NCBI RefSeq assembly: GCF_001724815.1
Contig: NZ_MEDO01000014.1
Span: 248,001-312,000 of the forward strand
Length of the DNA: 64,000 nt
Direction: 5' to 3'
Source of the DNA: Arenimonas sp. SCN 70-307
Lineage (GTDB): Bacteria; Pseudomonadota; Gammaproteobacteria; Xanthomonadales; Xanthomonadaceae
The first letter of the stretch is position 1. Each line of letters starts with the position of its first letter. Made by a program: the position numbers and the translations under genes. The notes beneath the pieces were generated by a model, which saw only the letters and a list, made by a program, of their open reading frames with translations, was not told the DNA's origin and made no database searches. Below, in pieces: positions 1 to 64,000 of the stretch.

Positions 1-35
1 TGCTGCTGGCGGCCGCGCTTGGACCGCGCATCCTG

Positions 36-3000
36 ATGCGCATAGAGGGCCTGGCGGCCGAAGCCGACCCTCAGCCCGCGCAAGCAAAACGGGTTTTGAC
101 CAAGCAGGTCAGGGCGGATGACGAAACACTCATGGGAGCGCTGCGCCGGACACCTCCGGCGCAACTCGCCCACGCGTTACAGGAGTGGTCCCGTGGACAT
201 CCTTCGAAGGACCTGGAATACCTTCCCCTTCCGGAAGGCCCTGAGAAGCTGAGGGCCATCTGCCGGTCGATCAAGAGGGGCTTACGGGAGATCCGACTGC
301 TGCGCGCCTCGCCACCCTTGGCCATTGCGCCAGCGAACCCGGCGGTGACCACTGAGCGCATCGATCATCGCCGGATGGCGTCGGAAGAGGCCCGGGGCTG
401 CGCACCGGAAGACTGCGGCGCGTCCGCCCAACGGCAGGCCGTGTTCGGATTGCCTGGCGAGCACGACCCCGCACTGCAAGCGATGCGGGGACTGGTGGCC
501 CACGGCATGGCCGCTGCGCATGCACCGTCGAGCCTTCGCTGGGTACCCGAGGCGCAGGTGGCCCCATTGGCGCAGCTCTTGGCTCAAACCCTCGCCATCG
601 GCGATGAGTCGCGGGCGGGCAGCCACGGCCTGCTGCAGCTCGCCGCGGTCACCACCGTCGCGCCGGCCGCGCTGATGGATGCCCCTTTGATGGGCGATCT
701 GGCCGGGCTGGATAACAAGCGAGCCACGCGCCTGCACTTTTGCCGCAGCGAGGACCGCCTTCTGGTCGTCGTTCCCCGCAGCATGTTGCCGGCGAGCTAT
801 GAGCAGCCGGAGGACGCCGTCGGCCAACACCGCTACCTCGGCGCCACGGTGCTCGCGTTGCCCAACGCCCTGTCGGACTGGCTGCGCAAGGCCCTGCAGA
901 TCGAGGGCGACACGATCCGCTATCGCTATCCAGACGCCATGGCCAACCTGGACCAGGCGCGACTCGCCCTGGCCAGCCAGTTGACCCTCTCGCTGAGCGA
1001 GGGCCGGCTTCGCAACCTGCTGGCCGCGCCTGCGCTGCGGACAATCCGCTCCACGTGCAAGGCAGCGAGCGCCCTTCCCGCAGCCAGTGTTTTCACCGGG
1101 ACGCTCGCGTACTACGTGGCCCATCCGTTGGACGAGGTCCATGATGCGCACCGCGAATTGCTCGAGCAGTTCTATCCGGGCCAGGTGCCGCCGCTCAGCC
1201 AGGCGGAGCGCCGACATCTGTCGGCCTGGACCGGGTGCCAGCTCCTTCCCACGATGGACGCCGTGCGCGAGGCGGTCGAGGCGAACGTCGCCCGCGTGCG
1301 CAGCCTGCTGAAGGCGACGGCCACCGACCGGCAGACACTGTGCGAGCAGTTCAATGCCCTTAGCCGCTATACCTACACACTGCTGCGCCTGGTGACGGCC
1401 GCACGCCCGGTGGCGGACGCCTTCGCGCTGACCCAGGATGTGGACACGGATCTGCAGCTGGCGCAGGTCTCGGACAAGGTGCTCAGCCCGCAGACCACAA
1501 CGCGGCTGGTGCCGTTGACAACCCAGGCGTGCGAGCAGGTGCGCATCCTGCGCCAAGCCGTGGACTGGATGGCGCGCGAAGTGGTCGCCAAGGACGATCC
1601 GCTGCTGGCCGGCAAGATGCTCTCCACCCTGCCCGATGCGCCGGGCTACCCGGCCTTGCCGCCCTACTTCGTGCTGTCTTGCCAGGGCAGCGCCTGGGCG
1701 GCACAGGGGATGGACTGGGTCCAGGAACGCGTGGGTTGGGACAGGGCGTTTCCCTGGCCCAGCAATTTCAATCGCGCGCTGATGGCCCAGCACCTCTCCC
1801 GTGAGGGCCTCCCGGACGAGTTGATCCAGGCGCTTCTGGGGCACACCGTTGGCACGTTCACGCCCGGCGCACCGGATTGCCCGATGGTCATGGCGTGGGT
1901 GCACGGACAGCTGCGACCGATGCAGGAGGCGCTTTGCCGCCAGCTGGGGCTGACCGTGCTCGATTGGCCGCACGCGCCGACCGACGAGAGCGTTCGAGAC
2001 CTGCAGCCAGTGGTCGCCGCGAAACCGCTGTTCGGGGACTTTGACGCCGAACGGGTGCGCGCAAGGGAAGAGACGGCGCGCCGCAAGCAACACCTGTCTG
2101 CCACCTTGCTGGCAGTGGCGCGCGAGCGCCTGCCGCCTGCACGCATCCTTCCGAGGCTGCAGCAGGTTCTGCGCGAGCGGATGAAAGGCGAGCCCGCCGC
2201 CCAGCTGACGGAAGCGCTGGGCTGGGTCGAGCGCCTGATCGAGAAGAAATCGCCCAACGCGCTTGAGCGCCTTTTCGCGTCCAAGGAGCGGACGCGGCGA
2301 CTGATGCACGTCGCCCCCTGCCCGGCCACCCACGGCCGGTTCGAGCTGACGCAGCTTCGCTTGGCGCGGGCGATGCGCACCGAGCTTTTCGAGGTGATGC
2401 TGCGCGAGGCGCCGATTGCCCTGGAAGCAGGGCCTGACGAGGTGTTGGCGTGGATCGCCCTCTCTGCGCTGTTCGCAGGCGCAGCGCTGGAGCCAGACGT
2501 CCTGACGTTTCTTGCTGACGCCCTGCCGAATACGCATGCCCAAGGCCCGTGGCTGTGGCTGGAGCGCACGCAAGGCAACCAGACGCGGCGTTGGCAGGCT
2601 GACCCGCTCACGGCGCAGTGGCTGTACGCGTTCAAGCAGCGCTGGCCCGACGCGCCGGCCATCGATGCCAACCGCTTGCGGCTGCAGGTCGCGCGCCGGC
2701 TCGGTAGCCTGCCTTGCCTGGCGTCCGCAGCAGGTGCCTCAGACGCCTGGGAACAGGCGCGCAAGGCGCTGACGGCCTGGTATCGCTATCACCTGCCCGG
2801 CAATTTGTTTGCCCACGCCACCGCAGAACGTGCGAGCGCGTGCCTCCCCAGGGAGGCCCTGGCACGGGAGATCGGGCTGTGGGTGTTGCACCCCGCGCAA
2901 GAGGAGGCCGGGAAGACCGCCATGCCGTGGGCCACCGCGCCCGTGCCACCGGGGAGGTGCCGACACCTTGCGGGTTCGCTCAAGGGACTGCTTGGCGCGG

Positions 3001-4919
3001 TCGGGCTTGATCCCGGCGAGCCGCGCGCCGTGCAGCTGACCCAGCTGCAGGCCGAGGTCGCCATCCTGCAGGCGGGCGTGGACCGCGGCCGTCGATCGCA
3101 GTGGCCCCAGGTGCTGTTGCTCGGTTATCTGCTGCAGCTCTTGCGCGACGGGGGGCGGGTCAAGCGGCATCTCAAGGAGCGCACGATCGCGGCCTACCTG
3201 GCTCCCATCCGCCAGCTTCTGCTGGGGCCCTGCGGACCGAATCTGCTGCTGCTCGAGCCCGACGAGCTTGAGGGCTTGTACCGCGACCTGCTGCTGACGG
3301 GCAGTCCGAAAGACCGGCGCCGTCGACTGCTGGCCCTGCGCATGTTCCACGACATGCTGCAGGCGGACTATGGGATGGAGCCGGTGCGCTGGGGCCTGGT
3401 GACGCAAGGCGTCACGACCGCCCCCGGCGAGGTGGATGCGAACCTGGTGTTCGACCACGAGTTCGACCGGGCCATGGCGCTACTGGACGCGGGCTGGGGC
3501 GGCGACGCCAGCCTGTGCCGGGCCGCGAAAGGCGTGATGTGCCTGATGCGTTATGCCGGCGCACGATTCGGCGAAGCCTACCTGTGCCAGAGCGACGACT
3601 TCACGCTCGGCGGCTACCTGCGCATCACGCCGACCCGCGGCTACGGAACGCTCAAGACCGAGGCCTCGCGGCGAGAGCTGCCGCTGATCGCGGTGCCAGA
3701 GTCCGCGCGAGCGGTGCTGCGGGACCTTTGCCGGGGCGCGGTCGAGCGCGGGGACCCGGGCTGGCTCTTTGCCGACCCGACGGCGCCTCAAGACCTGCTG
3801 GGCCGCTCGCGGCTGGCGCGCCTGGTTGGCGAGGTGCTGCGTGCCGCCACGGGCAATCCGGCTATCCGGGCGCATCACCTGCGCCACAGCTTCATCACCG
3901 AAAGCTACGAGCGCCTGGTGGCGCCCTTGGCCGCGGACGATGCGGCGCAGGCCGCCAGCCGCGAGGCGCGGTTCGGCACCTCGCAGCCCACGCGGCGGGC
4001 GATGGCCGAATGGGCGGTCTGCAATGGCCACGCCAGCCCGGATACGGGCCACCGGGTCTATCTGCACCACCAAGAGCGCCGGGTGATGCAGGCGGCGGCG
4101 CAAGGGCTGCCCAAGAATACGGCGCAAGACCTGGCGCGGGCGTTGGGCGCTTCGCCCGCTAGGGATGGCGAGGGCTCGCCCATCTGGGTGCGCGAGCCGC
4201 TGGCGGCGCTGGATCCGTGGCGAGGCTTGCCGATAGGGAAGGTGCCTGCGATCGAACGCCTGTTGGCGCAGGCGACGAAGATGCCCGACCCGGCGCTCTC
4301 GCTGCCTCAGGTGCACGAGATCCTGGCCCATCCGGGAAAGCACTGGCTGCCCGTGGATCGGTTCGCCGAGCTCTGGGGTGTTCCGCCCGCCCGCGTCCGG
4401 GGCCTGCTTCCGGCCGAACGCGAAGTGCACGAATCGCTGCCGACGACCCTGGGGGCCAGGGCGCGCAACGAGGACGGCGCACTGCCGCGCCCCGGGCGTC
4501 GGCACCGTGGCTCCGGGCAATGGCCGGCCGGCCACCGACGGCTTGACCTGATGAGGCTGGAGGCGCTCAAGGCAAGCCCGGAAAACCTGGGCCGGGCGGA
4601 GCGGCTGCTGCGCCATGCCAGCCACAACGGCTGCGTCTGGACCGGCCTCACGGAAGGCGACCTGCGTGCGGTGGTGGGCTGGCTGGGGGATCTCGGGATC
4701 GACAAGAGCTGGCTTCAGGTCGAGGTTCCCGACGACGCGTGGCGGGCGTGGTGCCAGCGCGAGCGGAGCCTTCGCGGGCTGGATATCCAGGTGATACCGA
4801 CGCGCCGCCAGTGCCGCCTTCGCCTGATGCGTGACGCCCAGGCCTCGCTGCGGCCCGCGGCGCTGCATGCGAGCCAGCTCTGGCTCATCCGGGCCCGGGC
4901 GATGGCGCACCGGGCATGA
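36..4919 (+). CDS. Giant tyrosine recombinase (site-specific integrase), 5' end possibly outside window
   Basis: About 1,627 residues from this ATG. The frame is open back to base 3, so the real start may lie upstream of the window. A tyrosine-recombinase catalytic domain occupies about residues 1150-1350: Arg I in GARFGE (R1177), Lys in LKTEASRR (K1207), HHLRHSF with HxxR (H1280, R1283), NGH (H1332) and the nucleophile in HRVYLHH (Y1342). The full R-K-H-R-H-Y set suggests an active enzyme that cuts and rejoins DNA through a 3'-phosphotyrosine bond. Usual integrases are 300-450 residues. The roughly 1,100 residues before the domain and 285 after it match nothing I recognise. A second gene follows 28 bases downstream on the same strand, probably in one operon. 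The recombinase call is secure; its target and element are unknown. Confidence 0.85.
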   Translation: MRIEGLAAEADPQPAQAKRVLTKQVRADDETLMGALRRTPPAQLAHALQEWSRGHPSKDLEYLPLPEGPEKLRAICRSIKRGLREIRLLRASPPLAIAPANPAVTTERIDHRRMASEEARGCAPEDCGASAQRQAVFGLPGEHDPALQAMRGLVAHGMAAAHAPSSLRWVPEAQVAPLAQLLAQTLAIGDESRAGSHGLLQLAAVTTVAPAALMDAPLMGDLAGLDNKRATRLHFCRSEDRLLVVVPRSMLPASYEQPEDAVGQHRYLGATVLALPNALSDWLRKALQIEGDTIRYRYPDAMANLDQARLALASQLTLSLSEGRLRNLLAAPALRTIRSTCKAASALPAASVFTGTLAYYVAHPLDEVHDAHRELLEQFYPGQVPPLSQAERRHLSAWTGCQLLPTMDAVREAVEANVARVRSLLKATATDRQTLCEQFNALSRYTYTLLRLVTAARPVADAFALTQDVDTDLQLAQVSDKVLSPQTTTRLVPLTTQACEQVRILRQAVDWMAREVVAKDDPLLAGKMLSTLPDAPGYPALPPYFVLSCQGSAWAAQGMDWVQERVGWDRAFPWPSNFNRALMAQHLSREGLPDELIQALLGHTVGTFTPGAPDCPMVMAWVHGQLRPMQEALCRQLGLTVLDWPHAPTDESVRDLQPVVAAKPLFGDFDAERVRAREETARRKQHLSATLLAVARERLPPARILPRLQQVLRERMKGEPAAQLTEALGWVERLIEKKSPNALERLFASKERTRRLMHVAPCPATHGRFELTQLRLARAMRTELFEVMLREAPIALEAGPDEVLAWIALSALFAGAALEPDVLTFLADALPNTHAQGPWLWLERTQGNQTRRWQADPLTAQWLYAFKQRWPDAPAIDANRLRLQVARRLGSLPCLASAAGASDAWEQARKALTAWYRYHLPGNLFAHATAERASACLPREALAREIGLWVLHPAQEEAGKTAMPWATAPVPPGRCRHLAGSLKGLLGAVGLDPGEPRAVQLTQLQAEVAILQAGVDRGRRSQWPQVLLLGYLLQLLRDGGRVKRHLKERTIAAYLAPIRQLLLGPCGPNLLLLEPDELEGLYRDLLLTGSPKDRRRRLLALRMFHDMLQADYGMEPVRWGLVTQGVTTAPGEVDANLVFDHEFDRAMALLDAGWGGDASLCRAAKGVMCLMRYAGARFGEAYLCQSDDFTLGGYLRITPTRGYGTLKTEASRRELPLIAVPESARAVLRDLCRGAVERGDPGWLFADPTAPQDLLGRSRLARLVGEVLRAATGNPAIRAHHLRHSFITESYERLVAPLAADDAAQAASREARFGTSQPTRRAMAEWAVCNGHASPDTGHRVYLHHQERRVMQAAAQGLPKNTAQDLARALGASPARDGEGSPIWVREPLAALDPWRGLPIGKVPAIERLLAQATKMPDPALSLPQVHEILAHPGKHWLPVDRFAELWGVPPARVRGLLPAEREVHESLPTTLGARARNEDGALPRPGRRHRGSGQWPAGHRRLDLMRLEALKASPENLGRAERLLRHASHNGCVWTGLTEGDLRAVVGWLGDLGIDKSWLQVEVPDDAWRAWCQRERSLRGLDIQVIPTRRQCRLRLMRDAQASLRPAALHASQLWLIRARAMAHRA

Positions 4920-4947
4920 GTGCCATGGACAACGAGGAGGAAGACCC

Positions 4948-5730
4948 ATGGAAGTGATTGCACAGTCCGTCCTGCGACCGCAGGAGAAAACGTTCGGGAC
5001 TCGTAAACGCTGCAACGCGGTCGTGGAGAAGACCGCAGAATTGCTGGTCGAGCTGCACGGGTATCGGAATGGCTTGCCGACCGCACCGGCCATCCTCGCG
5101 CGCAGTAACCTGCGGCCGAAGGATCGTGTCGATGGCTTCAGCCTGTGCGGGGCGCTGCATCTGCCGGGGCTAATCGATACGTGTCGGTTCGTCCAGAGCC
5201 ACCTCGGGCCGGAAGCCATCAGCGCCATGAAAACCGATAGCCCGGTGACCCGGGCGCTGGTCAAGCTCAACCGGCTCTGGAGCAAGAAGATGCAGCATCA
5301 CCTGGTGATGGAGGTCGATGGGGAACGCATCGAGTGCGCACGCCCCGCCCCCGTGGGCCCAGCCGCGAACGCCGTGCCCTGTGCCGGCACCTATTTCGCG
5401 ACCGAGCTGACCTTCCGCGAGAGCGACCACTGCATCAGCGGCACGCTGCACCAAATGACGGGCGAGGGAGGGGAAGGCATGGAGCGCTTGGCCCAGGTCG
5501 GAAAAGTCGTGATTCATTTTGACAGGCGTGTTGCGTTCTACCCGCTGATGGCGCGTCGTGCGCAATGCCCCGATGCCTACCTGCGCATTTCGGGTGCCGG
5601 CAGTCGCCGTCTCAAGCTGCATCTGTTCAAGGAGGCCGATGTGGAGCTCGACTACGCCGCGCCTGTGATCCGCACGTCCGTGAAGGACAGCCCCCAGCAG
5701 TCGCTCTTCCCGGCGCGCCCAGCGGAATGA
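4948..5730 (+). CDS. Unknown 260-residue protein paired with the giant recombinase
   Basis: The ATG is chosen because GAGGAGG (4934-4940) sits seven bases before it; the longer open frame from 4831 would overlap the recombinase. I do not recognise the family. There is no signal peptide and no membrane segment. The N-terminal half is basic, with a helical-looking stretch around VVEKTAELLVELHG; the middle carries ESDHCISGTLHQM. Residues 250-254 near the C-terminus read QQSLF, close to the bacterial sliding-clamp binding consensus QL(S/D)LF; this resemblance is by eye. Close spacing implies co-expression with the recombinase, so a role as recombination or replication accessory factor is a guess only. 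The coding assignment rests on the RBS, the codon pattern and the absence of a rival frame. Confidence 0.7.
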   Translation: MEVIAQSVLRPQEKTFGTRKRCNAVVEKTAELLVELHGYRNGLPTAPAILARSNLRPKDRVDGFSLCGALHLPGLIDTCRFVQSHLGPEAISAMKTDSPVTRALVKLNRLWSKKMQHHLVMEVDGERIECARPAPVGPAANAVPCAGTYFATELTFRESDHCISGTLHQMTGEGGEGMERLAQVGKVVIHFDRRVAFYPLMARRAQCPDAYLRISGAGSRRLKLHLFKEADVELDYAAPVIRTSVKDSPQQSLFPARPAE

Positions 5731-5767
5731 GGGGAGCAGCAAGGGGGGCCGACGCCAGATACCCGAT

Positions 5768-5850
5768 GCCTTATTTATACATTTTGATAATATTATAGGC
5801 GCTCATAAAGCAACTAAAAATATGCTTTAATGGCAACTCAAGAGGTGTTG
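5768..5850 (+). promoter_or_regulatory. AT-rich promoter/operator region of hipAB
   Basis: An unusually AT-rich island (TTATTTATAC, GATAATATTATA) lies just before hipA in otherwise GC-rich DNA. It contains a perfect 7-base inverted repeat, TAAAGCA (5806-5812) and TGCTTTA (5823-5829), with ten A/T-rich bases between. GATAAT (5786-5791) or TATTAT (5791-5796) could be a -10 box. HipB-type repressors bind inverted repeats before their operons, so this is the natural operator candidate. AGAGG (5841-5845) is the hipA RBS. Confidence 0.5.
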
Positions 5851-5854
5851 CCCA

Positions 5855-7141
5855 ATGCCCCCAGCTGCCCACATCGAGATCTTCCGTGAAGGCCGCTGGC
5901 TACCTGCAGCCCGCCTCGAACCGCTGGGCGACGACCTGGCGCGGGTGGACTACCTGCCGGACTACATCTTCTCGGACGATCCGTGGCCGATCTCGCTGGC
6001 CCTGCCGGTGGGCTTCGCGCCCCCCCGGCTGGACGGGCCACTGCGGGCACCGGCGTTCCTTTACGACCTGGTGCCCCAAGGCCGGGGCCGGCGCCTGCTG
6101 CTGCAGTTGCTGGGCCGCGCCGATGACGACCGGCTGGTGCTGCCGTTGCTACTCGCCGGCGCCTTCAACCCCGTGGGTGCCTTGCGGGTGGACCAGGCGG
6201 TGGACTTCTACCACGCACAAGCGCAGCTCAACCCGCCGGCGCCGGGCGCGGAAGAAGGCTTCACCCGCCGCCAGTTGGGCGAGCGCTCGGACAACGTGCT
6301 CGAGCACCTCTCGACCCATGCCCTGCTGGCCTCGGGCAGCACGGGCGTGCAGGGCGTCTCGCCCAAGTACCTGCTGACCGAGGACGCCGAGGGCCGGCTG
6401 CACGCCGACATGGCCCTGCCCGATGCCCGGGCGCGCCGCCACTGGTTGGTGAAGGGGCCGCGTAACGCCAGCGCGGAGGACCGCATGGTGCTTCGCAACG
6501 AGGCGGCCTACCTGCGCGTGGCGGCGGCCTGCGGTATTCGCGTGCATGCGGTGGATCAGGTGTTGCACCAGGACAACCTGCTGCACCTTCCCCGCTTCGA
6601 CCGCCTCGTCGGACCCGACGGCGTGCAGCGGTTGCATCAGGAAAGCCTGGCCAGCCTGGCCGGGCTGGCGGGTTTTGGCCTGCCCTGCCGCCTGAACCAG
6701 CTTCTCGAGGGGCTTCGCCGCCACGCCACCGACCCGCAGGCGGAAACCCTGGAGTTCGTGCGCCGCGACGTGCTCAACCAGGCGCTGCGCAACACCGACA
6801 ACCATGCCCGCAACCACGCCGTGCAGCGCCTGCCGGACGGACGCGTGCGGCTGACGCCGCTGTACGACTTTGCGCCGATGTTCCTGGACCCGGAGCTGGT
6901 GCCGCGCAGCACGCACTGGGCCAATGCTGCGGGCCGCCGGCTGCACGCGTGGAGCGAAGTGCTCGACACGCTGGCCGTGGCCGACGACGAACGCGAGGAG
7001 CTGCGCAAGGCCCTGCGGGCCTTCGCGCCCGTGGTGGGCCAACTGCCGGAAACCATGCAGGCGCAAGGCGTGGAGGCCGCGGTGATCGAGGCCTGCAGGG
7101 CCAGCATCGACAGCCAAGCCAAGCAGCTGGAGGCACTCTGA
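5855..7141 (+). CDS. hipA: HipA-family serine/threonine kinase toxin
   Basis: 428 residues, the usual HipA length. HipA kinases phosphorylate a translation factor (glutamyl-tRNA synthetase in E. coli), stall translation and favour persistence. Seen here: the SGSTGVQGVSPKYLL glycine/Ser loop near residue 155-170; NTDNHARNH with catalytic D315 and N320; and LYDFAPM with metal-binding D338. These are offset by the same six positions from E. coli D309, N314 and D332, so the kinase looks intact. RBS AGAGG at 5841-5845. The antitoxin gene follows two bases after the stop, so the order is toxin first, opposite to E. coli hipBA. Substrate not predictable. Confidence 0.92.
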   Translation: MPPAAHIEIFREGRWLPAARLEPLGDDLARVDYLPDYIFSDDPWPISLALPVGFAPPRLDGPLRAPAFLYDLVPQGRGRRLLLQLLGRADDDRLVLPLLLAGAFNPVGALRVDQAVDFYHAQAQLNPPAPGAEEGFTRRQLGERSDNVLEHLSTHALLASGSTGVQGVSPKYLLTEDAEGRLHADMALPDARARRHWLVKGPRNASAEDRMVLRNEAAYLRVAAACGIRVHAVDQVLHQDNLLHLPRFDRLVGPDGVQRLHQESLASLAGLAGFGLPCRLNQLLEGLRRHATDPQAETLEFVRRDVLNQALRNTDNHARNHAVQRLPDGRVRLTPLYDFAPMFLDPELVPRSTHWANAAGRRLHAWSEVLDTLAVADDEREELRKALRAFAPVVGQLPETMQAQGVEAAVIEACRASIDSQAKQLEAL

Positions 7142-7143
7142 CC

Positions 7144-7428
7144 ATGCCCCGTAATCCGCCCCGCCCTTCCCCCGAGCAAGCCCGCGTCGAACTCGATTCG
7201 CTTTACTCCGGCCTGGCGGACGGCAGCCTGGGCATCGCCGAGGCCGTGCGACGCATGCGCCGGCTGAGCGGCCTGAGCCAGCCACAGTTTGCCAAACACC
7301 GCGGCATCAGCCTGCCGACGCTGAGACAGATCGAGACCGGGCGAGGCAACCCCACCGTGGAGACGCTGGACGCGATTGGAAAGGTGTTCGGGCTGCGGGC
7401 GGGATTCGTGCCGCGCCGCGGGGACTAG
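7144..7428 (+). CDS. hipB: HipB-like XRE-family antitoxin
   Basis: 94 residues. It starts two bases after the hipA stop; this ATG avoids the long overlap of the larger open frame. A helix-turn-helix of XRE type spans about residues 33-85: MRRLSGLSQPQFAKHRGIS, then LPTLRQIETGRGNPTVETLDAIGKVFGL written here in two parts as LPTLRQIETGRG and NPTVETLDAIGKVFGL. It should neutralise HipA and repress the operon from the inverted repeat before hipA. The N-terminal 30 residues, rich in Pro and Glu/Asp, could be the toxin-contacting arm. The pair points rightwards and meets the minus-strand polysaccharide locus head to head. Confidence 0.88.
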   Translation: MPRNPPRPSPEQARVELDSLYSGLADGSLGIAEAVRRMRRLSGLSQPQFAKHRGISLPTLRQIETGRGNPTVETLDAIGKVFGLRAGFVPRRGD

Positions 7429-7435
7429 CAGCCAG

Positions 7436-7612
7436 TCAGACCCCGTAATACGCCCGGTACCACTCCACGAACTTCGCCACGCCCTCCTCCACCGGCACCA
7501 CCGGCCGGTAGCCGACGTTGGCGATGAGGTCGGAAACATCGGCCTCGGTGTCGGGCACGTCGCCGACCTGCAGGGGCAGCATTTCCATCACGGCCTGCTC
7601 GCCCAGGCACTG
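7436..7612 (-). pseudogene. 3' fragment of a CapI-type epimerase gene (duplicate)
   Basis: The last 57 or so codons and the stop of a nucleotide-sugar epimerase, ending [11 protein letters not shown]. The DNA matches the 3' end of the intact gene at 11350-11522 with about seven differences in 172 bases by my count, in the same orientation. Homology stops abruptly at 7612; nothing of the Rossmann fold or active site remains, so it cannot be functional. The two copies form a direct repeat around the autotransporter gene. Confidence 0.9.
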
Positions 7613-7698
7613 GAACCAGTGCGCCCGGCGAACTTGTACGCAACGACGGACGAGAATTACCGGGCCATGCGGGCCGTCAACCCGATCCCGAGGCCCTA

Positions 7699-7729
7699 CT
7701 CCCCTCCCCCGCACCGCGGGGGAAGGGAG
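7699..7729 (-). terminator. GC-rich hairpin after the autotransporter gene
   Basis: CTCCCCTCCCCCGC (7699-7712) pairs with GCGGGGGAAGGGAG (7716-7729) at 13 of 14 positions around a 3-base loop, ten bases beyond the stop of the minus-strand autotransporter. There is no clear T run after it on the minus strand, so it may be a factor-dependent terminator, an mRNA-stabilising stem or a dispersed repeat. Confidence 0.45.
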
Positions 7730-7738
7730 CAACAAAAC

Positions 7739-10700
7739 TCAGCGCTTGCCGGTCGAAGCCGCGCCCGGGCCGCTACCCGACGGAGTCCAGCTCAGCTGCA
7801 GGCCCACGCTGCTGGTGTTGCCGATGTCGTTGGCGCGCTCGAGGCGGCCCATCAGGCCCAGCTTCCAGCCGCGCGTGATCTCGACATCCAGGCCCAGGCC
7901 CAGCACCAGGCCATCGTCGGCGAAACTGCGCAGGCCCAGCACGTAGTCGTTGGCCGCCGGCAGCACCACGTAGTTGATGCCCACGTTGCTGCGGTTCTCC
8001 AGCGCGCGGCGGTACTCGAGCGTCCAGTACGGACGCATCACGCCCGACGACGTCTCCCAGCGGTGGCGGCCCTCGACGCCGGCCGACACGGTGCTCTGGT
8101 CGACGCGCTGGCGGGTGTAGGACAGGTCGTAGATGCCTAGGCCGAACTCACGGTAGGCCTCGAGCGTGCTGCGGCTGGCATCGAAGCGGGTGTAACCCAC
8201 CAGCGACGACGCCATCTCCCAGCCCAGCGTGAGCGAGCCGAACCACTGGTCGCCCTCGCGACGGGCGCGGGCAGTGGCGTCGGCCACGCTGCTGTAGCGG
8301 GCGATGTCGAAGTCGAGCTGGCCCCAGCCCAGCAGGCCGTCAACGAAGAGGCTGTCGAAGCGCCACAGGCCGTAGGCCGCCAGGCTCAGCTGCTCGCCTT
8401 CCACGGCCGAGCGGCCGTCGTCGAGCGGGCTCTCGCCCCAGCCATGGCCCAGCGCAATGCCGGCCACGGAGCCACCGTCGAAGCGGTAGTCGGCGCCGAG
8501 CGTGAGACCGTCGCTGCGGATGTCGAAGCCCTGCGCCGACGCGGTGGCATCACGCTGGCCGATGGTGATGGTGCCGGCGCTCCACGCGCCCCAGCCTTCC
8601 GGCAGCAGCCCGTCGTCGCCGCCGCTGCGCGGGCCCGCGTTGAGCGACAGCGCCTGGCCGTCGCCACCGAGCACCTGCAGCGCCACGGCGTGGCTGTCGC
8701 GATTTCCGTCGGCATCGCGCTGCTGGCGCAGACGGTCGCGGATGTTGCCCTGCTGGGTGGTGGCGAAGCGCACCGCCTGGTCGACCTGCGCCTGCAGGCC
8801 GCCGACCACGCCCGGGTCCTGGGTGGGATCGGGGCGGGCGTTGACCACCAGCGTGGTGGTGACCGAGGACGCAGCCCAATTGCCGCTGGCCGCCTGCGTG
8901 GCCGTCAGCACCGTGGTGCCCGGGCCCACGATGGTGACCGTGCGGCCGCTGACCGTGGCCACCGCCGTGTTGGCGCTGGTGAAGGTGAACGCACCCGGGC
9001 TCGGACTGGACGGGTTGGGCAGGTCGAAAGCCGGCTCGCCGTAGGTCTTGCTGATGTCGCCCACCCAGGTGAGCGCGGGCGTGGCCGCGCCGACCTCGAG
9101 CACCAGGCTCACTTCAGCGGCCAGGTAGTTCGCGTCGGCCGCCTGCGAGGCGGTGATGGTGGTGCTGCCGATGTTGAGCATCGTCACCACGTTGCCCGAC
9201 ACCGTGGCCACGCCGGTGTTGGAGCTGGCGTAGGTGATGGCGCCGGTGCTGTTGGTGCTGACCGCCGGCAGCGCGAAGGCCGGCTCGCCCCAGGTGCGCT
9301 GCAGCAGCGCCACCCACGAAATGGCCGGCGTGGCCTTTTCCACCGTCATCACCACCGAGATGCTGGCGCCGGCGTAGTTGCCGTCGCTGGACGGCGCCTG
9401 CGTGGCGGTAAGCGTGACGGTGCCCGCGCCGGTGATGGTGACCACGTTGCCCGACACCGTGGCCACGGCCGCGTCGGACGAGCTGTAGGTGAAGGCGCCA
9501 TCGCTGGGGCCGGTGGGCGACGTGAGCGGGAAGGCGGCGTCGCCGAAGGTGCGGCTGAAATCGCTTATCCAAGCCAGCACCGGCGTGGCCGGCAGCACCT
9601 GCACCGGCATCTGCACGCTGCCGCCGGTGTAGTTGCCGAAGGCGGCCTGGGTGGCGGTGAGCACGGTGCTGCCCACGTTCACCGGAGCCACCTGGTTGCC
9701 GCTGACGCTGGCCACCGAGGCATTGGCGCTGGAATAGGTGAACGCGCCGCCGCTGTTGCTGGTGGGCAGCGGCAGCGCCTGGGCCGGCTCGCCGTAGGTC
9801 ATCACCAGGCCCGGGGCCCAGCTGATGACCGGCGCGGCCGGGTTCACGGTGATTTGCGCGGTGGTGCTGGCGGCCACGTAGCCCGGCGCGGCGGCCTGGC
9901 TGGCGGTGATGGTGGCGGTGCCGATGCCGACGATGGTGACGGTGCTTCCGCTGACGGTGGCGACCGCCGGGTCGTCGATGCTGAAGCTGAAGGCGCCCGG
10001 GCTGTCGCTGGTGGGCGCGACGAGGTTGAAGGGCGCGTCGCCGAAGGTGACCACCTGGTCGGCGAAGGCGCCGAGCACCGGCGCCGCCAGCGGCGTGGCC
10101 GGGTTGCTGGGCGCCGAGGGCACGCCCTCGCCCGCCACGTTGGTGGCGGTGACGGTGAAGGTGTACTCGGTGCCGCCGGTGAGGCCGGTGACCAGGATGG
10201 GGCTGCCCGCGCCGGTGGCGGTGATGCCACCGGGCGCGGAGGTGACGGTGTACTGCGTGACCGCGCCTGCCCCGCTGTAGGCCGGCGGCGTGAAATTGAC
10301 CAGCACCTCGCCAACGTTCGCCGTGGCCGCGGCGCCGACGGCCGTGGGCGCGCCAGGCAGATCGGAGAGCGTGGTGAAGCCGACGCCCGACGGCGTGGCC
10401 GTGGTCTGCGGCGGCGTCTGCCGGTCGGTGACGACCGCATAGGCCGAATAGGCGGTGGATGCCTGCAGGCCGGTGACCGTGGACGAGCCACCCCCGGCGG
10501 CGCTGAACAGCTGGTTGCCGCCGGCCACCGCGGGCGCGCCGCTGCCGTCCTGGCCGGCTGCGACCTGGGCGGGGCTGGGCGCTGGCGCCGAAGCGCGCTG
10601 CACGGTCCAGTACAGGGTGCCGCCCCCGGGCGTGGTGTAGCCCACCAGGGCCTGGTCGAAGGTGACGTTGCTTACGCTGACCACCGGCACCGGCGCACCC

Positions 10701-11242
10701 GCCAGCACGATGGGCTGGGTGACCTGGTAGGTGGCCGTGCCCGGGTGGATGCCCGCCTGCCAGTTGCTGGTGACCAGGGTGTAGCGCTGGCCGGCCACCA
10801 GGTTCACGGTGAGCGAGGGCGTGCGCACGACGCCGTTGACGGTGTCGTCGTCACAGTTGATGAGCCCGGCGGTGGGCGCGGCGGGGTTGAAGTCGCCGCT
10901 GAAGATGGCCGCCCAGGGGTCGGTGCCGGTGCCGGAGGCATCACCCAGGCCGGTGGCGGCGCTCATGGTGAAGGTGTGCGGGCCCGTGACCGTGGCGACG
11001 ATGGTGCGCGCCGAAAACGTGTGCACGCCCGTCTGCAGGGTGCACTCGGGGTTGCCGGCGAAGGGGTCGGAAGGATTGTTGAAGGTGTTAGCCGCGCTGA
11101 CCGTTTCCACGAAGCTCGTGGTCTGCGCGGAAGCGGCGCCGGTGGCCAGCAGGGCCAGCGCGGCAAGGCCGGCGGCAAGGGTTCGGCGACCACGGGCAGC
11201 GGCCGCCAGCAGCCCGGAGGGCCGCAAGCGCAGAGACATCAT
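7739..11242 (-). CDS. Autotransporter with Fn3 and Ig-like repeats and a C-terminal beta-barrel
   Basis: 1,167 residues. The N-terminus has an extended Sec signal (Arg-rich start, hydrophobic core, likely cut after A39 in ASA-QT). Then come a secreted head, two fibronectin type III-like modules (about residues 170-385), and five tandem modules of about 82 residues (about 386-800). Each module has a TYGEPAF-like strand, a VATVSG core and a TxTATQA end; they resemble MBG/bacterial Ig-like repeats. After a linker, about residues 890-1150 form an autotransporter barrel (WGAWSAGTITIGQRD to GLQLSW) that inserts in the outer membrane. A 15-residue polar tail follows, unusual because barrels normally end in an aromatic residue. 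Probable role: surface adhesion or biofilm. It lies last in the polysaccharide locus, between an intact epimerase gene and a duplicate of that gene's 3' end. Confidence 0.85.
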   Translation of the reverse strand: MMSLRLRPSGLLAAAARGRRTLAAGLAALALLATGAASAQTTSFVETVSAANTFNNPSDPFAGNPECTLQTGVHTFSARTIVATVTGPHTFTMSAATGLGDASGTGTDPWAAIFSGDFNPAAPTAGLINCDDDTVNGVVRTPSLTVNLVAGQRYTLVTSNWQAGIHPGTATYQVTQPIVLAGAPVPVVSVSNVTFDQALVGYTTPGGGTLYWTVQRASAPAPSPAQVAAGQDGSGAPAVAGGNQLFSAAGGGSSTVTGLQASTAYSAYAVVTDRQTPPQTTATPSGVGFTTLSDLPGAPTAVGAAATANVGEVLVNFTPPAYSGAGAVTQYTVTSAPGGITATGAGSPILVTGLTGGTEYTFTVTATNVAGEGVPSAPSNPATPLAAPVLGAFADQVVTFGDAPFNLVAPTSDSPGAFSFSIDDPAVATVSGSTVTIVGIGTATITASQAAAPGYVAASTTAQITVNPAAPVISWAPGLVMTYGEPAQALPLPTSNSGGAFTYSSANASVASVSGNQVAPVNVGSTVLTATQAAFGNYTGGSVQMPVQVLPATPVLAWISDFSRTFGDAAFPLTSPTGPSDGAFTYSSSDAAVATVSGNVVTITGAGTVTLTATQAPSSDGNYAGASISVVMTVEKATPAISWVALLQRTWGEPAFALPAVSTNSTGAITYASSNTGVATVSGNVVTMLNIGSTTITASQAADANYLAAEVSLVLEVGAATPALTWVGDISKTYGEPAFDLPNPSSPSPGAFTFTSANTAVATVSGRTVTIVGPGTTVLTATQAASGNWAASSVTTTLVVNARPDPTQDPGVVGGLQAQVDQAVRFATTQQGNIRDRLRQQRDADGNRDSHAVALQVLGGDGQALSLNAGPRSGGDDGLLPEGWGAWSAGTITIGQRDATASAQGFDIRSDGLTLGADYRFDGGSVAGIALGHGWGESPLDDGRSAVEGEQLSLAAYGLWRFDSLFVDGLLGWGQLDFDIARYSSVADATARARREGDQWFGSLTLGWEMASSLVGYTRFDASRSTLEAYREFGLGIYDLSYTRQRVDQSTVSAGVEGRHRWETSSGVMRPYWTLEYRRALENRSNVGINYVVLPAANDYVLGLRSFADDGLVLGLGLDVEITRGWKLGLMGRLERANDIGNTSSVGLQLSWTPSGSGPGAASTGKR

Positions 11243-11327
11243 CGGTTTTCCCCTGTTTCATGCGACCAAGGCCGCAGCCGGCCAATCCGGCCAGCGCGAC
11301 TCTACGCAAAACCGGCCAGGGAATACC

Positions 11328-11340
11328 GAGAATAATTCTC
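11328..11340. promoter_or_regulatory. 13-base palindrome between epimerase and autotransporter genes
   Basis: GAGAATAATTCTC is a perfect palindrome with a one-base centre, in the 107-base gap between the stop of the CapI-type gene and the autotransporter start. Its position fits an operator for a dedicated autotransporter promoter; no factor can be named. Confidence 0.3.
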
Positions 11341-11349
11341 AGGCCAGCC

Positions 11350-12360
11350 CTACACCCCGTAGTAGGCCCGGTACCACTCCACGAACTTCGCCACGCCCTC
11401 TTCCACCGGCACCACCGGCCGGTAGCCGACGTTGGCGATGAGGTCGGAGACATCGGCCTCGGTGTCGGGCACGTCGCCGGCCTGCAGGGGCAGCATTTCC
11501 ATCACGGCCTTCTTGCCCAGGCACTGTTCCAGCACCTGGATGTAGCGCAGCAGCTCGACGGGCTGCTCGTTGCCAATGTTGTAGAGCCGGTACGGCGCCA
11601 CGCCGCTGCTGGCCGGATCGGGCGCGAGGCCGTTCCAGGCCGGATCGCGGCCCGGCACGGTGTCGAGCGCGCGCACCACGCCCTGCACGATGTCGTCCAC
11701 GTAGGTGAAGCTGCGCTTGTGGTGGCCGTGGTTGAACACCTTGATGGGCTCGCCCGCCAGGATGGCCTTGGTGAACAGGAACAGCGCCATGTCGGGCCGG
11801 CCCCAGGGGCCGTACACCGTGAAGAAGCGCAGGCCCGTGCACGGAATGCCGTACAGGTGGGCGTAGCTGTGCGCCATCTGCTCGTTGGCCTTCTTGGTGG
11901 CCGCGTACAGGGTGAGCGGATGCTCGGTGGACGAATGCTCGGAGAACGGCATCTTCAGGTTGGCGCCGTACACCGAGCTGGTGGAGGCATAAACCAAGTG
12001 CTCGACGCCGTAGTGGCGGCAGCCTTCGAGGATGTGGAGGAAGCCGGTGACGTTGCTGGAGACGTAGACGTGCGGGTTCTCGGCGGCGTAGCGGACGCCG
12101 GCTTGGGCGGCGAGGTGGACGACGCGCTGGGGCTTGTACTTGGCGAAGACTTCCTCGACTGCGGCGCGATTGGCCAGTTCGGCCGTGACGTGCATGTAGC
12201 CCGGCAGCGCCTGCAAACGCGCCAGGCGGGCCTGCTTGAGCGTAGGGTCGTAATAATCGTTCAGGTTGTCGAAGCCGACAACCTGCTCGCCGCGGGCAAG
12301 GAGGACTCGGGCTAAGTGTGAGCCGATGAAGCCGGCGGTGCCTGTGGCAAGAACTCTCAT
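11350..12360 (-). CDS. UDP-glucuronate 4-epimerase-like NAD-dependent epimerase (CapI family)
   Basis: 336 residues, extended short-chain dehydrogenase fold. The NAD loop [10 protein letters not shown] is at residues 7-16; [10 protein letters not shown] follows, typical of CapI/LspL UDP-glucuronate epimerases; active-site Ser and Tyr-Lys are seen in [10 protein letters not shown] and [10 protein letters not shown]. The family converts UDP-GlcA to UDP-GalA; related TviC proteins act on UDP-GlcNAcA, and here the dehydrogenase at 40137-41417 could supply that substrate. Full length, with normal C-terminus [11 protein letters not shown]. Its GC content resembles the host rather than the AT-richer genes beside it, and a copy of its 3' end lies at 7436-7612. 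Exact sugar specificity is not settled. Confidence 0.85.
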
Positions 12361-12628
12361 CTGGGGAATCCGGTTGGGTTGGAGCGATGCTGGTTGGGGA
12401 AAAGATGCCAGAAACTCCCACTTCTGCGGCGTCTACCGCCAGGGGAGAACTGCGCTTTCAGGTGGCCTGCAGCGTCAACGCGTGTCCAATCAGCGAGAGG
12501 AACAGCTTGGGAGAGACTTCGCGCGACAGCGGCCCGAGGCAAGTGCCTGAGCCGTCCAAGGAGTCACAGAACTCGTGTCAGAGCGTCGCAAGGAGCATAG
12601 CGCGGGAAACATCGAAAACAGAGCCAGC
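12361..12628. other. 268-base gap without recognisable gene
   Basis: It lies between the CapI-type gene and the UDP-GlcNAc 2-epimerase gene. The short open frames here are arginine/serine-rich and match nothing known. I see no strong hairpin or promoter. It marks the change from low-GC cluster DNA on the right to host-like GC on the left, so it may be a scar of an exchange. Confidence 0.4.
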
Positions 12629-13738
12629 TCAGGCAAGCAGCAATCGCTCAAGATGCGCCACGATGCGCTCGCCAGTGCGCCCGTCCCACAGCGGCGGAAC
12701 GCTGCCTTGCTTCCAACTACCGGCAAACAAGCGGTCCAGCGCGGGTTTGAGGTTCGCGGGCGTGGTGCCAATCAGTTCATTGGTTCCAAGTTCCACCGTC
12801 TCCGGGCGCTCAGTATTGTCACGTAAAGTTAGACAAGGCACACCCATGACTGTGGTCTCCTCTGTGATGCCGCCAGAATCGGTGATTACGCCCTTTGCAT
12901 GCTTCACAAGCCAGTTGAACTCCAGATAGGGCTGCGGGTCCACGAGGTAAATGTTGGCCGGGAAGCCCGGCAAGACGCGCAGCGTCTTGGCGGTGCGCGG
13001 ATGGACCGGGAACATCACCGGCAGGCCGCGGACGCCTTCCCCGATAGCCTGCAGCAAGCACGCGAGGCCGTCTGCGCTGTCCACGTTAGCTGGGCGATGC
13101 AGGGTGATGACAAAGTATCCGCCGGGCTGCAGCCCCAAGTCCTGCACGAAGGCCGGGGCGCGCAGGCGTGGCATGTTCCCCAGAAGGGTGTCGATCATGG
13201 TGTTGCCGACGAAGAATATGCGGCGTTCGTCGATGCCCGCGCGGCGCAGGTTGGCGTTGGCGTGTTCGCTGGTGGTGAAGAACCAGTTGGTCACTGAATC
13301 GGTGACCAGGCGGTTGATTTCCTCCGGCATGGTCCAGTCCCAGGAGCGGATGCCGGCTTCCACGTGCGCCACCGGCACATGCAGCTTCTGCGCGGTGATA
13401 GCGCAGGCCATAGTGGAGGTCACGTCGCCCACCACCAGACAGCAGTCGCTCCGCCGGGCGAGGAGCAGCCTCTCGTAACCCACCATGATTGCGGCTGTCT
13501 GTTCGGCTTGGCTACCAGACCCCACTTCAAGGTTCACGTCTGGCGCAGGTATTCCCAGCTGATCAAAGAAATCTCGGGACATGCGCGGATCATAATGTTG
13601 GCCGGTGTGCACCAGCCGCCAGCCCAAGGGGCCGCCAGCATCTCTCCGCGCCTGCATCGCATGCAATATCGGCGAAATCTTCATGAAATTGGGGCGCGCC
13701 CCAGCAATGACATCCACCAACATCGTCGGGCACCTCAT
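12629..13738 (-). CDS. wecB: Non-hydrolysing UDP-GlcNAc 2-epimerase
   Basis: 369 residues, normal length. It interconverts UDP-GlcNAc and UDP-ManNAc (or a 2,3-diacetamido relative) in the cytoplasm. Visible are GARPNFMKISPIL at the N-terminus, TGQHYDPRMS, HVEAGIRS followed by TMPEEINRL, TLHRPANVD, and DSGGITEET near the C-terminus, all family hallmarks. The short loop before TMPEEINR is also seen in WbpI-type epimerases, so substrate is uncertain. The start is the ATG overlapping the upstream sugar-transferase stop (ATGA), implying translational coupling; a second ATG five codons on is possible. The product would feed a ManNAc-type residue to the repeat unit. Confidence 0.88.
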   Translation of the reverse strand: MRCPTMLVDVIAGARPNFMKISPILHAMQARRDAGGPLGWRLVHTGQHYDPRMSRDFFDQLGIPAPDVNLEVGSGSQAEQTAAIMVGYERLLLARRSDCCLVVGDVTSTMACAITAQKLHVPVAHVEAGIRSWDWTMPEEINRLVTDSVTNWFFTTSEHANANLRRAGIDERRIFFVGNTMIDTLLGNMPRLRAPAFVQDLGLQPGGYFVITLHRPANVDSADGLACLLQAIGEGVRGLPVMFPVHPRTAKTLRVLPGFPANIYLVDPQPYLEFNWLVKHAKGVITDSGGITEETTVMGVPCLTLRDNTERPETVELGTNELIGTTPANLKPALDRLFAGSWKQGSVPPLWDGRTGERIVAHLERLLLA

Positions 13739-14400
13739 GCAAGCTCAGCCAGGGAGGTTGGCACTCGTGGCAACCCAGGAAAGACCTTCCAGATGAGCCT
13801 CGACTGGGGGAAAACCAGCACCCAAGCAGTAACAAATATGCAGGCCAGGTAGGTCCACAACCCCTGGTGAGCCACGTACCATTCTTCCAGACCGCCCTTA
13901 TAAGGCATGATCACCTCGTCGTAAAAACGCTCCGGTTCCTTGCTGGAATGCATCAGCTCTTCCTCATCGCGAAAGACGATGGAGCCGATTCCGGAGAGGC
14001 CGGGGCGGACCTTGATGATCTGCGCCTGCGACTGCGGCGGGAATGCGTCGAAGCATCGCTTGGTTTGCGGACGCGGCCCGATGATGCTCATGTCGCCCTT
14101 GAAGACGTTAATCAGCTGCGGTAACTCGTTGATTTTTGTCTTGCGCAGGAGACGGCCGAACGGCAGTACGCGAGGGTCGCCCTTTACCGTGACGGTACCG
14201 GTTCCGATGTTCGGACTGTCTTTAAGCATGGTGGCAAACTTGTACAGGCCGAAAGACTGTCCACCTCGCCCTACTCGTTGCTGCACGAAAAAGACTTCGC
14301 CCTCCCCGGTAATGCGCAGGATCAGGACTACCGGAATCAGCAGCGGGGAGAGGACCAGCAGGGCCACGCTGGAGAAAAGGATGTCAAGGAGACGCTGCAT
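13735..14400 (-). CDS. Monotopic phosphoglycosyl transferase (PglC/WcaJ catalytic type)
   Basis: 221 residues, the size of the minimal catalytic domain. Such enzymes move a sugar phosphate from a UDP-sugar to undecaprenyl phosphate and start the repeat unit at the inner membrane. The N-terminal LLDILFSSVALLVLSPLL is the membrane-dipping helix; VFFVQQRVGRGGQSFGLYKF, KTKINELPQLINVFKGDMS and IIGPRP are the conserved blocks (KINELPQL holds the usual acidic region). The C-terminal WTYLACIFVTAWVLVF may be an extra membrane helix. The dehydratase and aminotransferase upstream resemble PglF and PglE, which fits a UDP-4-amino-4,6-dideoxy-HexNAc derivative as substrate (inference). A WecA homologue is also present at 51810-52952. 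Confidence 0.87.
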   Translation of the reverse strand: MQRLLDILFSSVALLVLSPLLIPVVLILRITGEGEVFFVQQRVGRGGQSFGLYKFATMLKDSPNIGTGTVTVKGDPRVLPFGRLLRKTKINELPQLINVFKGDMSIIGPRPQTKRCFDAFPPQSQAQIIKVRPGLSGIGSIVFRDEEELMHSSKEPERFYDEVIMPYKGGLEEWYVAHQGLWTYLACIFVTAWVLVFPQSRLIWKVFPGLPRVPTSLAELA

Positions 14401-14403
14401 GAC

Positions 14404-15591
14404 TTACATCCGACTATCGAGGTACTTGCCAGTTTCCTTATGCTGGAACTCTGGCAGCATGTGGTTGAACAACTCCACCAGTTCGGACTTATCCCAGGTG
14501 GGCTGGGCGCGCAGGCGTTCGAGAGTGGCCAGGAAATACTCGAGCTTGGCCTCCTCATAGACCGGGTCATTGCTGATCACGCCAATGGCCTGGAATCGAT
14601 CCATGTCCAGCGATTCGGCGCCGGTGTAGAACTCCTCAAAGTCCTTCTCGCCAGTTGTGTCACTCGCAAAGAAGTACACCGGCCACTGCTTGCGGGCGAT
14701 CAGTTCGCTGGCACGACCGCGGGCCTCGTCCTCGCTGGCGCACTCCACCGGCTCGAAACCAAGCGCTTGCAGGTAGCGCACGGCGATGTCGGAAAAGCGA
14801 GTCAGGTCCAGCTGCTCGCTGAGCTTGGGGAAGAAGATGTCGCGGTTCTCGCCCAGCAAACAAGAGCTCAAGCAAAGCTCACCAGACTCCTGCGGGGTCA
14901 CGAAGTAGCGGCGCACATCGTTAGGCGCGGAGATGGGCTGGCGCTTGGCAAAGCGCTGGTTGAAGCCGTGCAGCAAAGAACCGTCGGAGAATGCCACGTT
15001 GGCGAATCGCGCAGTGGAGATGGGCAGCGACTGGCTGGCGCGCATCAGGAACATTTCCATGATCCGCTTACTGGCGCCCATCATGTTGACCGGGTTGGCA
15101 GCCTTGTCGGTGGAGACGCAGAAATACTTGCGCGCTCCGCCTACCCGAGCGTGGGCGATGGTGCCAATGGTGTTCAGCACGTTGACCTCGATCATTCGCA
15201 TCAGCGTGAACGGGTCTTTCTCGCTGCGGACGTGCTTGAGCGCGGAGAGGTTGAGCACATAGTCATAGCCGGACTCCGCCGTCATCAGTGCGGAAAACTC
15301 AAGGCTGCCGCAGTCAATGGCGAAGGTGCGGAAATCGCCATCAATGTAGCCAAGCGTGCTACGGATTTCACGCACCAGCTCGACCATGTTGTTCTCGCTG
15401 ATGTCCACCACATGCAGCGCCCGCGGCTTACGCTTGAATATCTCGCGCGTGACCGCTTGGCCGATGGAACCGGCGCCGCCGATGACGAGGAAGCGGCTCG
15501 ACCGCGCAAGACCGGAGAGTTCGGCTTCGTGGGCCTGGATGTCGCGATCAAACAAAGGGCGGTCGCGCCCGATTAACTCAAGAATGTTCAT
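14404..15591 (-). CDS. CapD/PglF-like UDP-HexNAc 4,6-dehydratase
   Basis: 395 residues from ATG 15591 (MNILELIGR); a GTG two codons earlier is the alternative. It has a soluble short-form polysaccharide dehydratase fold: NAD loop VIGGAGSIGQ near residue 38, and STDKAANPVNMMGASKRIME with Asp-Lys and MxxxK where other SDR enzymes have YxxxK, as in CapD, FlaA1 and PglF. It should turn UDP-GlcNAc into a 4-keto-6-deoxy sugar for the LegC-type aminotransferase encoded just upstream. The two would have been adjacent genes, but a PIN-domain remnant now lies between them. There is no membrane part. Confidence 0.85.
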   Translation of the reverse strand: MNILELIGRDRPLFDRDIQAHEAELSGLARSSRFLVIGGAGSIGQAVTREIFKRKPRALHVVDISENNMVELVREIRSTLGYIDGDFRTFAIDCGSLEFSALMTAESGYDYVLNLSALKHVRSEKDPFTLMRMIEVNVLNTIGTIAHARVGGARKYFCVSTDKAANPVNMMGASKRIMEMFLMRASQSLPISTARFANVAFSDGSLLHGFNQRFAKRQPISAPNDVRRYFVTPQESGELCLSSCLLGENRDIFFPKLSEQLDLTRFSDIAVRYLQALGFEPVECASEDEARGRASELIARKQWPVYFFASDTTGEKDFEEFYTGAESLDMDRFQAIGVISNDPVYEEAKLEYFLATLERLRAQPTWDKSELVELFNHMLPEFQHKETGKYLDSRM

Positions 15592-15597
15592 CTGCAC

Positions 15598-16007
15598 TCA
15601 ATGGCTGTTGATATGTAGCCGCAGTTCCGCGACGGCCGCTGCCAACCCAAGTCTTTGGAAGGTGTCGAGCAGTTCTCCAGCGCATCGGGTAGGTCCTCAA
15701 AAAGAGCTCGTGCGCCTCGGGCGGCGTGACAAACTGCAATGGGGTCCAGATAGAGCGCATGTTCAAGGATCTGGCAGGGATGCTGGGCGCAAAGCCCAGG
15801 AGATGCGAAAACCGGCTCCGGGAAATCCTTCAGGTTACTGGTGACGATCGTTCCGGAACCGCACTTGATAGCCGCGACCAGCATATGCCGGTCGCCAGGA
15901 TCGGGAAGGTGAAAGGCTGACTCTATCCACTCGTAGTCGGTCACCAAGCAGCGTAGTACCTCGTCGTCGATCAGATTGCGGTCCGTTCCAGCAAGCGAAA
16001 TAACCGC
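15598..16007 (-). pseudogene. PIN-domain (VapC-like) toxin remnant
   Basis: Reading begins directly after the aminotransferase stop, in the same frame: AVISLAGTDRNLIDDEVLRC, then HLPDPGDRHMLVAAIKCGSG, TIVTSNLKDFPEPVF and HPCQILEHALYLDP. The PDPGDRH and NLKDFP blocks are typical of the C-terminal half of a PIN toxin family whose full proteins are near 190 residues. The N-terminal catalytic part is gone and no start codon remains. After LPDALENC the expected C-terminus (LDTFQRLGLAAAVAELR) continues in another frame to a TGA at 15598-15600, so there is a frameshift too. Non-functional. Confidence 0.75.
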
Positions 16008-17192
16008 TCAGCCCCGGAGGGGCGTCATCGCCCCGTCCGGCACGCTGGACGGCAGGTTTACCACCCTCGCCTCCAGCCAATATGAGTTCTCCAGCCCGTC
16101 GTGCTGGCAGTTCTTGAACATTTCCAGCCGGGACATCAAGCGCCATACCGGTCGGGTCATCACGCCGTTGGCGTTGGTGTATTCCAAGAAAGCATCGCGC
16201 TGCACTTCGTTCTCCAGCATGATGGCGTTCAGCCACCTGTTGGCGGTAGCTCCGGAGATGGGTTGCACGAAGCGCACGCCGGCGCCTTGGAAGAACTCCG
16301 CGTAGCGCCGCGCAACCTCCGTCTTGATGGCCAGCATTTCCGACAGGCGCCCCATCTGCGCACAACCCAGTGCGGCATTGAGGTTGGGCAGGCGGTAGTT
16401 GTAGCCCACCTCGTCATGCACGAACTCGTACGGGTGCGGGATCTTGGCCGTGGTGGTGAGGTGCTTGGCGCGCTGAGCCAGCGCCTCGTCATCGGTGACG
16501 ATCATTCCGCCGCCGCCGGTGGTAATCACCTTGTTGCCGTTGAAGCTGAGCGTGGCCAGTTTGCCGAAAGTGCCAGTGTGCTGCGTGCCTGCGTAGCTGC
16601 CCAGAGATTCCGCTGCATCTTCCACCACGGGAATGGCGTACTCGCCACACACGGCAACCACCTCCGCGATTCGCAACGGGAAGCCGAAGGTGTGCATGGG
16701 GACGCAAGCGGCGATGCGTTTTCCGGTGGCACGGTTGTACGCCTGCCCGTCGCGGAGCTCGGCATGGGCTGACAGCCAGCGGCGCAGGGCATCCGGACTC
16801 AGACCGAGGGTATCGCGATCCACGTCGATGAAGACGGGCACCGCCCCGGCATAGGTCAGCGCACTGCAGGTGGCGATGAAGGTCAGTGCCTGGCATAGCA
16901 CCTCATCACCGCGCTGCACGCCGGCCAGCTGCAGGGCCACGTGCAGCGCGGCGGTGCCGTTGACGGTAGCGATGGCGTACTTCGCGCCGGTGAAGGCGGC
17001 AATCTGCTGCTCGAACTCAGTGACCTTCGCGCCCACAGAGGAGACGAAGTTGGAGTCGATGCAATCGATCAGATACTTGCGCTCGTCGCCTTCGAAAACG
17101 GGACGATGTAGCGGGACAAATCCGTCGCCATAGATGCTCCGGACAAACGCAACCACGTCGGCAGCAATTCTGCTGTTTGGGTGCTGGCTCAT
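16008..17192 (-). CDS. LegC-family PLP aminotransferase (DegT/DnrJ/EryC1)
   Basis: 394 residues from ATG 17192 (MSQHPNSRIA); AGG of the overlapping fcl stop region serves as a weak RBS. A longer frame starts at 17219 inside fcl. PLP-dependent enzymes of this group aminate the C4 keto group of UDP-4-keto-6-deoxy-HexNAc. PLLHRPVF-type start (PLHRPVFEGDERKYL), ATVNGTAALHVALQLAGV, VEDAAESLGS, and the PLP lysine in SFNGNKVITTGGGGM are present; the C-terminus NLPSSV is complete. With the CapD-like dehydratase this gives a 4-amino-4,6-dideoxy sugar of bacillosamine/viosamine type. The acetyltransferase for it is not obvious; the GNAT at 20102-20722 is one candidate. Confidence 0.86.
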   Translation of the reverse strand: MSQHPNSRIAADVVAFVRSIYGDGFVPLHRPVFEGDERKYLIDCIDSNFVSSVGAKVTEFEQQIAAFTGAKYAIATVNGTAALHVALQLAGVQRGDEVLCQALTFIATCSALTYAGAVPVFIDVDRDTLGLSPDALRRWLSAHAELRDGQAYNRATGKRIAACVPMHTFGFPLRIAEVVAVCGEYAIPVVEDAAESLGSYAGTQHTGTFGKLATLSFNGNKVITTGGGGMIVTDDEALAQRAKHLTTTAKIPHPYEFVHDEVGYNYRLPNLNAALGCAQMGRLSEMLAIKTEVARRYAEFFQGAGVRFVQPISGATANRWLNAIMLENEVQRDAFLEYTNANGVMTRPVWRLMSRLEMFKNCQHDGLENSYWLEARVVNLPSSVPDGAMTPLRG

Positions 17193-17199
17193 CAGGGCC

Positions 17200-18147
17200 T
17201 CACAGCCGGGCCGTTGCATGGTTCTGAAGAAACCACTGGTAGGTTCCTCGCAAGCCGTCCTCCAGTCCGATCGAGGCCCGCCACCCCAGCGCGTTCAGGC
17301 GCGACACGTCCAGGAGCTTGCGTGGCGTCCCGTCCGGCTTGTCCGGATCCGTGGAGACCCGACCTTCAAAGCCAACGACGCGGGCGATGCGCATTGCCAA
17401 CTCAAGAACCGGAATATCCTCGCCCACCCCGACATTGAGGAATTGCTCATCAGAGTAGTTGCGCATCAGGAAGACACAGGCGTCCGCCAAGTCATCCACG
17501 TGCAGGAACTCGCGGCGTGGAGTGCCCGTCCCCCAGATCACCACCTCGCTCGCACCCTGCTCCGCCGCCTCGTGGAAGCGGCGGATCAACGCGGGCACCA
17601 CGTGGGAGTTCTCGGGGTGGAAGTTGTCGCCAGGGCCGTAGAGATTGGTCGGCATCAGGCTGATCGCATCAAACCCGTATTGCCGCCGGTAGGCCTGGCA
17701 TAGTTTGATGCCTGCAATCTTGGCCACGGCGTACCACTCATTGGTCGGCTCCAGAGAGCCTGTCAACAAGTGCTCTTCCCGCATCGGCTGCGGCGCGTGC
17801 TTCGGGTAGATACACGATGAACCCAGGAAGCACAGCTTTCGGACCCCGTGCTTCCAGGCGGAATGGATGACATTGGTTTGGATGACCAGATTGTCGTGGA
17901 TGAACTCAGCGGGGAAGGCGTTGTTGGCATGGATACCACCGACCTTTGCCGCTGCGAGGAACACGTAGTCCGGCCTATTGGCGGCAAACCAGGCATCCAC
18001 CGCGGCCTGATTACCCAAGTCCAGAACGTTCCTCCTAGGCGCCAGCACCGCGCCCAGACCCTGGCGCTGCAGCGCGCGGCAGATTGCGCTGCCGACCATG
18101 CCGCCTGCACCAGCCACGAAAATCCGACTTGCACCATCCATTTTCAT
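17200..18147 (-). CDS. fcl: GDP-L-fucose synthase
   Basis: 315 residues. A bifunctional 3,5-epimerase/4-reductase that makes GDP-L-fucose from GDP-4-keto-6-deoxymannose. Cofactor loop [28 protein letters not shown], the catalytic YAVAK of [11 protein letters not shown], and [20 protein letters not shown] are diagnostic. The ATG overlaps the gmd stop by ATGA, so the pair is translationally coupled; it ends seven bases before the aminotransferase start. Confidence 0.95.
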
Positions 18148-19256
18148 TCCTTGAACCGAAAAGCGCGGTAGCCATTGTTCTCAATCAGCGCGTCTTGCCG
18201 GGCCCGCGCCAGATCCCAATCCACCATCTCCGTAACGAGCTCATCGAAACTCGTTCGTGGGGTCCAGCCAAGCTTCTCTCGTGCCTTGCTCGCGTCGCCA
18301 AGCAACGTCTCCACTTCCGCTGGCCGGAAATAGCGTGGATCAACGGCCACGATCCGTGCACCCGGGCGCGCATGGCAATCGTCCGGCGCATCGGCCAATA
18401 CACCATACTCACCAGACCCCTCGCCATTCCATTCGACCTTCATGCCAAGCCGGGAAGCAGCCGCATTCACGAAATCCCGCACCGACTTCTGCTGGCCGGT
18501 GGCGATCACGAAATCATCGGGCTCGTCCTGCTGCAGCATCAACCACTGCGCTTCTACATAGTCCCGCGCGTGACCCCAATCGCGCAGTGCATTGAGGTTG
18601 CCAAGGTAAAGGCAGTCGTCCAAGCCGAGGAAGATCCGGGACAGGGCGCGCGTGATCTTGCGGGTCACGAAGGTCTCGCCGCGCAGGGGGGATTCGTGAT
18701 TGAACAGGATGCCGCTGCATGCGTACATGCCGTACGACTCCCGATAGTTCACCGTGATCCAGTGGCCATACAGCTTGGCAACGCCATAGGGCGAGCGTGG
18801 GTAGAAAGGCGTGGTCTCCCGTTGCGGAGTTTCCTGCACCTCGCCGAACATCTCGGACGTCGATGCCTGATAGAAGCGCACCCGCTTTTCCATGCCCAGG
18901 ATGCGGATCGCCTCCAGCAGGCGCAGGGGGCCGATAGCATCACTGTTGGCCGTGTACTCCGGACTTTCGAACGACACCGCCACGTGGCTCTGTGCGCCCA
19001 GATTGTAGACCTCATCCGGCTGGACTTCCTGCATCACGCGGATCAGGTTGGTGGAGTCCGTCAAGTCGCCGTAATGCAGCACGAGCCTCGGGTCCGGTTC
19101 GTGCGGATCCTGATACAGGTGGTCGATACGTTGGGTGTTGAACTGGGACGCGCGGCGTTTGATGCCGTGTACCTCGTAGCCCTTCCCCAAGAGGAACTCG
19201 GTAAGATAGGCCCCATCCTGGCCCGTCACACCGGTCAACAATGCTCGTTTCTTCAT
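18144..19256 (-). CDS. gmd: GDP-mannose 4,6-dehydratase
   Basis: 370 residues from ATG 19256 (MKKRALLTG), chosen over an 18-residue longer frame because it overlaps the upstream stop (ATGA) and matches the family N-terminus. NADP loop [38 protein letters not shown] and the catalytic YGVAK in [12 protein letters not shown] are all intact. It converts GDP-mannose to GDP-4-keto-6-deoxymannose; Fcl, encoded next, completes GDP-fucose. GDP-mannose is supplied by ManC (53074-54516). Confidence 0.96.
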
Positions 19257-20077
19257 GGCTCTTGCTTCTTTTCCATCTGTTGGTGGGCCGGAGAAGCCCC
19301 CTGGATCCATCCCATCAATCGGTAGTAGATCACCCCTGTCACCTCGTGCATGGCACGCGTGCTGCGCGACAATGCGCTCGCACTGGGTATTATCCTGTGC
19401 AGCCGGAACCCCGATTCTTCGTAAGACGAGTGGTCGGTCGCCACCGGGATGAGCCGCACGCCCACATCTGCAAGGGCTCCCACGGCACGGCGCATGTGAG
19501 CTGCCGACGTGACCACCAATACTGTGTCGATATTGTAGCGGTCGAGCAGCGGCGGCAATTCAACCGCATGGCCGCGCGTGGTCAAGGCCGCTTGTTCCAT
19601 GACGATGGCATGGCGAGGCACCCCCATTTCCTCCAAGAATATCGCGCCCGCCTCAGCTTCAGTTAGTCCGGCGGGGTGATGCGGATTGCGCCCGCCACTG
19701 ACGATGATGCGTGGCGCGCGACCCGCCCGATACAAGCGCGCGGCATGCCAGTAGCGATTCACCTGACCGCCAGCTTGGGGATACAGCAACTGCCCGTTTC
19801 CGCTATTGAAGGCGCCGCCGAGCACCAGAATCGCGTCGGCAGCTGGCGCATCTTCGACCCGAGCCTGCGGCCAGTCCCGCTCCAGTCCTCCCAGCAGCCA
19901 GTCGGCGACGCCGGGCGTTGAGAACCCCCAAAGAACCATCGTCCCGGTTACAAGAACGAACCGCCCGGCTCGTGGACGTTTCAGGATTAGCAAGCACAGC
20001 CCCCCGATCAGAAGCATGAGGCTGATGCCAAGTGGTTCGACGAGGAAGGACAGGAGTTTTGTCAGTTCATACATCAT
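19253..20077 (-). CDS. YdcF/ElyC family (DUF218) membrane-anchored protein
   Basis: 274 residues. Two hydrophobic segments at the N-terminus ([20 protein letters not shown] and [14 protein letters not shown]) anchor a DUF218 domain: [53 protein letters not shown], and [13 protein letters not shown]. ElyC relatives affect lipid-carrier-linked envelope polymer synthesis; the biochemical activity is not established. Its place inside the cluster, coupled to gmd by ATGA, suggests it helps in undecaprenyl-linked steps (inference). Confidence 0.83.
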
Positions 20078-20101
20078 TGACGTGCTCCAAAGAGGGTGCG
20101 C

Positions 20102-20722
20102 TCAAGCTTTTATCCCCCCACCTTCGCGAACATCCTGCGTAAACTCAACGAGGAGATAATCATTGGGGAGCTCCCCCAGCAGCCTCGCGTGTGGATTTCG
20201 TTCGTGCGAGCGCATCACGGCACGGTTATGACGGGAAATGGTCGTCATGCATCGGAAGCCCGCGCGCCAAGCGATGTGGTACATGATCTGGTTCATCACG
20301 CGCCCAATGCCGCGACGTTCGAATTCCTTGTCGATCAAACGTCCGACAAAGCAACGGCGATTCCAGAAACAGCGCAGGAAGAAATACCCGCAAATCTCAT
20401 CCTTCTCCCATACGCCAAACATCAGGAACGCCGGGTTGGATAGCATGCGCCCGAGGGTACGCGGGTCGAAACCATGAGGCTGGAAGTATCTGAGCCGATC
20501 TTCGCCCTGCCGCTCGATCAATAAGGAAAGTGCCAGCAAATCCGACGCGCCCAGTGACCTGAACTCAAAGCCCGGCAACAGGAATTCGCTGCAAACCTCG
20601 TCGACGACGCCTCTCATTCTGGATGCGTGCCGGAACGCGAACAATCTTGCATTCAGCCAGTCAACCAGAGTCCACAAAACAGGAAGTCGGTGCTTCACGA
20701 ATAGCAACGTCCGCGCGATCAA
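20102..20722 (-). CDS. GNAT-like acyltransferase with a TTG start
   Basis: 206 residues from TTG 20722. This start is chosen because GGAGG stands eight bases before it and TTGA overlaps the stop of the ATP-grasp gene; there is no in-frame ATG nearby, and the longer open frame upstream is only the shadow of that gene. The protein begins LIARTLLFVKHRLPVLW. A GNAT core is suggested by FEFRSLGASDLLALSLL, FGVWEKDEICGYFFLR, and the acetyl-CoA loop DKEFERRGIGRVMNQIM followed by TISRHNRAVMRSHER. It may acylate an amino sugar of the repeat unit or another small substrate. Family level only. Confidence 0.7.
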   Translation of the reverse strand: MIARTLLFVKHRLPVLWTLVDWLNARLFAFRHASRMRGVVDEVCSEFLLPGFEFRSLGASDLLALSLLIERQGEDRLRYFQPHGFDPRTLGRMLSNPAFLMFGVWEKDEICGYFFLRCFWNRRCFVGRLIDKEFERRGIGRVMNQIMYHIAWRAGFRCMTTISRHNRAVMRSHERNPHARLLGELPNDYLLVEFTQDVREGGGIKA

Positions 20723-21723
20723 GCGACCTCCAGAAGGTGCTTGAGACCTTGCCGCACCGGCAACTGCCACACCAGCTTGCACCAGTCGTGATTGCCCTCG
20801 ATCATGCCGGGCCCGCCCGGCGTGATCACCACATCCCAACCAATGGAACGGTTCTGCGGATGTTTGACGCTGGCCCTGCGAACGAGCGCCAGAGCTTCCT
20901 CCCAGAACGGCACCTGGAATCCGACGATGGAGGTGCCGGTGATCGGATGAATCTCCTCCGAGGCCCGTGTGATGTCGGAATAGACGCCCGGACCTGTCAC
21001 GATGCCAGTTTTCTCGTCGATAGGTGCGGCAAGATTCCCAGCCGCCAGATTGTCCACATGGCAATTCACCGAGATTCGCAAGCGGCATCCAAGGATGCGT
21101 ACGTGTCCGGCATTGTCCAAAAGCGTGAAGATCCGAACCGTATTTACGGCGGACGGAGAAAGCGCCTGCAATGCAGGATGCTGCTCGACAAATGCCTCTA
21201 CCATGTCGAGACCGCGCTCCTGCATCCATGCAACTAGGACGTCTGGCCGCAAGTCCGTAGTCCTGTGGACCTGGACGGTGGATCCGCACTTCCCGTTGGA
21301 CGTTTTAAACACAAGGCGCTCGTGCTCTTTCAACAGGCGACCAGCCAGCGACGGATCGTGGGTCAGTTCGTCGATGGACCAGAGCGAATGGCGAAAGAAC
21401 TCACGGTAGGCACGGTAGAACCGACGCTTGTCATCCAGCAGGCCTCGCTCGGCAGTGGGGTTGGCCCGGAGCTGGAACTCGTACATCGTGCCCGTGCCGG
21501 CCCACGTGGATTTCTGCTCGGGCGTCAACATGGCGAACCCGAATTGATACCACTCTAGGGGCGAAATGTTGTAACGCAGGGAATCACGCACGAACGCGAA
21601 CACCTGCCGCGCGTACCCCATACCCTCCCATTTCCGCGCATGGCGCATGAAGCGCCGCAACAACGACCAATTCATGCTCCGGAAGTAGTAACCCAGATAG
21701 ATGACTCGACGCAACAGTCTCAC
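20719..21723 (-). CDS. Sugar-transfer-associated ATP-grasp protein
   Basis: 334 residues, GTG start that overlaps the stop of the upstream deacetylase-like gene (GTGA). It matches the ATP-grasp group found in polysaccharide loci: FKTSNGKCGSTVQVH (ATP-binding lysine region), VEAFVEQHPALQALSPSAVN, TVRIFTLLDNAGHVRILGCR, and a C-terminal metal-binding GWDVVITPGGPGMIEGNHDW cut here for length (E and N in IEGNHDW). ATP-grasp enzymes join a carboxylate to an amine through an acyl phosphate, so this one may amidate a uronic acid or attach an amino acid to the glycan. Its product is unknown. It forms a coupled block with the deacetylase-like gene before it and the GNAT gene after it. Confidence 0.82.
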   Translation of the reverse strand: MRLLRRVIYLGYYFRSMNWSLLRRFMRHARKWEGMGYARQVFAFVRDSLRYNISPLEWYQFGFAMLTPEQKSTWAGTGTMYEFQLRANPTAERGLLDDKRRFYRAYREFFRHSLWSIDELTHDPSLAGRLLKEHERLVFKTSNGKCGSTVQVHRTTDLRPDVLVAWMQERGLDMVEAFVEQHPALQALSPSAVNTVRIFTLLDNAGHVRILGCRLRISVNCHVDNLAAGNLAAPIDEKTGIVTGPGVYSDITRASEEIHPITGTSIVGFQVPFWEEALALVRRASVKHPQNRSIGWDVVITPGGPGMIEGNHDWCKLVWQLPVRQGLKHLLEVA

Positions 21724-22847
21724 TCCACTGCCTCCATTCGGTCGATCAGCTGGTCGACACTCACAAACTCCACTTCAGGCCAGCGTTCGACAATGCGCCG
21801 CAGTAACCGGCGTAGTGCATCCAAGCCATAAGTGCGGTTAGCTTCGTCCAAATGTCCGCCGTAGTTCACACGATGCGAACTGATGATGGCTGGCCGGCCC
21901 CAGCGGAACGCCGCGGCGACTTGGGCCGTCGCGTGCTCGACCGGTTCAACGCCCATGTCCGTGCATGGCTCGAACACAACGTTGCGTACCACTGTCATGT
22001 GAACCTGACCTCGCTGGCGTCCGCTATGATTCATCTCACGCCGCTGCTCGCCGTTCCCCATCGCGCGAACGCAGCGCAGCGGCTTGTCGATAGAGCGCAC
22101 CCCACCCTCCTCTACTACGCGGTACAGCGAGGGATGCAGCTGCAGCGCAGGGGGAGTGAACGTGACAGAGCGGAGCCCCCAGACTTTCTGGAAGAGGTCC
22201 AGTCCGTTCCGCAGGATTTCCTCATGCCGAGCCAGCTCCGAGCGCGCATGCAAACCGAAGGCATGCGTAAAGCCCACGCCGGGCATGGATGGCTCGCCGG
22301 AGAGGGCAGCCACGCTGTTGTTCTCAAGATTGACCCTGAGTTCGGTCGACCCTGACCGAAGCTTGTGCTCGAACAGATCAACGTTGAAATGTTCGCGGCC
22401 GTGGAACTGCGGCTGGATCAGCCCCTTGCGAATGCCCTCCTGCCACAGCGCCCATGCGCCCTCGTATGCCGGGCGCTGCTCATAGGACAACCTGGCGAAA
22501 GTCTGTGGTACCGACTCATATTCGTAATTCTTGCCACCCTCGCGAATGCGCGCGAAATCCGGATTCGCGGAAAGTGCGTATGCAGTAAAGATCGCCGGGC
22601 GACCGTCACCCCCGCGTACGGAGTCAAGCACGGTGAACAAGGCTTCAAGATCCTGGCGCGTTTCAACAGCATCCAGCCGATCGAACCGCCCCGATATATC
22701 AAGGCCCGCGCGTTGTAAATTGCCCAACGCCTTGGCAGACGCCACGCGCACACTGCAATAGTCATCGACTGCGAATGCAACAAACTTGCGCGGCGCTCGC
22801 CAGCCACGCAGGTTTTTTAGGTTGTCGAGCAATGCTTGCTTGATCAT
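21720..22847 (-). CDS. Polysaccharide-deacetylase-like protein, copy 1
   Basis: 375 residues, ATG overlapping the upstream glycosyltransferase stop (ATGA). It resembles the NodB/carbohydrate-esterase fold: an Asp pair D28-D29 in AFAVDDYCSVR at the place of the metal-binding TFDDG, a His-rich PQFHGREHFN, and a late IISSHRVNY. These could supply the Asp-His-His metal site, but the motif is divergent, so activity may be altered. No signal peptide; it should act in the cytoplasm, perhaps on a nucleotide- or lipid-linked sugar. A paralogue lies at 28375-29502 and shares NLRGWR, RPA(I/V)FT, PQFHGREH and SxHRVNY. Confidence 0.7.
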   Translation of the reverse strand: MIKQALLDNLKNLRGWRAPRKFVAFAVDDYCSVRVASAKALGNLQRAGLDISGRFDRLDAVETRQDLEALFTVLDSVRGGDGRPAIFTAYALSANPDFARIREGGKNYEYESVPQTFARLSYEQRPAYEGAWALWQEGIRKGLIQPQFHGREHFNVDLFEHKLRSGSTELRVNLENNSVAALSGEPSMPGVGFTHAFGLHARSELARHEEILRNGLDLFQKVWGLRSVTFTPPALQLHPSLYRVVEEGGVRSIDKPLRCVRAMGNGEQRREMNHSGRQRGQVHMTVVRNVVFEPCTDMGVEPVEHATAQVAAAFRWGRPAIISSHRVNYGGHLDEANRTYGLDALRRLLRRIVERWPEVEFVSVDQLIDRMEAVE

Positions 22848-24016
22848 TTCGTGGCGCGGGACTCGAAGTAAAGTGAAACAAAATGGCCGGCATTTGCACG
22901 GGTGAATTGCGTGGCCGCCTTCGCGGCATTCTCGGCCATCTGCTCCAGCGCCGGTGGTCGCGAGGCCATGGCTTTGACGAAGAGCGCAATTTCATCAATC
23001 TGCGAGGCGTCTAAGCAACACGCATGACCGAAGTGCGCTGCGTAACGCGCCAACTCGCTCTCGCCCGACGCGATATAGAGCGAGGGTATGCCCATGCTCA
23101 TCAGGTTGTAGGCCTTGCTGGGCACCGAACCCTGGGCCACCCGGCCATCTAGCAAGACGACGCCCAAGTCAGCCGCCGATAGCGAGTAGGGGAACATATC
23201 GTCAGACTGGAACGGCAGCATCTGAACGTTCGCAAGACCGGCCTCCTCGACCCGTCGCCGGATCGCCGGCTCACGCGGGCCACGACCAATGATCTGGAAA
23301 AGAACGCGCGGATCGTCTTTCAGCCGTTCCGCCACGTCGATCAGCAACTCAACATTGTGCGTGAGGCCGATGTTACCCGAATACTGGACAACAAAGCGCC
23401 CCCCTATCCCGTGTTCGGTAATGAAGGGATTGTCCTCCCGTGGGACGTGCTCCCCGCCCTGGAAGATGGACCAGATAGGCTGGATGCTCAGGCGCTCGCG
23501 CGGCACATAGGCGGCCAGTGCATCCGCCATCACCTCGCCGATGGTGAAGATACGGTGGGCCTTGCGGAATGAGCGACGGTTCAACCATGCCCATGCACGG
23601 TACAAGGGGTGAGACGGGCGCATCCCCGTGATCTTCAGGGTGTCAGGATAGATGTCCCAGATCACCATGCTGAAGCGATGCGGCAGCAGCAGATTCAATA
23701 GGTAGCCCATTGGCGGCACCGATACGAACAACACCTCGTGTCGGCGGTATCGCGTCATGAGGAGCCACCACATGCGAACCAGGGCGAATGCGAACGATGC
23801 TGCCTTCTTCCACGCAGGGCGTTCGTACCAACGGTTGATCCACCGAACCTCGATATCGGGGTTCAGCGCCTCCCCCTGCTCATGCACGCCACCAGTGATC
23901 AGGGTCACCGAGTCGAAACGCCGGTTGAAGGCATTGACAAAGCCGACGGTAAGGTAGTTTGCGGCTTGGTTGAGGACGACGAGGCGACACCCCCCCAATT
24001 CTTGTTCAGGATTCAC
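22844..24016 (-). CDS. GT4-family glycosyltransferase
   Basis: 390 residues, GTG start overlapping the upstream stop (GTGA). GT-B fold: VVLNQAANYLTVGFVNAFNR at the N-terminus, FVVQYSGNIGLTHNVELLID in the donor domain, IIGRGPREPAI, and LGVVLLDGRVAQGSVPSKAYNLMSMG (E/K nucleotide site), here given in halves: LGVVLLDGRVAQG and SVPSKAYNLMSMG. An amphipathic segment MGYLLNLLLPHRFSMVIW probably binds the membrane. It would add one sugar to the undecaprenyl-linked unit; donor unknown. A seven-G run lies at codons 7-9 (23990-23996), a possible slippage site. Confidence 0.85.
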   Translation of the reverse strand: MNPEQELGGCRLVVLNQAANYLTVGFVNAFNRRFDSVTLITGGVHEQGEALNPDIEVRWINRWYERPAWKKAASFAFALVRMWWLLMTRYRRHEVLFVSVPPMGYLLNLLLPHRFSMVIWDIYPDTLKITGMRPSHPLYRAWAWLNRRSFRKAHRIFTIGEVMADALAAYVPRERLSIQPIWSIFQGGEHVPREDNPFITEHGIGGRFVVQYSGNIGLTHNVELLIDVAERLKDDPRVLFQIIGRGPREPAIRRRVEEAGLANVQMLPFQSDDMFPYSLSAADLGVVLLDGRVAQGSVPSKAYNLMSMGIPSLYIASGESELARYAAHFGHACCLDASQIDEIALFVKAMASRPPALEQMAENAAKAATQFTRANAGHFVSLYFESRATK

Positions 24017-25245
24017 TGGATGAAAGCGCCTTCAGACAATGTAGTGCTGCTAGAGCCCAATCCACGGGCGAACGCCTCTTCGAACAACGACACGTATTCC
24101 GCAAAGCGCTCGGTGCGGTCATATTTCCTGACCGCATGGCTGCGGCACATTTGACGAAGATTCTCCCGGTCGAGCGCCGCAATCTCCGTTACAGCCATTG
24201 CCAAGCCGGCTATATCCCCCTGTGCAACGACGCGACCGACATCGCCCGTTACTGACTCAGGGCTGCCTCCGGTGGCATAAGTTATCACTGGCGTGCCGCA
24301 CGCCAGCGCTTCGAGATTCGTAGTAGGGAAATTGTCGCCATAGGTCGGGTTAACGAAAACACTCGCAGACGAATATAGCGCCGCCAATTCGGCCACGTTT
24401 TGAGTTCTTGGCACCCCCTCAATTCCCTTGGGCAATCGCCGCAACTGGCGGGGCTCCAGTCCGACAAGCATGACTCCAAAACCAGATGCCAAAAACTGGC
24501 GAAGTTGGAAGAAATCATCCAGTCCCTTTGCCTGGTTCCAGTGGTTTGCCACACCCAACACGATCGGTCGGGCACCACTTTCGGGCGTTGGCTTGAAAGC
24601 ATCGATATCGATGCCATTCGGGATCACTCGGGTGGGGAATTTACCAAGGTAAGACTGGGACACAATCCGCGCCAACCAGCGACTCGGCACCACAAGGGTC
24701 AACGACCCCGCCGCACCGAACAACTCGCGCTTCTGGTTCCAGTTACGCCGACTGTTGTCAACCAGACTTCTAGGATAGTAGGAGGTCATGGGACATTTGC
24801 TGCAGCCGGCTTTCCACTTATCACACGCAAATCGATCGAAGTTTGCGCAATGTCCTGTCAAAGGCCAGCAATCGTGCAGCGTCCATACGATAGGAACTCG
24901 CTCCGAGATCAGATAGTCGAAAAGAATCGGCACATTCAGATAGTAGCCATGAAGGTTATGCAGACCCACCACATCCGGCCTGATCTTCTCTAACCAGCGA
25001 ACTAGTCGCCGCGTGGCTTGCCTGGATCCCAGACCTTGTCCATCTAGAAAATATGAGTGCAGCCCGTGATGAAGATGATCTGCAAGGCCGGATATCCGGT
25101 AAATCTGGGTTGGGCCAGGATTAGCAGCACGGCCATACGCAGCCCAAACTTGATGGCCACGCTTTCGTGCGGCCTCGGCGATACCCTCCACAATGCGGCC
25201 CGTGCTGCCCGTGTTATACACGGAATTAATTTGAACTATCTTCAA
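24013..25245 (-). CDS. GT4-family glycosyltransferase, TTG start behind a G10 tract
   Basis: 410 residues. The start is TTG 25245: MKIVQINSVYNTGSTGRI is the conserved N-terminus, and an in-frame TAG stands two codons upstream. WTLHDCWPLTGHC with further cysteines (C in FACDKWKAGCSKCP) is common in WcaL-like members. The donor domain has PNGIDIDAFKP, VLGVANHWNQAKGLDDF and PTTNLEALACGTPVITYATGG. It ends in a GTGA overlap with the next glycosyltransferase. The only Shine-Dalgarno candidate is the homopolymeric G10 tract six bases before the TTG, so expression may vary with tract length. Confidence 0.86.
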   Translation of the reverse strand: MKIVQINSVYNTGSTGRIVEGIAEAARKRGHQVWAAYGRAANPGPTQIYRISGLADHLHHGLHSYFLDGQGLGSRQATRRLVRWLEKIRPDVVGLHNLHGYYLNVPILFDYLISERVPIVWTLHDCWPLTGHCANFDRFACDKWKAGCSKCPMTSYYPRSLVDNSRRNWNQKRELFGAAGSLTLVVPSRWLARIVSQSYLGKFPTRVIPNGIDIDAFKPTPESGARPIVLGVANHWNQAKGLDDFFQLRQFLASGFGVMLVGLEPRQLRRLPKGIEGVPRTQNVAELAALYSSASVFVNPTYGDNFPTTNLEALACGTPVITYATGGSPESVTGDVGRVVAQGDIAGLAMAVTEIAALDRENLRQMCRSHAVRKYDRTERFAEYVSLFEEAFARGLGSSSTTLSEGAFIQ

Positions 25246-25251
25246 GCACTA

Positions 25252-25261
25252 CCCCCCCCCC
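25252..25261 (-). repeat. Homopolymeric C10/G10 tract at a ribosome-binding site
   Basis: Ten consecutive C on the plus strand, G on the mRNA strand, ending six bases before the TTG of the glycosyltransferase at 24013-25245. No other purine-rich RBS exists in front of that start. Long poly-G runs slip during replication and are used for phase variation in several bacteria; here length change would shift RBS spacing rather than reading frame. Confidence 0.75.
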
Positions 25262-25323
25262 GCAGCACAACCGTATACGGCCCTCGCCAATGAGGCGGCT
25301 CCATAGAACTCTGGCGGCATTCA

Positions 25324-26436
25324 TCAGACGCTACCACACGCGCGCAGAAAATCTTGGGCAATCCGGGAATTTTCGAGATGCGCCACAGACTTCTTGGCAT
25401 TCGCTGCCAGGCATTCGCGTAGTTCTTGATCAGAGATAAGCTCCATTAATCTCTGAGAGAATTGATGCTCGTCATGCGTCCGCACCAGATAGCCGTTGAA
25501 TCCATCAACGACAAGATCTCCGGGGCCAGCGTCGCAATCGTATGCAATACAGGGCAAGCCAAACGATAACGCCTCGGCAAGCGCATTGGGAAATCCCTCG
25601 GAATCAGACGCAAACGCAAAGATTGAGGCGCGCCTGTAATACTCAGCCACGTTCCGTTGTTTTCCCTCGAAGCTTACCCATTGATCGACTTTCAGTGCCG
25701 ACGCAATTTGCTTGAGATTCCCCATTTCAGAGAATCCTTGAGCATCGTCACCAACGATGATGAGCCGCCAGTCGTCCCGTCGCGCGGCGGCGAACATATG
25801 AATGAGTCGATCAACATTCTTGGAAGGGATGAGACGCCCAACAAAGAGAACTTCGTTCCTCTTGGGTGCCTGTGAGGCGTTTGGCCAAGATGCGAGCGGG
25901 TTTGGAATGACTTCAATCACACGCTGCTTTGGAACCTTTTCCTTGATCACGCGCGCTGCTCGGCTTGTCTGGACGATCACGCACCCGGCGCTCGCATACA
26001 GCCATGACCGCAAGAATTCTTGGATCGTCCCGAGTGGTTTGTTGGGGTTGGATCGATCCGCCACCACTACGTCTACGCCCAGTCCCTTGGCGGAGAGCAA
26101 TGCGAGGCTATTCCAGTATTCACCAAAATTTAAAAATACCGATGGCTTGATTCGGCGAATAACGCGACGAATGAACCCCATAGTCCGGAGAGTCGATAAA
26201 ATTCGATGCCGATCGGAAAATGTGAAATCCGGGACATGAATCGTGACCTTGGGGGATATCTGGTAGAAGACCTCAGGTTTCTTGCCGTAAAGAATGCAGT
26301 GCACCTCCACATTGGGCCATTCTGCAAAAGCATTAAGCAATGTAGAAGCCACACGTTCGGTACCGCCAGCACATAGCGAATGGAGGCCGACCAAGATCGT
26401 CTTCAATGGTTTACCCATGTTTGTGGTCGATGTCAT
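25324..26436 (-). CDS. GT4-family glycosyltransferase (PglH/PglJ-like)
   Basis: 370 residues from ATG 26436 (MTSTTNMGK); a TTG three codons earlier behind GGAAAG and an ATG at 26418 are alternatives. GLHSLCAGGTERVASTLL at the N-terminus, NFGEYWNSLALL, IPNPLASWPN, VLFVGRLIPSKNVDRLI, and FAFASDSEGFPNALAEALSFG (E-x7-E type site, here SEGFPNALAEAL) match retaining GT4 enzymes that extend lipid-linked oligosaccharides. Base composition is clearly lower in GC than the flanks of the locus. The intergenic 78 bases downstream hold the G10 tract. Confidence 0.86.
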   Translation of the reverse strand: MTSTTNMGKPLKTILVGLHSLCAGGTERVASTLLNAFAEWPNVEVHCILYGKKPEVFYQISPKVTIHVPDFTFSDRHRILSTLRTMGFIRRVIRRIKPSVFLNFGEYWNSLALLSAKGLGVDVVVADRSNPNKPLGTIQEFLRSWLYASAGCVIVQTSRAARVIKEKVPKQRVIEVIPNPLASWPNASQAPKRNEVLFVGRLIPSKNVDRLIHMFAAARRDDWRLIIVGDDAQGFSEMGNLKQIASALKVDQWVSFEGKQRNVAEYYRRASIFAFASDSEGFPNALAEALSFGLPCIAYDCDAGPGDLVVDGFNGYLVRTHDEHQFSQRLMELISDQELRECLAANAKKSVAHLENSRIAQDFLRACGSV

Positions 26437-26464
26437 TTCATTCAACCGCTTCTTTCCGTCTCGT

Positions 26465-28375
26465 CTACTGACGTGTCATGGCGCTCTTCGTCAACCATCT
26501 GTTCGCCCACAATTGATACATGAAGATGCGCCATATGAGCGGCGAATAGTGGAAGCGGCCTCCTTGGAAGCTCTTGATCCAGGACTCCACGACGCGCGGA
26601 TCCAGAAACTCTGACACTCGAAGCTGATCGGCAGAGCACGTTTCGGAAAACAGCTCGCTAAGCTCGTCTCGGAGCCATTTCATGATCGGAAGCGAGAAGC
26701 CCGCCTTTGGTCTCGCCATCATCTCCTTTGGGACATGACGATGGACGATGTGCTTGAGGATTCTCTTCGTCGTGAGCCCGTCAAACTTGTAGCTAAGAGG
26801 GAGCCGGGCTGCAAACTGGGCGACTCGATGATCGAGGAAAGGCTCTCTTCCCTCCAATCCAACGGACATGGTCGCCCGGTCAACCTTGGTAAGAATGTCG
26901 TCCTTCAGATAGGTCTGATAGTCCAGACCCATCGCTGCCTCCATCGGGTCTGCACCATCAGGCCAACCGCCCCGAGTTTCCATCCGCGATTCACGATCGC
27001 CGGGTAGAAGTTGATTGAGCATGGATTGCGGCATTTTTCTCGAACGCTCGTGGAGGCGTTGAGCCATCTGCACATTGCTGGCCGCCAGACTCTCGCCGAT
27101 TCCAAGTAATCGATGTCGCAAAGCATGTGCCGACTTCGGAAACAAATTCGTAGCCAACCTCAACGATTCACCTATCGGGCCGCGAAGCGCTGAGGGAATC
27201 TGGCCCATTCGGGCAATCCGGCGCGCGGTAATCGGGTAGGAATCGTAGCCGCAAAATAGTTCGTCCCCCCCATCTGCCGACAAGGCTACCTTCACTCTAG
27301 ACCGCGCCAGTCGACTCACCAAAAGTGTCGGTATCGCAGAACTGTCTGCAAACGGCTCGTCGTATACCTCAGGCAATTGGCTGATCGTGTGCAGTGCGTC
27401 TGCCGGCGAGCAATACAGCTCATGATGATCTGTTCCCAGGAAGCTTGCCGTCGCGCGGGCAGATGGGGCCTCGTCGTTTCCCTCAGTGAAACCGATAGTA
27501 AACGTCTTGATCTGCGATGATGATGCCGACTGCAACAGTGAGACAACCGCCGTGCTGTCGTAGCCACCACTGAGGAAGACTCCTACCGGCACGTCTGCCA
27601 CCATCCGGTACTCACACGCAGACTTCAGCAACGCCTCTAGTTCGTCGGCCGCGTCATCGAATCCAATGGTTAGCTTGGGAGCTTGATGGAGACAAGCGTA
27701 GTTCCACCAGCGCACACGTTCGCATCGCCGCGTCCTCAGACTGAGAACCCAGTAGGTACCCGCATCCACCTTGTTGCAGTTCTCATAGATGCAGTCGTCG
27801 TCCGCCACATAACCATTCTCGAAGAATGACCTCAGGCCAGACTGACTCAATTGGGCGCTGAAAACTTTGTTGGCCCTGAGCGCCTTTAGTTCAGAGGCAA
27901 ATAACCAGGCGTCTGTGCTCTGATACACATAGAGAGGCTTTACGCCCACTCGATCCCTTACGAAATAGACCTGCTCACTCCGCGCGTCATGAAGGACAAA
28001 CGCAAACATACCTATGAAGAGATCAAGGCACCTGACGCCCCATTCCGCGAATGAATGAAGAATCACTTCGGTATCGGAATCCGTATGGAAGGCATGGCCG
28101 CGAGCGATCAACTCCTTTCGAATCTCGCGGTAGTTGTAAATCTCTCCGTTGAATACGATTGAAAGTTGCTCGTGGCGCATCGGCTGGCGACCGGCTTCAG
28201 TCAGGTCCAAGATCGACAGCCGCGCATGGCCCAAGCCAACCCGTGTCGCGGGCCCGTCAATCACCAAGGCATCTTCGTCGTCCGGCCCCCGGTGGCGCAG
28301 GCTTGCCACCATTGATCGCAGGTCAGGCTTGCCAAGACGGCCAGCAAAATCGATGAATCCCGCGATTCCGCACAT
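26465..28375 (-). CDS. asnB: Asparagine synthetase B-type glutamine amidotransferase
   Basis: 636 residues from ATG 28375, so that Cys2 (MCGIAGF) becomes the N-terminal nucleophile; the ATG overlaps the stop of the preceding gene (TGATG). The N-terminal Ntn glutaminase domain has RHRGPDDE, GHARLSILD and FNGEIYNYREIR; the synthetase domain has the pyrophosphate loop SGGYDSTAVV and LSADGGDELFCGYDSY. It uses glutamine and ATP to amidate a carboxylate. In O-antigen clusters such genes usually amidate a uronic acid; the HexNAcA made by the dehydrogenase at 40137-41417 is the obvious substrate (inference). Free asparagine synthesis is the alternative. Confidence 0.92.
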   Translation of the reverse strand: MCGIAGFIDFAGRLGKPDLRSMVASLRHRGPDDEDALVIDGPATRVGLGHARLSILDLTEAGRQPMRHEQLSIVFNGEIYNYREIRKELIARGHAFHTDSDTEVILHSFAEWGVRCLDLFIGMFAFVLHDARSEQVYFVRDRVGVKPLYVYQSTDAWLFASELKALRANKVFSAQLSQSGLRSFFENGYVADDDCIYENCNKVDAGTYWVLSLRTRRCERVRWWNYACLHQAPKLTIGFDDAADELEALLKSACEYRMVADVPVGVFLSGGYDSTAVVSLLQSASSSQIKTFTIGFTEGNDEAPSARATASFLGTDHHELYCSPADALHTISQLPEVYDEPFADSSAIPTLLVSRLARSRVKVALSADGGDELFCGYDSYPITARRIARMGQIPSALRGPIGESLRLATNLFPKSAHALRHRLLGIGESLAASNVQMAQRLHERSRKMPQSMLNQLLPGDRESRMETRGGWPDGADPMEAAMGLDYQTYLKDDILTKVDRATMSVGLEGREPFLDHRVAQFAARLPLSYKFDGLTTKRILKHIVHRHVPKEMMARPKAGFSLPIMKWLRDELSELFSETCSADQLRVSEFLDPRVVESWIKSFQGGRFHYSPLIWRIFMYQLWANRWLTKSAMTRQ

Positions 28376-29502
28376 CAACTCGACTCCATGTGCATCAACA
28401 ACTGATCGGAAGAAAGGAATTCGACAGATGGCCAGCGCCTCAGAATGCTAGCCAATAACTGGTCGAGCAGCCGAATGCTACGCCTCGCATGGGCGTGATC
28501 CATGCCGGATACATAGTTGACGCGGTGTGTGGATATGACTGCGGGCTTGCCCAATGTAAATGCTTCTTGAATGCCGTGAAGCGTGCGGGCCGGCCAATCT
28601 ATACGCTCGCTTTCAAATGGTTCGAACAAGACATTTCGCACCGAGTACAACAATTCTTCGGGACTCTTCAAGCCCGTGTAGTAGCGTCGTACTCGCCCTT
28701 CTGCCCGGTCGCCCGCTGGAACGAACTGGCCCCGCTGGGCCTGGATGAGGCGGACGCCTAAACCCGCCAGAGTCACTCGCAACTGATCCGGCAAAATGTA
28801 ATTGCAGGGAGTAAATGTCGCTGACTCAAAGCCGAAGGTCTGGGCGAACAGTTCGAGCCCTGCCCTTAGTCGCGCGCGGGCATCCTCCACTTCTTCGGGA
28901 CTCTCAGCCCAAAAAGCCGCAAGGTAATCGCGCTGCCGCGGCGACGAAGTGGACGTCGTGAGCCCATAGAATCGATGCTCAAACGCAATCGTAGTCTCCC
29001 GGCGGCCATGGCGTAGATCAGACATCCACCGTGGCACGTTCAGGTGCTCGCGCCCATGGAACTGGGGCCGAATCAGTCCTAGTTCGATCGCCTGTCGCCA
29101 GCAGTCCTCCAGACTTTCACCGTGATAGTGCTGATACGAATTCCAAATGTGTTGGTGGTGAAAGCGCTGGAAGTTGTCGCGCTCGATGGCATCAAAGTTC
29201 GGATTGCCCAATATAGTGTTGAACGTAAAAACCGCCGGACGGCCATTAGCGTCGCGGTGAGCATCGAGAACATTCATAAGTGCCTCGAAATCGCTTCGGC
29301 TCTCGAGACAATCTAGGCGGTCATATGGCGAATCATCTACGCGAATACCCGCCTTGAGCAAGGCATCGAACGCGTCACGTCCCGGCATGCGAATGGCGCC
29401 CCAGTCATCGCTTTCGAACACAACCAGTTTGCGATTGGTACGCCAACCCCGAAGATTGGTGTACAGCGAGAGCGCCTTATCCTTCAACGATGAAATCGTC
29501 AT
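28375..29502 (-). CDS. Polysaccharide-deacetylase-like protein, copy 2
   Basis: 375 residues from ATG 29502 (MTISSLKDK), giving a 19-base gap after the upstream gene; a longer frame of 14 extra residues is unlikely. It is a paralogue of the 21720-22847 product, with the same blocks in order: NLRGWRTNRKLVVFESDDWGA (given as NLRGWR and ESDDWGAIR), RPAVFTFN, GLIRPQFHGREHLN, TFTPCNYILPDQLR, VISTHRVNY and RRWPSVEFLSSDQL. SDDWG is nearer to the canonical NodB metal motif than copy 1. Cytoplasmic, function unproven. Confidence 0.7.
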   Translation of the reverse strand: MTISSLKDKALSLYTNLRGWRTNRKLVVFESDDWGAIRMPGRDAFDALLKAGIRVDDSPYDRLDCLESRSDFEALMNVLDAHRDANGRPAVFTFNTILGNPNFDAIERDNFQRFHHQHIWNSYQHYHGESLEDCWRQAIELGLIRPQFHGREHLNVPRWMSDLRHGRRETTIAFEHRFYGLTTSTSSPRQRDYLAAFWAESPEEVEDARARLRAGLELFAQTFGFESATFTPCNYILPDQLRVTLAGLGVRLIQAQRGQFVPAGDRAEGRVRRYYTGLKSPEELLYSVRNVLFEPFESERIDWPARTLHGIQEAFTLGKPAVISTHRVNYVSGMDHAHARRSIRLLDQLLASILRRWPSVEFLSSDQLLMHMESS

Positions 29503-29521
29503 TACTTCGCCACCAGCATGC

Positions 29522-30829
29522 TCACCGCAATCCCGGCATAGCATAGAGAATCAGCTCGTACAGGCTCTGATCGGCGCTCACGAATGGTGCTATGAAGAAG
29601 TTCCCAAGCAACAGCCAGATCGAAGCAAAGCCAAGCATGAAGCGTACGCCCAGAGCCAAGTTCAGAACCAGCAGAAGTGATGCACCCGAGAGGACCTGTC
29701 GATCTAGTCGCTTGCGCCCGGCTCCGCTCGCCACAAATAGAATGATCGCCGCAAGCAGCAGCATCTCGGCCAATGCATAGAAGCGGCCCAGCGATGGAAT
29801 GTAGCTCACCAGGTTGATAACTCCATACAAGAGCATTCCGAACACGAGCAGGCTGCGCACCAGCCCTTCATTGCTGAGGCAACCACGCCAGACCATCCAA
29901 CTCGCACCAAAGGTGAAGAACGCCATCACCAACCAGTTGTTCAGTTGAAGGAACCAGATCGCGGAATTCATGCGGTCGCCCATCACGTCCGGGTTGGCAG
30001 CGACTGCGCCCATATATCCGGCGGCGCGCTCTTCTATTGGCAAGGGCAGATAACCCATCAAGGCCTGCACGGTGGAAAATTCGAGCGCGGCGCCCAGCAT
30101 AGAGATCAGGAAGAATACGTACACGCCGATGCCAAAGCGGCGCACCAGGAAGTACGCAGCCGTGACGGCACATGCAAGCCAGAACGAAAAGTGGATCAGG
30201 GGAGTCGCAAGGATGATGGCTAGATACTTCTTTCTGCCAGTGGCGTGGTAGTGCAGGAATCCAAACACGAAGACATGAAGCGCAGTCCACATGCGCACGC
30301 CGTTGAGCCCCGCCCCAATATTGATGTGGAACGCATATGCCAAAAGCAGGAAGCCCACCAGCAAGCCGAACCTGGCTGGGATCCGGTCGATCAGGAACCA
30401 TACGTTGCGCGAGTACACATAGCCGAAAAGTACTCCAAATACGGCGAAAAGCAGCCAGCGCTCATCCGTTAGCAGAGAGACCGCATAGGTTAGAAGCGGC
30501 TGGTAGACATCCTGATATTGACTGCCCTGCACGAAGAACAGCCCGATCAGGTGGCGCAGACTGAACTGCGCTTGATGCATCTCCTTCAGCCACTCTGCAT
30601 AGCTGACGGAATCAAATCCCGAGTCTGCTGCGATATAGAAAGCCGCGCCAAAGTAGACGGTGAATATCCAAACCAGATTTCGGGAGGCGGGATCCCTCGG
30701 TCGCATAACCGCCAATACCACCGCCACGAACGGCGCCGCCAATGCAAGCAGGTAGAGCCTCACAGCACGACCAGGCTTTGACCTCCCAGCCTTGAGCTGC
30801 CGATGGTCGGGTTCGGCGTCAGTCCACAT
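29522..30829 (-). CDS. EpsG-like polysaccharide polymerase (Wzy candidate)
   Basis: 435 residues from ATG 30829 (MWTDAEPDH), which follows the upstream stop by one base (TGACATG). About ten or more hydrophobic helices, including LYLLALAAPFVAVVLAVM, FGLLVGFLLLAYAFHINIG and YLAIILATPLIHFSFWLACA. The pattern (D-S-YAEW early, HINIGAGLNGVRMWTALHVF, PLIHFSFWL) is that of EpsG proteins, inner-membrane polymerases that join repeat units in the periplasm. It is probably the Wzy of this cluster; a separate Wzy_C/ligase-type protein is encoded at 42386-43771. Confidence 0.82.
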   Translation of the reverse strand: MWTDAEPDHRQLKAGRSKPGRAVRLYLLALAAPFVAVVLAVMRPRDPASRNLVWIFTVYFGAAFYIAADSGFDSVSYAEWLKEMHQAQFSLRHLIGLFFVQGSQYQDVYQPLLTYAVSLLTDERWLLFAVFGVLFGYVYSRNVWFLIDRIPARFGLLVGFLLLAYAFHINIGAGLNGVRMWTALHVFVFGFLHYHATGRKKYLAIILATPLIHFSFWLACAVTAAYFLVRRFGIGVYVFFLISMLGAALEFSTVQALMGYLPLPIEERAAGYMGAVAANPDVMGDRMNSAIWFLQLNNWLVMAFFTFGASWMVWRGCLSNEGLVRSLLVFGMLLYGVINLVSYIPSLGRFYALAEMLLLAAIILFVASGAGRKRLDRQVLSGASLLLVLNLALGVRFMLGFASIWLLLGNFFIAPFVSADQSLYELILYAMPGLR

Positions 30830-30830
30830 G

Positions 30831-31973
30831 TCAGTATGCCTGGCGCCTCGACTTTCGCGACAACGACTCGTCGGCCAGGCGGTCGAACTGCCGCACGACA
30901 TTGGAAATTTCGTAGCGCTCCGGTTGGTCGATCTTCAAGGCCGCTTCGTAGTGGCCGGAAAGGAACTGATCAATCACCTCGATTGCCAGGTCATTCCCAC
31001 GCACGTTGAGAATGGGTCGTCCGCATAGCCAGTAGTCGATTAGCTTGCTTGGCGTTTGTCGGGCCCCAGCATTTTCAAAATTGACGACGAAATTCATGGC
31101 TGCGAGTTCCTCCATCACCTGCGCTCTCGGAAGGATGTCACGTAGTACGATTCGCGAATCGCGTCTGGCGAACGGGACCACCAACTCCGGGCTCTTTGTG
31201 AATACGTGGAACTCGAAAGAATCCTTCCGCTGGACCAGATGCTGGAGAAAGGCGCTGGGGTCGCGGCGCCCCGGTATGAACAGTCCGGCGTAACCAAACC
31301 GGACCACACCATCACGCCGTGGTGAAATCGCCTTGAGTTGCTGGTAGTCGGCAAAACGAAACCCCTGCGGTATCACGTGGATCTTGCCGCTGAATTCCGG
31401 ATAGTAAGCATCCCTCGCTCCTTCGACAGGCACTACAACAGCGTCGGCACGCCGGCAGAATGACCTTTCTGGAATGCTGAAATACGGCATGACAGGAAAG
31501 GAGTCATTTTCCTGACCCATGTAGGGGTCACCGCAATCTGCAAGCCATACGTCAGCCGGCATGTGGCCACGACGGTGGGCTAGTGCTACTCCCCAATGAA
31601 TCGAATGGGGGGCCGCGATTGAGATCAGCACGTCATGCTTCGGGAGCCTTTCCAAGGCTCTGGCGGTACGCCACACGAGCTGGATGGATGGGTAATCGAA
31701 CATCAATTGCAGAGCGCGCCTGACGGCGCGTGGCACCAGATTCCAGCCCCCCCTGAAAGAAATAGGAATCTCCGGCCATGTGTCCTGACCAAGATCCGCC
31801 ATCGTCATTCCATACTCAGTTGCAAGCGCAGTCTGCCCGGAACGGTGCGGCGTCAGTATTGTTACCGGGTGACCTTGCCTGCACAGTTCCTTGGCCAGCT
31901 CCGTCGTGCGGTTGGCACGGGGAGAGTTGCCTGGGTGGAACGAGTAACTGACAATCAGGTAGCTTCTAGCCAT
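30831..31973 (-). CDS. Glycosyltransferase (GT4-like)
   Basis: 380 residues. VSYSFHPGNSPRANRTTELA at the N-terminus is typical of GT-B enzymes for surface glycans; VWLADCGDPYMGQEN, VVVPVEGARDAYYPEFSGKIHVIPQGF and GYAGLFIPGRR follow; the last third (PSKLIDYWLCGRPIL) replaces the usual E-x7-E with a Ser-Lys variant. It starts inside the last eight bases of the upstream gene and ends one base before the polymerase start. Donor and acceptor unknown. Confidence 0.8.
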   Translation of the reverse strand: MARSYLIVSYSFHPGNSPRANRTTELAKELCRQGHPVTILTPHRSGQTALATEYGMTMADLGQDTWPEIPISFRGGWNLVPRAVRRALQLMFDYPSIQLVWRTARALERLPKHDVLISIAAPHSIHWGVALAHRRGHMPADVWLADCGDPYMGQENDSFPVMPYFSIPERSFCRRADAVVVPVEGARDAYYPEFSGKIHVIPQGFRFADYQQLKAISPRRDGVVRFGYAGLFIPGRRDPSAFLQHLVQRKDSFEFHVFTKSPELVVPFARRDSRIVLRDILPRAQVMEELAAMNFVVNFENAGARQTPSKLIDYWLCGRPILNVRGNDLAIEVIDQFLSGHYEAALKIDQPERYEISNVVRQFDRLADESLSRKSRRQAY

Positions 31974-33075
31974 CTCTACGCTGACCTTTCAGGGGGCGCT
32001 CAGTAACCAGATGAGTTCTTGGGAACGCACGCCAGAGACCTTCGTAGATTGAAACGAGCTTTCTCACAACCACTGAAGCATCATGGACACTTTCGACAAA
32101 CTCGCGACCCCGTTGCGCCGAGTCCTGGAGCTGTGTAGGCGTCAACCCGAGTACGCCTCTCAGGACATCGTATATCGAATCAGGATCCGCGTTGAAGAAC
32201 GGCAGTTCGTGTTCAACGGGGAAGTGCTCCATGTAGGAATCCCTAATAGAAACAACCGTAGGACGGCCCATAGCTAGGGCTTCTATGGATGCAGTGCCGT
32301 ACCAGCCTGCGACGATTTGATCGATGAAGACGTGACATTTCCGGTATCGCCTTTTCAGTTCCTCATGTGAAACGCCCTCGACGAGGTCGAGTTCTATCGC
32401 ATGGCCCTCGGATTTCAATCGCTCAACGGCATCAAGGATGTACGATGTACCCTTGTTGCCCCGATGGGTGGGCGCGTGCATTAGCCTGAAGGTTCCTTGG
32501 AATGCCGGCAAAGGGGTGAACTCGTATTGCTCCAGGTCGATTGCCAGTGGCAACAATTCTGCGTCGGTTACGAACTCGGAATAGCAAGGGGCACATACCA
32601 ATAGCTTGTCCGCGTATTTACGCTCGCGAGCCAGACGCTTATCAATCCTGCGGTCGGAAGCCAAACCCTCCTCTGGCGTCTGCTTGTAACGGATATTTGT
32701 CCACTTGTATTTGCCAACGCTGACTCCATATTTCTGAACGTCACTGCCGAGATATTCCATAACGACCTTTTTCCCGAATATCCGATAAAGCGGCAAGTCC
32801 CACTGGCCGTTGGCCAGCGTTGTTCCGAAGTAGAAATGGAATATTTCATTGGTAAAGAAACAATATGCAAGGTAGATGCGCGCCCAGGCATGCCTCGCAA
32901 TTTTCTGAAACAGATTCCCTCCATGAGGTAGTGACACGTCTGTCACCCTCCCAAACGCGTCTGGCCTCGTTACCGACACCGCCCTATAGCCCAACCTACG
33001 AAGGTACATTGCTAGAACGCCGGACTGAGTTCCGTAGTTAACTAGTCCATGGAAAATCCGCGGCTTTCTTTTCAT
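31966..33075 (-). CDS. Glycosyltransferase (GT-B, GT1/GT4-like)
   Basis: 369 residues, ATG overlapping the wzx stop (ATGA). FHGLVNYGTQSGVLAMYLRR, FHFYFGTTLANGQWDLPLYR, KVVMEYLGSDVQKYG, MHAPTHRGNKGTSYILDAVE, and YGTASIEALAMGRPTVV (nucleotide-binding end) support a GT-B glycosyltransferase. There is no membrane segment apart from an amphipathic region near residue 60-80. It is coupled to the flippase gene before it and overlaps the glycosyltransferase after it. Confidence 0.8.
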   Translation of the reverse strand: MKRKPRIFHGLVNYGTQSGVLAMYLRRLGYRAVSVTRPDAFGRVTDVSLPHGGNLFQKIARHAWARIYLAYCFFTNEIFHFYFGTTLANGQWDLPLYRIFGKKVVMEYLGSDVQKYGVSVGKYKWTNIRYKQTPEEGLASDRRIDKRLARERKYADKLLVCAPCYSEFVTDAELLPLAIDLEQYEFTPLPAFQGTFRLMHAPTHRGNKGTSYILDAVERLKSEGHAIELDLVEGVSHEELKRRYRKCHVFIDQIVAGWYGTASIEALAMGRPTVVSIRDSYMEHFPVEHELPFFNADPDSIYDVLRGVLGLTPTQLQDSAQRGREFVESVHDASVVVRKLVSIYEGLWRAFPRTHLVTERPLKGQRRDG

Positions 33076-34583
33076 TTGCTTTTCCCAAGAAATAGAATGG
33101 CGCGGATTCCAGGAATCCGTTCTAATGCTGTGACTAGACGACTATTCATCGGGAGTCTCTGGGCAAGACTACGCATGCTCCAAAGCGCGCCCGTGAGACA
33201 TATTGTCGACCCGAGTATCAGAGCCATCGCGCCATCAAGAAAGCGCTGAGCGGCGAAGGCCAATGTGACGAGACCTGCCGCCGACACTACTAGGCTAAGG
33301 GCTCCGCGCGACCAGCGAAACCCGATGAGGCGATGCCCCACCCACGCCATGCCCGCTGTGTAGAGCAGGTAGCACAGTGCGAACGCAAGCGCTGCACCAG
33401 CGACTCCATTCCGTGGCACCAGCCAGGTCGCAAGCAGCCCCTGTATGGCCAAAAAGGTTGCCTCGGTGGTCATGAACAAGCGCCCTGCCCCCAGTGACAG
33501 CTGAATGAATCCCATCGGCCAGGACAGCACTCGCCCGAATACGCCCAGAACCATCAACACCAGCACGTCCGCCGCAGGCGCGAACTTGGCTGAATACAGC
33601 GCCCATACCATCCACTTCGCGAACGTCAGCGTGGCCAGCAGCCCGGGCACCGCAAGCAAAATTCCGATTTCGGTCTGCTCGTTGACTGCCCGCACCGCCT
33701 CCGCGCGATCGTGGATCACGGCCGTCAGGCGGGGGTAGAAGTCGGTGCCCATCGCGCCCAGCACGAAACCTGCGAACATGCCTGACAGAGCCCAAGCAGC
33801 CTGGTAGATTCCCGCCGCGTCCACCCCCAAAGTTCGGGCGATCAGCGTGCGTATGTACAGGTCCAGCGCCAGGGTGAGCACACCGCCCCACATCATCGCC
33901 AAGCCCAGGCGCAGGAGCGGCATGGCTTCGGCCACAGCCCCAGTCCAGTCCATTGGGACTGCCGGCACTTGTACGCGCCGAGCAAACGACCAACTGCAGA
34001 GCAAGGTAATCGTCGCATTCGCCAGCAGCACCGGCACGATGCCGTCCTTACGAAGCCATGCGTATAGGCCGATGGTGACGGCCGTGTTCAGTACCGCCGC
34101 AGCAATTTGCACACGGGCGATGTCGTCGATTCGGCGAAGCCCCTGCAACAGGCTCACCTGCCCGTCGCTGACTGCGGTCAACAACAACATGCCGCCCAGC
34201 ACTGCCAGCGCCCAGGCATGCTGCGTGGACTCGAACATCAGGCGGCTCAGGGGCAACGCGAGCGCGATGCTCGCTAGCCAGCCCAGCAGGCCGGTGGCCC
34301 AGACCAGCCGCCGCAGCATGCGTACGGTGCGGGCCACGGCCAGTGGATCGTCCTTGCCCTGAGCTTGCGCGATTGCGCGCACCGCGCTGCCCTTCAAACC
34401 GAGACCGGTGACGGTGCCCAGCAGACTGGTGGCCGAGGTGTACATCCCGATAACACCTACGCCTGCCGGCCCCAGTAGCACCGCAACAACCTTTACGCGC
34501 AGCAGGGCGACCAGATAATTGATTGCCTGCGCCCCGCCCATGATGGACGACGAGCGCAAGATCTGGCCGTAGGAATTCGTCAT
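33072..34583 (-). CDS. wzx: Wzx-type O-antigen flippase
   Basis: 503 residues with about 12 membrane helices. SSSIMGGAQAINYLVALLRV and VVAVLLGPAGVGVIGMYTSA at the N-terminus match WzxE/Wzx of the MOP superfamily, which carries undecaprenyl-PP-linked units across the inner membrane. GSAVRAIAQAQ, LLQGLRRIDDIARVQ and IYQAAWALSGMFAGFVL are also characteristic. Its ATG follows immediately on the stop of an acyltransferase remnant (TAGATG). Confidence 0.93.
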   Translation of the reverse strand: MTNSYGQILRSSSIMGGAQAINYLVALLRVKVVAVLLGPAGVGVIGMYTSATSLLGTVTGLGLKGSAVRAIAQAQGKDDPLAVARTVRMLRRLVWATGLLGWLASIALALPLSRLMFESTQHAWALAVLGGMLLLTAVSDGQVSLLQGLRRIDDIARVQIAAAVLNTAVTIGLYAWLRKDGIVPVLLANATITLLCSWSFARRVQVPAVPMDWTGAVAEAMPLLRLGLAMMWGGVLTLALDLYIRTLIARTLGVDAAGIYQAAWALSGMFAGFVLGAMGTDFYPRLTAVIHDRAEAVRAVNEQTEIGILLAVPGLLATLTFAKWMVWALYSAKFAPAADVLVLMVLGVFGRVLSWPMGFIQLSLGAGRLFMTTEATFLAIQGLLATWLVPRNGVAGAALAFALCYLLYTAGMAWVGHRLIGFRWSRGALSLVVSAAGLVTLAFAAQRFLDGAMALILGSTICLTGALWSMRSLAQRLPMNSRLVTALERIPGIRAILFLGKSK

Positions 34584-34904
34584 CTAATTAAACGTGCGAA
34601 TGACTTCTGCTGGAACGACCCCGACTATCGCCACCGGTGGGGCGTTGCACGCCACAAGTGACGAATGGGCAGTTACCGCTTCCTTTCCGATTCGCAAATA
34701 GTTCAGCACTCGAGCGTTGGATCCGATAAAAACACTGTCCTCGATCACCACTGGAGCAGGCCACTCAGACTGGGAGATGGACCGCTGGTCCAGCTGTATC
34801 CCAAGGAGCCCCCTGCCGAGCACCTCGACATCGGCGCCGAATAGAGAACCCGGTCCGCTTGAAATATATGAGTGCTCACGTATTTCGCGAATACAGTTTT
34901 TGAT
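34584..34904 (-). pseudogene. C-terminal remnant of a left-handed beta-helix acyltransferase
   Basis: About 106 codons, open from just after a TAG at 34905-34907 to the TAG before wzx, with no ATG start (only a GTG at 34823). The translated sequence EHSYISSGPGSLFGADVEVL, then PVVIEDSVFIGSNARVLNYL and RIGKEAVTAHSSLV, shows the hexapeptide rhythm, and the tail PVAIVGVVPAEVIR is the usual end of such enzymes (GxPAxVI). Members run to about 200 residues, so the N-terminal half is missing. It may have acetylated a sugar of a previous repeat unit. Confidence 0.65.
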
Positions 34905-34948
34905 CTAAGCGTCCGCGCCGCTTTTCACTGCAACCGGCGAATTCCTTG

Positions 34949-36037
34949 TTATGCCAAGCAAGCTTCAATCACGGCCCGCGTCTGCTCTTCACTCTGTTGC
35001 GGCCCCATCGGCAGACTCAATACTTCGCTCGCCATGAGCGACGCAAGCGGGAACGCATTGTGAGCAAAACCTGCCTGGGAATACGCGGCCTGCTTGTGTG
35101 GTGGAATCGGGTAATGGATCAACGAACCCACGCCTACCTCGGTCAGCTTTGCCTGCAATGCATCGCGCTGCGCATGCCGCACCACGAACAGGTGCCAAGC
35201 GGGCTGCGCCCACGCAGGCACTTCAGGCAGCAGCAGATCAGTCATTGCCAACCCATCAAGATACTGGCGCGCGATTGCCGCACGACGCGCATTCCATTCG
35301 TCCAGACGCTTCAGCTTGACTCGCAGCACTGCCGCCTGGATCGGATCCAGACGGCTGTTGTAGCCCTGCACCTCGTTAACGTATTTCACGCGCGAGCCGT
35401 AATTACGCAACACGCGGATACGGTCCGCGACTTTTGGATCGTTGGTGGTGACCGCGCCACCATCACCTAGCGCACCCAAGTTCTTTCCTGGGTAGAAGCT
35501 CCAAGCAACCGCATCGCCGTGCGACCCTATGCGCTGGCCTTTGTAGCGCGCACCATGCGCCTGGGCACCGTCTTCAAGCACACGCAACCCGTACTTGCGG
35601 GCAAGAGCCAGGATGGGATCCAGGTCGGCAGGCTGACCATAAAGGTGAACCGGCAGGATCACCTTGGTGCGCGGGGTGATAGCCGCCTCGATGCGATCCG
35701 GATCCAGGTTGTAAGTTGCTTTCACCGGCTCCACAGGCACCGGCATCGCACCGCACTGACTGACGGCCAACCATGTGGCGATATAGGTGTTGGACGGCAC
35801 GATGACCTCGTCGCCAGAACCGACATCCATGGCACGCAAGGCAAGGTGAAGTGCATCGAGGCCATTGGCTACGCTGACGCAGTAGGATGCCTCGCAGTAG
35901 CTTGCGAATTCGGTCTCAAATGCATCCACTTCAGGGCCAAGTATGTACCAACCCGAATTGACCACACGGGCAATCGCGTCGTTGATCTCCTCACCCAACT
36001 CTACATGCGGCGCCTTCAGATCCAGAAACGGAATCAT
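34949..36037 (-). CDS. fdtB: dTDP-3-amino-3,6-dideoxyhexose transaminase (FdtB/QdtB-like)
   Basis: 362 residues, DegT aminotransferase fold. [44 protein letters not shown], and the PLP lysine in [15 protein letters not shown] are those of FdtB/QdtB/TylB, which aminate C3 of dTDP-3-keto-6-deoxyhexose. The ATG overlaps the stop of the ketoisomerase/acetyltransferase gene (ATGA), the enzyme before and after it in the pathway. Galacto (Fuc3NAc) versus gluco (Qui3NAc) product cannot be told from sequence by eye. Confidence 0.88.
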
Positions 36038-36954
36038 GCTAGAGCGCCCACGATTTCACAGAATTCTTGGTAATCCCGGATGTAATCCTCGCTGTCGTAA
36101 TAGTGGGAAGCGAAGACAAGCAGCACAGCATCCTTAGAGTATTTGTATTGGATCCCCCAAGTCAAAGGTGGAAGATGCAATCCGATATCAGGGCGATTCA
36201 AAAGAAACTCACGGCGCGACTTACCGTCATCAGCCACCACACTCACTTGACCGCTAACGCAAACCAAGAACTGGTGACATTCTCGGTGTGCATGCTCGCC
36301 TCGCGTCTCGATACTAGGAACATCAAAAACCACAAAGTATCGCTTCACCGGGAACGGAATGGATCGCTCGAATTCGCCTACGGTTAGACTACCGCGCATG
36401 TCTACGACCCTAGGCAACTGATGTAGTCGCGGATCTGCATCGGATGATGCGGAGCTTTCGCCTTTCGCACCGGCAGGCGCGTTCGATTTAGCATCCACAT
36501 AACCAACAATGCGCGCAGGATTACCTGTAACAATGGCATTTGGCGGCACTGACCGGGTCACAACCGATCCCGCCCCGACCATCGCCCGCCGACCAATCTT
36601 GATTCCAGGCAGTATGGTCGCATTTGCTCCAATAGATGCGTGATTATCAATCTCCGTCAGCTCAAGAACTTCCTGGTGTTGCTTGCTTCGCGGGAACTTG
36701 TCGTTGGTGAAAGTAACGTTTGGCCCAATGAATACGTCATCGCCAATTCGCAACCCGTCCCACAACTGGACGCCTGATTTTACTGTGACGCGATTACCGA
36801 CGATTACATCATTCTCGATCAAGCAATGGGCGCATATATTGCAGTCATGACCGACCACAGCGCCAGGAAGTATCACCACGTACTGCCAGACTCGAGTTCC
36901 GCCACCTATGGCTGAGGATTGGACATCTGCGGAGGGATGAATTTTTGGCGTCAT
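36034..36954 (-). CDS. Bifunctional N-acetyltransferase / dTDP-4-keto-6-deoxyglucose 3,4-ketoisomerase (FdtD/WxcM-like)
   Basis: 306 residues from ATG 36954 ([11 protein letters not shown]); the open frame upstream lacks family similarity. Residues 1-155 are a left-handed beta-helix acetyltransferase ([60 protein letters not shown]). Residues 175-306 are a cupin ketoisomerase with the catalytic HAH of [17 protein letters not shown] and [12 protein letters not shown] linker rich in Ala/Ser/Gly joins them. The same fusion is known in Shewanella FdtD and Xanthomonas WxcM. It would perform the second and fourth steps of dTDP-Fuc3NAc or Qui3NAc synthesis, with FdtB between. Confidence 0.88.
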
Positions 36955-37166
36955 GACATTCCCGATAGTGTGTACGGATACATCACTGAGTTTCTCTTGC
37001 TTAGGACTCACGAAAGTTCGTTGTTTGCTTAGCCTGTTTCCCGAGGAAGCCTGAGGGAATTCCGCCTGCTCTTGGAACCCCTTCATTCTTTCAGTCACTA
37101 CACATCCCGGCACAGTTGCTATATACCGCAGGGCATCGCCTTCTCATATTTCCGGCGATCCTTACC
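36955..37166 (-). other. Intergenic leader and GC junction before the amino-sugar module
   Basis: About 212 bases with no gene. Base composition falls abruptly here from the GC-rich rml side to the AT-richer cluster. TATATAGC on the minus strand near 37122-37129 could be a -10 box, and GGGAATGTC precedes the downstream ATG. I see no hairpin typical of a terminator, so transcription from rmlA may continue into the cluster. Confidence 0.4.
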
Positions 37167-37223
37167 TCACATCCGCGGCCCCAGCACCTGGCAGCCCGGC
37201 AGGTCGGTCTCGATCACCTTCAC
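37167..37223 (-). pseudogene. rmlC: rmlC stub (first 18 codons only)
   Basis: A GTG overlapping the rmlA stop (GTGA) opens [18 protein letters not shown] and then TGA. This is the standard N-terminus of dTDP-4-dehydrorhamnose 3,5-epimerase (about 185 residues), in its standard place after rmlA. The rest of rmlC and rmlD are absent. The break coincides with the GC change, so it marks where the downstream cluster was exchanged. Confidence 0.82.
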
Positions 37224-38104
37224 CGCACCACTCCGCGGCCCAGCAGGCCCAGCAGGTACTCGCCATAGCCGCTCTTGGCCAGCGGCTCGGCCAGCGTGCG
37301 CAGCTGCGCGTCGCTGATCCAGCCGTTTTGCCAGGCGATTTCCTCCGGGCAGCACACCCGCAGGCCCTGGCGCGCTTCGATGGTCTCGATGAAGTTCGCC
37401 GCCTCCAGCAGCGAGCCGTGCGTGCCGGTGTCGAGCCAGGCGTAGCCGCGGCCCAGCTGCTCGAGGTGCAGGGCGCCTTCGTCGAGGTAGCAGCGGTTGA
37501 GGTCGGTGATCTCCAGCTCGCCGCGCGGGGACGGCTTGAGGCTGCGCGCGAACGCCGGCGCCCGGCCGTCGTAGAAATACAGGCCGGTGACGGCGTAGTT
37601 CGACTTGGGCTGCTTCGGCTTCTCCTCCAGCCCCACCACCCGCCCGCCGGCGTCGAACTCGGCCACGCCATAGCGCTCCGGGTCGCGCACCCAGTAGCCG
37701 AACACCGTGGCGCCGTGGCCGCGCTCGCCGGCGCGCTGCAGGCGCTCGGTCAGGCCGTCGCCGTGGAAGATGTTGTCGCCCAGCACCAGGCAGCTCGGCG
37801 CGCCGGCCAGCCACGCCTCGGCGATCAGGAAGGCCTGCGCCAGCCCGTCCGGGCTCGGCTGCACGGCGTAGTCGATCTGCATGCCCCACTGGCTGCCGTC
37901 GCCCAGCAGGCGCTTGAACAGTTCCTGCTCGTGCGGGGTGTTGATGACCAGCACCTCGCGGATGCCCGCCAGCATCAGCACGCTCAGCGGGTAGTAGATC
38001 ATCGGCTTGTCGTACACCGGCAGCAGCTGCTTGCTCACCGACTGCGTGATCGGATAGAGCCGCGTGCCCGAGCCGCCGGCGAGGATGATGCCTTTGCGCT
38101 GCAT
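37220..38104 (-). CDS. rmlA: Glucose-1-phosphate thymidylyltransferase
   Basis: 294 residues from ATG 38104 ([20 protein letters not shown]), one base after the rmlB stop (TGACATG). The nucleotidyltransferase signature GGSGTRLYP, then [46 protein letters not shown] and [13 protein letters not shown] are all present, so the enzyme looks intact. It makes dTDP-glucose. With rmlC lost, its product can only go to the amino-deoxy sugar branch in this locus. Confidence 0.95.
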
Positions 38105-38105
38105 G

Positions 38106-39100
38106 TCAGGCCTCCTGGCCGATGCGTTCCAGACGGTAGCTGCCATCGAGCACCCGCGCCACCCAGGCCGTGTTGGCCAGGTACCAGTCCACGGTGGCGG
38201 CCAGGCCCTGCTCGAAGCTCACCGAAGGGCGCCAGCCGAGCTCGGCCTGCAGCTTGCCGGCGTCGATGGCATAGCGGCGGTCGTGGCCAGGGCGGTCCTT
38301 CACGAAGGTGATCTGCGACTCGCGCGGCTGGCCGTCGGCGCGTGGGCGGCGCTGGTCGAGCAGCGCGCAGATGGCCTTCACCACCTCGATGTTCTGGCGC
38401 TCGGCGTCGCCGCCGACGTTGTAGGTCTCGCCCGCCCGGCCGGCCTCGAGCACGCGGCGGATGGCCGCCACGTGGTCCTTCACGTACAGCCAGTCGCGCA
38501 CGTTGCGGCCGTCGCCGTACACCGGCAGCGGCTCGCCGGCCAGGGCCTTCTGGATCACCAGCGGGATGAGCTTTTCCGGGAACTGGAACGGGCCGTAGTT
38601 GTTCGAGCAGTTCGTGGTCAGCACCGGCAGCCCGTAGGTGTGGTGCCAGGCGCGCCCTCGCGGAACTGGCCTTCGTCGCCCAGCGAGCCGTACACCTCGT
38701 CGGTGGACACGTGCAGGAAGCGGAACGCCGACTGGCCTTGCGCATCAAGCGATTTCCAGTAACCGCGCACGGCCTCGAGCAGGTGGAAGGTGCCCACCAC
38801 GTTGGTCTGCACGAAGGCGCCGGGGCCGTCGATGCTGCGGTCGACGTGGCTTTCGGCGGCGAAGTTGAGCACCGCGTCGGGGCGGTGCTCGGCCAGCAGG
38901 CGCGAGACCAGCGCGCGGTCGCCGATGTCGCCCTGCACGAACACATGCAGGGGATTGCCGTCCAGCGCCGCCAGGGTGTCGCGGTTGCCCGCATAGGTCA
39001 GCGCGTCAAGATTGACGACCTTCACGCCCGACGCGACGGCGTCGAGCACGAAGTTGCCGCCGATGAAACCGGCGCCGCCGGTGACCAGCCAAGTCTTCAT
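38106..39100 (-). pseudogene. rmlB: dTDP-glucose 4,6-dehydratase, inactivated by an internal deletion
   Basis: Start ATG 39100 with GGGAG ten bases before it. The first part runs normally through WLVTGGAGFIGGNFVLD, NFAAESHVDRSIDGP and [20 protein letters not shown]. At about 38649-38653 the frame changes: the original frame ends [12 protein letters not shown] with a stop, while the normal sequence resumes one frame over at [20 protein letters not shown] and continues to the proper end. Compared with the family, about 21 residues including the catalytic YSASK are missing, that is about 61 bases (by inference). Short GCGC-rich repeats flank the join. As written the gene gives a 160-residue truncated product without an active site. 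Confidence 0.85.
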
Positions 39101-39125
39101 GCCTGCTCCCTTCCCACGCACCTGC

Positions 39126-40133
39126 TCACTCATATCCGGTCGGGTTTTGTTGCTGCCATCGCCATGTATCAGCGCACATCGCAGCTAGATCGTGCGCGGC
39201 CCGCCACGAAAGAATCTCATTCGCGCGGGACGGATCGGCAGTCAACTCACTCACATCGCCTGCGCGACGCCCCCCTATCCTGCAATGGATCTCTCTGCCC
39301 GACGCTACTTCGAACGCCGCCACCATTTCCCGGACCGAATAGCCGCGACCGGTGCCAAGGTTGAAGACCCCGCACCCGGGATTAGCGACAGCATATTTGA
39401 GCGCTTTCAGGTGGGCGTCTGCGAGATCCATTACGTGCAGGTAGTCGCGAACTCCGGTTCCATCGATTGTCGGATAGTCGTCGCCATGGACCCTAAGGAA
39501 CTCTCGACGCCCCAGGGCAACTTGGGCGATGTATGGCATCAAGTTATTAGGCTCACCTCGCGGGTCCTCACCGATCCTTCCACTGGGGTGTGCACCCACC
39601 GGGTTGAAATACCGAAGCAGGACCGCGCTGGCCTTTGGTTGCGCCGCGCACCAGTCCTGGATCAGCTGCTCCATGACCAGCTTGGTGCGACCGTAGGGGT
39701 TGGTGACCCGCAGCGGCGCGTCTTCTCTGACCGGAACACTCTCAGCCTGGCCGTAAACGGTTGCGGACGAAGAGAAAACAAGCCGTTGCACGCCATGAAC
39801 CTCCATGACTTGCATCAGGCAGATCGTGCCGCCAATGTTGTTTTCGAAGTAGCGCAGTGGCTTCTCGCAGCTTTCGCCCACGGCCTTGAGGGCGGCCAAG
39901 TGGATGACAGCATCAATTCCACCTTCGAACGCGCGGTTGAGATCTTCGCGGCTCCGGACATCGCCCTCCACGAAGCGCAGACTCCTGCCAGCCAGTTCCT
40001 GCACGCGCTCCAGTGCCATAGGGGAGCTGTTGCACAGATTGTCGATGACAGTGACGTCGTGCCCGGCCTCAAGCAGCAGGACAGAAGTGTGGCTACCGAT
40101 GTAGCCGGCGCCGCCAGTGACGAGCAGCCTCAT
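39126..40133 (-). CDS. galE: UDP-glucose 4-epimerase
   Basis: 335 residues. NAD loop VTGGAGYIGSH, VIDNLCNSSP, SSSATVYGQ, catalytic YGRTK, LRYFNPVGAHPSG and DYLHVMDLADAH match GalE throughout. It interconverts UDP-Glc and UDP-Gal, often UDP-GlcNAc and UDP-GalNAc as well. It lies between the dehydrogenase gene (three bases away) and rmlB. The C-terminus is complete. Confidence 0.95.
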   Translation of the reverse strand: MRLLVTGGAGYIGSHTSVLLLEAGHDVTVIDNLCNSSPMALERVQELAGRSLRFVEGDVRSREDLNRAFEGGIDAVIHLAALKAVGESCEKPLRYFENNIGGTICLMQVMEVHGVQRLVFSSSATVYGQAESVPVREDAPLRVTNPYGRTKLVMEQLIQDWCAAQPKASAVLLRYFNPVGAHPSGRIGEDPRGEPNNLMPYIAQVALGRREFLRVHGDDYPTIDGTGVRDYLHVMDLADAHLKALKYAVANPGCGVFNLGTGRGYSVREMVAAFEVASGREIHCRIGGRRAGDVSELTADPSRANEILSWRAAHDLAAMCADTWRWQQQNPTGYE

Positions 40134-40136
40134 GGG

Positions 40137-41417
<1,281 letters not shown>

Positions 41418-41437
41418 TCGCTTTCCTCTTCTTCGGG

Positions 41438-41449
41438 CACGCTACCGCC
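41438..41449 (-). promoter_or_regulatory. ops element (RfaH recruitment site)
   Basis: On the minus strand the tviB leader reads GGCGGTAGCGTG, identical to the 12-base ops core of JUMPstart sequences that pauses RNA polymerase and loads RfaH. It ends 20 bases before the tviB ATG and lies about 70 bases downstream of the RfaH-like gene. Its position at the head of a minus-strand gene run of some 30 kb is where antitermination would be needed. Confidence 0.82.
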
Positions 41450-41519
41450 CTACGGTTGCGTGGGCGCGTCCGTCGGGCCGGGGTTGCAGGTTGTGTAACG
41501 CCGGGATGGGCTGGCCGCG

Positions 41520-42041
41520 TCAGGCAGCGTTGGCAACCTTGGCGGCTTTCAGCACGTGGCGCGGCAGCAGGATTTCCTGCGCCCCGCCCAACAGCTCGAC
41601 CAGCACGATGACGCGATGCTCGCCCTCGGCACGGGCATACAGCGCCTCCAAGCCGACCAGCGGACCGTCATTGATGGTCACCCGCTCCCCGGGCTGGAAT
41701 CGCGGTTCAGGCAGGGTGATCACGCCCTCCCCGTCCGCGTCGCTTATCAGCCGGGCGATGAAGTCATCCGGCACACAGGCCGGCTGGCCCGCGATGCGCA
41801 CCAAGTCCACCGCGCCGCGGGTTGAACGCACCGGTGCCAGGCTCGTCACGTCGGCATCGGCGCACAGAAACAGATAGCGCGGGAACAGCGCCTCGGTCAC
41901 CACCTGCCGCCGCCCGCCGCGCACGCGCAGCACACCGCGGCGCAGGCGCGGCAGGAAACATTCGAAGCCCTGCCGGCGCAGGTGCTCCAAGGCCTGGGCC
42001 TCGGCGCGCGGGCGGGTGTGCACGCAGTACCAGCGCAACAT
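41520..42041 (-). CDS. rfaH: RfaH/NusG-family transcription antiterminator
   Basis: 173 residues from ATG 42041 (MLRWYCVHTRPRAEAQ), one base after the upstream stop (TGACATG). The NGN domain has WYCVHTRPRAEAQALEHLRRQGFE and RYLFLCADAD; the C-terminal KOW-like part has FQPGERVTINDGPLVGLEALY and RVIVLVELLG. RfaH binds polymerase at ops and suppresses termination and polarity across long envelope operons, and recruits ribosomes. The exact ops in the next leader strongly supports RfaH rather than NusG. It shares a transcript with the MarR-type regulator. Confidence 0.9.
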   Translation of the reverse strand: MLRWYCVHTRPRAEAQALEHLRRQGFECFLPRLRRGVLRVRGGRRQVVTEALFPRYLFLCADADVTSLAPVRSTRGAVDLVRIAGQPACVPDDFIARLISDADGEGVITLPEPRFQPGERVTINDGPLVGLEALYARAEGEHRVIVLVELLGGAQEILLPRHVLKAAKVANAA

Positions 42042-42042
42042 G

Positions 42043-42369
42043 TCAGCCGCTCTCCACTTCACGCTGCAGGCGCTCAATCTCGGCGCGCAGCGCGTCGTAT
42101 TCACTCATCTTGCGGGCAAGGAAGGCCTGCGTGAGCTTTGCCTTGGCCTCGATGCCGCGCGGCGTCAGCAGGTAGGCATAGCCCAGCTTGTGCTGGCTGC
42201 GGCTGAAGTTGCCCACCTTCACCCAGCCCTTGTCCACCAGGGCGCGCAGGGCGAAGTTGAGCTTGCCCAGGGAAACGCCGGTGCTGCGCGCCAGCTCGCG
42301 CTGGCTGGCGTCCGGGCTGGCCTCCAGCTGGCGCAGGATGGCCACGCTCAATTCGTCGGTGGGCGGCAT
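42043..42369 (-). CDS. MarR-family EPS-associated transcriptional regulator
   Basis: 108 residues. A winged helix: LSVAILRQLEASPDASQREL, ARSTGVSLGKLNFALRALVD, KGWVKVGNF, then LTPRGIEAKAKLTQAFLARK and a C-terminal coiled coil (MSEYDALRAEIERLQREVES). This small family is regularly found next to RfaH-like genes in exopolysaccharide loci. It probably controls the locus by binding near its own promoter in the short gap before the ligase gene; the ligand is unknown. Confidence 0.87.
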   Translation of the reverse strand: MPPTDELSVAILRQLEASPDASQRELARSTGVSLGKLNFALRALVDKGWVKVGNFSRSQHKLGYAYLLTPRGIEAKAKLTQAFLARKMSEYDALRAEIERLQREVESG

Positions 42370-42385
42370 TGGTTCTCCCCTACGT

Positions 42386-43771
42386 TCAGGGGCTGAACGC
42401 AGGGCCTACGTTACGCCCCGCCCCGCCGGCCGGCAAGGCGGCTTTTTCTCGGCCGGGCGCGGTGGCCACGCAGCCGGCCAGCACGCCGGCCACGGCCAGC
42501 AGCGCCGTCTTGCGCAGCGGGTAGTCGGCCAGGGAATGCAGGGCCAGCAGCAGCAGGGCCAGCCAGGCGGCGCGGGCGATGGCGGTTTGGCCGGGGCTGG
42601 CGGCGCGGCTGGGGCGCCACACCCGCCAGCCGGAAACCAGCAGCGCCGCCACGGCACCGCCCACCAGGGCCCAGCCGGGCCAGCCGGCTTCCAGCCAAAG
42701 CTCGGCCCAGTCGTTGTGGGCGTGGTTGACGTAGGCGTTGTCCGGCGCCGGGTCTTCCGCTTCGAAGGCGCGACGGAAGCCGCCCATTCCCGCACCCAGC
42801 GGCCAGTGCTCGCGTGCCACGCTCTCGGCAACCGGCAGCAGGCGGAAGCGGGTGTCTTCGAACGGATCCTTTTCCAGGCGCTGCAGGATGCCGAACAGCG
42901 CGAACTGCACCGACAGCGTCAGGCCCAGCGCCACGGCCACGGCCAGCGCGCGGCGGGTGCCGCGGCGGCGGCGCAGGCCCAGTACGATGGGCAGGCAGCC
43001 CAGCAGGCCCACCATGCCCAGCACCAGGCCCGCACGCGAGCGCGCCAGTGCGATGCCGAGGATCAACAACGCCACGAAGCCAATGCCGGCCACCAGCCCC
43101 AGCAGCGTGCGCGCATCCATCTCGTCGCGCTTGGCCAGCCAGCGCGCCGTGCCCACCACCACCAGCGGCAGCGCCACCGCCAGCAGGCTGGCCAGGTGGT
43201 TGCGGTTGGCGAAGAAGCCCACGGCTTCGCTGGGGTTGGTGATGGCATAGAAGCGCAGCGCGCTGTCCTTTCCGCCGGCCAGCTGCGCCAGGCCCAGCAC
43301 CACGCTGGCGGCGGCGGCCAGCACCAGCAGCTTGAGCAAGGTGCTGCGCTGCTCGGCGCCCAGCTGCAGCGCCGCAAGGTAAAGCGCCGCCGCCGGCAGC
43401 AGCCACTGCAGCGCGCGTTCGGTGGCCAGGGGTACCAGGCTCCAGCGCGAGGGAATGTCCACGCCGGCGGCCGAAAGTTCGGCGGCAATCTCGGTGCGCG
43501 CCGCGGGCATCAGCCACAGCGCACCCGGAACGGGCAGCAGCTGCAGCAGCGGCAAGGCCAGCATCAGCGCAGCCAGCCAGGCGCTGCGCGGCAGCGTGGC
43601 GCCGGGCTCGGTGGCGTGGCGCCACAGGCACAGCGCCACCAGGCACAGCGCGAGCGCTTGCACCGCGCTGTCGCCCGGGCCGCCCTGCCCGCCGCCCAGC
43701 ACCAGCGCGCTGGCCAGCACGGCGGCCGCCAGCGGCAGGTGCATTCGTGCGGGCAGCTCGTCGAAGTGCAT
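42386..43771 (-). CDS. O-antigen ligase/polymerase family membrane protein (Wzy_C)
   Basis: 461 residues from ATG 43771 (MHFDELPARMHLP); ATG 43744 is an alternative. The much longer open frame upstream runs into the insertion sequence and is not used. Ten or more hydrophobic helices. NRNHLASLLAVALPLVVVG and the periplasmic loop with HAHNDWAELWLEAGWPGWAL are the Wzy_C/WaaL signature; Arg and His of these loops contact the lipid diphosphate. It either polymerises repeat units or ligates glycan to lipid A core or protein. An EpsG-like polymerase is also encoded, so ligase is slightly more likely (inference). TATCAT near 43778 on the minus strand could be its -10 box. Confidence 0.84.
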   Translation of the reverse strand: MHFDELPARMHLPLAAAVLASALVLGGGQGGPGDSAVQALALCLVALCLWRHATEPGATLPRSAWLAALMLALPLLQLLPVPGALWLMPAARTEIAAELSAAGVDIPSRWSLVPLATERALQWLLPAAALYLAALQLGAEQRSTLLKLLVLAAAASVVLGLAQLAGGKDSALRFYAITNPSEAVGFFANRNHLASLLAVALPLVVVGTARWLAKRDEMDARTLLGLVAGIGFVALLILGIALARSRAGLVLGMVGLLGCLPIVLGLRRRRGTRRALAVAVALGLTLSVQFALFGILQRLEKDPFEDTRFRLLPVAESVAREHWPLGAGMGGFRRAFEAEDPAPDNAYVNHAHNDWAELWLEAGWPGWALVGGAVAALLVSGWRVWRPSRAASPGQTAIARAAWLALLLLALHSLADYPLRKTALLAVAGVLAGCVATAPGREKAALPAGGAGRNVGPAFSP

Positions 43772-43892
43772 CGCCTTCGATGATAGCCGAGGCGTGCTGC
43801 GGTTCGCGGCCGAAACTTTCGCCCGCGCAAACCCGCCAAAACGAAAGGCCACCCGAACAGTCTGTGTTAGAACGGACTGCGGGCCCGGCCCC

Positions 43893-43920
43893 AAAGAACG
43901 CCCCGTGAGGGGCGTTCTTT
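43893..43920. terminator. Hairpin inside the left end of the IS
   Basis: AAAGAACGCCCC and GGGGCGTTCTTT form a perfect 12-base stem around GTGA, followed by TTT-rich sequence on the plus strand (GTTTCTGG). It lies after the transposase stop and can act as a two-way terminator isolating the element from the ligase side. Confidence 0.75.
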
Positions 43921-43941
43921 GTTTCTGGATCCGATGCGCCG

Positions 43942-45360
43942 TCAGCCGGCCGCCAGCCGAGCCTGCAGGGGGCCTGCCCCCATCACCTTCATCGCCCGCT
44001 TCAGGTTCCACACCAAGGTGGCGATCGCTATCTCTGTACCGGCACCGGCCAACCCACGCAACAGGAATCGCGGGTGCTCGAAGATCCGGTACTTCAGCCC
44101 CCCGAACGGGTGCTCCACCGTGCATCGCCGGCGCCTCATCGCCTCCGGCGTCGCACGGGCCTGCATTCGCTGAAGGGCATCCTCATTCAGGTGGCGCGTC
44201 ACAATCCGACGCGACCCCACCGTGCATTGGGGTTTCAGTGGACAGGCCCCACAGTCCCGCGGATCGGCCTGGTAACTGACGCAATGGTCCTTACGCATCA
44301 GCTGCTTGCGCGTAAGCGTCCGGCTCGCCGGACACCTCAGGACATCCTGGTCGGCGTCGTAAGCGAAGGCGCTGCGATCAAACAATCCGCCACCTCCGTG
44401 GGAGTTGCTCGACCGGTGCGCCGGCACGTGGACCTCGATCCCCTGCGCTTCCAGCGCGGCCGCCTGTGAACCGTTGGAGTAGCCGGTGTCGGCCAGCACC
44501 GAAAGCTGGGTCGCCCCCAAGGCATCACGCGCCGCCTCGGCCATCGGCTGCAGGCAGCGGTTGTCGCCCGCGTCCGTGACCACGGCATGCGCCACGATCA
44601 GGGCATGCGCCCCGTCCACCGCCGTCTGCACGTTGTAGCCCGGGCCCACTCCCTTCAAGGGCCGGGCCTCGGGTTCGGTCATCACCCGGTGCCGGCGCCC
44701 CTCGGCCTCGATGGTCCCGGCCAAGGCCGCCGCAGCCGCCTGCTCGTCGGCCAGCACCGCCAAGGCCTGGCGAACGGCGGCCGGGTCGATCGCCGGCTCG
44801 GCCTCGCCCACATCGGCGGCGTCGAGCTGGTCCAGATACTCCGCCATGCGCTGGGCGCGCTGCGCCTGCTGGCGACTCAGTTCGTCCAGCCCCACCACGG
44901 CCTTGCCACTGGCCACGGCCCGGAACTTCGAGCCGTCGATGGCCACCCACTCCCCGCGGACCAGGCCCGCGCCTTGGCAGAACCGCACAAACTCGGCTCC
45001 GGCCCGCTGCAGCGCCTTGCCGTTGTCACGCCGGAACTGGGCGATGGTCTTGTGGTCCGGCGCCAGCCGGCCCAGCAACCACATTACTTCGACGTTGCGC
45101 TGGCACTCGCGTTCAAGCCGGCGCGAGGAGCGAACCTGGTTGAGATAGCCGTACAGGTACAGCTTGAGCAGGTCGGCCGGATCATAGGGCGGTCGCCCCG
45201 TCCCCTTGGGCTGGGCCTTGCCAAACCCCAGCCCAGACAGCGGCAGCCGCCGGACGAAGGCCTCGATCACCCGGCACACATGCTCGGCCGGCACCAACTC
45301 GTCCAAGGAGAGCGGAAAGAGCGTCGACTGCCCCCGGTCATCACCGCGCACAAAGGCCAT
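43942..45360 (-). CDS. IS1182-family DDE transposase
   Basis: 472 residues from ATG 45360 (MAFVRGDDRGQSTLFP). The N-terminal domain has PLSLDELVPAEHVCRVIEAF and GTGRPPYDPADLLKLYLYGY; the RNase H-like core has the first Asp in EWVAIDGSKFRAVAS, the second in VLADTGYSNGSQ, and Glu in CTVEHPFGGLKYRIF; a Cys cluster DPRDCGACPLKPQC sits before the Glu. The frame is uninterrupted. The ATG directly follows a hairpin plus six T and has no Shine-Dalgarno sequence, so expression is probably very low. Confidence 0.93.
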   Translation of the reverse strand: MAFVRGDDRGQSTLFPLSLDELVPAEHVCRVIEAFVRRLPLSGLGFGKAQPKGTGRPPYDPADLLKLYLYGYLNQVRSSRRLERECQRNVEVMWLLGRLAPDHKTIAQFRRDNGKALQRAGAEFVRFCQGAGLVRGEWVAIDGSKFRAVASGKAVVGLDELSRQQAQRAQRMAEYLDQLDAADVGEAEPAIDPAAVRQALAVLADEQAAAAALAGTIEAEGRRHRVMTEPEARPLKGVGPGYNVQTAVDGAHALIVAHAVVTDAGDNRCLQPMAEAARDALGATQLSVLADTGYSNGSQAAALEAQGIEVHVPAHRSSNSHGGGGLFDRSAFAYDADQDVLRCPASRTLTRKQLMRKDHCVSYQADPRDCGACPLKPQCTVGSRRIVTRHLNEDALQRMQARATPEAMRRRRCTVEHPFGGLKYRIFEHPRFLLRGLAGAGTEIAIATLVWNLKRAMKVMGAGPLQARLAAG

Positions 45361-45397
45361 AAAAAACAATGCCCGCAACTGACGTTGCGGGCATTGT
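45361..45397 (-). terminator. Intrinsic terminator abutting the transposase start codon
   Basis: On the minus strand ACAATGCCCGCAAC pairs perfectly with GTTGCGGGCATTGT (14 bases, loop GTCA) and TTTTTT follows, with the transposase ATG immediately after. It should stop transcripts entering from the host side before they reach the transposase. Confidence 0.85.
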
Positions 45398-45475
45398 CTT
45401 CAACTTCCGGGCCGTCTGAACAGTGTTTTTACACAGTCTGCGAAGGTGGCCTTTCGCGTCCGGGCCGGCAGCCGT

Positions 45476-45931
45476 TTACGGGCTGATCGGCGGGGCCGGC
45501 GGCGGGTCGGTGATGCTGAAGTCGTTGCTCATCAGGTCCCACACGATCACGGCGGCCACGCCGGTGAAGACCAGCACGGCGCCGTCGTTGTCGCGGGCGC
45601 GCGAGCCCACGGCCTGGGCGTAGGTGGGGCCGATCTTCTGCACGTTGGCCACGGCGCCGGCGCAGGTGGACACGGCCGGAACCTCGAGCAGCGAGCCGGC
45701 TTCCAGCGGCAGGGCGCAGCCGTCGGCGAAGGTGAGCGTGGCGCTGGCGCCTTCCATCAGCATCACGCGGTCGCCGGCCTGCAGGGCCTGGCCCTCGGCG
45801 GCGGTGGCGAACTCCTCGCCCTGGTTCACCAGCACGGTGCCTTCCTGGGCGGACAGGGTGGCCACGGGCTCGGAAGCGAGCGCGCTGGAGGCCAGCAGGG
45901 TGGCGGCGATGGCGGTGGCGATGCGGATCAT
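45476..45931 (-). CDS. Secreted FecR-like-domain protein
   Basis: 151 residues from ATG 45931, with AAGGAG eight bases before it. A Sec signal (MIRIATAIAATLLASSALAS) is followed by a small FecR/SH3-like domain: ATLSAQEGTVLVNQGEEFAT, ALQAGDRVMLMEGASATLTF and the Cys-containing DGCALPLEAGSLLEVP with a second Cys in STCAGAV, possibly a disulphide. A hydrophobic stretch AVLVFTGVAAVIVWDL near the C-terminus may anchor it, and it ends in a Pro-rich tail. Similar small proteins accompany exopolysaccharide loci; role unknown. Its terminator carries the IS. Confidence 0.7.
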   Translation of the reverse strand: MIRIATAIAATLLASSALASEPVATLSAQEGTVLVNQGEEFATAAEGQALQAGDRVMLMEGASATLTFADGCALPLEAGSLLEVPAVSTCAGAVANVQKIGPTYAQAVGSRARDNDGAVLVFTGVAAVIVWDLMSNDFSITDPPPAPPISP

Positions 45932-46055
45932 GGTTCGCTCCTTTCGGGGGCGTGGGGGCGGCAATCGTTGGCAGGTTACCGCTGGCGGGGGGCCGGTGCA
46001 AGCAGGAATTTTTCCCGGCCCTTTGTAAGTTCAACAGGTTACGCGTTCATGAAGG

Positions 46056-47279
46056 CTACGGAACCCGGGTGATTTTCAGGTCATCGAACCAGGCCCGCCC
46101 GCCAATCCGCTGCTCGGCGGGTATGCGCGCGGGCAGGCGCAGGGCCAGCCACTGGCCCGGGCAGTCTTCGGGCACGGTGAAGGCCACGGCCAGTTCGCGC
46201 CAGCCGCCCTGCCCGCGCAGCGGCGCGGTGGCGGCCAGCGGGGCGCCGCCCTTCACGCAGCTGATTTCCCACACCAGGCCGCGCTCGGTGCGCAGGTTGT
46301 CGGGGCGGGCGCGCAGGCTCAGCTGGTAGTTGCCGGGCGGCAGGGCCAGCATCTGGCGCAGGTGGTTGAAGGGCACGCGGCGGTCCTCGAAGGCCAACTG
46401 AAGGGCCAGCCGCCCGCCCACGCCCTCGCCCGCCAGCCGGCTGATGCGGGCGCCGGCCACGCGGCCGATGCGCCAGTCGAAGCCTACCGCTTCAGGCGCG
46501 TGCTCGAAGCCGCCGTTGAACACGTTGCCCAGGCGGGCCTGGCGCTCGGGCGGCAGGTTGGCGGCCCACAGCAGGTAGGCCTGCCCCACCCGGCCCTCGC
46601 GCACGAGGCGGTCCAGCCAGGGGCCGAGTTCGTTGCCGGACAGGCCGCCCGGGGCTTTTCGAACGGCATCGAACAGCGGGGCCACGGCGTCGAGGTCGGT
46701 GCTCTTGCTGGCCACCAGGGAAAGGAAGCGGCCGCGCCAGGGCGGCTGCTTCGCCAGCGCCTCGGCCAGCGGGGCGTGGGCGGGCTCGGCGGCGGCCAGG
46801 GCCAGCAGCAGCGGCTCGAAGCGTGGAAACAGCGCGGGCTGCACGCGCAGCATCGTGTCGATGTGGCCCAGGGCCTCGGTGGGGCGGGCGTTGCGCAGGT
46901 GGTGGTCGATGAGCCAGGCATGCGCGGGCAGGTCGCGCGGGGCGCGGCGGGCGGCGATCTTGAACAGGTCGGCGGCCTTGGCCTCGTCGCCGGCGGCCAG
47001 GGCCAGCCGGGCCAGCACGCGGTAGGGGCGGCCATCCAGCGGGTCGGCCTGCAGGGCCTGCTCGGCGTAAGCCTTGGCGTCGGCGGCGCGGGCCGGGTCT
47101 TCGGCAGCGGCTTCGGCCGCGCGCAGCAAGGCCACGGGGTGGTCGTCGCGCCAGAACAGCGCACGCTCGGGGTTGGTTTCAGCGTAGTGATCGGCCAGGC
47201 CCAGGCTGGCCACGCGCCAGGCGGCGAAGGCGAGAAGGCCCGCCGCCGCCCAGAACCCAAGGCGCTTAGCGTTCGTCAT
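46056..47279 (-). CDS. Membrane-anchored TPR protein with C-terminal carbohydrate-binding-like domain
   Basis: 407 residues. One N-terminal membrane helix (RLGFWAAAGLLAFAAWRVAS), then TPR-like helices at about residues 45-150 (DAKAYAEQALQADPLDGRPY, ALAAGDEAKAADLFKIAARR). The last 150 residues read as a beta-sandwich: NVFNGGFEHAPEAVGFDWRI, PPGNYQLSLRARPD and GGRAWFDDLKI, as in carbohydrate-binding modules. It probably faces the periplasm and scaffolds polysaccharide assembly (inference). It overlaps the J-domain gene by 14 bases, so the two are co-translated. Confidence 0.68.
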   Translation of the reverse strand: MTNAKRLGFWAAAGLLAFAAWRVASLGLADHYAETNPERALFWRDDHPVALLRAAEAAAEDPARAADAKAYAEQALQADPLDGRPYRVLARLALAAGDEAKAADLFKIAARRAPRDLPAHAWLIDHHLRNARPTEALGHIDTMLRVQPALFPRFEPLLLALAAAEPAHAPLAEALAKQPPWRGRFLSLVASKSTDLDAVAPLFDAVRKAPGGLSGNELGPWLDRLVREGRVGQAYLLWAANLPPERQARLGNVFNGGFEHAPEAVGFDWRIGRVAGARISRLAGEGVGGRLALQLAFEDRRVPFNHLRQMLALPPGNYQLSLRARPDNLRTERGLVWEISCVKGGAPLAATAPLRGQGGWRELAVAFTVPEDCPGQWLALRLPARIPAEQRIGGRAWFDDLKITRVP

Positions 47280-48687
47280 GGCGGATGGTCTTGATGCGCA
47301 GCACGCCGTCTTCGCGGGCCAGGTCGAAGCGGATCTCGCCCTCGCTGCGGCCGGTGCGCCAGCGGCCGGCGCGGCTGACGCGCGCCTCGAAGCGCGCCAG
47401 CACGGTGGCGCTGGTTTCGCCCTGCAGCCAGCCGTTGGGCGTCAGCCGCAGTTCGCGGGCGTCGCTGTCGTCGAAGAGTTCCTGGTAGTCGTAGGCGATT
47501 TCGGCGCGCCCGCCGCGGTTGTTGGTGGCGTCGCGGGTGAACAGGCGCATCAGGGCGCGCAGGTCGCCGCGGCGGTAGGCGGTGGTGAATTGTTCGAGCA
47601 GGGCGAGGGCTTCCTGCTCGGTGATGGGGGTCGGCGTGGCTTCGGGCTGGGGAGCGGGCGCTGCGGGCTGTGCGGCGATCGCTGGTGCTGGCCTGGCTGC
47701 GGTGGCGGTGGCGGTGGCAGCGGCAGCGGTTGTAGGTGCCGGAGTGACGCTGGGGACGGCGCGCGCCGGGGCGGCGGGCGGCGGCGTGGGCGGTTTGGGG
47801 GTGCGCGGGGTCGGGCCTGAAGGCCCTCCTGCAGGGGTGGTGGCGAGTTGGGGATTCGCGCCTGAAGGCGCTCCTACAGGGGGTGTGGGCGCGGGGGGCT
47901 CGCTTGGTTCACTTGCCGTCGCGACCACGCCGGCTTCGGCCGCCGGGATCACCGCAACGGCCTCCGTGGGCGTCTCGGCAACCGCCGGCTCGGCGGCGAT
48001 GGCAACGGGCGGCATCGCCGTGCGCGGGGTGCGCGGGTTCTGGGCGTACCACATCAGCGCCAGCAGGGCGCCGGCCAGGAGGCCGAAGCTGCCGAGCACG
48101 ATAATGGGGAGGCGTTGGGTGGTGCGGGCGGAGAGGATCGGCGCATCCACCGGAGTGGAGCGAAGATTCGCGCCTGAAGGCGCTCCTGCAGGGGATGCGG
48201 TTCTTGTGGGAGGGCCTTCAGGCCCGACGGCGGCATCCTCGCCCCAGCCGTCTGCCAGGCCAGCGTCGTAAGCCGCGCGCTTCTCCGGCTGGCGCAGGTC
48301 TTGCCAGGCGCGGTTCACGCGGTCGGCGTACAGCGCTTCCCATTCGTCGGGGTTGCGGTCGGGGTGCAGCCAGCGCACCAGCCAGCGGTAGTGTTCCTTG
48401 ATGCGGGCGTCGGGCGCGTCGGGGTTCACGCCCAGCACGCGGTAGCTGCTGGCGCCGGGGGCGAACAGCAGCTGTTGCAGGTAGAAAGGCGCGGCCTCGC
48501 ACAGCTCGTCGGCGCTGGTGCCCAGCGCGGCCGCGGCGAACTCGGCGGTGACGCGGTCGCCGGCGGCGATGCGCACCACTTCCAGCACATCGTCGGGCAG
48601 CGGGCGCTGGCGGGCGGCGGCCAGCAGGGCCGGGGCCCGCCAGTAGGCCAGGGCCTGCTCCAGCGCCTGGCCCACCCCTGCCGTCAC
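47266..48687 (-). CDS. Membrane J-domain protein with NTF2-like tail and REP-encoded inserts
   Basis: 473 residues, GTG start overlapping the wzc stop (GTGA). A J domain at about residues 75-145 has the HPD motif in RWLHPDRNPDEW; such domains stimulate DnaK. One membrane helix (IVLGSFGLLAGALLALMWYA, about 200-220), a long Ala/Pro-rich linker, and a C-terminal NTF2/SnoaL-like domain (ALLEQFTTAYRRGDLRALMR to RFDLAREDGVLRIKTI). Two REP palindrome pairs lie in frame at about residues 153-175 and 268-293 and encode VGPEGPPT, GAPSGAN and GGPSGPT. Genes of this layout belong to exopolysaccharide loci in this group; function unproven. Confidence 0.75.
   Translation of the reverse strand: MTAGVGQALEQALAYWRAPALLAAARQRPLPDDVLEVVRIAAGDRVTAEFAAAALGTSADELCEAAPFYLQQLLFAPGASSYRVLGVNPDAPDARIKEHYRWLVRWLHPDRNPDEWEALYADRVNRAWQDLRQPEKRAAYDAGLADGWGEDAAVGPEGPPTRTASPAGAPSGANLRSTPVDAPILSARTTQRLPIIVLGSFGLLAGALLALMWYAQNPRTPRTAMPPVAIAAEPAVAETPTEAVAVIPAAEAGVVATASEPSEPPAPTPPVGAPSGANPQLATTPAGGPSGPTPRTPKPPTPPPAAPARAVPSVTPAPTTAAAATATATAARPAPAIAAQPAAPAPQPEATPTPITEQEALALLEQFTTAYRRGDLRALMRLFTRDATNNRGGRAEIAYDYQELFDDSDARELRLTPNGWLQGETSATVLARFEARVSRAGRWRTGRSEGEIRFDLAREDGVLRIKTIRHDER
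47810..47883. repeat. REP palindrome pair inside the J-domain gene (distal)
   Basis: Two REP units in the same orientation: TCGGGCCTGAAGGCCCTCC (from 47811) and CGCGCCTGAAGGCGCTCC (from 47857). Each folds into a small hairpin (GGGCC/GGCCC and GCGCC/GGCGC around TGAA). Both are read through in frame by the minus-strand gene. Confidence 0.85.
48165..48228. repeat. REP palindrome pair inside the J-domain gene (proximal)
   Basis: CGCGCCTGAAGGCGCTCC (48170-48187) and, in opposite orientation, GTGGGAGGGCCTTCAGGCCC (48206-48225). The inverted arrangement resembles a BIME. Translated on the minus strand it gives VGPEGPPT and GAPSGAN. Confidence 0.85.
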
Positions 48688-50972
48688 CGGCTGCGCGCCA
48701 GCTTCTTGGGCTCGGCCTGCTGGCCGTAGCTGTAGTAGTTGTAGCCGTACCCGTAGCCGTAGCCATAACCGGCGTGCTTGCTGCTGAACTTCGTCAGCAA
48801 CGCGCCGATCACGTGGGCGCGGGCGGCGTACAGGCGCTTGAGCGCGTTCTTGCCCACGCCAATGCGGGTTTCGCCGGCTTCCACCACCAGCAGGGTGCCG
48901 TGCGCCAGGTTGGCCAGGATGGGCGCGTCGGCCAGGCCCATCACCGGCGGGCCGTCGATGATCACCTGGTCGAACTTCTCGCTGGCGATCGACACCAGGC
49001 TCACCATCTTCGGGCCCATCAGCAGCTCGGCCGGGTTGGGCGGCAGCGGGCCGGTGGGCATGTACATCAGGCCCGGGATGTCGGTGGCCAGGATCACTTC
49101 CGTCGCCTTGGCGGCGCCGGCCAGGTAGTTGCTCAGGCCGGCATCGTTGGGCTTGTTCAGGGCGCGGTGCAGCGAGGGGTTGCGCAGGTCGCCGTCGATG
49201 ACCAGCACGCGCTTGCCCAGCTGCGCGAAGGCCTTGGCCAGGGTCAGCGCGGTGGTGCTCTTGCCTTCGGCGGGCGTGGCGCTGGTGACGAGCAGGCAGC
49301 GCGGCACGCCGCTGTCGGTGGCGAACTGCAGCGCGGTGCGCACCGAGCGGTAGGCCTCGGCGAAGGCCGAGCGCGGGTCTTCCAGCGCCTTGGCCGGGGT
49401 CATCGGCGCCTTCAGCAGCGGGATCACGCCGAGCACGCTCAGGCCCAGCTGCTTTTCCAGGTCTTCCGGAGACTTGAGCGTGTCGTCCAGGTACTCGAAG
49501 GCCAGCGCCAGCAGCACGCCCAGCATCAGGCCGGCCAGCAGGCCCAGCGCCAGGTTGCGGGTGAGGCTGGGCTTGAACTTGTAGCCGCGCTGGGCGCGGT
49601 CCACCACGGCGATGTTGTTGGTGCTGACGCCGCCGGCCACGCCCACTTCCTTGTAGCGCTGCAGCAGGCCGTCGTAGAGCTGGCGGTTGGTGTCCACCTC
49701 GCGCTTGAAGATGTTGTACTGGATCGAGCGGCTCTGCAGGTCCAGCACCTCGTTCTTCAGGCCGCTCATCTGCTCGTTGAGCAGGCGTTCCTGCTCCTGC
49801 GCGGCCAGGAACTCGGCCTGGATGGCCGACTTGATGTTGGCCACCTCCACGCCGATCTGGCGCTCCACCTCGTCGATCTGGCCCTTGAGCTGCACCATCG
49901 CCGGGAAGGCCGGCTTGTACAGGCGCAGCTTGTCCTGGTACTCAGCCTGCAGCGTGGCGCGGCGCTCCTGCAGCGACTTGATGATGGAGTTCTCGCCGAT
50001 TTCGCCCAGCAGCACCGTGCCGCTGGAGGCCTGCGCCTGGCGCCAGCGCGCCTCGGCGCGGATGCGCTCGCGGCTGGCCTCGGCCAGGGCGGCGTTGAGG
50101 CTGCCCAGGTTCTGCTCGCTCAGGTTGGCGCTGCCCTCGCCGCTGGAGACGATCTGCTCCTTCTGCGCGAACTCCACCAGCTGCCGCTCGGAGTCCTCGA
50201 GCTTGAGCTTGAGCTCCTGCAGGCGGTCCTCGAGGTAAGTCTTGGCGTAGGAGCTCGAATCGAAGCGACGCTCGAGGTTGCTGGCGATGAAGGCCTCGGC
50301 GATGGCGTTGGCCGCGCGCTGCGAGAACTCCGGGTCGGGGCTGTCGAAGTGCACGCGCACCAGGCGCGAGTTGCGCACGGGCTCCACGGTCAGGCCGCGC
50401 ATGATGTAGCCGGTGGCCGCGGCCTCGCGGGCCGACATCTCGGCTTCGGTCAGCTCCTCGTCGTCGCTACCGCTAACGAGGCCCTTCAGCGCCTGCCACG
50501 GCGACGGCGGGTTCAGGCGCTCGAGCTGGTCGCCTTCCGCCAGCCCCAGCTGCGAGGCCACGCGCTGCGCGAGCGCGCGGCTCTTAAGCAGCTCGTACTG
50601 GGTCTGGAAGAAGTCGTTGGCATTGCCTTCCATCGGCGTCACGCCCTCGACGTCCACCACGCGGATGGTGTCGCGGTCGATCTGCAGCGAGGTGGACGCG
50701 CGGTAGATCGGCGTCATCAGCAGCGTGCCCACCAGCGCCGTCACCAGCACGATGCCGGCGGCGCCCAGCACCGTCCAGCGGCGCTTGACCAGGATGCGCC
50801 AGTAGGCCAGCAGGTCGATCTCGTCGCTGTCGGCGGCGTCCTGGCCGCGCACGTCCAGGCTCAGCGCCTGCTGGCGCGCGGCCACCAGGGCCTGCTGGCG
50901 TTCAACGGCCGCTTGCGTGGCGGGCAGCTGTCCGCCCTCGCCGGCCGCGCCGGGGTCCTTGTTCTCAGACAT
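48684..50972 (-). CDS. wzc: Polysaccharide co-polymerase / tyrosine autokinase (Wzc/GumC/EpsB)
   Basis: 762 residues. A Wzz domain lies between two membrane helices (RWTVLGAAGIVLVTALVGTL near residue 70; LTRNLALGLLAGLMLGVLLA near 470), with a long periplasmic coiled coil between. The cytoplasmic BY-kinase domain has Walker A SATPAEGKSTT (K571), Walker A' VLVIDGDLRNPSLH and Walker B VIIDGPPVMGLADAP. The C-terminal Tyr cluster YGYGYGYGYNYYSYG is the autophosphorylation tail. It controls chain length and export with the GumB/Wza lipoprotein encoded just before it. Confidence 0.95.
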   Translation of the reverse strand: MSENKDPGAAGEGGQLPATQAAVERQQALVAARQQALSLDVRGQDAADSDEIDLLAYWRILVKRRWTVLGAAGIVLVTALVGTLLMTPIYRASTSLQIDRDTIRVVDVEGVTPMEGNANDFFQTQYELLKSRALAQRVASQLGLAEGDQLERLNPPSPWQALKGLVSGSDDEELTEAEMSAREAAATGYIMRGLTVEPVRNSRLVRVHFDSPDPEFSQRAANAIAEAFIASNLERRFDSSSYAKTYLEDRLQELKLKLEDSERQLVEFAQKEQIVSSGEGSANLSEQNLGSLNAALAEASRERIRAEARWRQAQASSGTVLLGEIGENSIIKSLQERRATLQAEYQDKLRLYKPAFPAMVQLKGQIDEVERQIGVEVANIKSAIQAEFLAAQEQERLLNEQMSGLKNEVLDLQSRSIQYNIFKREVDTNRQLYDGLLQRYKEVGVAGGVSTNNIAVVDRAQRGYKFKPSLTRNLALGLLAGLMLGVLLALAFEYLDDTLKSPEDLEKQLGLSVLGVIPLLKAPMTPAKALEDPRSAFAEAYRSVRTALQFATDSGVPRCLLVTSATPAEGKSTTALTLAKAFAQLGKRVLVIDGDLRNPSLHRALNKPNDAGLSNYLAGAAKATEVILATDIPGLMYMPTGPLPPNPAELLMGPKMVSLVSIASEKFDQVIIDGPPVMGLADAPILANLAHGTLLVVEAGETRIGVGKNALKRLYAARAHVIGALLTKFSSKHAGYGYGYGYGYNYYSYGQQAEPKKLARSR

Positions 50973-50995
50973 TCACTGGTTTCCTGCTGGGGCCG

Positions 50996-51733
50996 TCAGT
51001 ACACACGGAACAGGTTGAAGATGGGCACGGTCTGCAGGATGTTGCGCAGGCCGGTCTTGGCGCCCGACTGGTCGACCACGATGATGTCGTCGCCGAAGAT
51101 CTGGGGGTCCTCGGCGTCGCCGGCGCGGATCTGGTTGAGGCTGAACACGGCGGCCATCTTCTGGCCCTCCACGGTGCGGAACACCACCACGCCGTCGAGG
51201 TTGGCCAGCTCGGTCACGCCTTCGGCCTGGGCGATGGCCTGAAGCAGGCTGGTGCGGCCGGTCACCGGGTAGATGCCCGGCTTGCGCACGGCGCCTTCGA
51301 GGGTGACTCGCTGGCTGGTGAATTCCTTCACGAACACGCTCACCTGCGGGTCCTGCAGGTAGGTTTCGTTGAGCTTGCCGGCGATCTCGGCCTCGAGCTC
51401 CTGCACGGTCTTGCCGCCCGCCACCACCACTCCCACCAGCGGCAGGGAAATCTGGCCGTTGCTGTTCACGCGCACGGTGCGGTTGAGCTCGGCCACCTGG
51501 AAAACGCTGATTTCCAGCAGGTCCTGGGCGCCAACGCGGTACTCCGAAGCACCCGTGTAGGCGCCGCTGGCGCTGGTGCTGTCGGGCACGCCCAGTTCGC
51601 TGGTGGCGGTGACCGCCCGGGCGGTGCCGCTGCGCACCGATTCGCTGGTGGACGTGGCGCAGCCGGCCAGCAAGGCCAGGGCCAGCAGCAGGGCGAATCG
51701 GGTCAGGCAGTGCTTCATCATCAGTCCGTTCAT
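50996..51733 (-). CDS. Polysaccharide export lipoprotein (GumB/Wza family)
   Basis: 245 residues. A lipoprotein signal ends in LLAGCATS (lipid-modified Cys25). A Poly_export domain follows (YRVGAQDLLEISVFQVAELN, GQISLPLVGVVVAGGKTVQE), then a SLBB domain (VTLEGAVRKPGIYPVTGRTS). It is shorter than E. coli Wza, as GumB is. ATG 51733 or the ATG pair at 51718-51721 may start it; none has a good RBS. It forms the outer-membrane/periplasmic exit channel with the Wzc-type partner. Confidence 0.92.
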   Translation of the reverse strand: MNGLMMKHCLTRFALLLALALLAGCATSTSESVRSGTARAVTATSELGVPDSTSASGAYTGASEYRVGAQDLLEISVFQVAELNRTVRVNSNGQISLPLVGVVVAGGKTVQELEAEIAGKLNETYLQDPQVSVFVKEFTSQRVTLEGAVRKPGIYPVTGRTSLLQAIAQAEGVTELANLDGVVVFRTVEGQKMAAVFSLNQIRAGDAEDPQIFGDDIIVVDQSGAKTGLRNILQTVPIFNLFRVY

Positions 51734-51809
51734 CCGGGGGGAAAGGATTATGGGCTTGCCGACAGCCTAAGCCAAAACCCGCGCAGGCGGACCGGCTGGC
51801 CCGGCGGTC

Positions 51810-52952
51810 TCAATGCTCGCCCGTCTCCCGCGCCGCCTCCAGCGCCGCGGCCGGCACCGGGGCGCCGCCGCGCAGGCGGGCCAGCCGGGCCACGGCCACG
51901 TCGCGGCGGCGCGTGAAGATGTACCAGCCCAGCAGCAGCCCCAGGAAGAGCACCACCAGCGCCGGGCGGTACACGCCCAGCTTCACGGCCACGGCGGCAG
52001 CGAGGCCCAGGGCCAGCGAGCCGCCGGCCATGATCACCGTCACCTTGCCCGGGGTGAAGCCGGCATCGAGCAGCAGGTGGTGCATGTGGTTGCGGTCGGC
52101 CTTGAAGGGCGAGGCGCCGCTGCGCCAGCGGCGCAGCATCAGCACCACGCAATCAATCAGCGGCAGGGCCAGGGTCCAGGGGCCCAGCACGGGCGACACC
52201 GGGTGGGCCGGGTTCTGGGTCAGGCGTAGCGCCGCCCAGGCCAGGATGAAGCCCAGCAGCATGCTGCCGCCGTTGCCCAGGAACACCTTGGCCCGCGGCA
52301 GCCACGGCGAACGCTTGTTCCACAGCAGGAAGCCCAGCACCGCGCCGCCCAGGGCCAGCAGGCGCTCGGCCAGGTACAGGTCGCCGGCGTAGAGTGCGAA
52401 GCAGGTGAACAGGGCCAGCGAGACCAGCGCCAGCGAGCCGGCCAGGCCGTCCACGCCGTCGGCCATGTTCAGGGCGTTGATGACGCCCACCACCGCGAAC
52501 ACGGTGAACGGAATCGCCAGCAGGCCGATGTTGGCGGCCGCGAAGCCGAACACGTCCTGCAGGTTGTGGGCGGTGACGCCGGCCAGCCAGGCCATGGCCA
52601 GCGCGGCCAGGGCCTGTACGCTGATGCGCCAGGTCCAGCGCAGGTCGTACTTGTCGTCGAGCTGGCCCACCACCACCAGCACCACGGCGCCGCTGATGAA
52701 CACGATGGTGCGCACGGTCCAGCTGGTTTCAAACAGCGCATAGCTGGCCAGCAGGCCCAGCAGGATCACCGCGCCGCCGGTGACGGGGATGGCGCCGTCG
52801 TGCTGCTTGCGGCCGCCGGGGTTGTCCATCAGGCCCCAGCGGCGGGCCAGCGGCAGGCTGACGGGGATCAGCAGCGCCACCAGCGCGAAGGTGGACAGCG
52901 CCCGCAGCCAGCTGCGCGGCTCGAGCTGTTGCCAGAGTTCGATCAGTTCCAT
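51810..52952 (-). CDS. wecA: Undecaprenyl-phosphate GlcNAc-1-phosphate transferase (WecA)
   Basis: 380 residues from ATG 52952 (MELIELWQQL). A polytopic PNPT enzyme with about 11 helices. DNPGGRKQHDGAIPVTGG, the catalytic Asp pair in VGQLDDKYDLRW, NALNMADGVDGLAGS, VFLGNGGSMLLGF and FKADRNHMHHLLLD (HMHH loop) are diagnostic. It transfers GlcNAc-1-P (or another HexNAc-1-P) to undecaprenyl phosphate. With the PglC-like enzyme at 13735-14400 the locus has two different initiating transferases. Confidence 0.93.
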   Translation of the reverse strand: MELIELWQQLEPRSWLRALSTFALVALLIPVSLPLARRWGLMDNPGGRKQHDGAIPVTGGAVILLGLLASYALFETSWTVRTIVFISGAVVLVVVGQLDDKYDLRWTWRISVQALAALAMAWLAGVTAHNLQDVFGFAAANIGLLAIPFTVFAVVGVINALNMADGVDGLAGSLALVSLALFTCFALYAGDLYLAERLLALGGAVLGFLLWNKRSPWLPRAKVFLGNGGSMLLGFILAWAALRLTQNPAHPVSPVLGPWTLALPLIDCVVLMLRRWRSGASPFKADRNHMHHLLLDAGFTPGKVTVIMAGGSLALGLAAAVAVKLGVYRPALVVLFLGLLLGWYIFTRRRDVAVARLARLRGGAPVPAAALEAARETGEH

Positions 52953-53073
52953 GCGTAGGTAAACGGACTCGGGCGGTGGTTCGGGGCCAGCCTGCACAGG
53001 GTAGCAGCCGGGCTCCTATGAAAATGTTTCACATTCCACGTTCAGGAATTTTTCTCGCCCGCTTGACAGCGAA

Positions 53074-54516
53074 TCAGCGGGCGCCGCGGCCGTACACATC
53101 CTCGAAGCGGACGATGTCGTCCTCGCCCAGGTAGCTGCCCGACTGCACCTCGATCAGCTCCACCGGCACCTTGCCGGGGTTTTCCAGCCGGTGCTTGCTG
53201 CCCAGGGGGATGTAGGTGCTCTGGTTTTCGCTGAGCATGAACACCTTGTCCTCGCAGGTGATGCGGGCGGTGCCCTGCACCACGATCCAGTGCTCGGCGC
53301 GGTGGTGGTGCATCTGCAGGCTCAGCGCGGCGCCGGGCTTGACCACGATGCGCTTGACCTGGAAGCGCTCGCCGCTGTCGATGCCGTCGTAGCTGCCCCA
53401 GGGCCGGTACACCTTGCGGTGGATGCTGGCCTGGGGGCGGCCCTCGGCCTTCAGGCGGGCGACGATGTCCTTCACCTGCTGCACCTGGTCGCGGGCGGCC
53501 ACCAGCAGGGCGTCGTCGGTGTCCACCACGATCACGTCCTTCAGGCCCAGCAGGCTGACCAGCCGGCGCCCGCCCCAGGCCAGGGTGTTGCGGCAGCCCA
53601 GGGCCAGCACGTCGCCGTGGTGGGCGTTGCCGTCCGGGTCCTGGTCGGCGATTTCCCACAGGGCGCTCCAGCTGCCCACGTCGTTCCAGCCCACGTTGAT
53701 GGGCAGCACGGCGGCGGCGGTGGTCTTTTCCATCACCGCGTAGTCGATCGAATCGCTGGGGCAGGCCTCGAAGGCGGCGCGGTCCAGGCGCAGGAAGTCC
53801 ACGTCGCGCACGGCGCCGGCCAGCGCGGCTTTCGCGCCGGCCAGGATGGCGGGCGCATGGGTTTCAAGCTCGGCCAGGTAGCGCGAGGCCCGGAACAGGA
53901 ACATGCCCGAGTTCCAGAAGTAGTCGCCGCTGGCCACGTAGGCCTCGGCGGTGGCCAGGTCCGGCTTCTCCACGAACCGCTCCACGGCCCGCACGCCCCC
54001 TGTGGGAGGGCCTTCGGGCCCGACATCCCCACCCGCCTTGATGTAGCCGTATCCGGTCTCGGCCGCCGTCGGCACGATGCCGAACGTCACCAGGCTGCCC
54101 TCCTCCGCCGCGCCCCGCCGTGCTTCCTGCACGGCCGCGCGGAAACCGGCCGGGTCGGCGATGACGTGGTCCGACGGTAGCACCAGCAGCAGCGGATCCT
54201 CGCCGCCGGCCATGGCCTGCAGCGCGGCCACGGCGATGGCCGGGGCAGTGTTGCGGCCCACCGGCTCGAGCACGATGGCCGAGGCGCTGGCGCCCAGCTG
54301 GCGCAGCTGCTCGGCCACCATGAAGCGGTGCTCCTCGTTGGCCACCACGATCGGCGCGGCCATGCCCGGCAGGCCCTGCAGGCGCTCCCAGGTGGCCTGC
54401 AGCAGTGATTTCTCGCCCACCAGCGGCTGGAACTGCTTGGGGTGCATCTCGCGCGAAAGCGGCCACAGGCGCGTGCCGGAGCCGCCGGAGAGCAGGACTG
54501 GGACGAGGGTGGACAT
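53074..54516 (-). CDS. manC: Mannose-1-phosphate guanylyltransferase / mannose-6-phosphate isomerase
   Basis: 480 residues from ATG 54516 (MSTLVPVLLSGGSGTRLWPL); the open frame upstream is spurious. The N-terminal GDP-mannose pyrophosphorylase has GGSGTRLWPLSRE, PIVVANEEHRFMVAEQ, VEKPDLATAEAYV and NVGWNDVGSWSALWE; the C-terminal cupin isomerase has VYRPWGSYDGIDSGERFQVK, MHHHRAEHWIVVQGTA and ENQSTYIPLGSKHRLENPG. It produces GDP-mannose for Gmd/Fcl. A REP palindrome is inserted in frame at about residues 164-172 (VGPEGPPTG), between the GYGYIKAGG strand and the VERFVEKPD block, probably in a surface loop. Confidence 0.95.
   Translation of the reverse strand: MSTLVPVLLSGGSGTRLWPLSREMHPKQFQPLVGEKSLLQATWERLQGLPGMAAPIVVANEEHRFMVAEQLRQLGASASAIVLEPVGRNTAPAIAVAALQAMAGGEDPLLLVLPSDHVIADPAGFRAAVQEARRGAAEEGSLVTFGIVPTAAETGYGYIKAGGDVGPEGPPTGGVRAVERFVEKPDLATAEAYVASGDYFWNSGMFLFRASRYLAELETHAPAILAGAKAALAGAVRDVDFLRLDRAAFEACPSDSIDYAVMEKTTAAAVLPINVGWNDVGSWSALWEIADQDPDGNAHHGDVLALGCRNTLAWGGRRLVSLLGLKDVIVVDTDDALLVAARDQVQQVKDIVARLKAEGRPQASIHRKVYRPWGSYDGIDSGERFQVKRIVVKPGAALSLQMHHHRAEHWIVVQGTARITCEDKVFMLSENQSTYIPLGSKHRLENPGKVPVELIEVQSGSYLGEDDIVRFEDVYGRGAR
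54002..54024. repeat. REP palindrome inside manC
   Basis: GTGGGAGGGCCTTCGGGCCC (54002-54021) followed by GAC is one REP unit with a perfect GGGCC/GGCCC stem. The minus-strand gene reads it in frame as VGPEGPPT, the same peptide as in the J-domain protein. Confidence 0.85.
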
Positions 54517-54656
54517 GGGGTTCGGCCTAAATGTGATCTGCGCGGATGATGCCACGCGCTGATTAGGGCCCGACACCCGTGATACCCGGGAAGAATTCCC
54601 ACCCCTGCCCTTGCGGCCCCGCCCCTGCGCATAATCAGGCCACTTCACCTTGCTGA

Positions 54657-56369
<1,713 letters not shown>

Positions 56370-56430
56370 CCCCGGACGGGGCCGGAACGACTACGCCCTG
56401 GAAGACTCGCTCCCGCCAAGTCCAGTTCAT

Positions 56431-56490
56431 GTTGATACGTGTTGATACCCCGGTCTTGGGCGTATAGACTCGTATCAACATTACTGGGAG
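56431..56490 (+). promoter_or_regulatory. Promoter and operator of mazEF
   Basis: GTTGATAC occurs twice (56431-56438, 56441-56448), and TGTTGATAC (56440-56448) is matched by an inverted GTATCAACA (56472-56480), a perfect 9-base pair. TTGATA (56442-56447) and TATAGA (56463-56468) could be -35 and -10 boxes, spaced 15. The repeats enclose the -10 box, so a bound antitoxin would block polymerase. GGGAG (56486-56490) is the RBS of mazE. Confidence 0.6.
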
Positions 56491-56499
56491 TACCATCCC

Positions 56500-56757
56500 G
56501 TGAACGCCAAAGCCGAGCTCAAGGTCCTGCACTGGGGCAACAGCCTTGCCGTGCGCATCCCGTCCGCCGTTGCGCGCCAGGCCCGCCTGCTCAATGGCCA
56601 GGAGGTCACGGTCGAAGCCGTGGACGGCATGGTCGTGGTGAAGCCAAAGAAGCGCCTTCCCCAGCTGACGCTGGCGCAGAAGCTCAAGAAGTTCGATCCG
56701 GCGGTGCACGGTGGCGAACTGCTCGCCGACGGCCCGGTCGGGGCGGAGATCGCGTGA
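56500..56757 (+). CDS. mazE: MazE-like AbrB-family antitoxin
   Basis: 85 residues, GTG start behind GGGAG. The swapped-hairpin AbrB fold is seen in LKVLHWGNSLAVRIPSAVAR and QEVTVEAVDGMVVVKPKKR. The C-terminal tail (LKKFDPAVHGGELLADGP) should bind and block the toxin. The stop and the mazF start overlap (TGATG). Confidence 0.9.
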   Translation: MNAKAELKVLHWGNSLAVRIPSAVARQARLLNGQEVTVEAVDGMVVVKPKKRLPQLTLAQKLKKFDPAVHGGELLADGPVGAEIA

Positions 56758-57116
56758 TGGTGAGCCGCTGGGTCCCGGACCGGCGCGACATCATCTGGAT
56801 CAATTTCGACCCGCAGGCTGGCCGCGAGATGAAGTCGCTTCATCCCATGCTGGTGCTCTCCCCGCGCGCGGTGAACGACAAGACGAGCATCGTCATCGGC
56901 TTGCCGATGAGCACGCAGGCCTATAACGAGACCAACCCGTTTGCGGTGCGCCTCGACGGCACGGACGGTGCGGGTTACATCATCACCAACCAGCCGAAGT
57001 CGCTCGATTGGCGCGTTCGCGGTGCGAAGGCGCACCCATGGAAGCAGGCGCCGGAAGATGTCTTTGAGGCGGCCTGCGAGAGCTTGGACCAAATCATCGC
57101 GATTGGCCGCCGCTAG
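56757..57116 (+). CDS. mazF: MazF-family mRNA interferase toxin
   Basis: 119 residues. WVPDRRDIIWINFDPQAGRE with the conserved Arg/Asp start, HPMLVLSPRAVNDKTSIVIG and IITNQPKSLDWRVRGAKAHP (the conserved D-W-R block) are those of the ChpB/PemK-type endoribonucleases that cut mRNA at short sites. It appears intact and follows mazE by a TGATG overlap. It converges with hda across 54 bases. Confidence 0.92.
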   Translation: MVSRWVPDRRDIIWINFDPQAGREMKSLHPMLVLSPRAVNDKTSIVIGLPMSTQAYNETNPFAVRLDGTDGAGYIITNQPKSLDWRVRGAKAHPWKQAPEDVFEAACESLDQIIAIGRR

Positions 57117-57170
57117 GCAAGGAAGCGAAGCGCAGCGTGCCGACTCTCCGCTGACGCCGGCGCAGCTTAC

Positions 57171-57857
57171 TCAGCCCAGCTGCTGGCGCAGGAAGGGGAT
57201 GGTGATGCGTCGCTGCGCGGCGAGGCTGGCGCGGTCGAGCTGGTCGAGCAGGCGGGTGAGGCTGGCCAGGTCGCGGTCGACGCGGCGCAGCAGGTAGTCC
57301 AGCACCGCCTCGTCCAGCTCCAGCCCGCGGCGCGCGGCGCGCTGGCGCAGCACGGCGCGGCGCCCGTCTTCGTCCAGCGGCTCGAGGGTGAAGCGCGCGC
57401 ACTGGCCCAGGCGCGTCACCAGGTCGCGCAGCTGCAGGCCGATGGCGCCGGGGTTGCCGCGCGCGGCGTAGAGCACGGCCGAATCGGCGGCGCGGGCGCG
57501 GTTGTGGAAGTGGAACAGCGCTTCTTCGTCGGCGGCGTTGCCGGCAATGAACTCCAGGCCGTCCAGGCACACCAGGTCGGCGCCCTCCTGTTGCGCCAGG
57601 CCGCTGGCCAGGCGCCCGGCGAAGGCCGCCATCGGCAGGTAGGCGGCGCGACGGCCGGCGGCCACGGCCTCGGCGCAGGCGGCCAGCAGCAGGTGGCTCT
57701 TGCCGCTGCCCGGCGGGCCGGCCAGGAACAACCAGTCGCCGGCTTCGCCGCGCGCGGCGGCGCCGACGGCGGCGCGTGCGGGGTCGTTGCCCAGGAAGGC
57801 GTCGAGACGCTGGTCCGGCGGCGAGCGCAGGCCCAGCGGCAACTGCGGGGTGTTCAT
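57171..57857 (-). CDS. hda: DnaA regulatory inactivator Hda
   Basis: 228 residues. It starts with a clamp-binding QLPLGL motif, as expected for Hda acting with the sliding clamp to hydrolyse DnaA-ATP. The AAA+ core has Walker A LAGPPGSGKSHLLLA, VCLDGLEFIAGN at the Walker B place, and the Arg-finger region RDLVTRLGQCARF. It lacks the DnaA DNA-binding domain. The ATG overlaps the stop of the AI-2E transporter gene (ATGA), the usual order in xanthomonads. Confidence 0.92.
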   Translation of the reverse strand: MNTPQLPLGLRSPPDQRLDAFLGNDPARAAVGAAARGEAGDWLFLAGPPGSGKSHLLLAACAEAVAAGRRAAYLPMAAFAGRLASGLAQQEGADLVCLDGLEFIAGNAADEEALFHFHNRARAADSAVLYAARGNPGAIGLQLRDLVTRLGQCARFTLEPLDEDGRRAVLRQRAARRGLELDEAVLDYLLRRVDRDLASLTRLLDQLDRASLAAQRRITIPFLRQQLG

Positions 57858-59080
57858 GGGGCGTCCGGCGGCTCCGGGGAGGTCGGGCCTGAAGGCCCTC
57901 CCGCCGAAAGATTCGCGCCTGAAGGCGCTCCTACGTGAGCGGTGGACTTGGGGTGGTGGGTGCCGGCGGCGGGCACGATCAGGCCGCCATGCGGCGCCTC
58001 GGCGCCGTAGAGCTTGCTGCGCGTGTAGCGCTCATGCAGGTGGCGGCCCACCACGACGGCCACGGCCGCCACCGGCAGCGCCAGCAACACGCCGAGGAAC
58101 CCGAACAGCTGGCCACCGGCCATGATCGCGAAGATCACCGCCACCGGATGCAGGCCGATCTTGTCGCCCACCAGCCAGGGCGTGAGCCAGAAGCTCTCGA
58201 GCAGCTGGCCCAGGCCGAACACGCCCAGCACCAGCGCCAGGTGCATCAGGTCGCCGTGCTGCACCAGCGTGGCGATCACCGCCGCGCCCAGGCCGACGAT
58301 GGCGCCGAGGTAGGGCACGAAGCTGACCAGGCCGGCCACCAGGCCGATCAGGATGCCCAGGTCCACGCCCACGGCCGTCAGGCCCACCGCATAGATGGTG
58401 CCCAGCGCGATCATCACGCTCAGCTGGCCGCGGATGAAGCCGCCCAGCACCTGGTCGGACTCGCAGGCGAGCTTGGTGACCAGCGGCTCCACCGGGCGCG
58501 GCAGCAGGTCGCGGGCCATGCCCAGCATGGCCGCGCCGTCGCGCATGAAGTAGAAGGTCACCACCGGGATCAGCGCCAGGTTCGCGAACCAGCCCAGGAT
58601 GGCCAGGCCCGACTTGCTCACCTCGCCCACCACCGTGGCGGCGATGCCGCCGGCTTCCTGCCAGTGATCGCGCAGCAGGGCGATCAGCTGGCTCGGGTCC
58701 ACGTAGCCGGCGAGCTCGAGGTTGAAGCGCTGCTCGGCCCAGGGCACGGCGGTGCCGGTGAGCCACAGCCCGAAGCGCGGCAGCCAGTCGATGAACTTGC
58801 CCACCTGGTTCTCCACCAGCGGGATCAGCAGTAGCACCGCCAGCACCAGCACCAGGCTCATCAGGGTGAAGACGATCAGCACCGCGGCGGTGCGCGTGCG
58901 GCCGCGCGCCTCGATGCGGCGCACCAGCGGCTCGCCCAGCCAGGCCAGCAGGGCCGAGACCACGAAGGGCGTGAGGATGGGCCCGAGCAGCCACACCAGC
59001 ACGCCGACGCCGGCGGCCAGGGCCAGCCACTGCCAGCGGCGGTTGTCGCTGAAGGGGTCCGGGGTGGCGGTGGGCGTCAT
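57854..59080 (-). CDS. AI-2E family (PerM-like) membrane transporter
   Basis: 408 residues from ATG 59080 (MTPTATPDPFSDNRR); the longer open frame is spurious. Seven or eight helices: LALAAGVGVLVWLLGPILTP, RTAAVLIVFTLMSLVLVLAV, VGLTAVGVDLGILIGLVAGL, FVPYLGAIVGLGAAVIATLV and VFGLGQLLESFWLTPWLVGD with the conserved PYLG and E-x-W-L-T-P. Substrate uncertain. The last 30 residues carry two in-frame REP units (THVGAPSGANLSAGGPSGPT), an unusual C-terminal extension. Confidence 0.9.
   Translation of the reverse strand: MTPTATPDPFSDNRRWQWLALAAGVGVLVWLLGPILTPFVVSALLAWLGEPLVRRIEARGRTRTAAVLIVFTLMSLVLVLAVLLLIPLVENQVGKFIDWLPRFGLWLTGTAVPWAEQRFNLELAGYVDPSQLIALLRDHWQEAGGIAATVVGEVSKSGLAILGWFANLALIPVVTFYFMRDGAAMLGMARDLLPRPVEPLVTKLACESDQVLGGFIRGQLSVMIALGTIYAVGLTAVGVDLGILIGLVAGLVSFVPYLGAIVGLGAAVIATLVQHGDLMHLALVLGVFGLGQLLESFWLTPWLVGDKIGLHPVAVIFAIMAGGQLFGFLGVLLALPVAAVAVVVGRHLHERYTRSKLYGAEAPHGGLIVPAAGTHHPKSTAHVGAPSGANLSAGGPSGPTSPEPPDAP
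57882..57934. repeat. REP palindrome pair at the 3' end of the AI-2E transporter gene
   Basis: GTCGGGCCTGAAGGCCCTCC (57882-57901) and CGCGCCTGAAGGCGCTCCTA (57914-57933), the same two unit types, order and strand as at 47810-47883. Both are translated in frame on the minus strand (GGPSGPT, GAPSGAN). Confidence 0.87.
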
Positions 59081-59637
59081 GCGCGGGGCTTCCTCGTGTG
59101 CTGCCAGGCCTTCACACCATAGCGGATGACGTAATCCACGCCACTGAGGAACGTCAGCAGCGCCACCATCAGGATGCCTTCCTGGCGCCACTTCAGCGGC
59201 ACCTCCGACCAGGCCAGGTCCACCAGGCACAGCAACACCAGCGCGATCTGCGCCACTGTGGTGGCCTTGCCCAGCCAGCTCGGGCGGCCGTCGTAGGGGC
59301 CGGCCAGCTTCCACCAGACGCTGGCGCCGGCCAGGATCACGATGTCGCGCACCAGCACCAGGCCCAGCAGCCAGGTGGGCAGCGCCTGCACCAGCCACAG
59401 GCCGAAGAAGGCGCAGCCGAGCATGAGCTTGTCGGCCACCGGGTCGAGCAGGCTGCCCAGGCGGCTCTGCCAGCCGAAGCGCTTGGCCAGCAGGCCGTCG
59501 AGCGCGTCGGTCAGCCCCGCGCCCAGCGCCAGCCACAGAGCGGCCATGGGCTGGCCCAGCCACAGCAGCAGCGGCAGCACGGGCGCCAGCACCAGGCGCA
59601 GCCCGGTGAGCAGGTTGGGCAAGTGGCGCAGGTTCAT
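59077..59637 (-). CDS. pgsA: CDP-diacylglycerol-glycerol-3-phosphate phosphatidyltransferase
   Basis: 186 residues from ATG 59637 (MNLRHLPNLLTGLRLVLAP). The CDP-alcohol phosphotransferase motif is intact: DALDGLLAKRFGWQSRLG followed by SLLDPVADK (D-x2-DG-x2-A-K/R ... G-x3-D-x3-D). Four to five membrane helices. It makes phosphatidylglycerol phosphate in the inner membrane. Overlaps of ATGA type link it to both neighbours. Confidence 0.93.
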   Translation of the reverse strand: MNLRHLPNLLTGLRLVLAPVLPLLLWLGQPMAALWLALGAGLTDALDGLLAKRFGWQSRLGSLLDPVADKLMLGCAFFGLWLVQALPTWLLGLVLVRDIVILAGASVWWKLAGPYDGRPSWLGKATTVAQIALVLLCLVDLAWSEVPLKWRQEGILMVALLTFLSGVDYVIRYGVKAWQHTRKPRA

Positions 59638-60776
59638 GGCCGCAGGCGGTAGCCCGCCGTGGCCTCGTCGCTGGCGCCCGGGTCGGCCGCCAGCACGTCG
59701 CCGGCGTCGAGGAAGGCGTCGAAGGTAGCCCGGCCCACCGCCAGGCGCAGGCCCAGGCGCAGGCTGTCGGGCGTGGCTTCGCGCACTTCGACGCCGGCCA
59801 CCACGGGCAGGGTCTGCAGGTAGCCCATGGCGCGGGCGTAGTCGTCGGCGCTGGCCAGGCCGGCGATGCGCACCTCGATCGTCTCCGGCTCGCCCACCTC
59901 GGTGCGCACCGCGTCGCGGCGGGCGATGGCATCGGCGGCGCCGTCGGCGCCCGAGGCCAGGGCGCGCTGCGGGCTGGGGTCCGAGAGCGACCAGCGCGAA
60001 AGCTCCTCGCCGCCGCGGCTGAGCACCCAGTCGGCGGTCCAGCCCTGGCCCTCGCGGAACAGGCGGCCCATCAGCTGCACGCTGGCGCCGTAGCGCTCGG
60101 TCAGGGCCTGCATGGGCACCGGGTTGCGCGACCAGATGGTCTGCACCGCCGCCTGCTCCACCGAGCTGCCGGCCGGCAGCGCGAACGACAGGCCACGCTC
60201 GGTGCCGCGGGTGGCCAGCGGCTTGACCACGTTGATCTGCTGGCTGCTGACGAGGCGCGCGCCGCGGCCGTCGTCGATGGCCAGCCAGAGCAGCGGCCGC
60301 GGGCGGTTGGCGCCCCACATCGGCAGGCCGGCGCCGGCCACCAGGGCCTCGACCTTGTTCGGGTCGAACTGCACCTGCAGCGAGGTCTTGTACACGGGCA
60401 CGCCGCCGATGGCGGTGTTGCCCTGCTGGTCCACGGGCTCGCTGCCGGTCTGCTCGGCCAGCACGAAGCTGGCGGCGTTGGGCAGGGCGCGACGCACGAC
60501 CGGGTTGGAGGCCGCCAGCGGCTCGCCGGTGAGCTTGACCACCACCTGGGCCAGGGCCCGGGCCGTGGCGGCGCGGCGCTCGCCGGCGCCCTGGCCCATC
60601 AGCTCGGACTCGCCGGTGTAGAGCGTCATGTCGCGCTCGGCCGGCGCGGCGGCCGCGTCGGCGGGCGCCGCCACGGGCCGCGGGGCCGGCGTCGGCACCG
60701 TCTCGAACTGGGCCGTGGCCGGGGTGGCCAGGGCCAGCAGGACGGCGGCGAAAGTGGCAAGCAGGGCTGGGCGCAT
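59634..60776 (-). CDS. DUF2066-containing secreted protein
   Basis: 380 residues. A Sec signal (LLATFAAVLLALATPATA) is followed by a DUF2066 domain: ATARALAQVVVKLTGEPLAA, KTSLQVQFDPNKVEALVAGA, RPLLWLAIDDGRGARLVSSQ. The family is routinely encoded divergently from purM in gammaproteobacteria but has no assigned function. It should be periplasmic. The stop overlaps the pgsA start. Confidence 0.88.
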   Translation of the reverse strand: MRPALLATFAAVLLALATPATAQFETVPTPAPRPVAAPADAAAAPAERDMTLYTGESELMGQGAGERRAATARALAQVVVKLTGEPLAASNPVVRRALPNAASFVLAEQTGSEPVDQQGNTAIGGVPVYKTSLQVQFDPNKVEALVAGAGLPMWGANRPRPLLWLAIDDGRGARLVSSQQINVVKPLATRGTERGLSFALPAGSSVEQAAVQTIWSRNPVPMQALTERYGASVQLMGRLFREGQGWTADWVLSRGGEELSRWSLSDPSPQRALASGADGAADAIARRDAVRTEVGEPETIEVRIAGLASADDYARAMGYLQTLPVVAGVEVREATPDSLRLGLRLAVGRATFDAFLDAGDVLAADPGASDEATAGYRLRP

Positions 60777-60851
60777 GGGCTCGGGCGGGCTCGGGGGTCA
60801 GCGTGAATGGTGCCGCATGGGCGGCGGAGCGTCCAACCGGGCCCGGCTCGC

Positions 60852-60861
60852 TTGGTAGAAT
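60852..60861 (+). promoter_or_regulatory. Likely purM promoter (-10 region)
   Basis: TTGGTAGAAT holds an extended -10 (TGG then TAGAAT at 60856-60861) 30 bases before the purM GTG, in the 115-base divergent gap. No good -35 box is visible, which suits an extended -10 promoter. Confidence 0.45.
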
Positions 60862-60891
60862 GGCGGTCTTTCCTGCGCCCGGACGCCGCCC

Positions 60892-61926
60892 GTGACCACT
60901 CCCACCCCCCTCACCTACCGCGACGCGGGCGTCGACATCGACGCCGGCAACGAAGTCGTCGAGCGCATCAAGCCCCTGGTCAAGCGCACCTTCCGGCCCG
61001 AGGTGATGGGCGGCCTGGGCGGCTTTGGCGCCCTGTTCAACCTCTCGGGCAAGTACCGCGAGCCGGTGCTGGTGAGCGGCACCGACGGCGTGGGCACCAA
61101 GCTCAAGCTGGCCCAGCAGCTCGATCGCCACGACACCATCGGCATCGACCTCGTAGCCATGTGCGTGAACGACGTGCTGGTGCAAGGCGCCGAGCCGCTG
61201 TTCTTCCTGGACTACTTCGCCACCGGCAAGCTGCACGTGGACACCACCGTGTCGGTCGTTTCCGGCATCGCCCGCGGCTGCGAGCTGGCCGGCTGCGCCC
61301 TGATCGGCGGCGAAACCGCCGAGATGCCCGACATGTACCCGCCCGGCGAGTACGACCTGGCCGGCTTCACCGTCGGCGCGGTGGAAAAATCCATGCTGCT
61401 CGACGGCGCCAAGGTGCGCGAGGGCGACGTGCTGCTGGGCATCGCTTCGTCCGGCCCGCATTCGAACGGCTATTCGCTGGTGCGCCGCATCTACGACCGC
61501 GCCGGCCGCCCGGCCGACCTGGACGTTGGCGGCGTGAAGCTGGTGGACGCGCTGATGGCGCCCACCGAAATCTACGTCAAGCCCATCCTCGAGCTGCTGG
61601 CCGCGCACGAACTGCACGCCATGGCCCACATCACCGGCGGCGGCCTGACCGAGAACATCATCCGCGTCATCCCCGAGGGCCTGGGCCTGGACATCGAGGC
61701 CTCGGCCATCGTGCTGCCGCCGGTGTTCGACTGGCTGCAGCGCGAAGGCGCGGTGCCGGCGCCGGAAATGTGGCGCACCTTCAACTGCGGCGTCGGCTTC
61801 GTGCTGGTGCTGGCGCCGGGCGACGTGGCCGCGGTGTCGGCCCACCTGCAGCGCCTGGGCCTGGCCCACCGCGCCATCGGCCAGGTGGTGAAGGCCGCGG
61901 GCGACGAGCGCGTGCGCATCGGCTGA
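60892..61926 (+). CDS. purM: Phosphoribosylformylglycinamidine cyclo-ligase (AIR synthetase)
   Basis: 344 residues, GTG start. [20 protein letters not shown], the ATP-binding GGFGALFNL and [41 protein letters not shown] and [15 protein letters not shown] are the PurM hallmarks. It catalyses the fifth step of purine synthesis. The stop overlaps the purN start (TGATG), the standard purMN operon. Confidence 0.97.
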
Positions 61927-62600
61927 TGGGCTTCACCCTCGCCGTGCTCGCCTCCGGCCGCGGCAGCAACCTGCAGGCCCTGCTGGACGCCATCGCCGCC
62001 GGCGCGCTGCCGGCGCGCGTGGCGGGCGTGTTTTCCGACAAGCCGGCCTGCGGCGCCATCGCCATCGCCCGCGAACACGGCCTGCACCACGTGGCGCTGC
62101 GGCCGCGCGACTTCGCCGACCGCGCCGCGCACGATGCAGCCCTGTTCAGCGCAGTGGCCGCCGTTCAGCCCGACCTCATCGTGTGTGCGGGATACCTTCG
62201 CATCATCACCGAAGCCACGGTGAAGCGATTCGAGGACCGCATGATCAATCTCCATCCCTCCCTGCTGCCCCGCCACAAGGGCCTGGACACCCACGCCGCG
62301 GCGCTCGCCGCCGGCGACCTTGAACACGGCGCCAGCGTGCATGCCGTGGTGCCGGCGCTCGACGCCGGCCCGGTGCTGGCCCAGGTGCGTATCCCGGTGC
62401 TCGCCGGCGACACGCCCGACGCCCTGGCCGACCGCCTGCGCCCGCGCGAGCACGCGCTGCTGGTGGCCTGCGTCGGTGCCATCGCCCGCGGCCGCGCCGC
62501 GCTGCGCGGCGGCCGCTGGCAGTTCGACGGCCGGGCGCTGGCCGCGCCGCTGTCGCTGCGCGCCGACGGCCAGCTGCAGCTGGAGGCCGCCCATGCGTAA
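61926..62600 (+). CDS. purN: Phosphoribosylglycinamide formyltransferase
   Basis: 224 residues. LAVLASGRGSNLQALLDAI (phosphate loop), the catalytic Asn/His in MINLHPSLLPRHKGLDTH and Asp in VVPALDAGPVLAQ are intact. It formylates GAR with 10-formyltetrahydrofolate. The 3' end overlaps the next gene by eight bases. Confidence 0.96.
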   Translation: MGFTLAVLASGRGSNLQALLDAIAAGALPARVAGVFSDKPACGAIAIAREHGLHHVALRPRDFADRAAHDAALFSAVAAVQPDLIVCAGYLRIITEATVKRFEDRMINLHPSLLPRHKGLDTHAAALAAGDLEHGASVHAVVPALDAGPVLAQVRIPVLAGDTPDALADRLRPREHALLVACVGAIARGRAALRGGRWQFDGRALAAPLSLRADGQLQLEAAHA

Positions 62601-63309
62601 GTTCCTGCGCGCCGCGCTCGCGGCCAGCCTGTTCGCCCTGCCCCTGCTCGCGGTCGCCGCCGCGCCGCCCAAGCCCTTCAGCGCCGAGTACGAACTGCGC
62701 CGCAACGACCAGGTGCTGGGCGTGGGCCAGATCACGCTGCGCGCCCTGCCTGGCGGCCAGTTCGAGCTAGTCACCCGCAGCCGCGGCACCCAGGGCCTGG
62801 CCGCGATGGCGGGCCTGGACCGCCAGGAGCGCTCGCTGTTGCGCTGGACCGGCAGCCACCTGGAGGTGGTGGAGGCGTCCATGCGCCAGAAGGCCGCCTT
62901 CAAGACCCGCGAGGAATCGCTGCGACTCGACCCGGCCAGCCGGACCATCACCAGCCGCTACAGGGGCGGCGAATCACGCTACCCGGCGGCGCCGGGCGTG
63001 ATCGACGGCCACGGCCTGACGGCCGCGCTGATGGTGGCCCTGGCCGACGGCCAGCGCGGCACCCTGCGCTTCAACGCGGCCGAGCGCCGCGAGGTGGAGC
63101 CGCAGTCCTACCGCGTGGCCGCGCCGGTGCGCCTGCGCACCGCCATCGGCACCGAGCGCGCCCTGCGCGTCGAGCGCATCCGCACCGACGGCAGCGGCCG
63201 CGTCACCAAGCTCTGGTTCGCCCGCGAACGCGGCTGGCTGCCGCTGCGCATCAAGCAGTACGAGCGCGACGGCGAAACCATCGACATGCGCATCACCGCC
63301 ATCCGCTGA
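62593..63309 (+). CDS. DUF3108-containing secreted protein
   Basis: 238 residues. A Sec signal (MRKFLRAALAASLFALPLLA, cut near AVAAAPP) precedes a beta-rich DUF3108 domain: FSAEYELRRNDQVLGVGQIT, RYRGGESRYPAAPGVIDGHG, WFARERGWLPLRIKQYERDG. These periplasmic proteins commonly follow purN in this group; function unknown. The start lies within the last codons of purN, so translation is coupled. Confidence 0.9.
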   Translation: MRKFLRAALAASLFALPLLAVAAAPPKPFSAEYELRRNDQVLGVGQITLRALPGGQFELVTRSRGTQGLAAMAGLDRQERSLLRWTGSHLEVVEASMRQKAAFKTREESLRLDPASRTITSRYRGGESRYPAAPGVIDGHGLTAALMVALADGQRGTLRFNAAERREVEPQSYRVAAPVRLRTAIGTERALRVERIRTDGSGRVTKLWFARERGWLPLRIKQYERDGETIDMRITAIR

Positions 63310-63353
63310 ACGTGCCCACGTAGAGATCGTCGATTACCACTGGGGCAAGCCCC

Positions 63354-63518
63354 ATGGCCCGCAAACTCAACTCTATCCATCCGGGCGAGATCCTGCGCGA
63401 GGAGTTCATGGCTCAGTTCTGGATGAGCCTGCAGGCCAATTACGACCTGCAGTGCGCCGAAGATGCGGCGGGCAAGGACATCGCCGCCATCCGTCCGGCT
63501 CCGGGCCTGGCTGTCTGA
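63354..63518 (+). pseudogene. HigA-type antitoxin with its DNA-binding core deleted
   Basis: 54 codons, in frame from ATG to TGA. It begins MARKLNSIHPGEILREEFMA, the typical start of HigA (VapI) antitoxins, and then jumps to QFWMSLQANYDLQCAEDA, the typical C-terminal block. The helix-turn-helix of some 45-50 residues that should lie between is missing. No higB toxin is adjacent. The remaining peptide cannot bind DNA in the known way. Confidence 0.8.
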
Positions 63519-63560
63519 CGCACAGGATTACGCCGGGACATCAACCCGGAAACTTGATGG

Positions 63561-63588
63561 ATCTTGATGTATCATGATTCATCAAGAT
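63561..63588 (+). promoter_or_regulatory. 28-base palindromic operator before the Doc-type module
   Basis: ATCTTGATG (63561-63569) and CATCAAGAT (63580-63588) are perfect inverted arms; the centre ATCATGAT is itself a palindrome, so the 28 bases are symmetrical apart from one mismatched pair. It lies 23 bases before the antitoxin ATG and is the likely autoregulatory site. Confidence 0.75.
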
Positions 63589-63611
63589 ACGATCCCAGGG
63601 AGGTTGCCGCC

Positions 63612-63842
63612 ATGAAAACGCCGGCCCGCGAGAAGTTTTCTTCCCAGGCTTCGCCGGAGGTGCTCGCCAGCCTGCGGGCGATTGCCGATTCCCAGGGGCG
63701 GCAGTTCCAGGCGGTCCTGGATGAGGCGCTCCGGGACTACATCGATCGGCAACAGAAGCAGCAGCCGCGCCGCCACGCCATGGCGGCCTTCGCCTCGAGC
63801 CTCGAGGAGTTCGACAGCCTCTATCGGGAACTGGCGAAGTAA
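63612..63842 (+). CDS. Antitoxin of a Doc-type toxin-antitoxin module
   Basis: 76 residues from ATG 63612, with GGGAGG about ten bases before it; a longer frame would start inside the operator. The N-terminal SSQASPEVLASLRAIADSQG and QFQAVLDEALRDYIDRQQKQ look like a ribbon-helix-helix DNA-binding domain, and the C-terminal FASSLEEFDSLYRELAK is a short helix that should cover the toxin active site. It is followed three bases later by the toxin gene. Family call by context and fold. Confidence 0.75.
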   Translation: MKTPAREKFSSQASPEVLASLRAIADSQGRQFQAVLDEALRDYIDRQQKQQPRRHAMAAFASSLEEFDSLYRELAK

Positions 63843-63845
63843 GGC

Positions 63846-64000
63846 GTGGGGCGAGACTACCCCACCGTCGCGGACGTACTCGCGATGCATACCGTACTGA
63901 TGCGCCGATACGGCGGCGCCTTAAGTCTTCGCGATCCAGGCGCGCTGGAGGCCGCGCTATTCAGGCCGCAAACCGGCTACTACCAGGACATCGTGGCCGA
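63846..64000 (+). CDS. doc: Doc/Fic-type death-on-curing toxin, cut by the window edge
   Basis: GTG start three bases after the antitoxin stop. The visible 51 residues, RDYPTVADVLAMHTVLMRRY, then GGALSLRDPGALEAALFRPQ and TGYYQDIVA, match the N-terminus of Doc proteins (YPT-EVLAIH, GG-GLRDPGALESAL-RPQ, YY). Doc phosphorylates EF-Tu and stops translation. The Fic motif HPFxxGNxR lies beyond the window and cannot be checked. Confidence 0.85.
   Translation, partial: MGRDYPTVADVLAMHTVLMRRYGGALSLRDPGALEAALFRPQTGYYQDIVA

Follow-up and report, generated by a model that had tools for sequence, protein, structure and literature searches.

A hairpin centred on the target duplication is a general target rule, among the sites examined, for the branch of IS1182-family insertion sequences referred to here as clade A, and coincidence is an unlikely explanation. 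The member of the clade from which the comparison starts lies in the window, which is the whole 64,000-nucleotide stretch of Arenimonas sp. SCN 70-307 DNA that was analysed. It is reasonably probable, judging from sequence, that the intrinsic-terminator hairpin is itself the target of clade A, that the host terminator is split on insertion, and that hairpins carried by the element probably restore termination. Structure-guided target choice, as proposed in an earlier sequence-only reading of the window, is supported. The features of the window are as follows.

43838 to 43841, minus strand: TTTT tract of the predicted host terminator (AAAA on the plus strand), read directly
43842 to 43853, minus strand: arm of the predicted host terminator, CGAAAGGCCACC on the plus strand, the 3' arm of the minus-strand hairpin
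43854 to 43857, no strand: left copy of the target duplication CGAA, read directly
43858 to 45440, minus strand: IS1182-family insertion sequence of 1583 bp, with ends CAGTCTGTGTTAGAAC (left) and CAGACTGTGTAAAAAC (right, read inward)
43892 to 43921, no strand: internal hairpin downstream of the transposase, with the sequence CAAAGAACGCCCC/GGGGCGTTCTTTG
43942 to 45360, minus strand: transposase gene, 472 aa, with DUF772 and DDE_Tnp_1 matches
45363 to 45400, minus strand: internal hairpin beside the transposase start codon, in the path of entering host-gene transcripts
45441 to 45444, no strand: right copy of the target duplication CGAA, read directly
45445 to 45456, minus strand: arm of the predicted host terminator, GGTGGCCTTTCG on the plus strand, the 5' arm of the minus-strand hairpin
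45476 to 45964, minus strand: host gene with the split terminator, called FecR-like in the sequence-only reading

The transposase scores 384.9 bits against the IS1182 model NF033551, above the cut-off of 270, so the assignment to IS1182 made from the letters alone is borne out. The element also has the traits of the family, namely one transposase gene, imperfect terminal inverted repeats (13 of 16 bases identical between the ends) and a 4-bp direct repeat. Outside CGAA, CGAAAGGCCACC and GGTGGCCTTTCG are complementary at 12 of 12 nt, and the perfect 12-base arms previously described can be read directly at 43842-43853 and 45445-45456. The same is true of the rebuilt empty site, which on the minus strand gives a 12-pair stem, a TTCG loop and then TTTT. 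The hairpin begins 19 nt past the stop codon of the minus-strand gene 45476-45964, and this arrangement of a GC-rich hairpin and T tract 3' of an open reading frame is the layout of a predicted intrinsic terminator. The location of the hairpin 3' of this gene therefore stands, while the FecR-like label is weaker: there is no Pfam match at E 1e-3, and an NCBIfam match to the LapA retention domain falls below its cut-off. The neighbours at 40137-42104 and 46056-48687 include a UDP-glucose/GDP-mannose dehydrogenase, a NusG-domain protein, a DnaJ-domain protein and a protein similar, below cut-off, to the XrtA-system TPR protein PrsT; their predicted functions suggest a polysaccharide locus. The genome (G000) also has distant IS1182-like transposase matches at C14:576713-578011 and C25:32-526, which are unlike the element studied here.

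The locus is uninterrupted in one of 27 genomes searched, the same-genus genome G147 (L255), where the match has 77% identity across the entire 351-base empty-site query. There a single CGAA is flanked by GGGCCACC and GGTGGCCC, so that the hairpin is kept with the same loop; an orthologous locus without the hairpin had been named as evidence against the proposal, and this is not what was found. The stem has 9 pairs in G147 versus 12 in the window (counted by eye), and the two genomes differ at the eighth pair counted from the loop, A-T in the window against G-C in G147, both sides having changed (alignment, by eye). A second match over the hairpin of the window empty site was not found in G000 at E 1e-3 among the 26 of 211 candidates that were scored. 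For one empty site of another genome, G627, the query places the terminator at about 176-205, and 19 Pseudomonas loci besides that of G627 itself align from base 1 to at least 204, spanning it. Two of these orthologs were read base by base: the hairpin is identical in L279, and one arm base differs in L281.

Because the genome has one full copy of the element, tests of generality rest on relatives. These comprise 63 loci from public genomes, 395 sampled genomes of the family of the window (a match in 40), and 398 genomes sampled from the genus of P. khavaziana, of which 77 have a match at E 1e-100 with four candidates scored per genome. Full copy lists were made for 16 of the 77 matching genomes (102 copies at E 1e-200); these were picked because they bear copies and are not a random sample. 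Among the 395 genomes, no other full-length relative more than 42% identical was found, and the tree row nearest to the window transposase comes from an Acidobacteriales assembly, so the element may be of distant origin. Clade A was defined by a transposase at least 47.5% identical to that of the window or at least 55% identical to that of P. khavaziana, and in a tree of 59 transposases its 23 rows are separated from the rest by a branch supported at 100/93. Element ends were anchored to a consensus, and hits covering less than 85% of the query were left out of the counts; two such hits, L036 (AAGA) and L037 (CTTACC, a 6-nt loop), lie in hairpins by eye. From 145 transposase hits, 118 distinct sites of 26 element types remained after removal of six without two recognisable ends (L002; L039/L114/L124; L013/L106), six with short flanks and 15 that repeated a site already included. 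The 18-bp arms on either side of one removed relative, L039 from an Acidobacteriales MAG, are GTGGGTGCCGCACCCTTC / GAAGGGTGCGGCACCCAC and may form a REP-like palindrome. Two elements that differ in length, L137 and L144 (1596 and 1607 bp), occupy seemingly the same terminator in two genomes. A duplication is kept at 108 of the 118 sites, where exact direct repeats of at least 3 bp were counted; it is 4 bp long in 80, 5 in 22, 6 in five and 3 in one, and the five P. khavaziana sites all have duplications of 5 or 6 bp.

A hairpin was called where 6 or more pairs, with up to one mismatch, form a stem whose centre lies no more than 1.5 nt from that of the duplication; 93 of the 108 duplicated sites have one. 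Control positions from the flanks of these copies, scored by nearly the same rule, qualify in 1520 of 34339 cases (4.4%), and since only this fraction of control positions reaches a 6-pair stem with one mismatch, the hairpin of the window is not attributable to chance. The possibility that other copies sit in unstructured DNA, raised beforehand as an objection, is thus mostly answered in the negative. Under a stricter rule (perfect stem of at least 7 pairs, dyad within half a base) 67 of the 108 sites remain, against backgrounds of 158/199160 and 169/199160 positions in two genomes, with 400 kb taken from each. Flush perfect stems of at least 6 pairs occur at 59 of the 108 sites, and at 12 of 995 after flanks were paired across different sites.

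The centre of the duplication coincides with the dyad in 74 of 92 hairpin sites and is half a base off in 13 and a full base off in five. In the 90 sites with stems of at least 7 pairs, the parities of duplication and dyad are even-even in 63, even-odd in seven, odd-even in four and odd-odd in 16, so that they agree in 79 (Fisher p 3.8e-9). Parity was considered as a test independent of centring and rejected as such: equal parity implies that the arms lie at equal-parity distances from the two cuts, and the two results therefore count as one finding. Taken together, they indicate that the position of the cuts seemingly follows the arms and does not come from a fixed stagger. A strict law by which the duplication equals the loop was also rejected, as the loops left by maximal stems range from 3 to 10 (mostly 4 or 5) where the duplication is 4-6 bp; the duplication seems to be the loop usually, not always. 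This precision bears on the idea that the element inserts anywhere and that only copies in harmless intergenic hairpins persist. Survivorship would fit the usually intergenic location of terminators and the presence of terminator-like hairpins in the element itself, but selection among random insertions would give neither exact centring on the dyad nor matching parity.

Survivorship is contradicted in the main by a second group as well, and we regard it as very improbable. Clade B consists of IS1182 relatives mostly 40-46% identical to the P. khavaziana transposase and drawn partly from the same genus. Its elements are like those of clade A in family (by similarity), ends and length, but unlike them in having 4-bp GGCC/GGTC targets: of 47 sites, 33 have a duplication, which is GGCC in 20, GGTC in seven and something else in six. 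A perfect stem of at least 5 pairs is present in one of these 33 sites versus 77 of the 108 in clade A, and A4/T4 tracts are present in none of the 33. Some symmetry is retained, with arms of at least 4 pairs at some spacing of 0-4 in 8 of 33. The preference for hairpins is a trait of clade A, not of every IS1182 relative, and the earlier suggestion that IS1182 relatives prefer stem-loops holds for the clade of the window and fails for clade B. By eye, the GGCC/GGTC sites (L118, L148, L244, L068, L075, L081 and others) are often in degenerate palindromes, CCGCTnnnGGCCnnnAGCGG, and a far more distant element type (L081, L087), with ends TATTCCGTTGAAAAAC, has similar sites. The identity of ISPmo1 and ISPa7 is similar to that of clade B. 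L108 and L109, which branch beside clade A, show no duplication but, by eye, hairpin-like arms at either end, and from their sequence may be closer to the mode of IS1272.

Single bases around the cuts are as constant as the pairing or more so. A is found at -8 in 101 of the 108 clade A sites and T at +8 in 97; next to the cuts, 93 sites have C at -1 and 94 have G at +1. The sites with 5-bp duplications have A at -8 in 20 of 22. When a tract is defined as three of four bases at 8-11 nt from the cuts, both the A and the T tract are present at 85 of the 108 sites, for which the background is 0.15%, and at least one is present at 105. The distance from dyad to tract is 7 to 11.5 in 79 insertion sites and 1.5 to 13 in 39 background terminator-like hairpins (800 kb).

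Constancy of this kind, the same in the 5-bp sites, is what would be expected if each transposase protomer read a B-form half-site (A-tract, about 7 bp GC-rich, C at the cut) and no extrusion took place. Two half-sites would then be arranged in dyad symmetry at a spacing that sets the length of the duplication, and terminators would be where paired half-sites occur. In line with this, 13 of the 15 duplicated sites without a called hairpin keep a tract, with both in seven (L181 included) and one in six, leaving two with none; 12 of the 15 have A in at least three of positions -8 to -11. Against recognition of duplex half-sites stands the cross-site pairing of flanks, which keeps composition and yet lowers the frequency of flush stems as given above. 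Pairing was also compared at equal single-base profile score, the measure being at least 5 of 7 flush pairs, in bins that are small (2 to 63 sites) and against a background that includes neighbouring registers of the same hairpins. It is found at 0 of 2 sites in the lowest bin (score 5-8), and then at 29% of 7 sites versus 6% of 202 background positions (8-11), 50% of 4 versus 13% of 63 (11-14), 83% of 12 versus 8% of 25 (14-17), 77% of 13 versus 29% of 21 (17-20) and 81% of 63 versus 29% of 21 (above 20). Pairing adds to the base profile in every score bin except the lowest. The two cues are hard to separate at high score, as most of the 40 top-scoring background positions are inside hairpins in some register (by eye). 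On this evidence reading of the duplex alone is less likely than not.

An A or T tract at a terminator-like distance in 105 of 108 sites would also suit a transposase guided by paused polymerase, or one that uses single-stranded hairpins at replication forks. Against both stands the lack of a clear direction bias: the A run on the left is the longer in 46 sites, the T run on the right in 35, and 27 are tied, and read in the sense of the transposase TTCG and CGAA are about equally common as duplications (13 and 10). Coupling of insertion to transcription or replication is accordingly quite improbable. Supercoiling may have a role in making the hairpin available, which is compatible with the lack of a clear direction bias.

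We favour the hairpin as the target with several points counted against it. A called hairpin is lacking at 15 of the 108 sites with the duplication intact, the tracts are more constant than the pairing, the duplication is off the dyad by half a base or a full base in the 13 and five sites noted above, and there is the symmetry in 8 of 33 clade B sites. Three of the 15 (L200, L187 and L184) form stems of 4-5 pairs, and in L218 a stem of 15 pairs lies 2 nt away from the centre. Ten of the 15 belong to a single genome, G795, which has 35 near-identical copies (L154-L188) and 29 duplicated sites; hairpins are called at 19 of 29 sites inside this genome and at 74 of 79 outside it. Target saturation or a relaxed choice at high copy number may explain these sites.

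The ten copies without a duplication are for the most part decodable by means of matching duplications and hairpin arms. Seven of them form closed exchange cycles: L220 with L221, L173 with L186, and L178, L180 and L182 in a three-way cycle. Re-pairing the flanks within the cycles restores a duplication of 4-5 bp at every one of the seven junctions, and four of the seven have a perfect stem of at least 5 pairs with the dyad within half a base. The exchanged flanks are probably the product of recombination between copies of the element, that is, of chromosomal rearrangement. In L155 the two flanks differ by one base (CTGA/CTTA, by eye), and L100 and L236 fit neither pattern. Three copies in G650 (L219-L221) are at a recurring GCTGCCGAAGGCTGCGATC-like palindrome, which may be a Pseudomonas REP. 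Plasmid copies were also considered, with seven stretches picked from the top of 111 matching records, P. aeruginosa being left out, and six analysed. Five copies have both ends and represent four distinct sites (L339 and L341 share one), while the right end of L345 is not recognisable. In four of the five, including ISPpu20 of pWW53, a duplication of 4-5 bp is flanked by flush pairs at 7 of 7 positions; the fifth, L344, has 3 of 7, with a stem half a base off centre by eye. Phage records searched for relatives gave no match.

The proposal that the element brings its own hairpins was confirmed across the clade. A hairpin of at least 7 pairs is present within the last 185 bases, near the transposase end, in 26 of 26 element types, and within the first 112 bases, near the transposase start and mostly beside an ATG, in 25 of 26. 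In the window, the minus strand continues past the hairpin at 45363-45400 with T, from a TTTTTT run at 45361-45366 that overlaps the hairpin base, and then with ATG. We infer from this layout that the hairpin takes over from the broken terminator and protects the transposase. As the mechanism is envisaged, insertion would split the host terminator, and incoming host transcripts would meet one carried hairpin just ahead of the transposase start codon and another past the transposase, so that termination would probably be restored and the transposase shielded from read-through. The carried hairpins would be expected to terminate transcription in vivo, insertion would be near-neutral, and the transposase would contact an extruded or single-stranded hairpin rather than palindromic duplex. 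How the duplication arises can be proposed only tentatively: in an extruded cruciform, a DDE transposase may attack each strand at the 5' end of the loop, so that the loop is duplicated and the target structure sets the length of the duplication.

What had been a hint for the IS1182 family, namely that palindromes are targeted by some of its members, becomes with these results a quantitative rule of target choice for one clade, present in several bacterial groups, and the contrast of clades A and B means that the part of the transposase that chooses the target could be mapped. They also suggest a self-repairing strategy, in which a terminator broken by insertion is replaced by hairpins that the element carries. 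Should insertion depend on extrusion, the element would serve as a natural reporter, in living cells, of whether cruciforms form at terminators, a question of long standing.

Several known elements have comparable habits. IS1397, ISKpn1, IS621 and ISPpu9/10 are described in part of PMC1525189 as inserting into palindromic extragenic REP DNA; these belong to other IS families and have repeated REP targets, whereas the stems and loops used by clade A are diverse and terminator-like. A named relative is ISPpu20 (pWW53, NC_008275; record annotation). Its transposase is 51.8% identical to that of the window, its end sequence is the same to 1 of 16 bases, and its duplication TTAAT is between 7 flush pairs; it falls within the identity range of clade A. 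No paper was found for ISPpu20 by name in the open-licence full-text literature. In the IS1182 family as a whole, direct repeats of 2 to 60 bp are given in a passage of PMC7335449, and an excerpt of PMC12056078 has the family recognising sequence or DNA structure, with or without duplication. According to a section of PMC9208149, IS1182 is among the families over-represented between convergent genes, which agrees with the targeting of gene ends. IS1182 members with palindromic targets are mentioned in PMC4923244, with reference to Siguier 2015.

A further comparison is with IS1272/TnSha1 of staphylococci, also in the IS1182 family, for which passages of PMC4923244 and PMC5678879 describe hairpin targets including terminators. 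Five of seven TnSha1 targets were confirmed as transcription terminators, and the same passages report no primary sequence requirement; those of PMC5678879 list "non-IR" targets for older copies. Clade A resembles IS1272 in its hairpin targets, as seen at the window site, its L255 ortholog and the 93 sites with a called hairpin. The outcome differs: in the passages available of both papers, IS1272 removes the stem-loop sequence and makes no duplication, whereas the window element keeps both 12-nt arms and duplicates CGAA, as duplication is kept at most clade A sites. An account of a clade that duplicates terminator loops was not found in full-text searches of the open-licence literature. Clade A is thus a variant on a known family habit, hairpin targeting having been published for IS1272 and habitual loop duplication being unreported within the literature searched. 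The geometry of the window corresponds to a pathway drawn as hypothetical in 2017, the loop duplication of pathway c in Fig. 13 of PMC5678879, as far as that part of the paper describes it. If target structure sets the length of the duplication, a whole clade would realise this pathway in nature.
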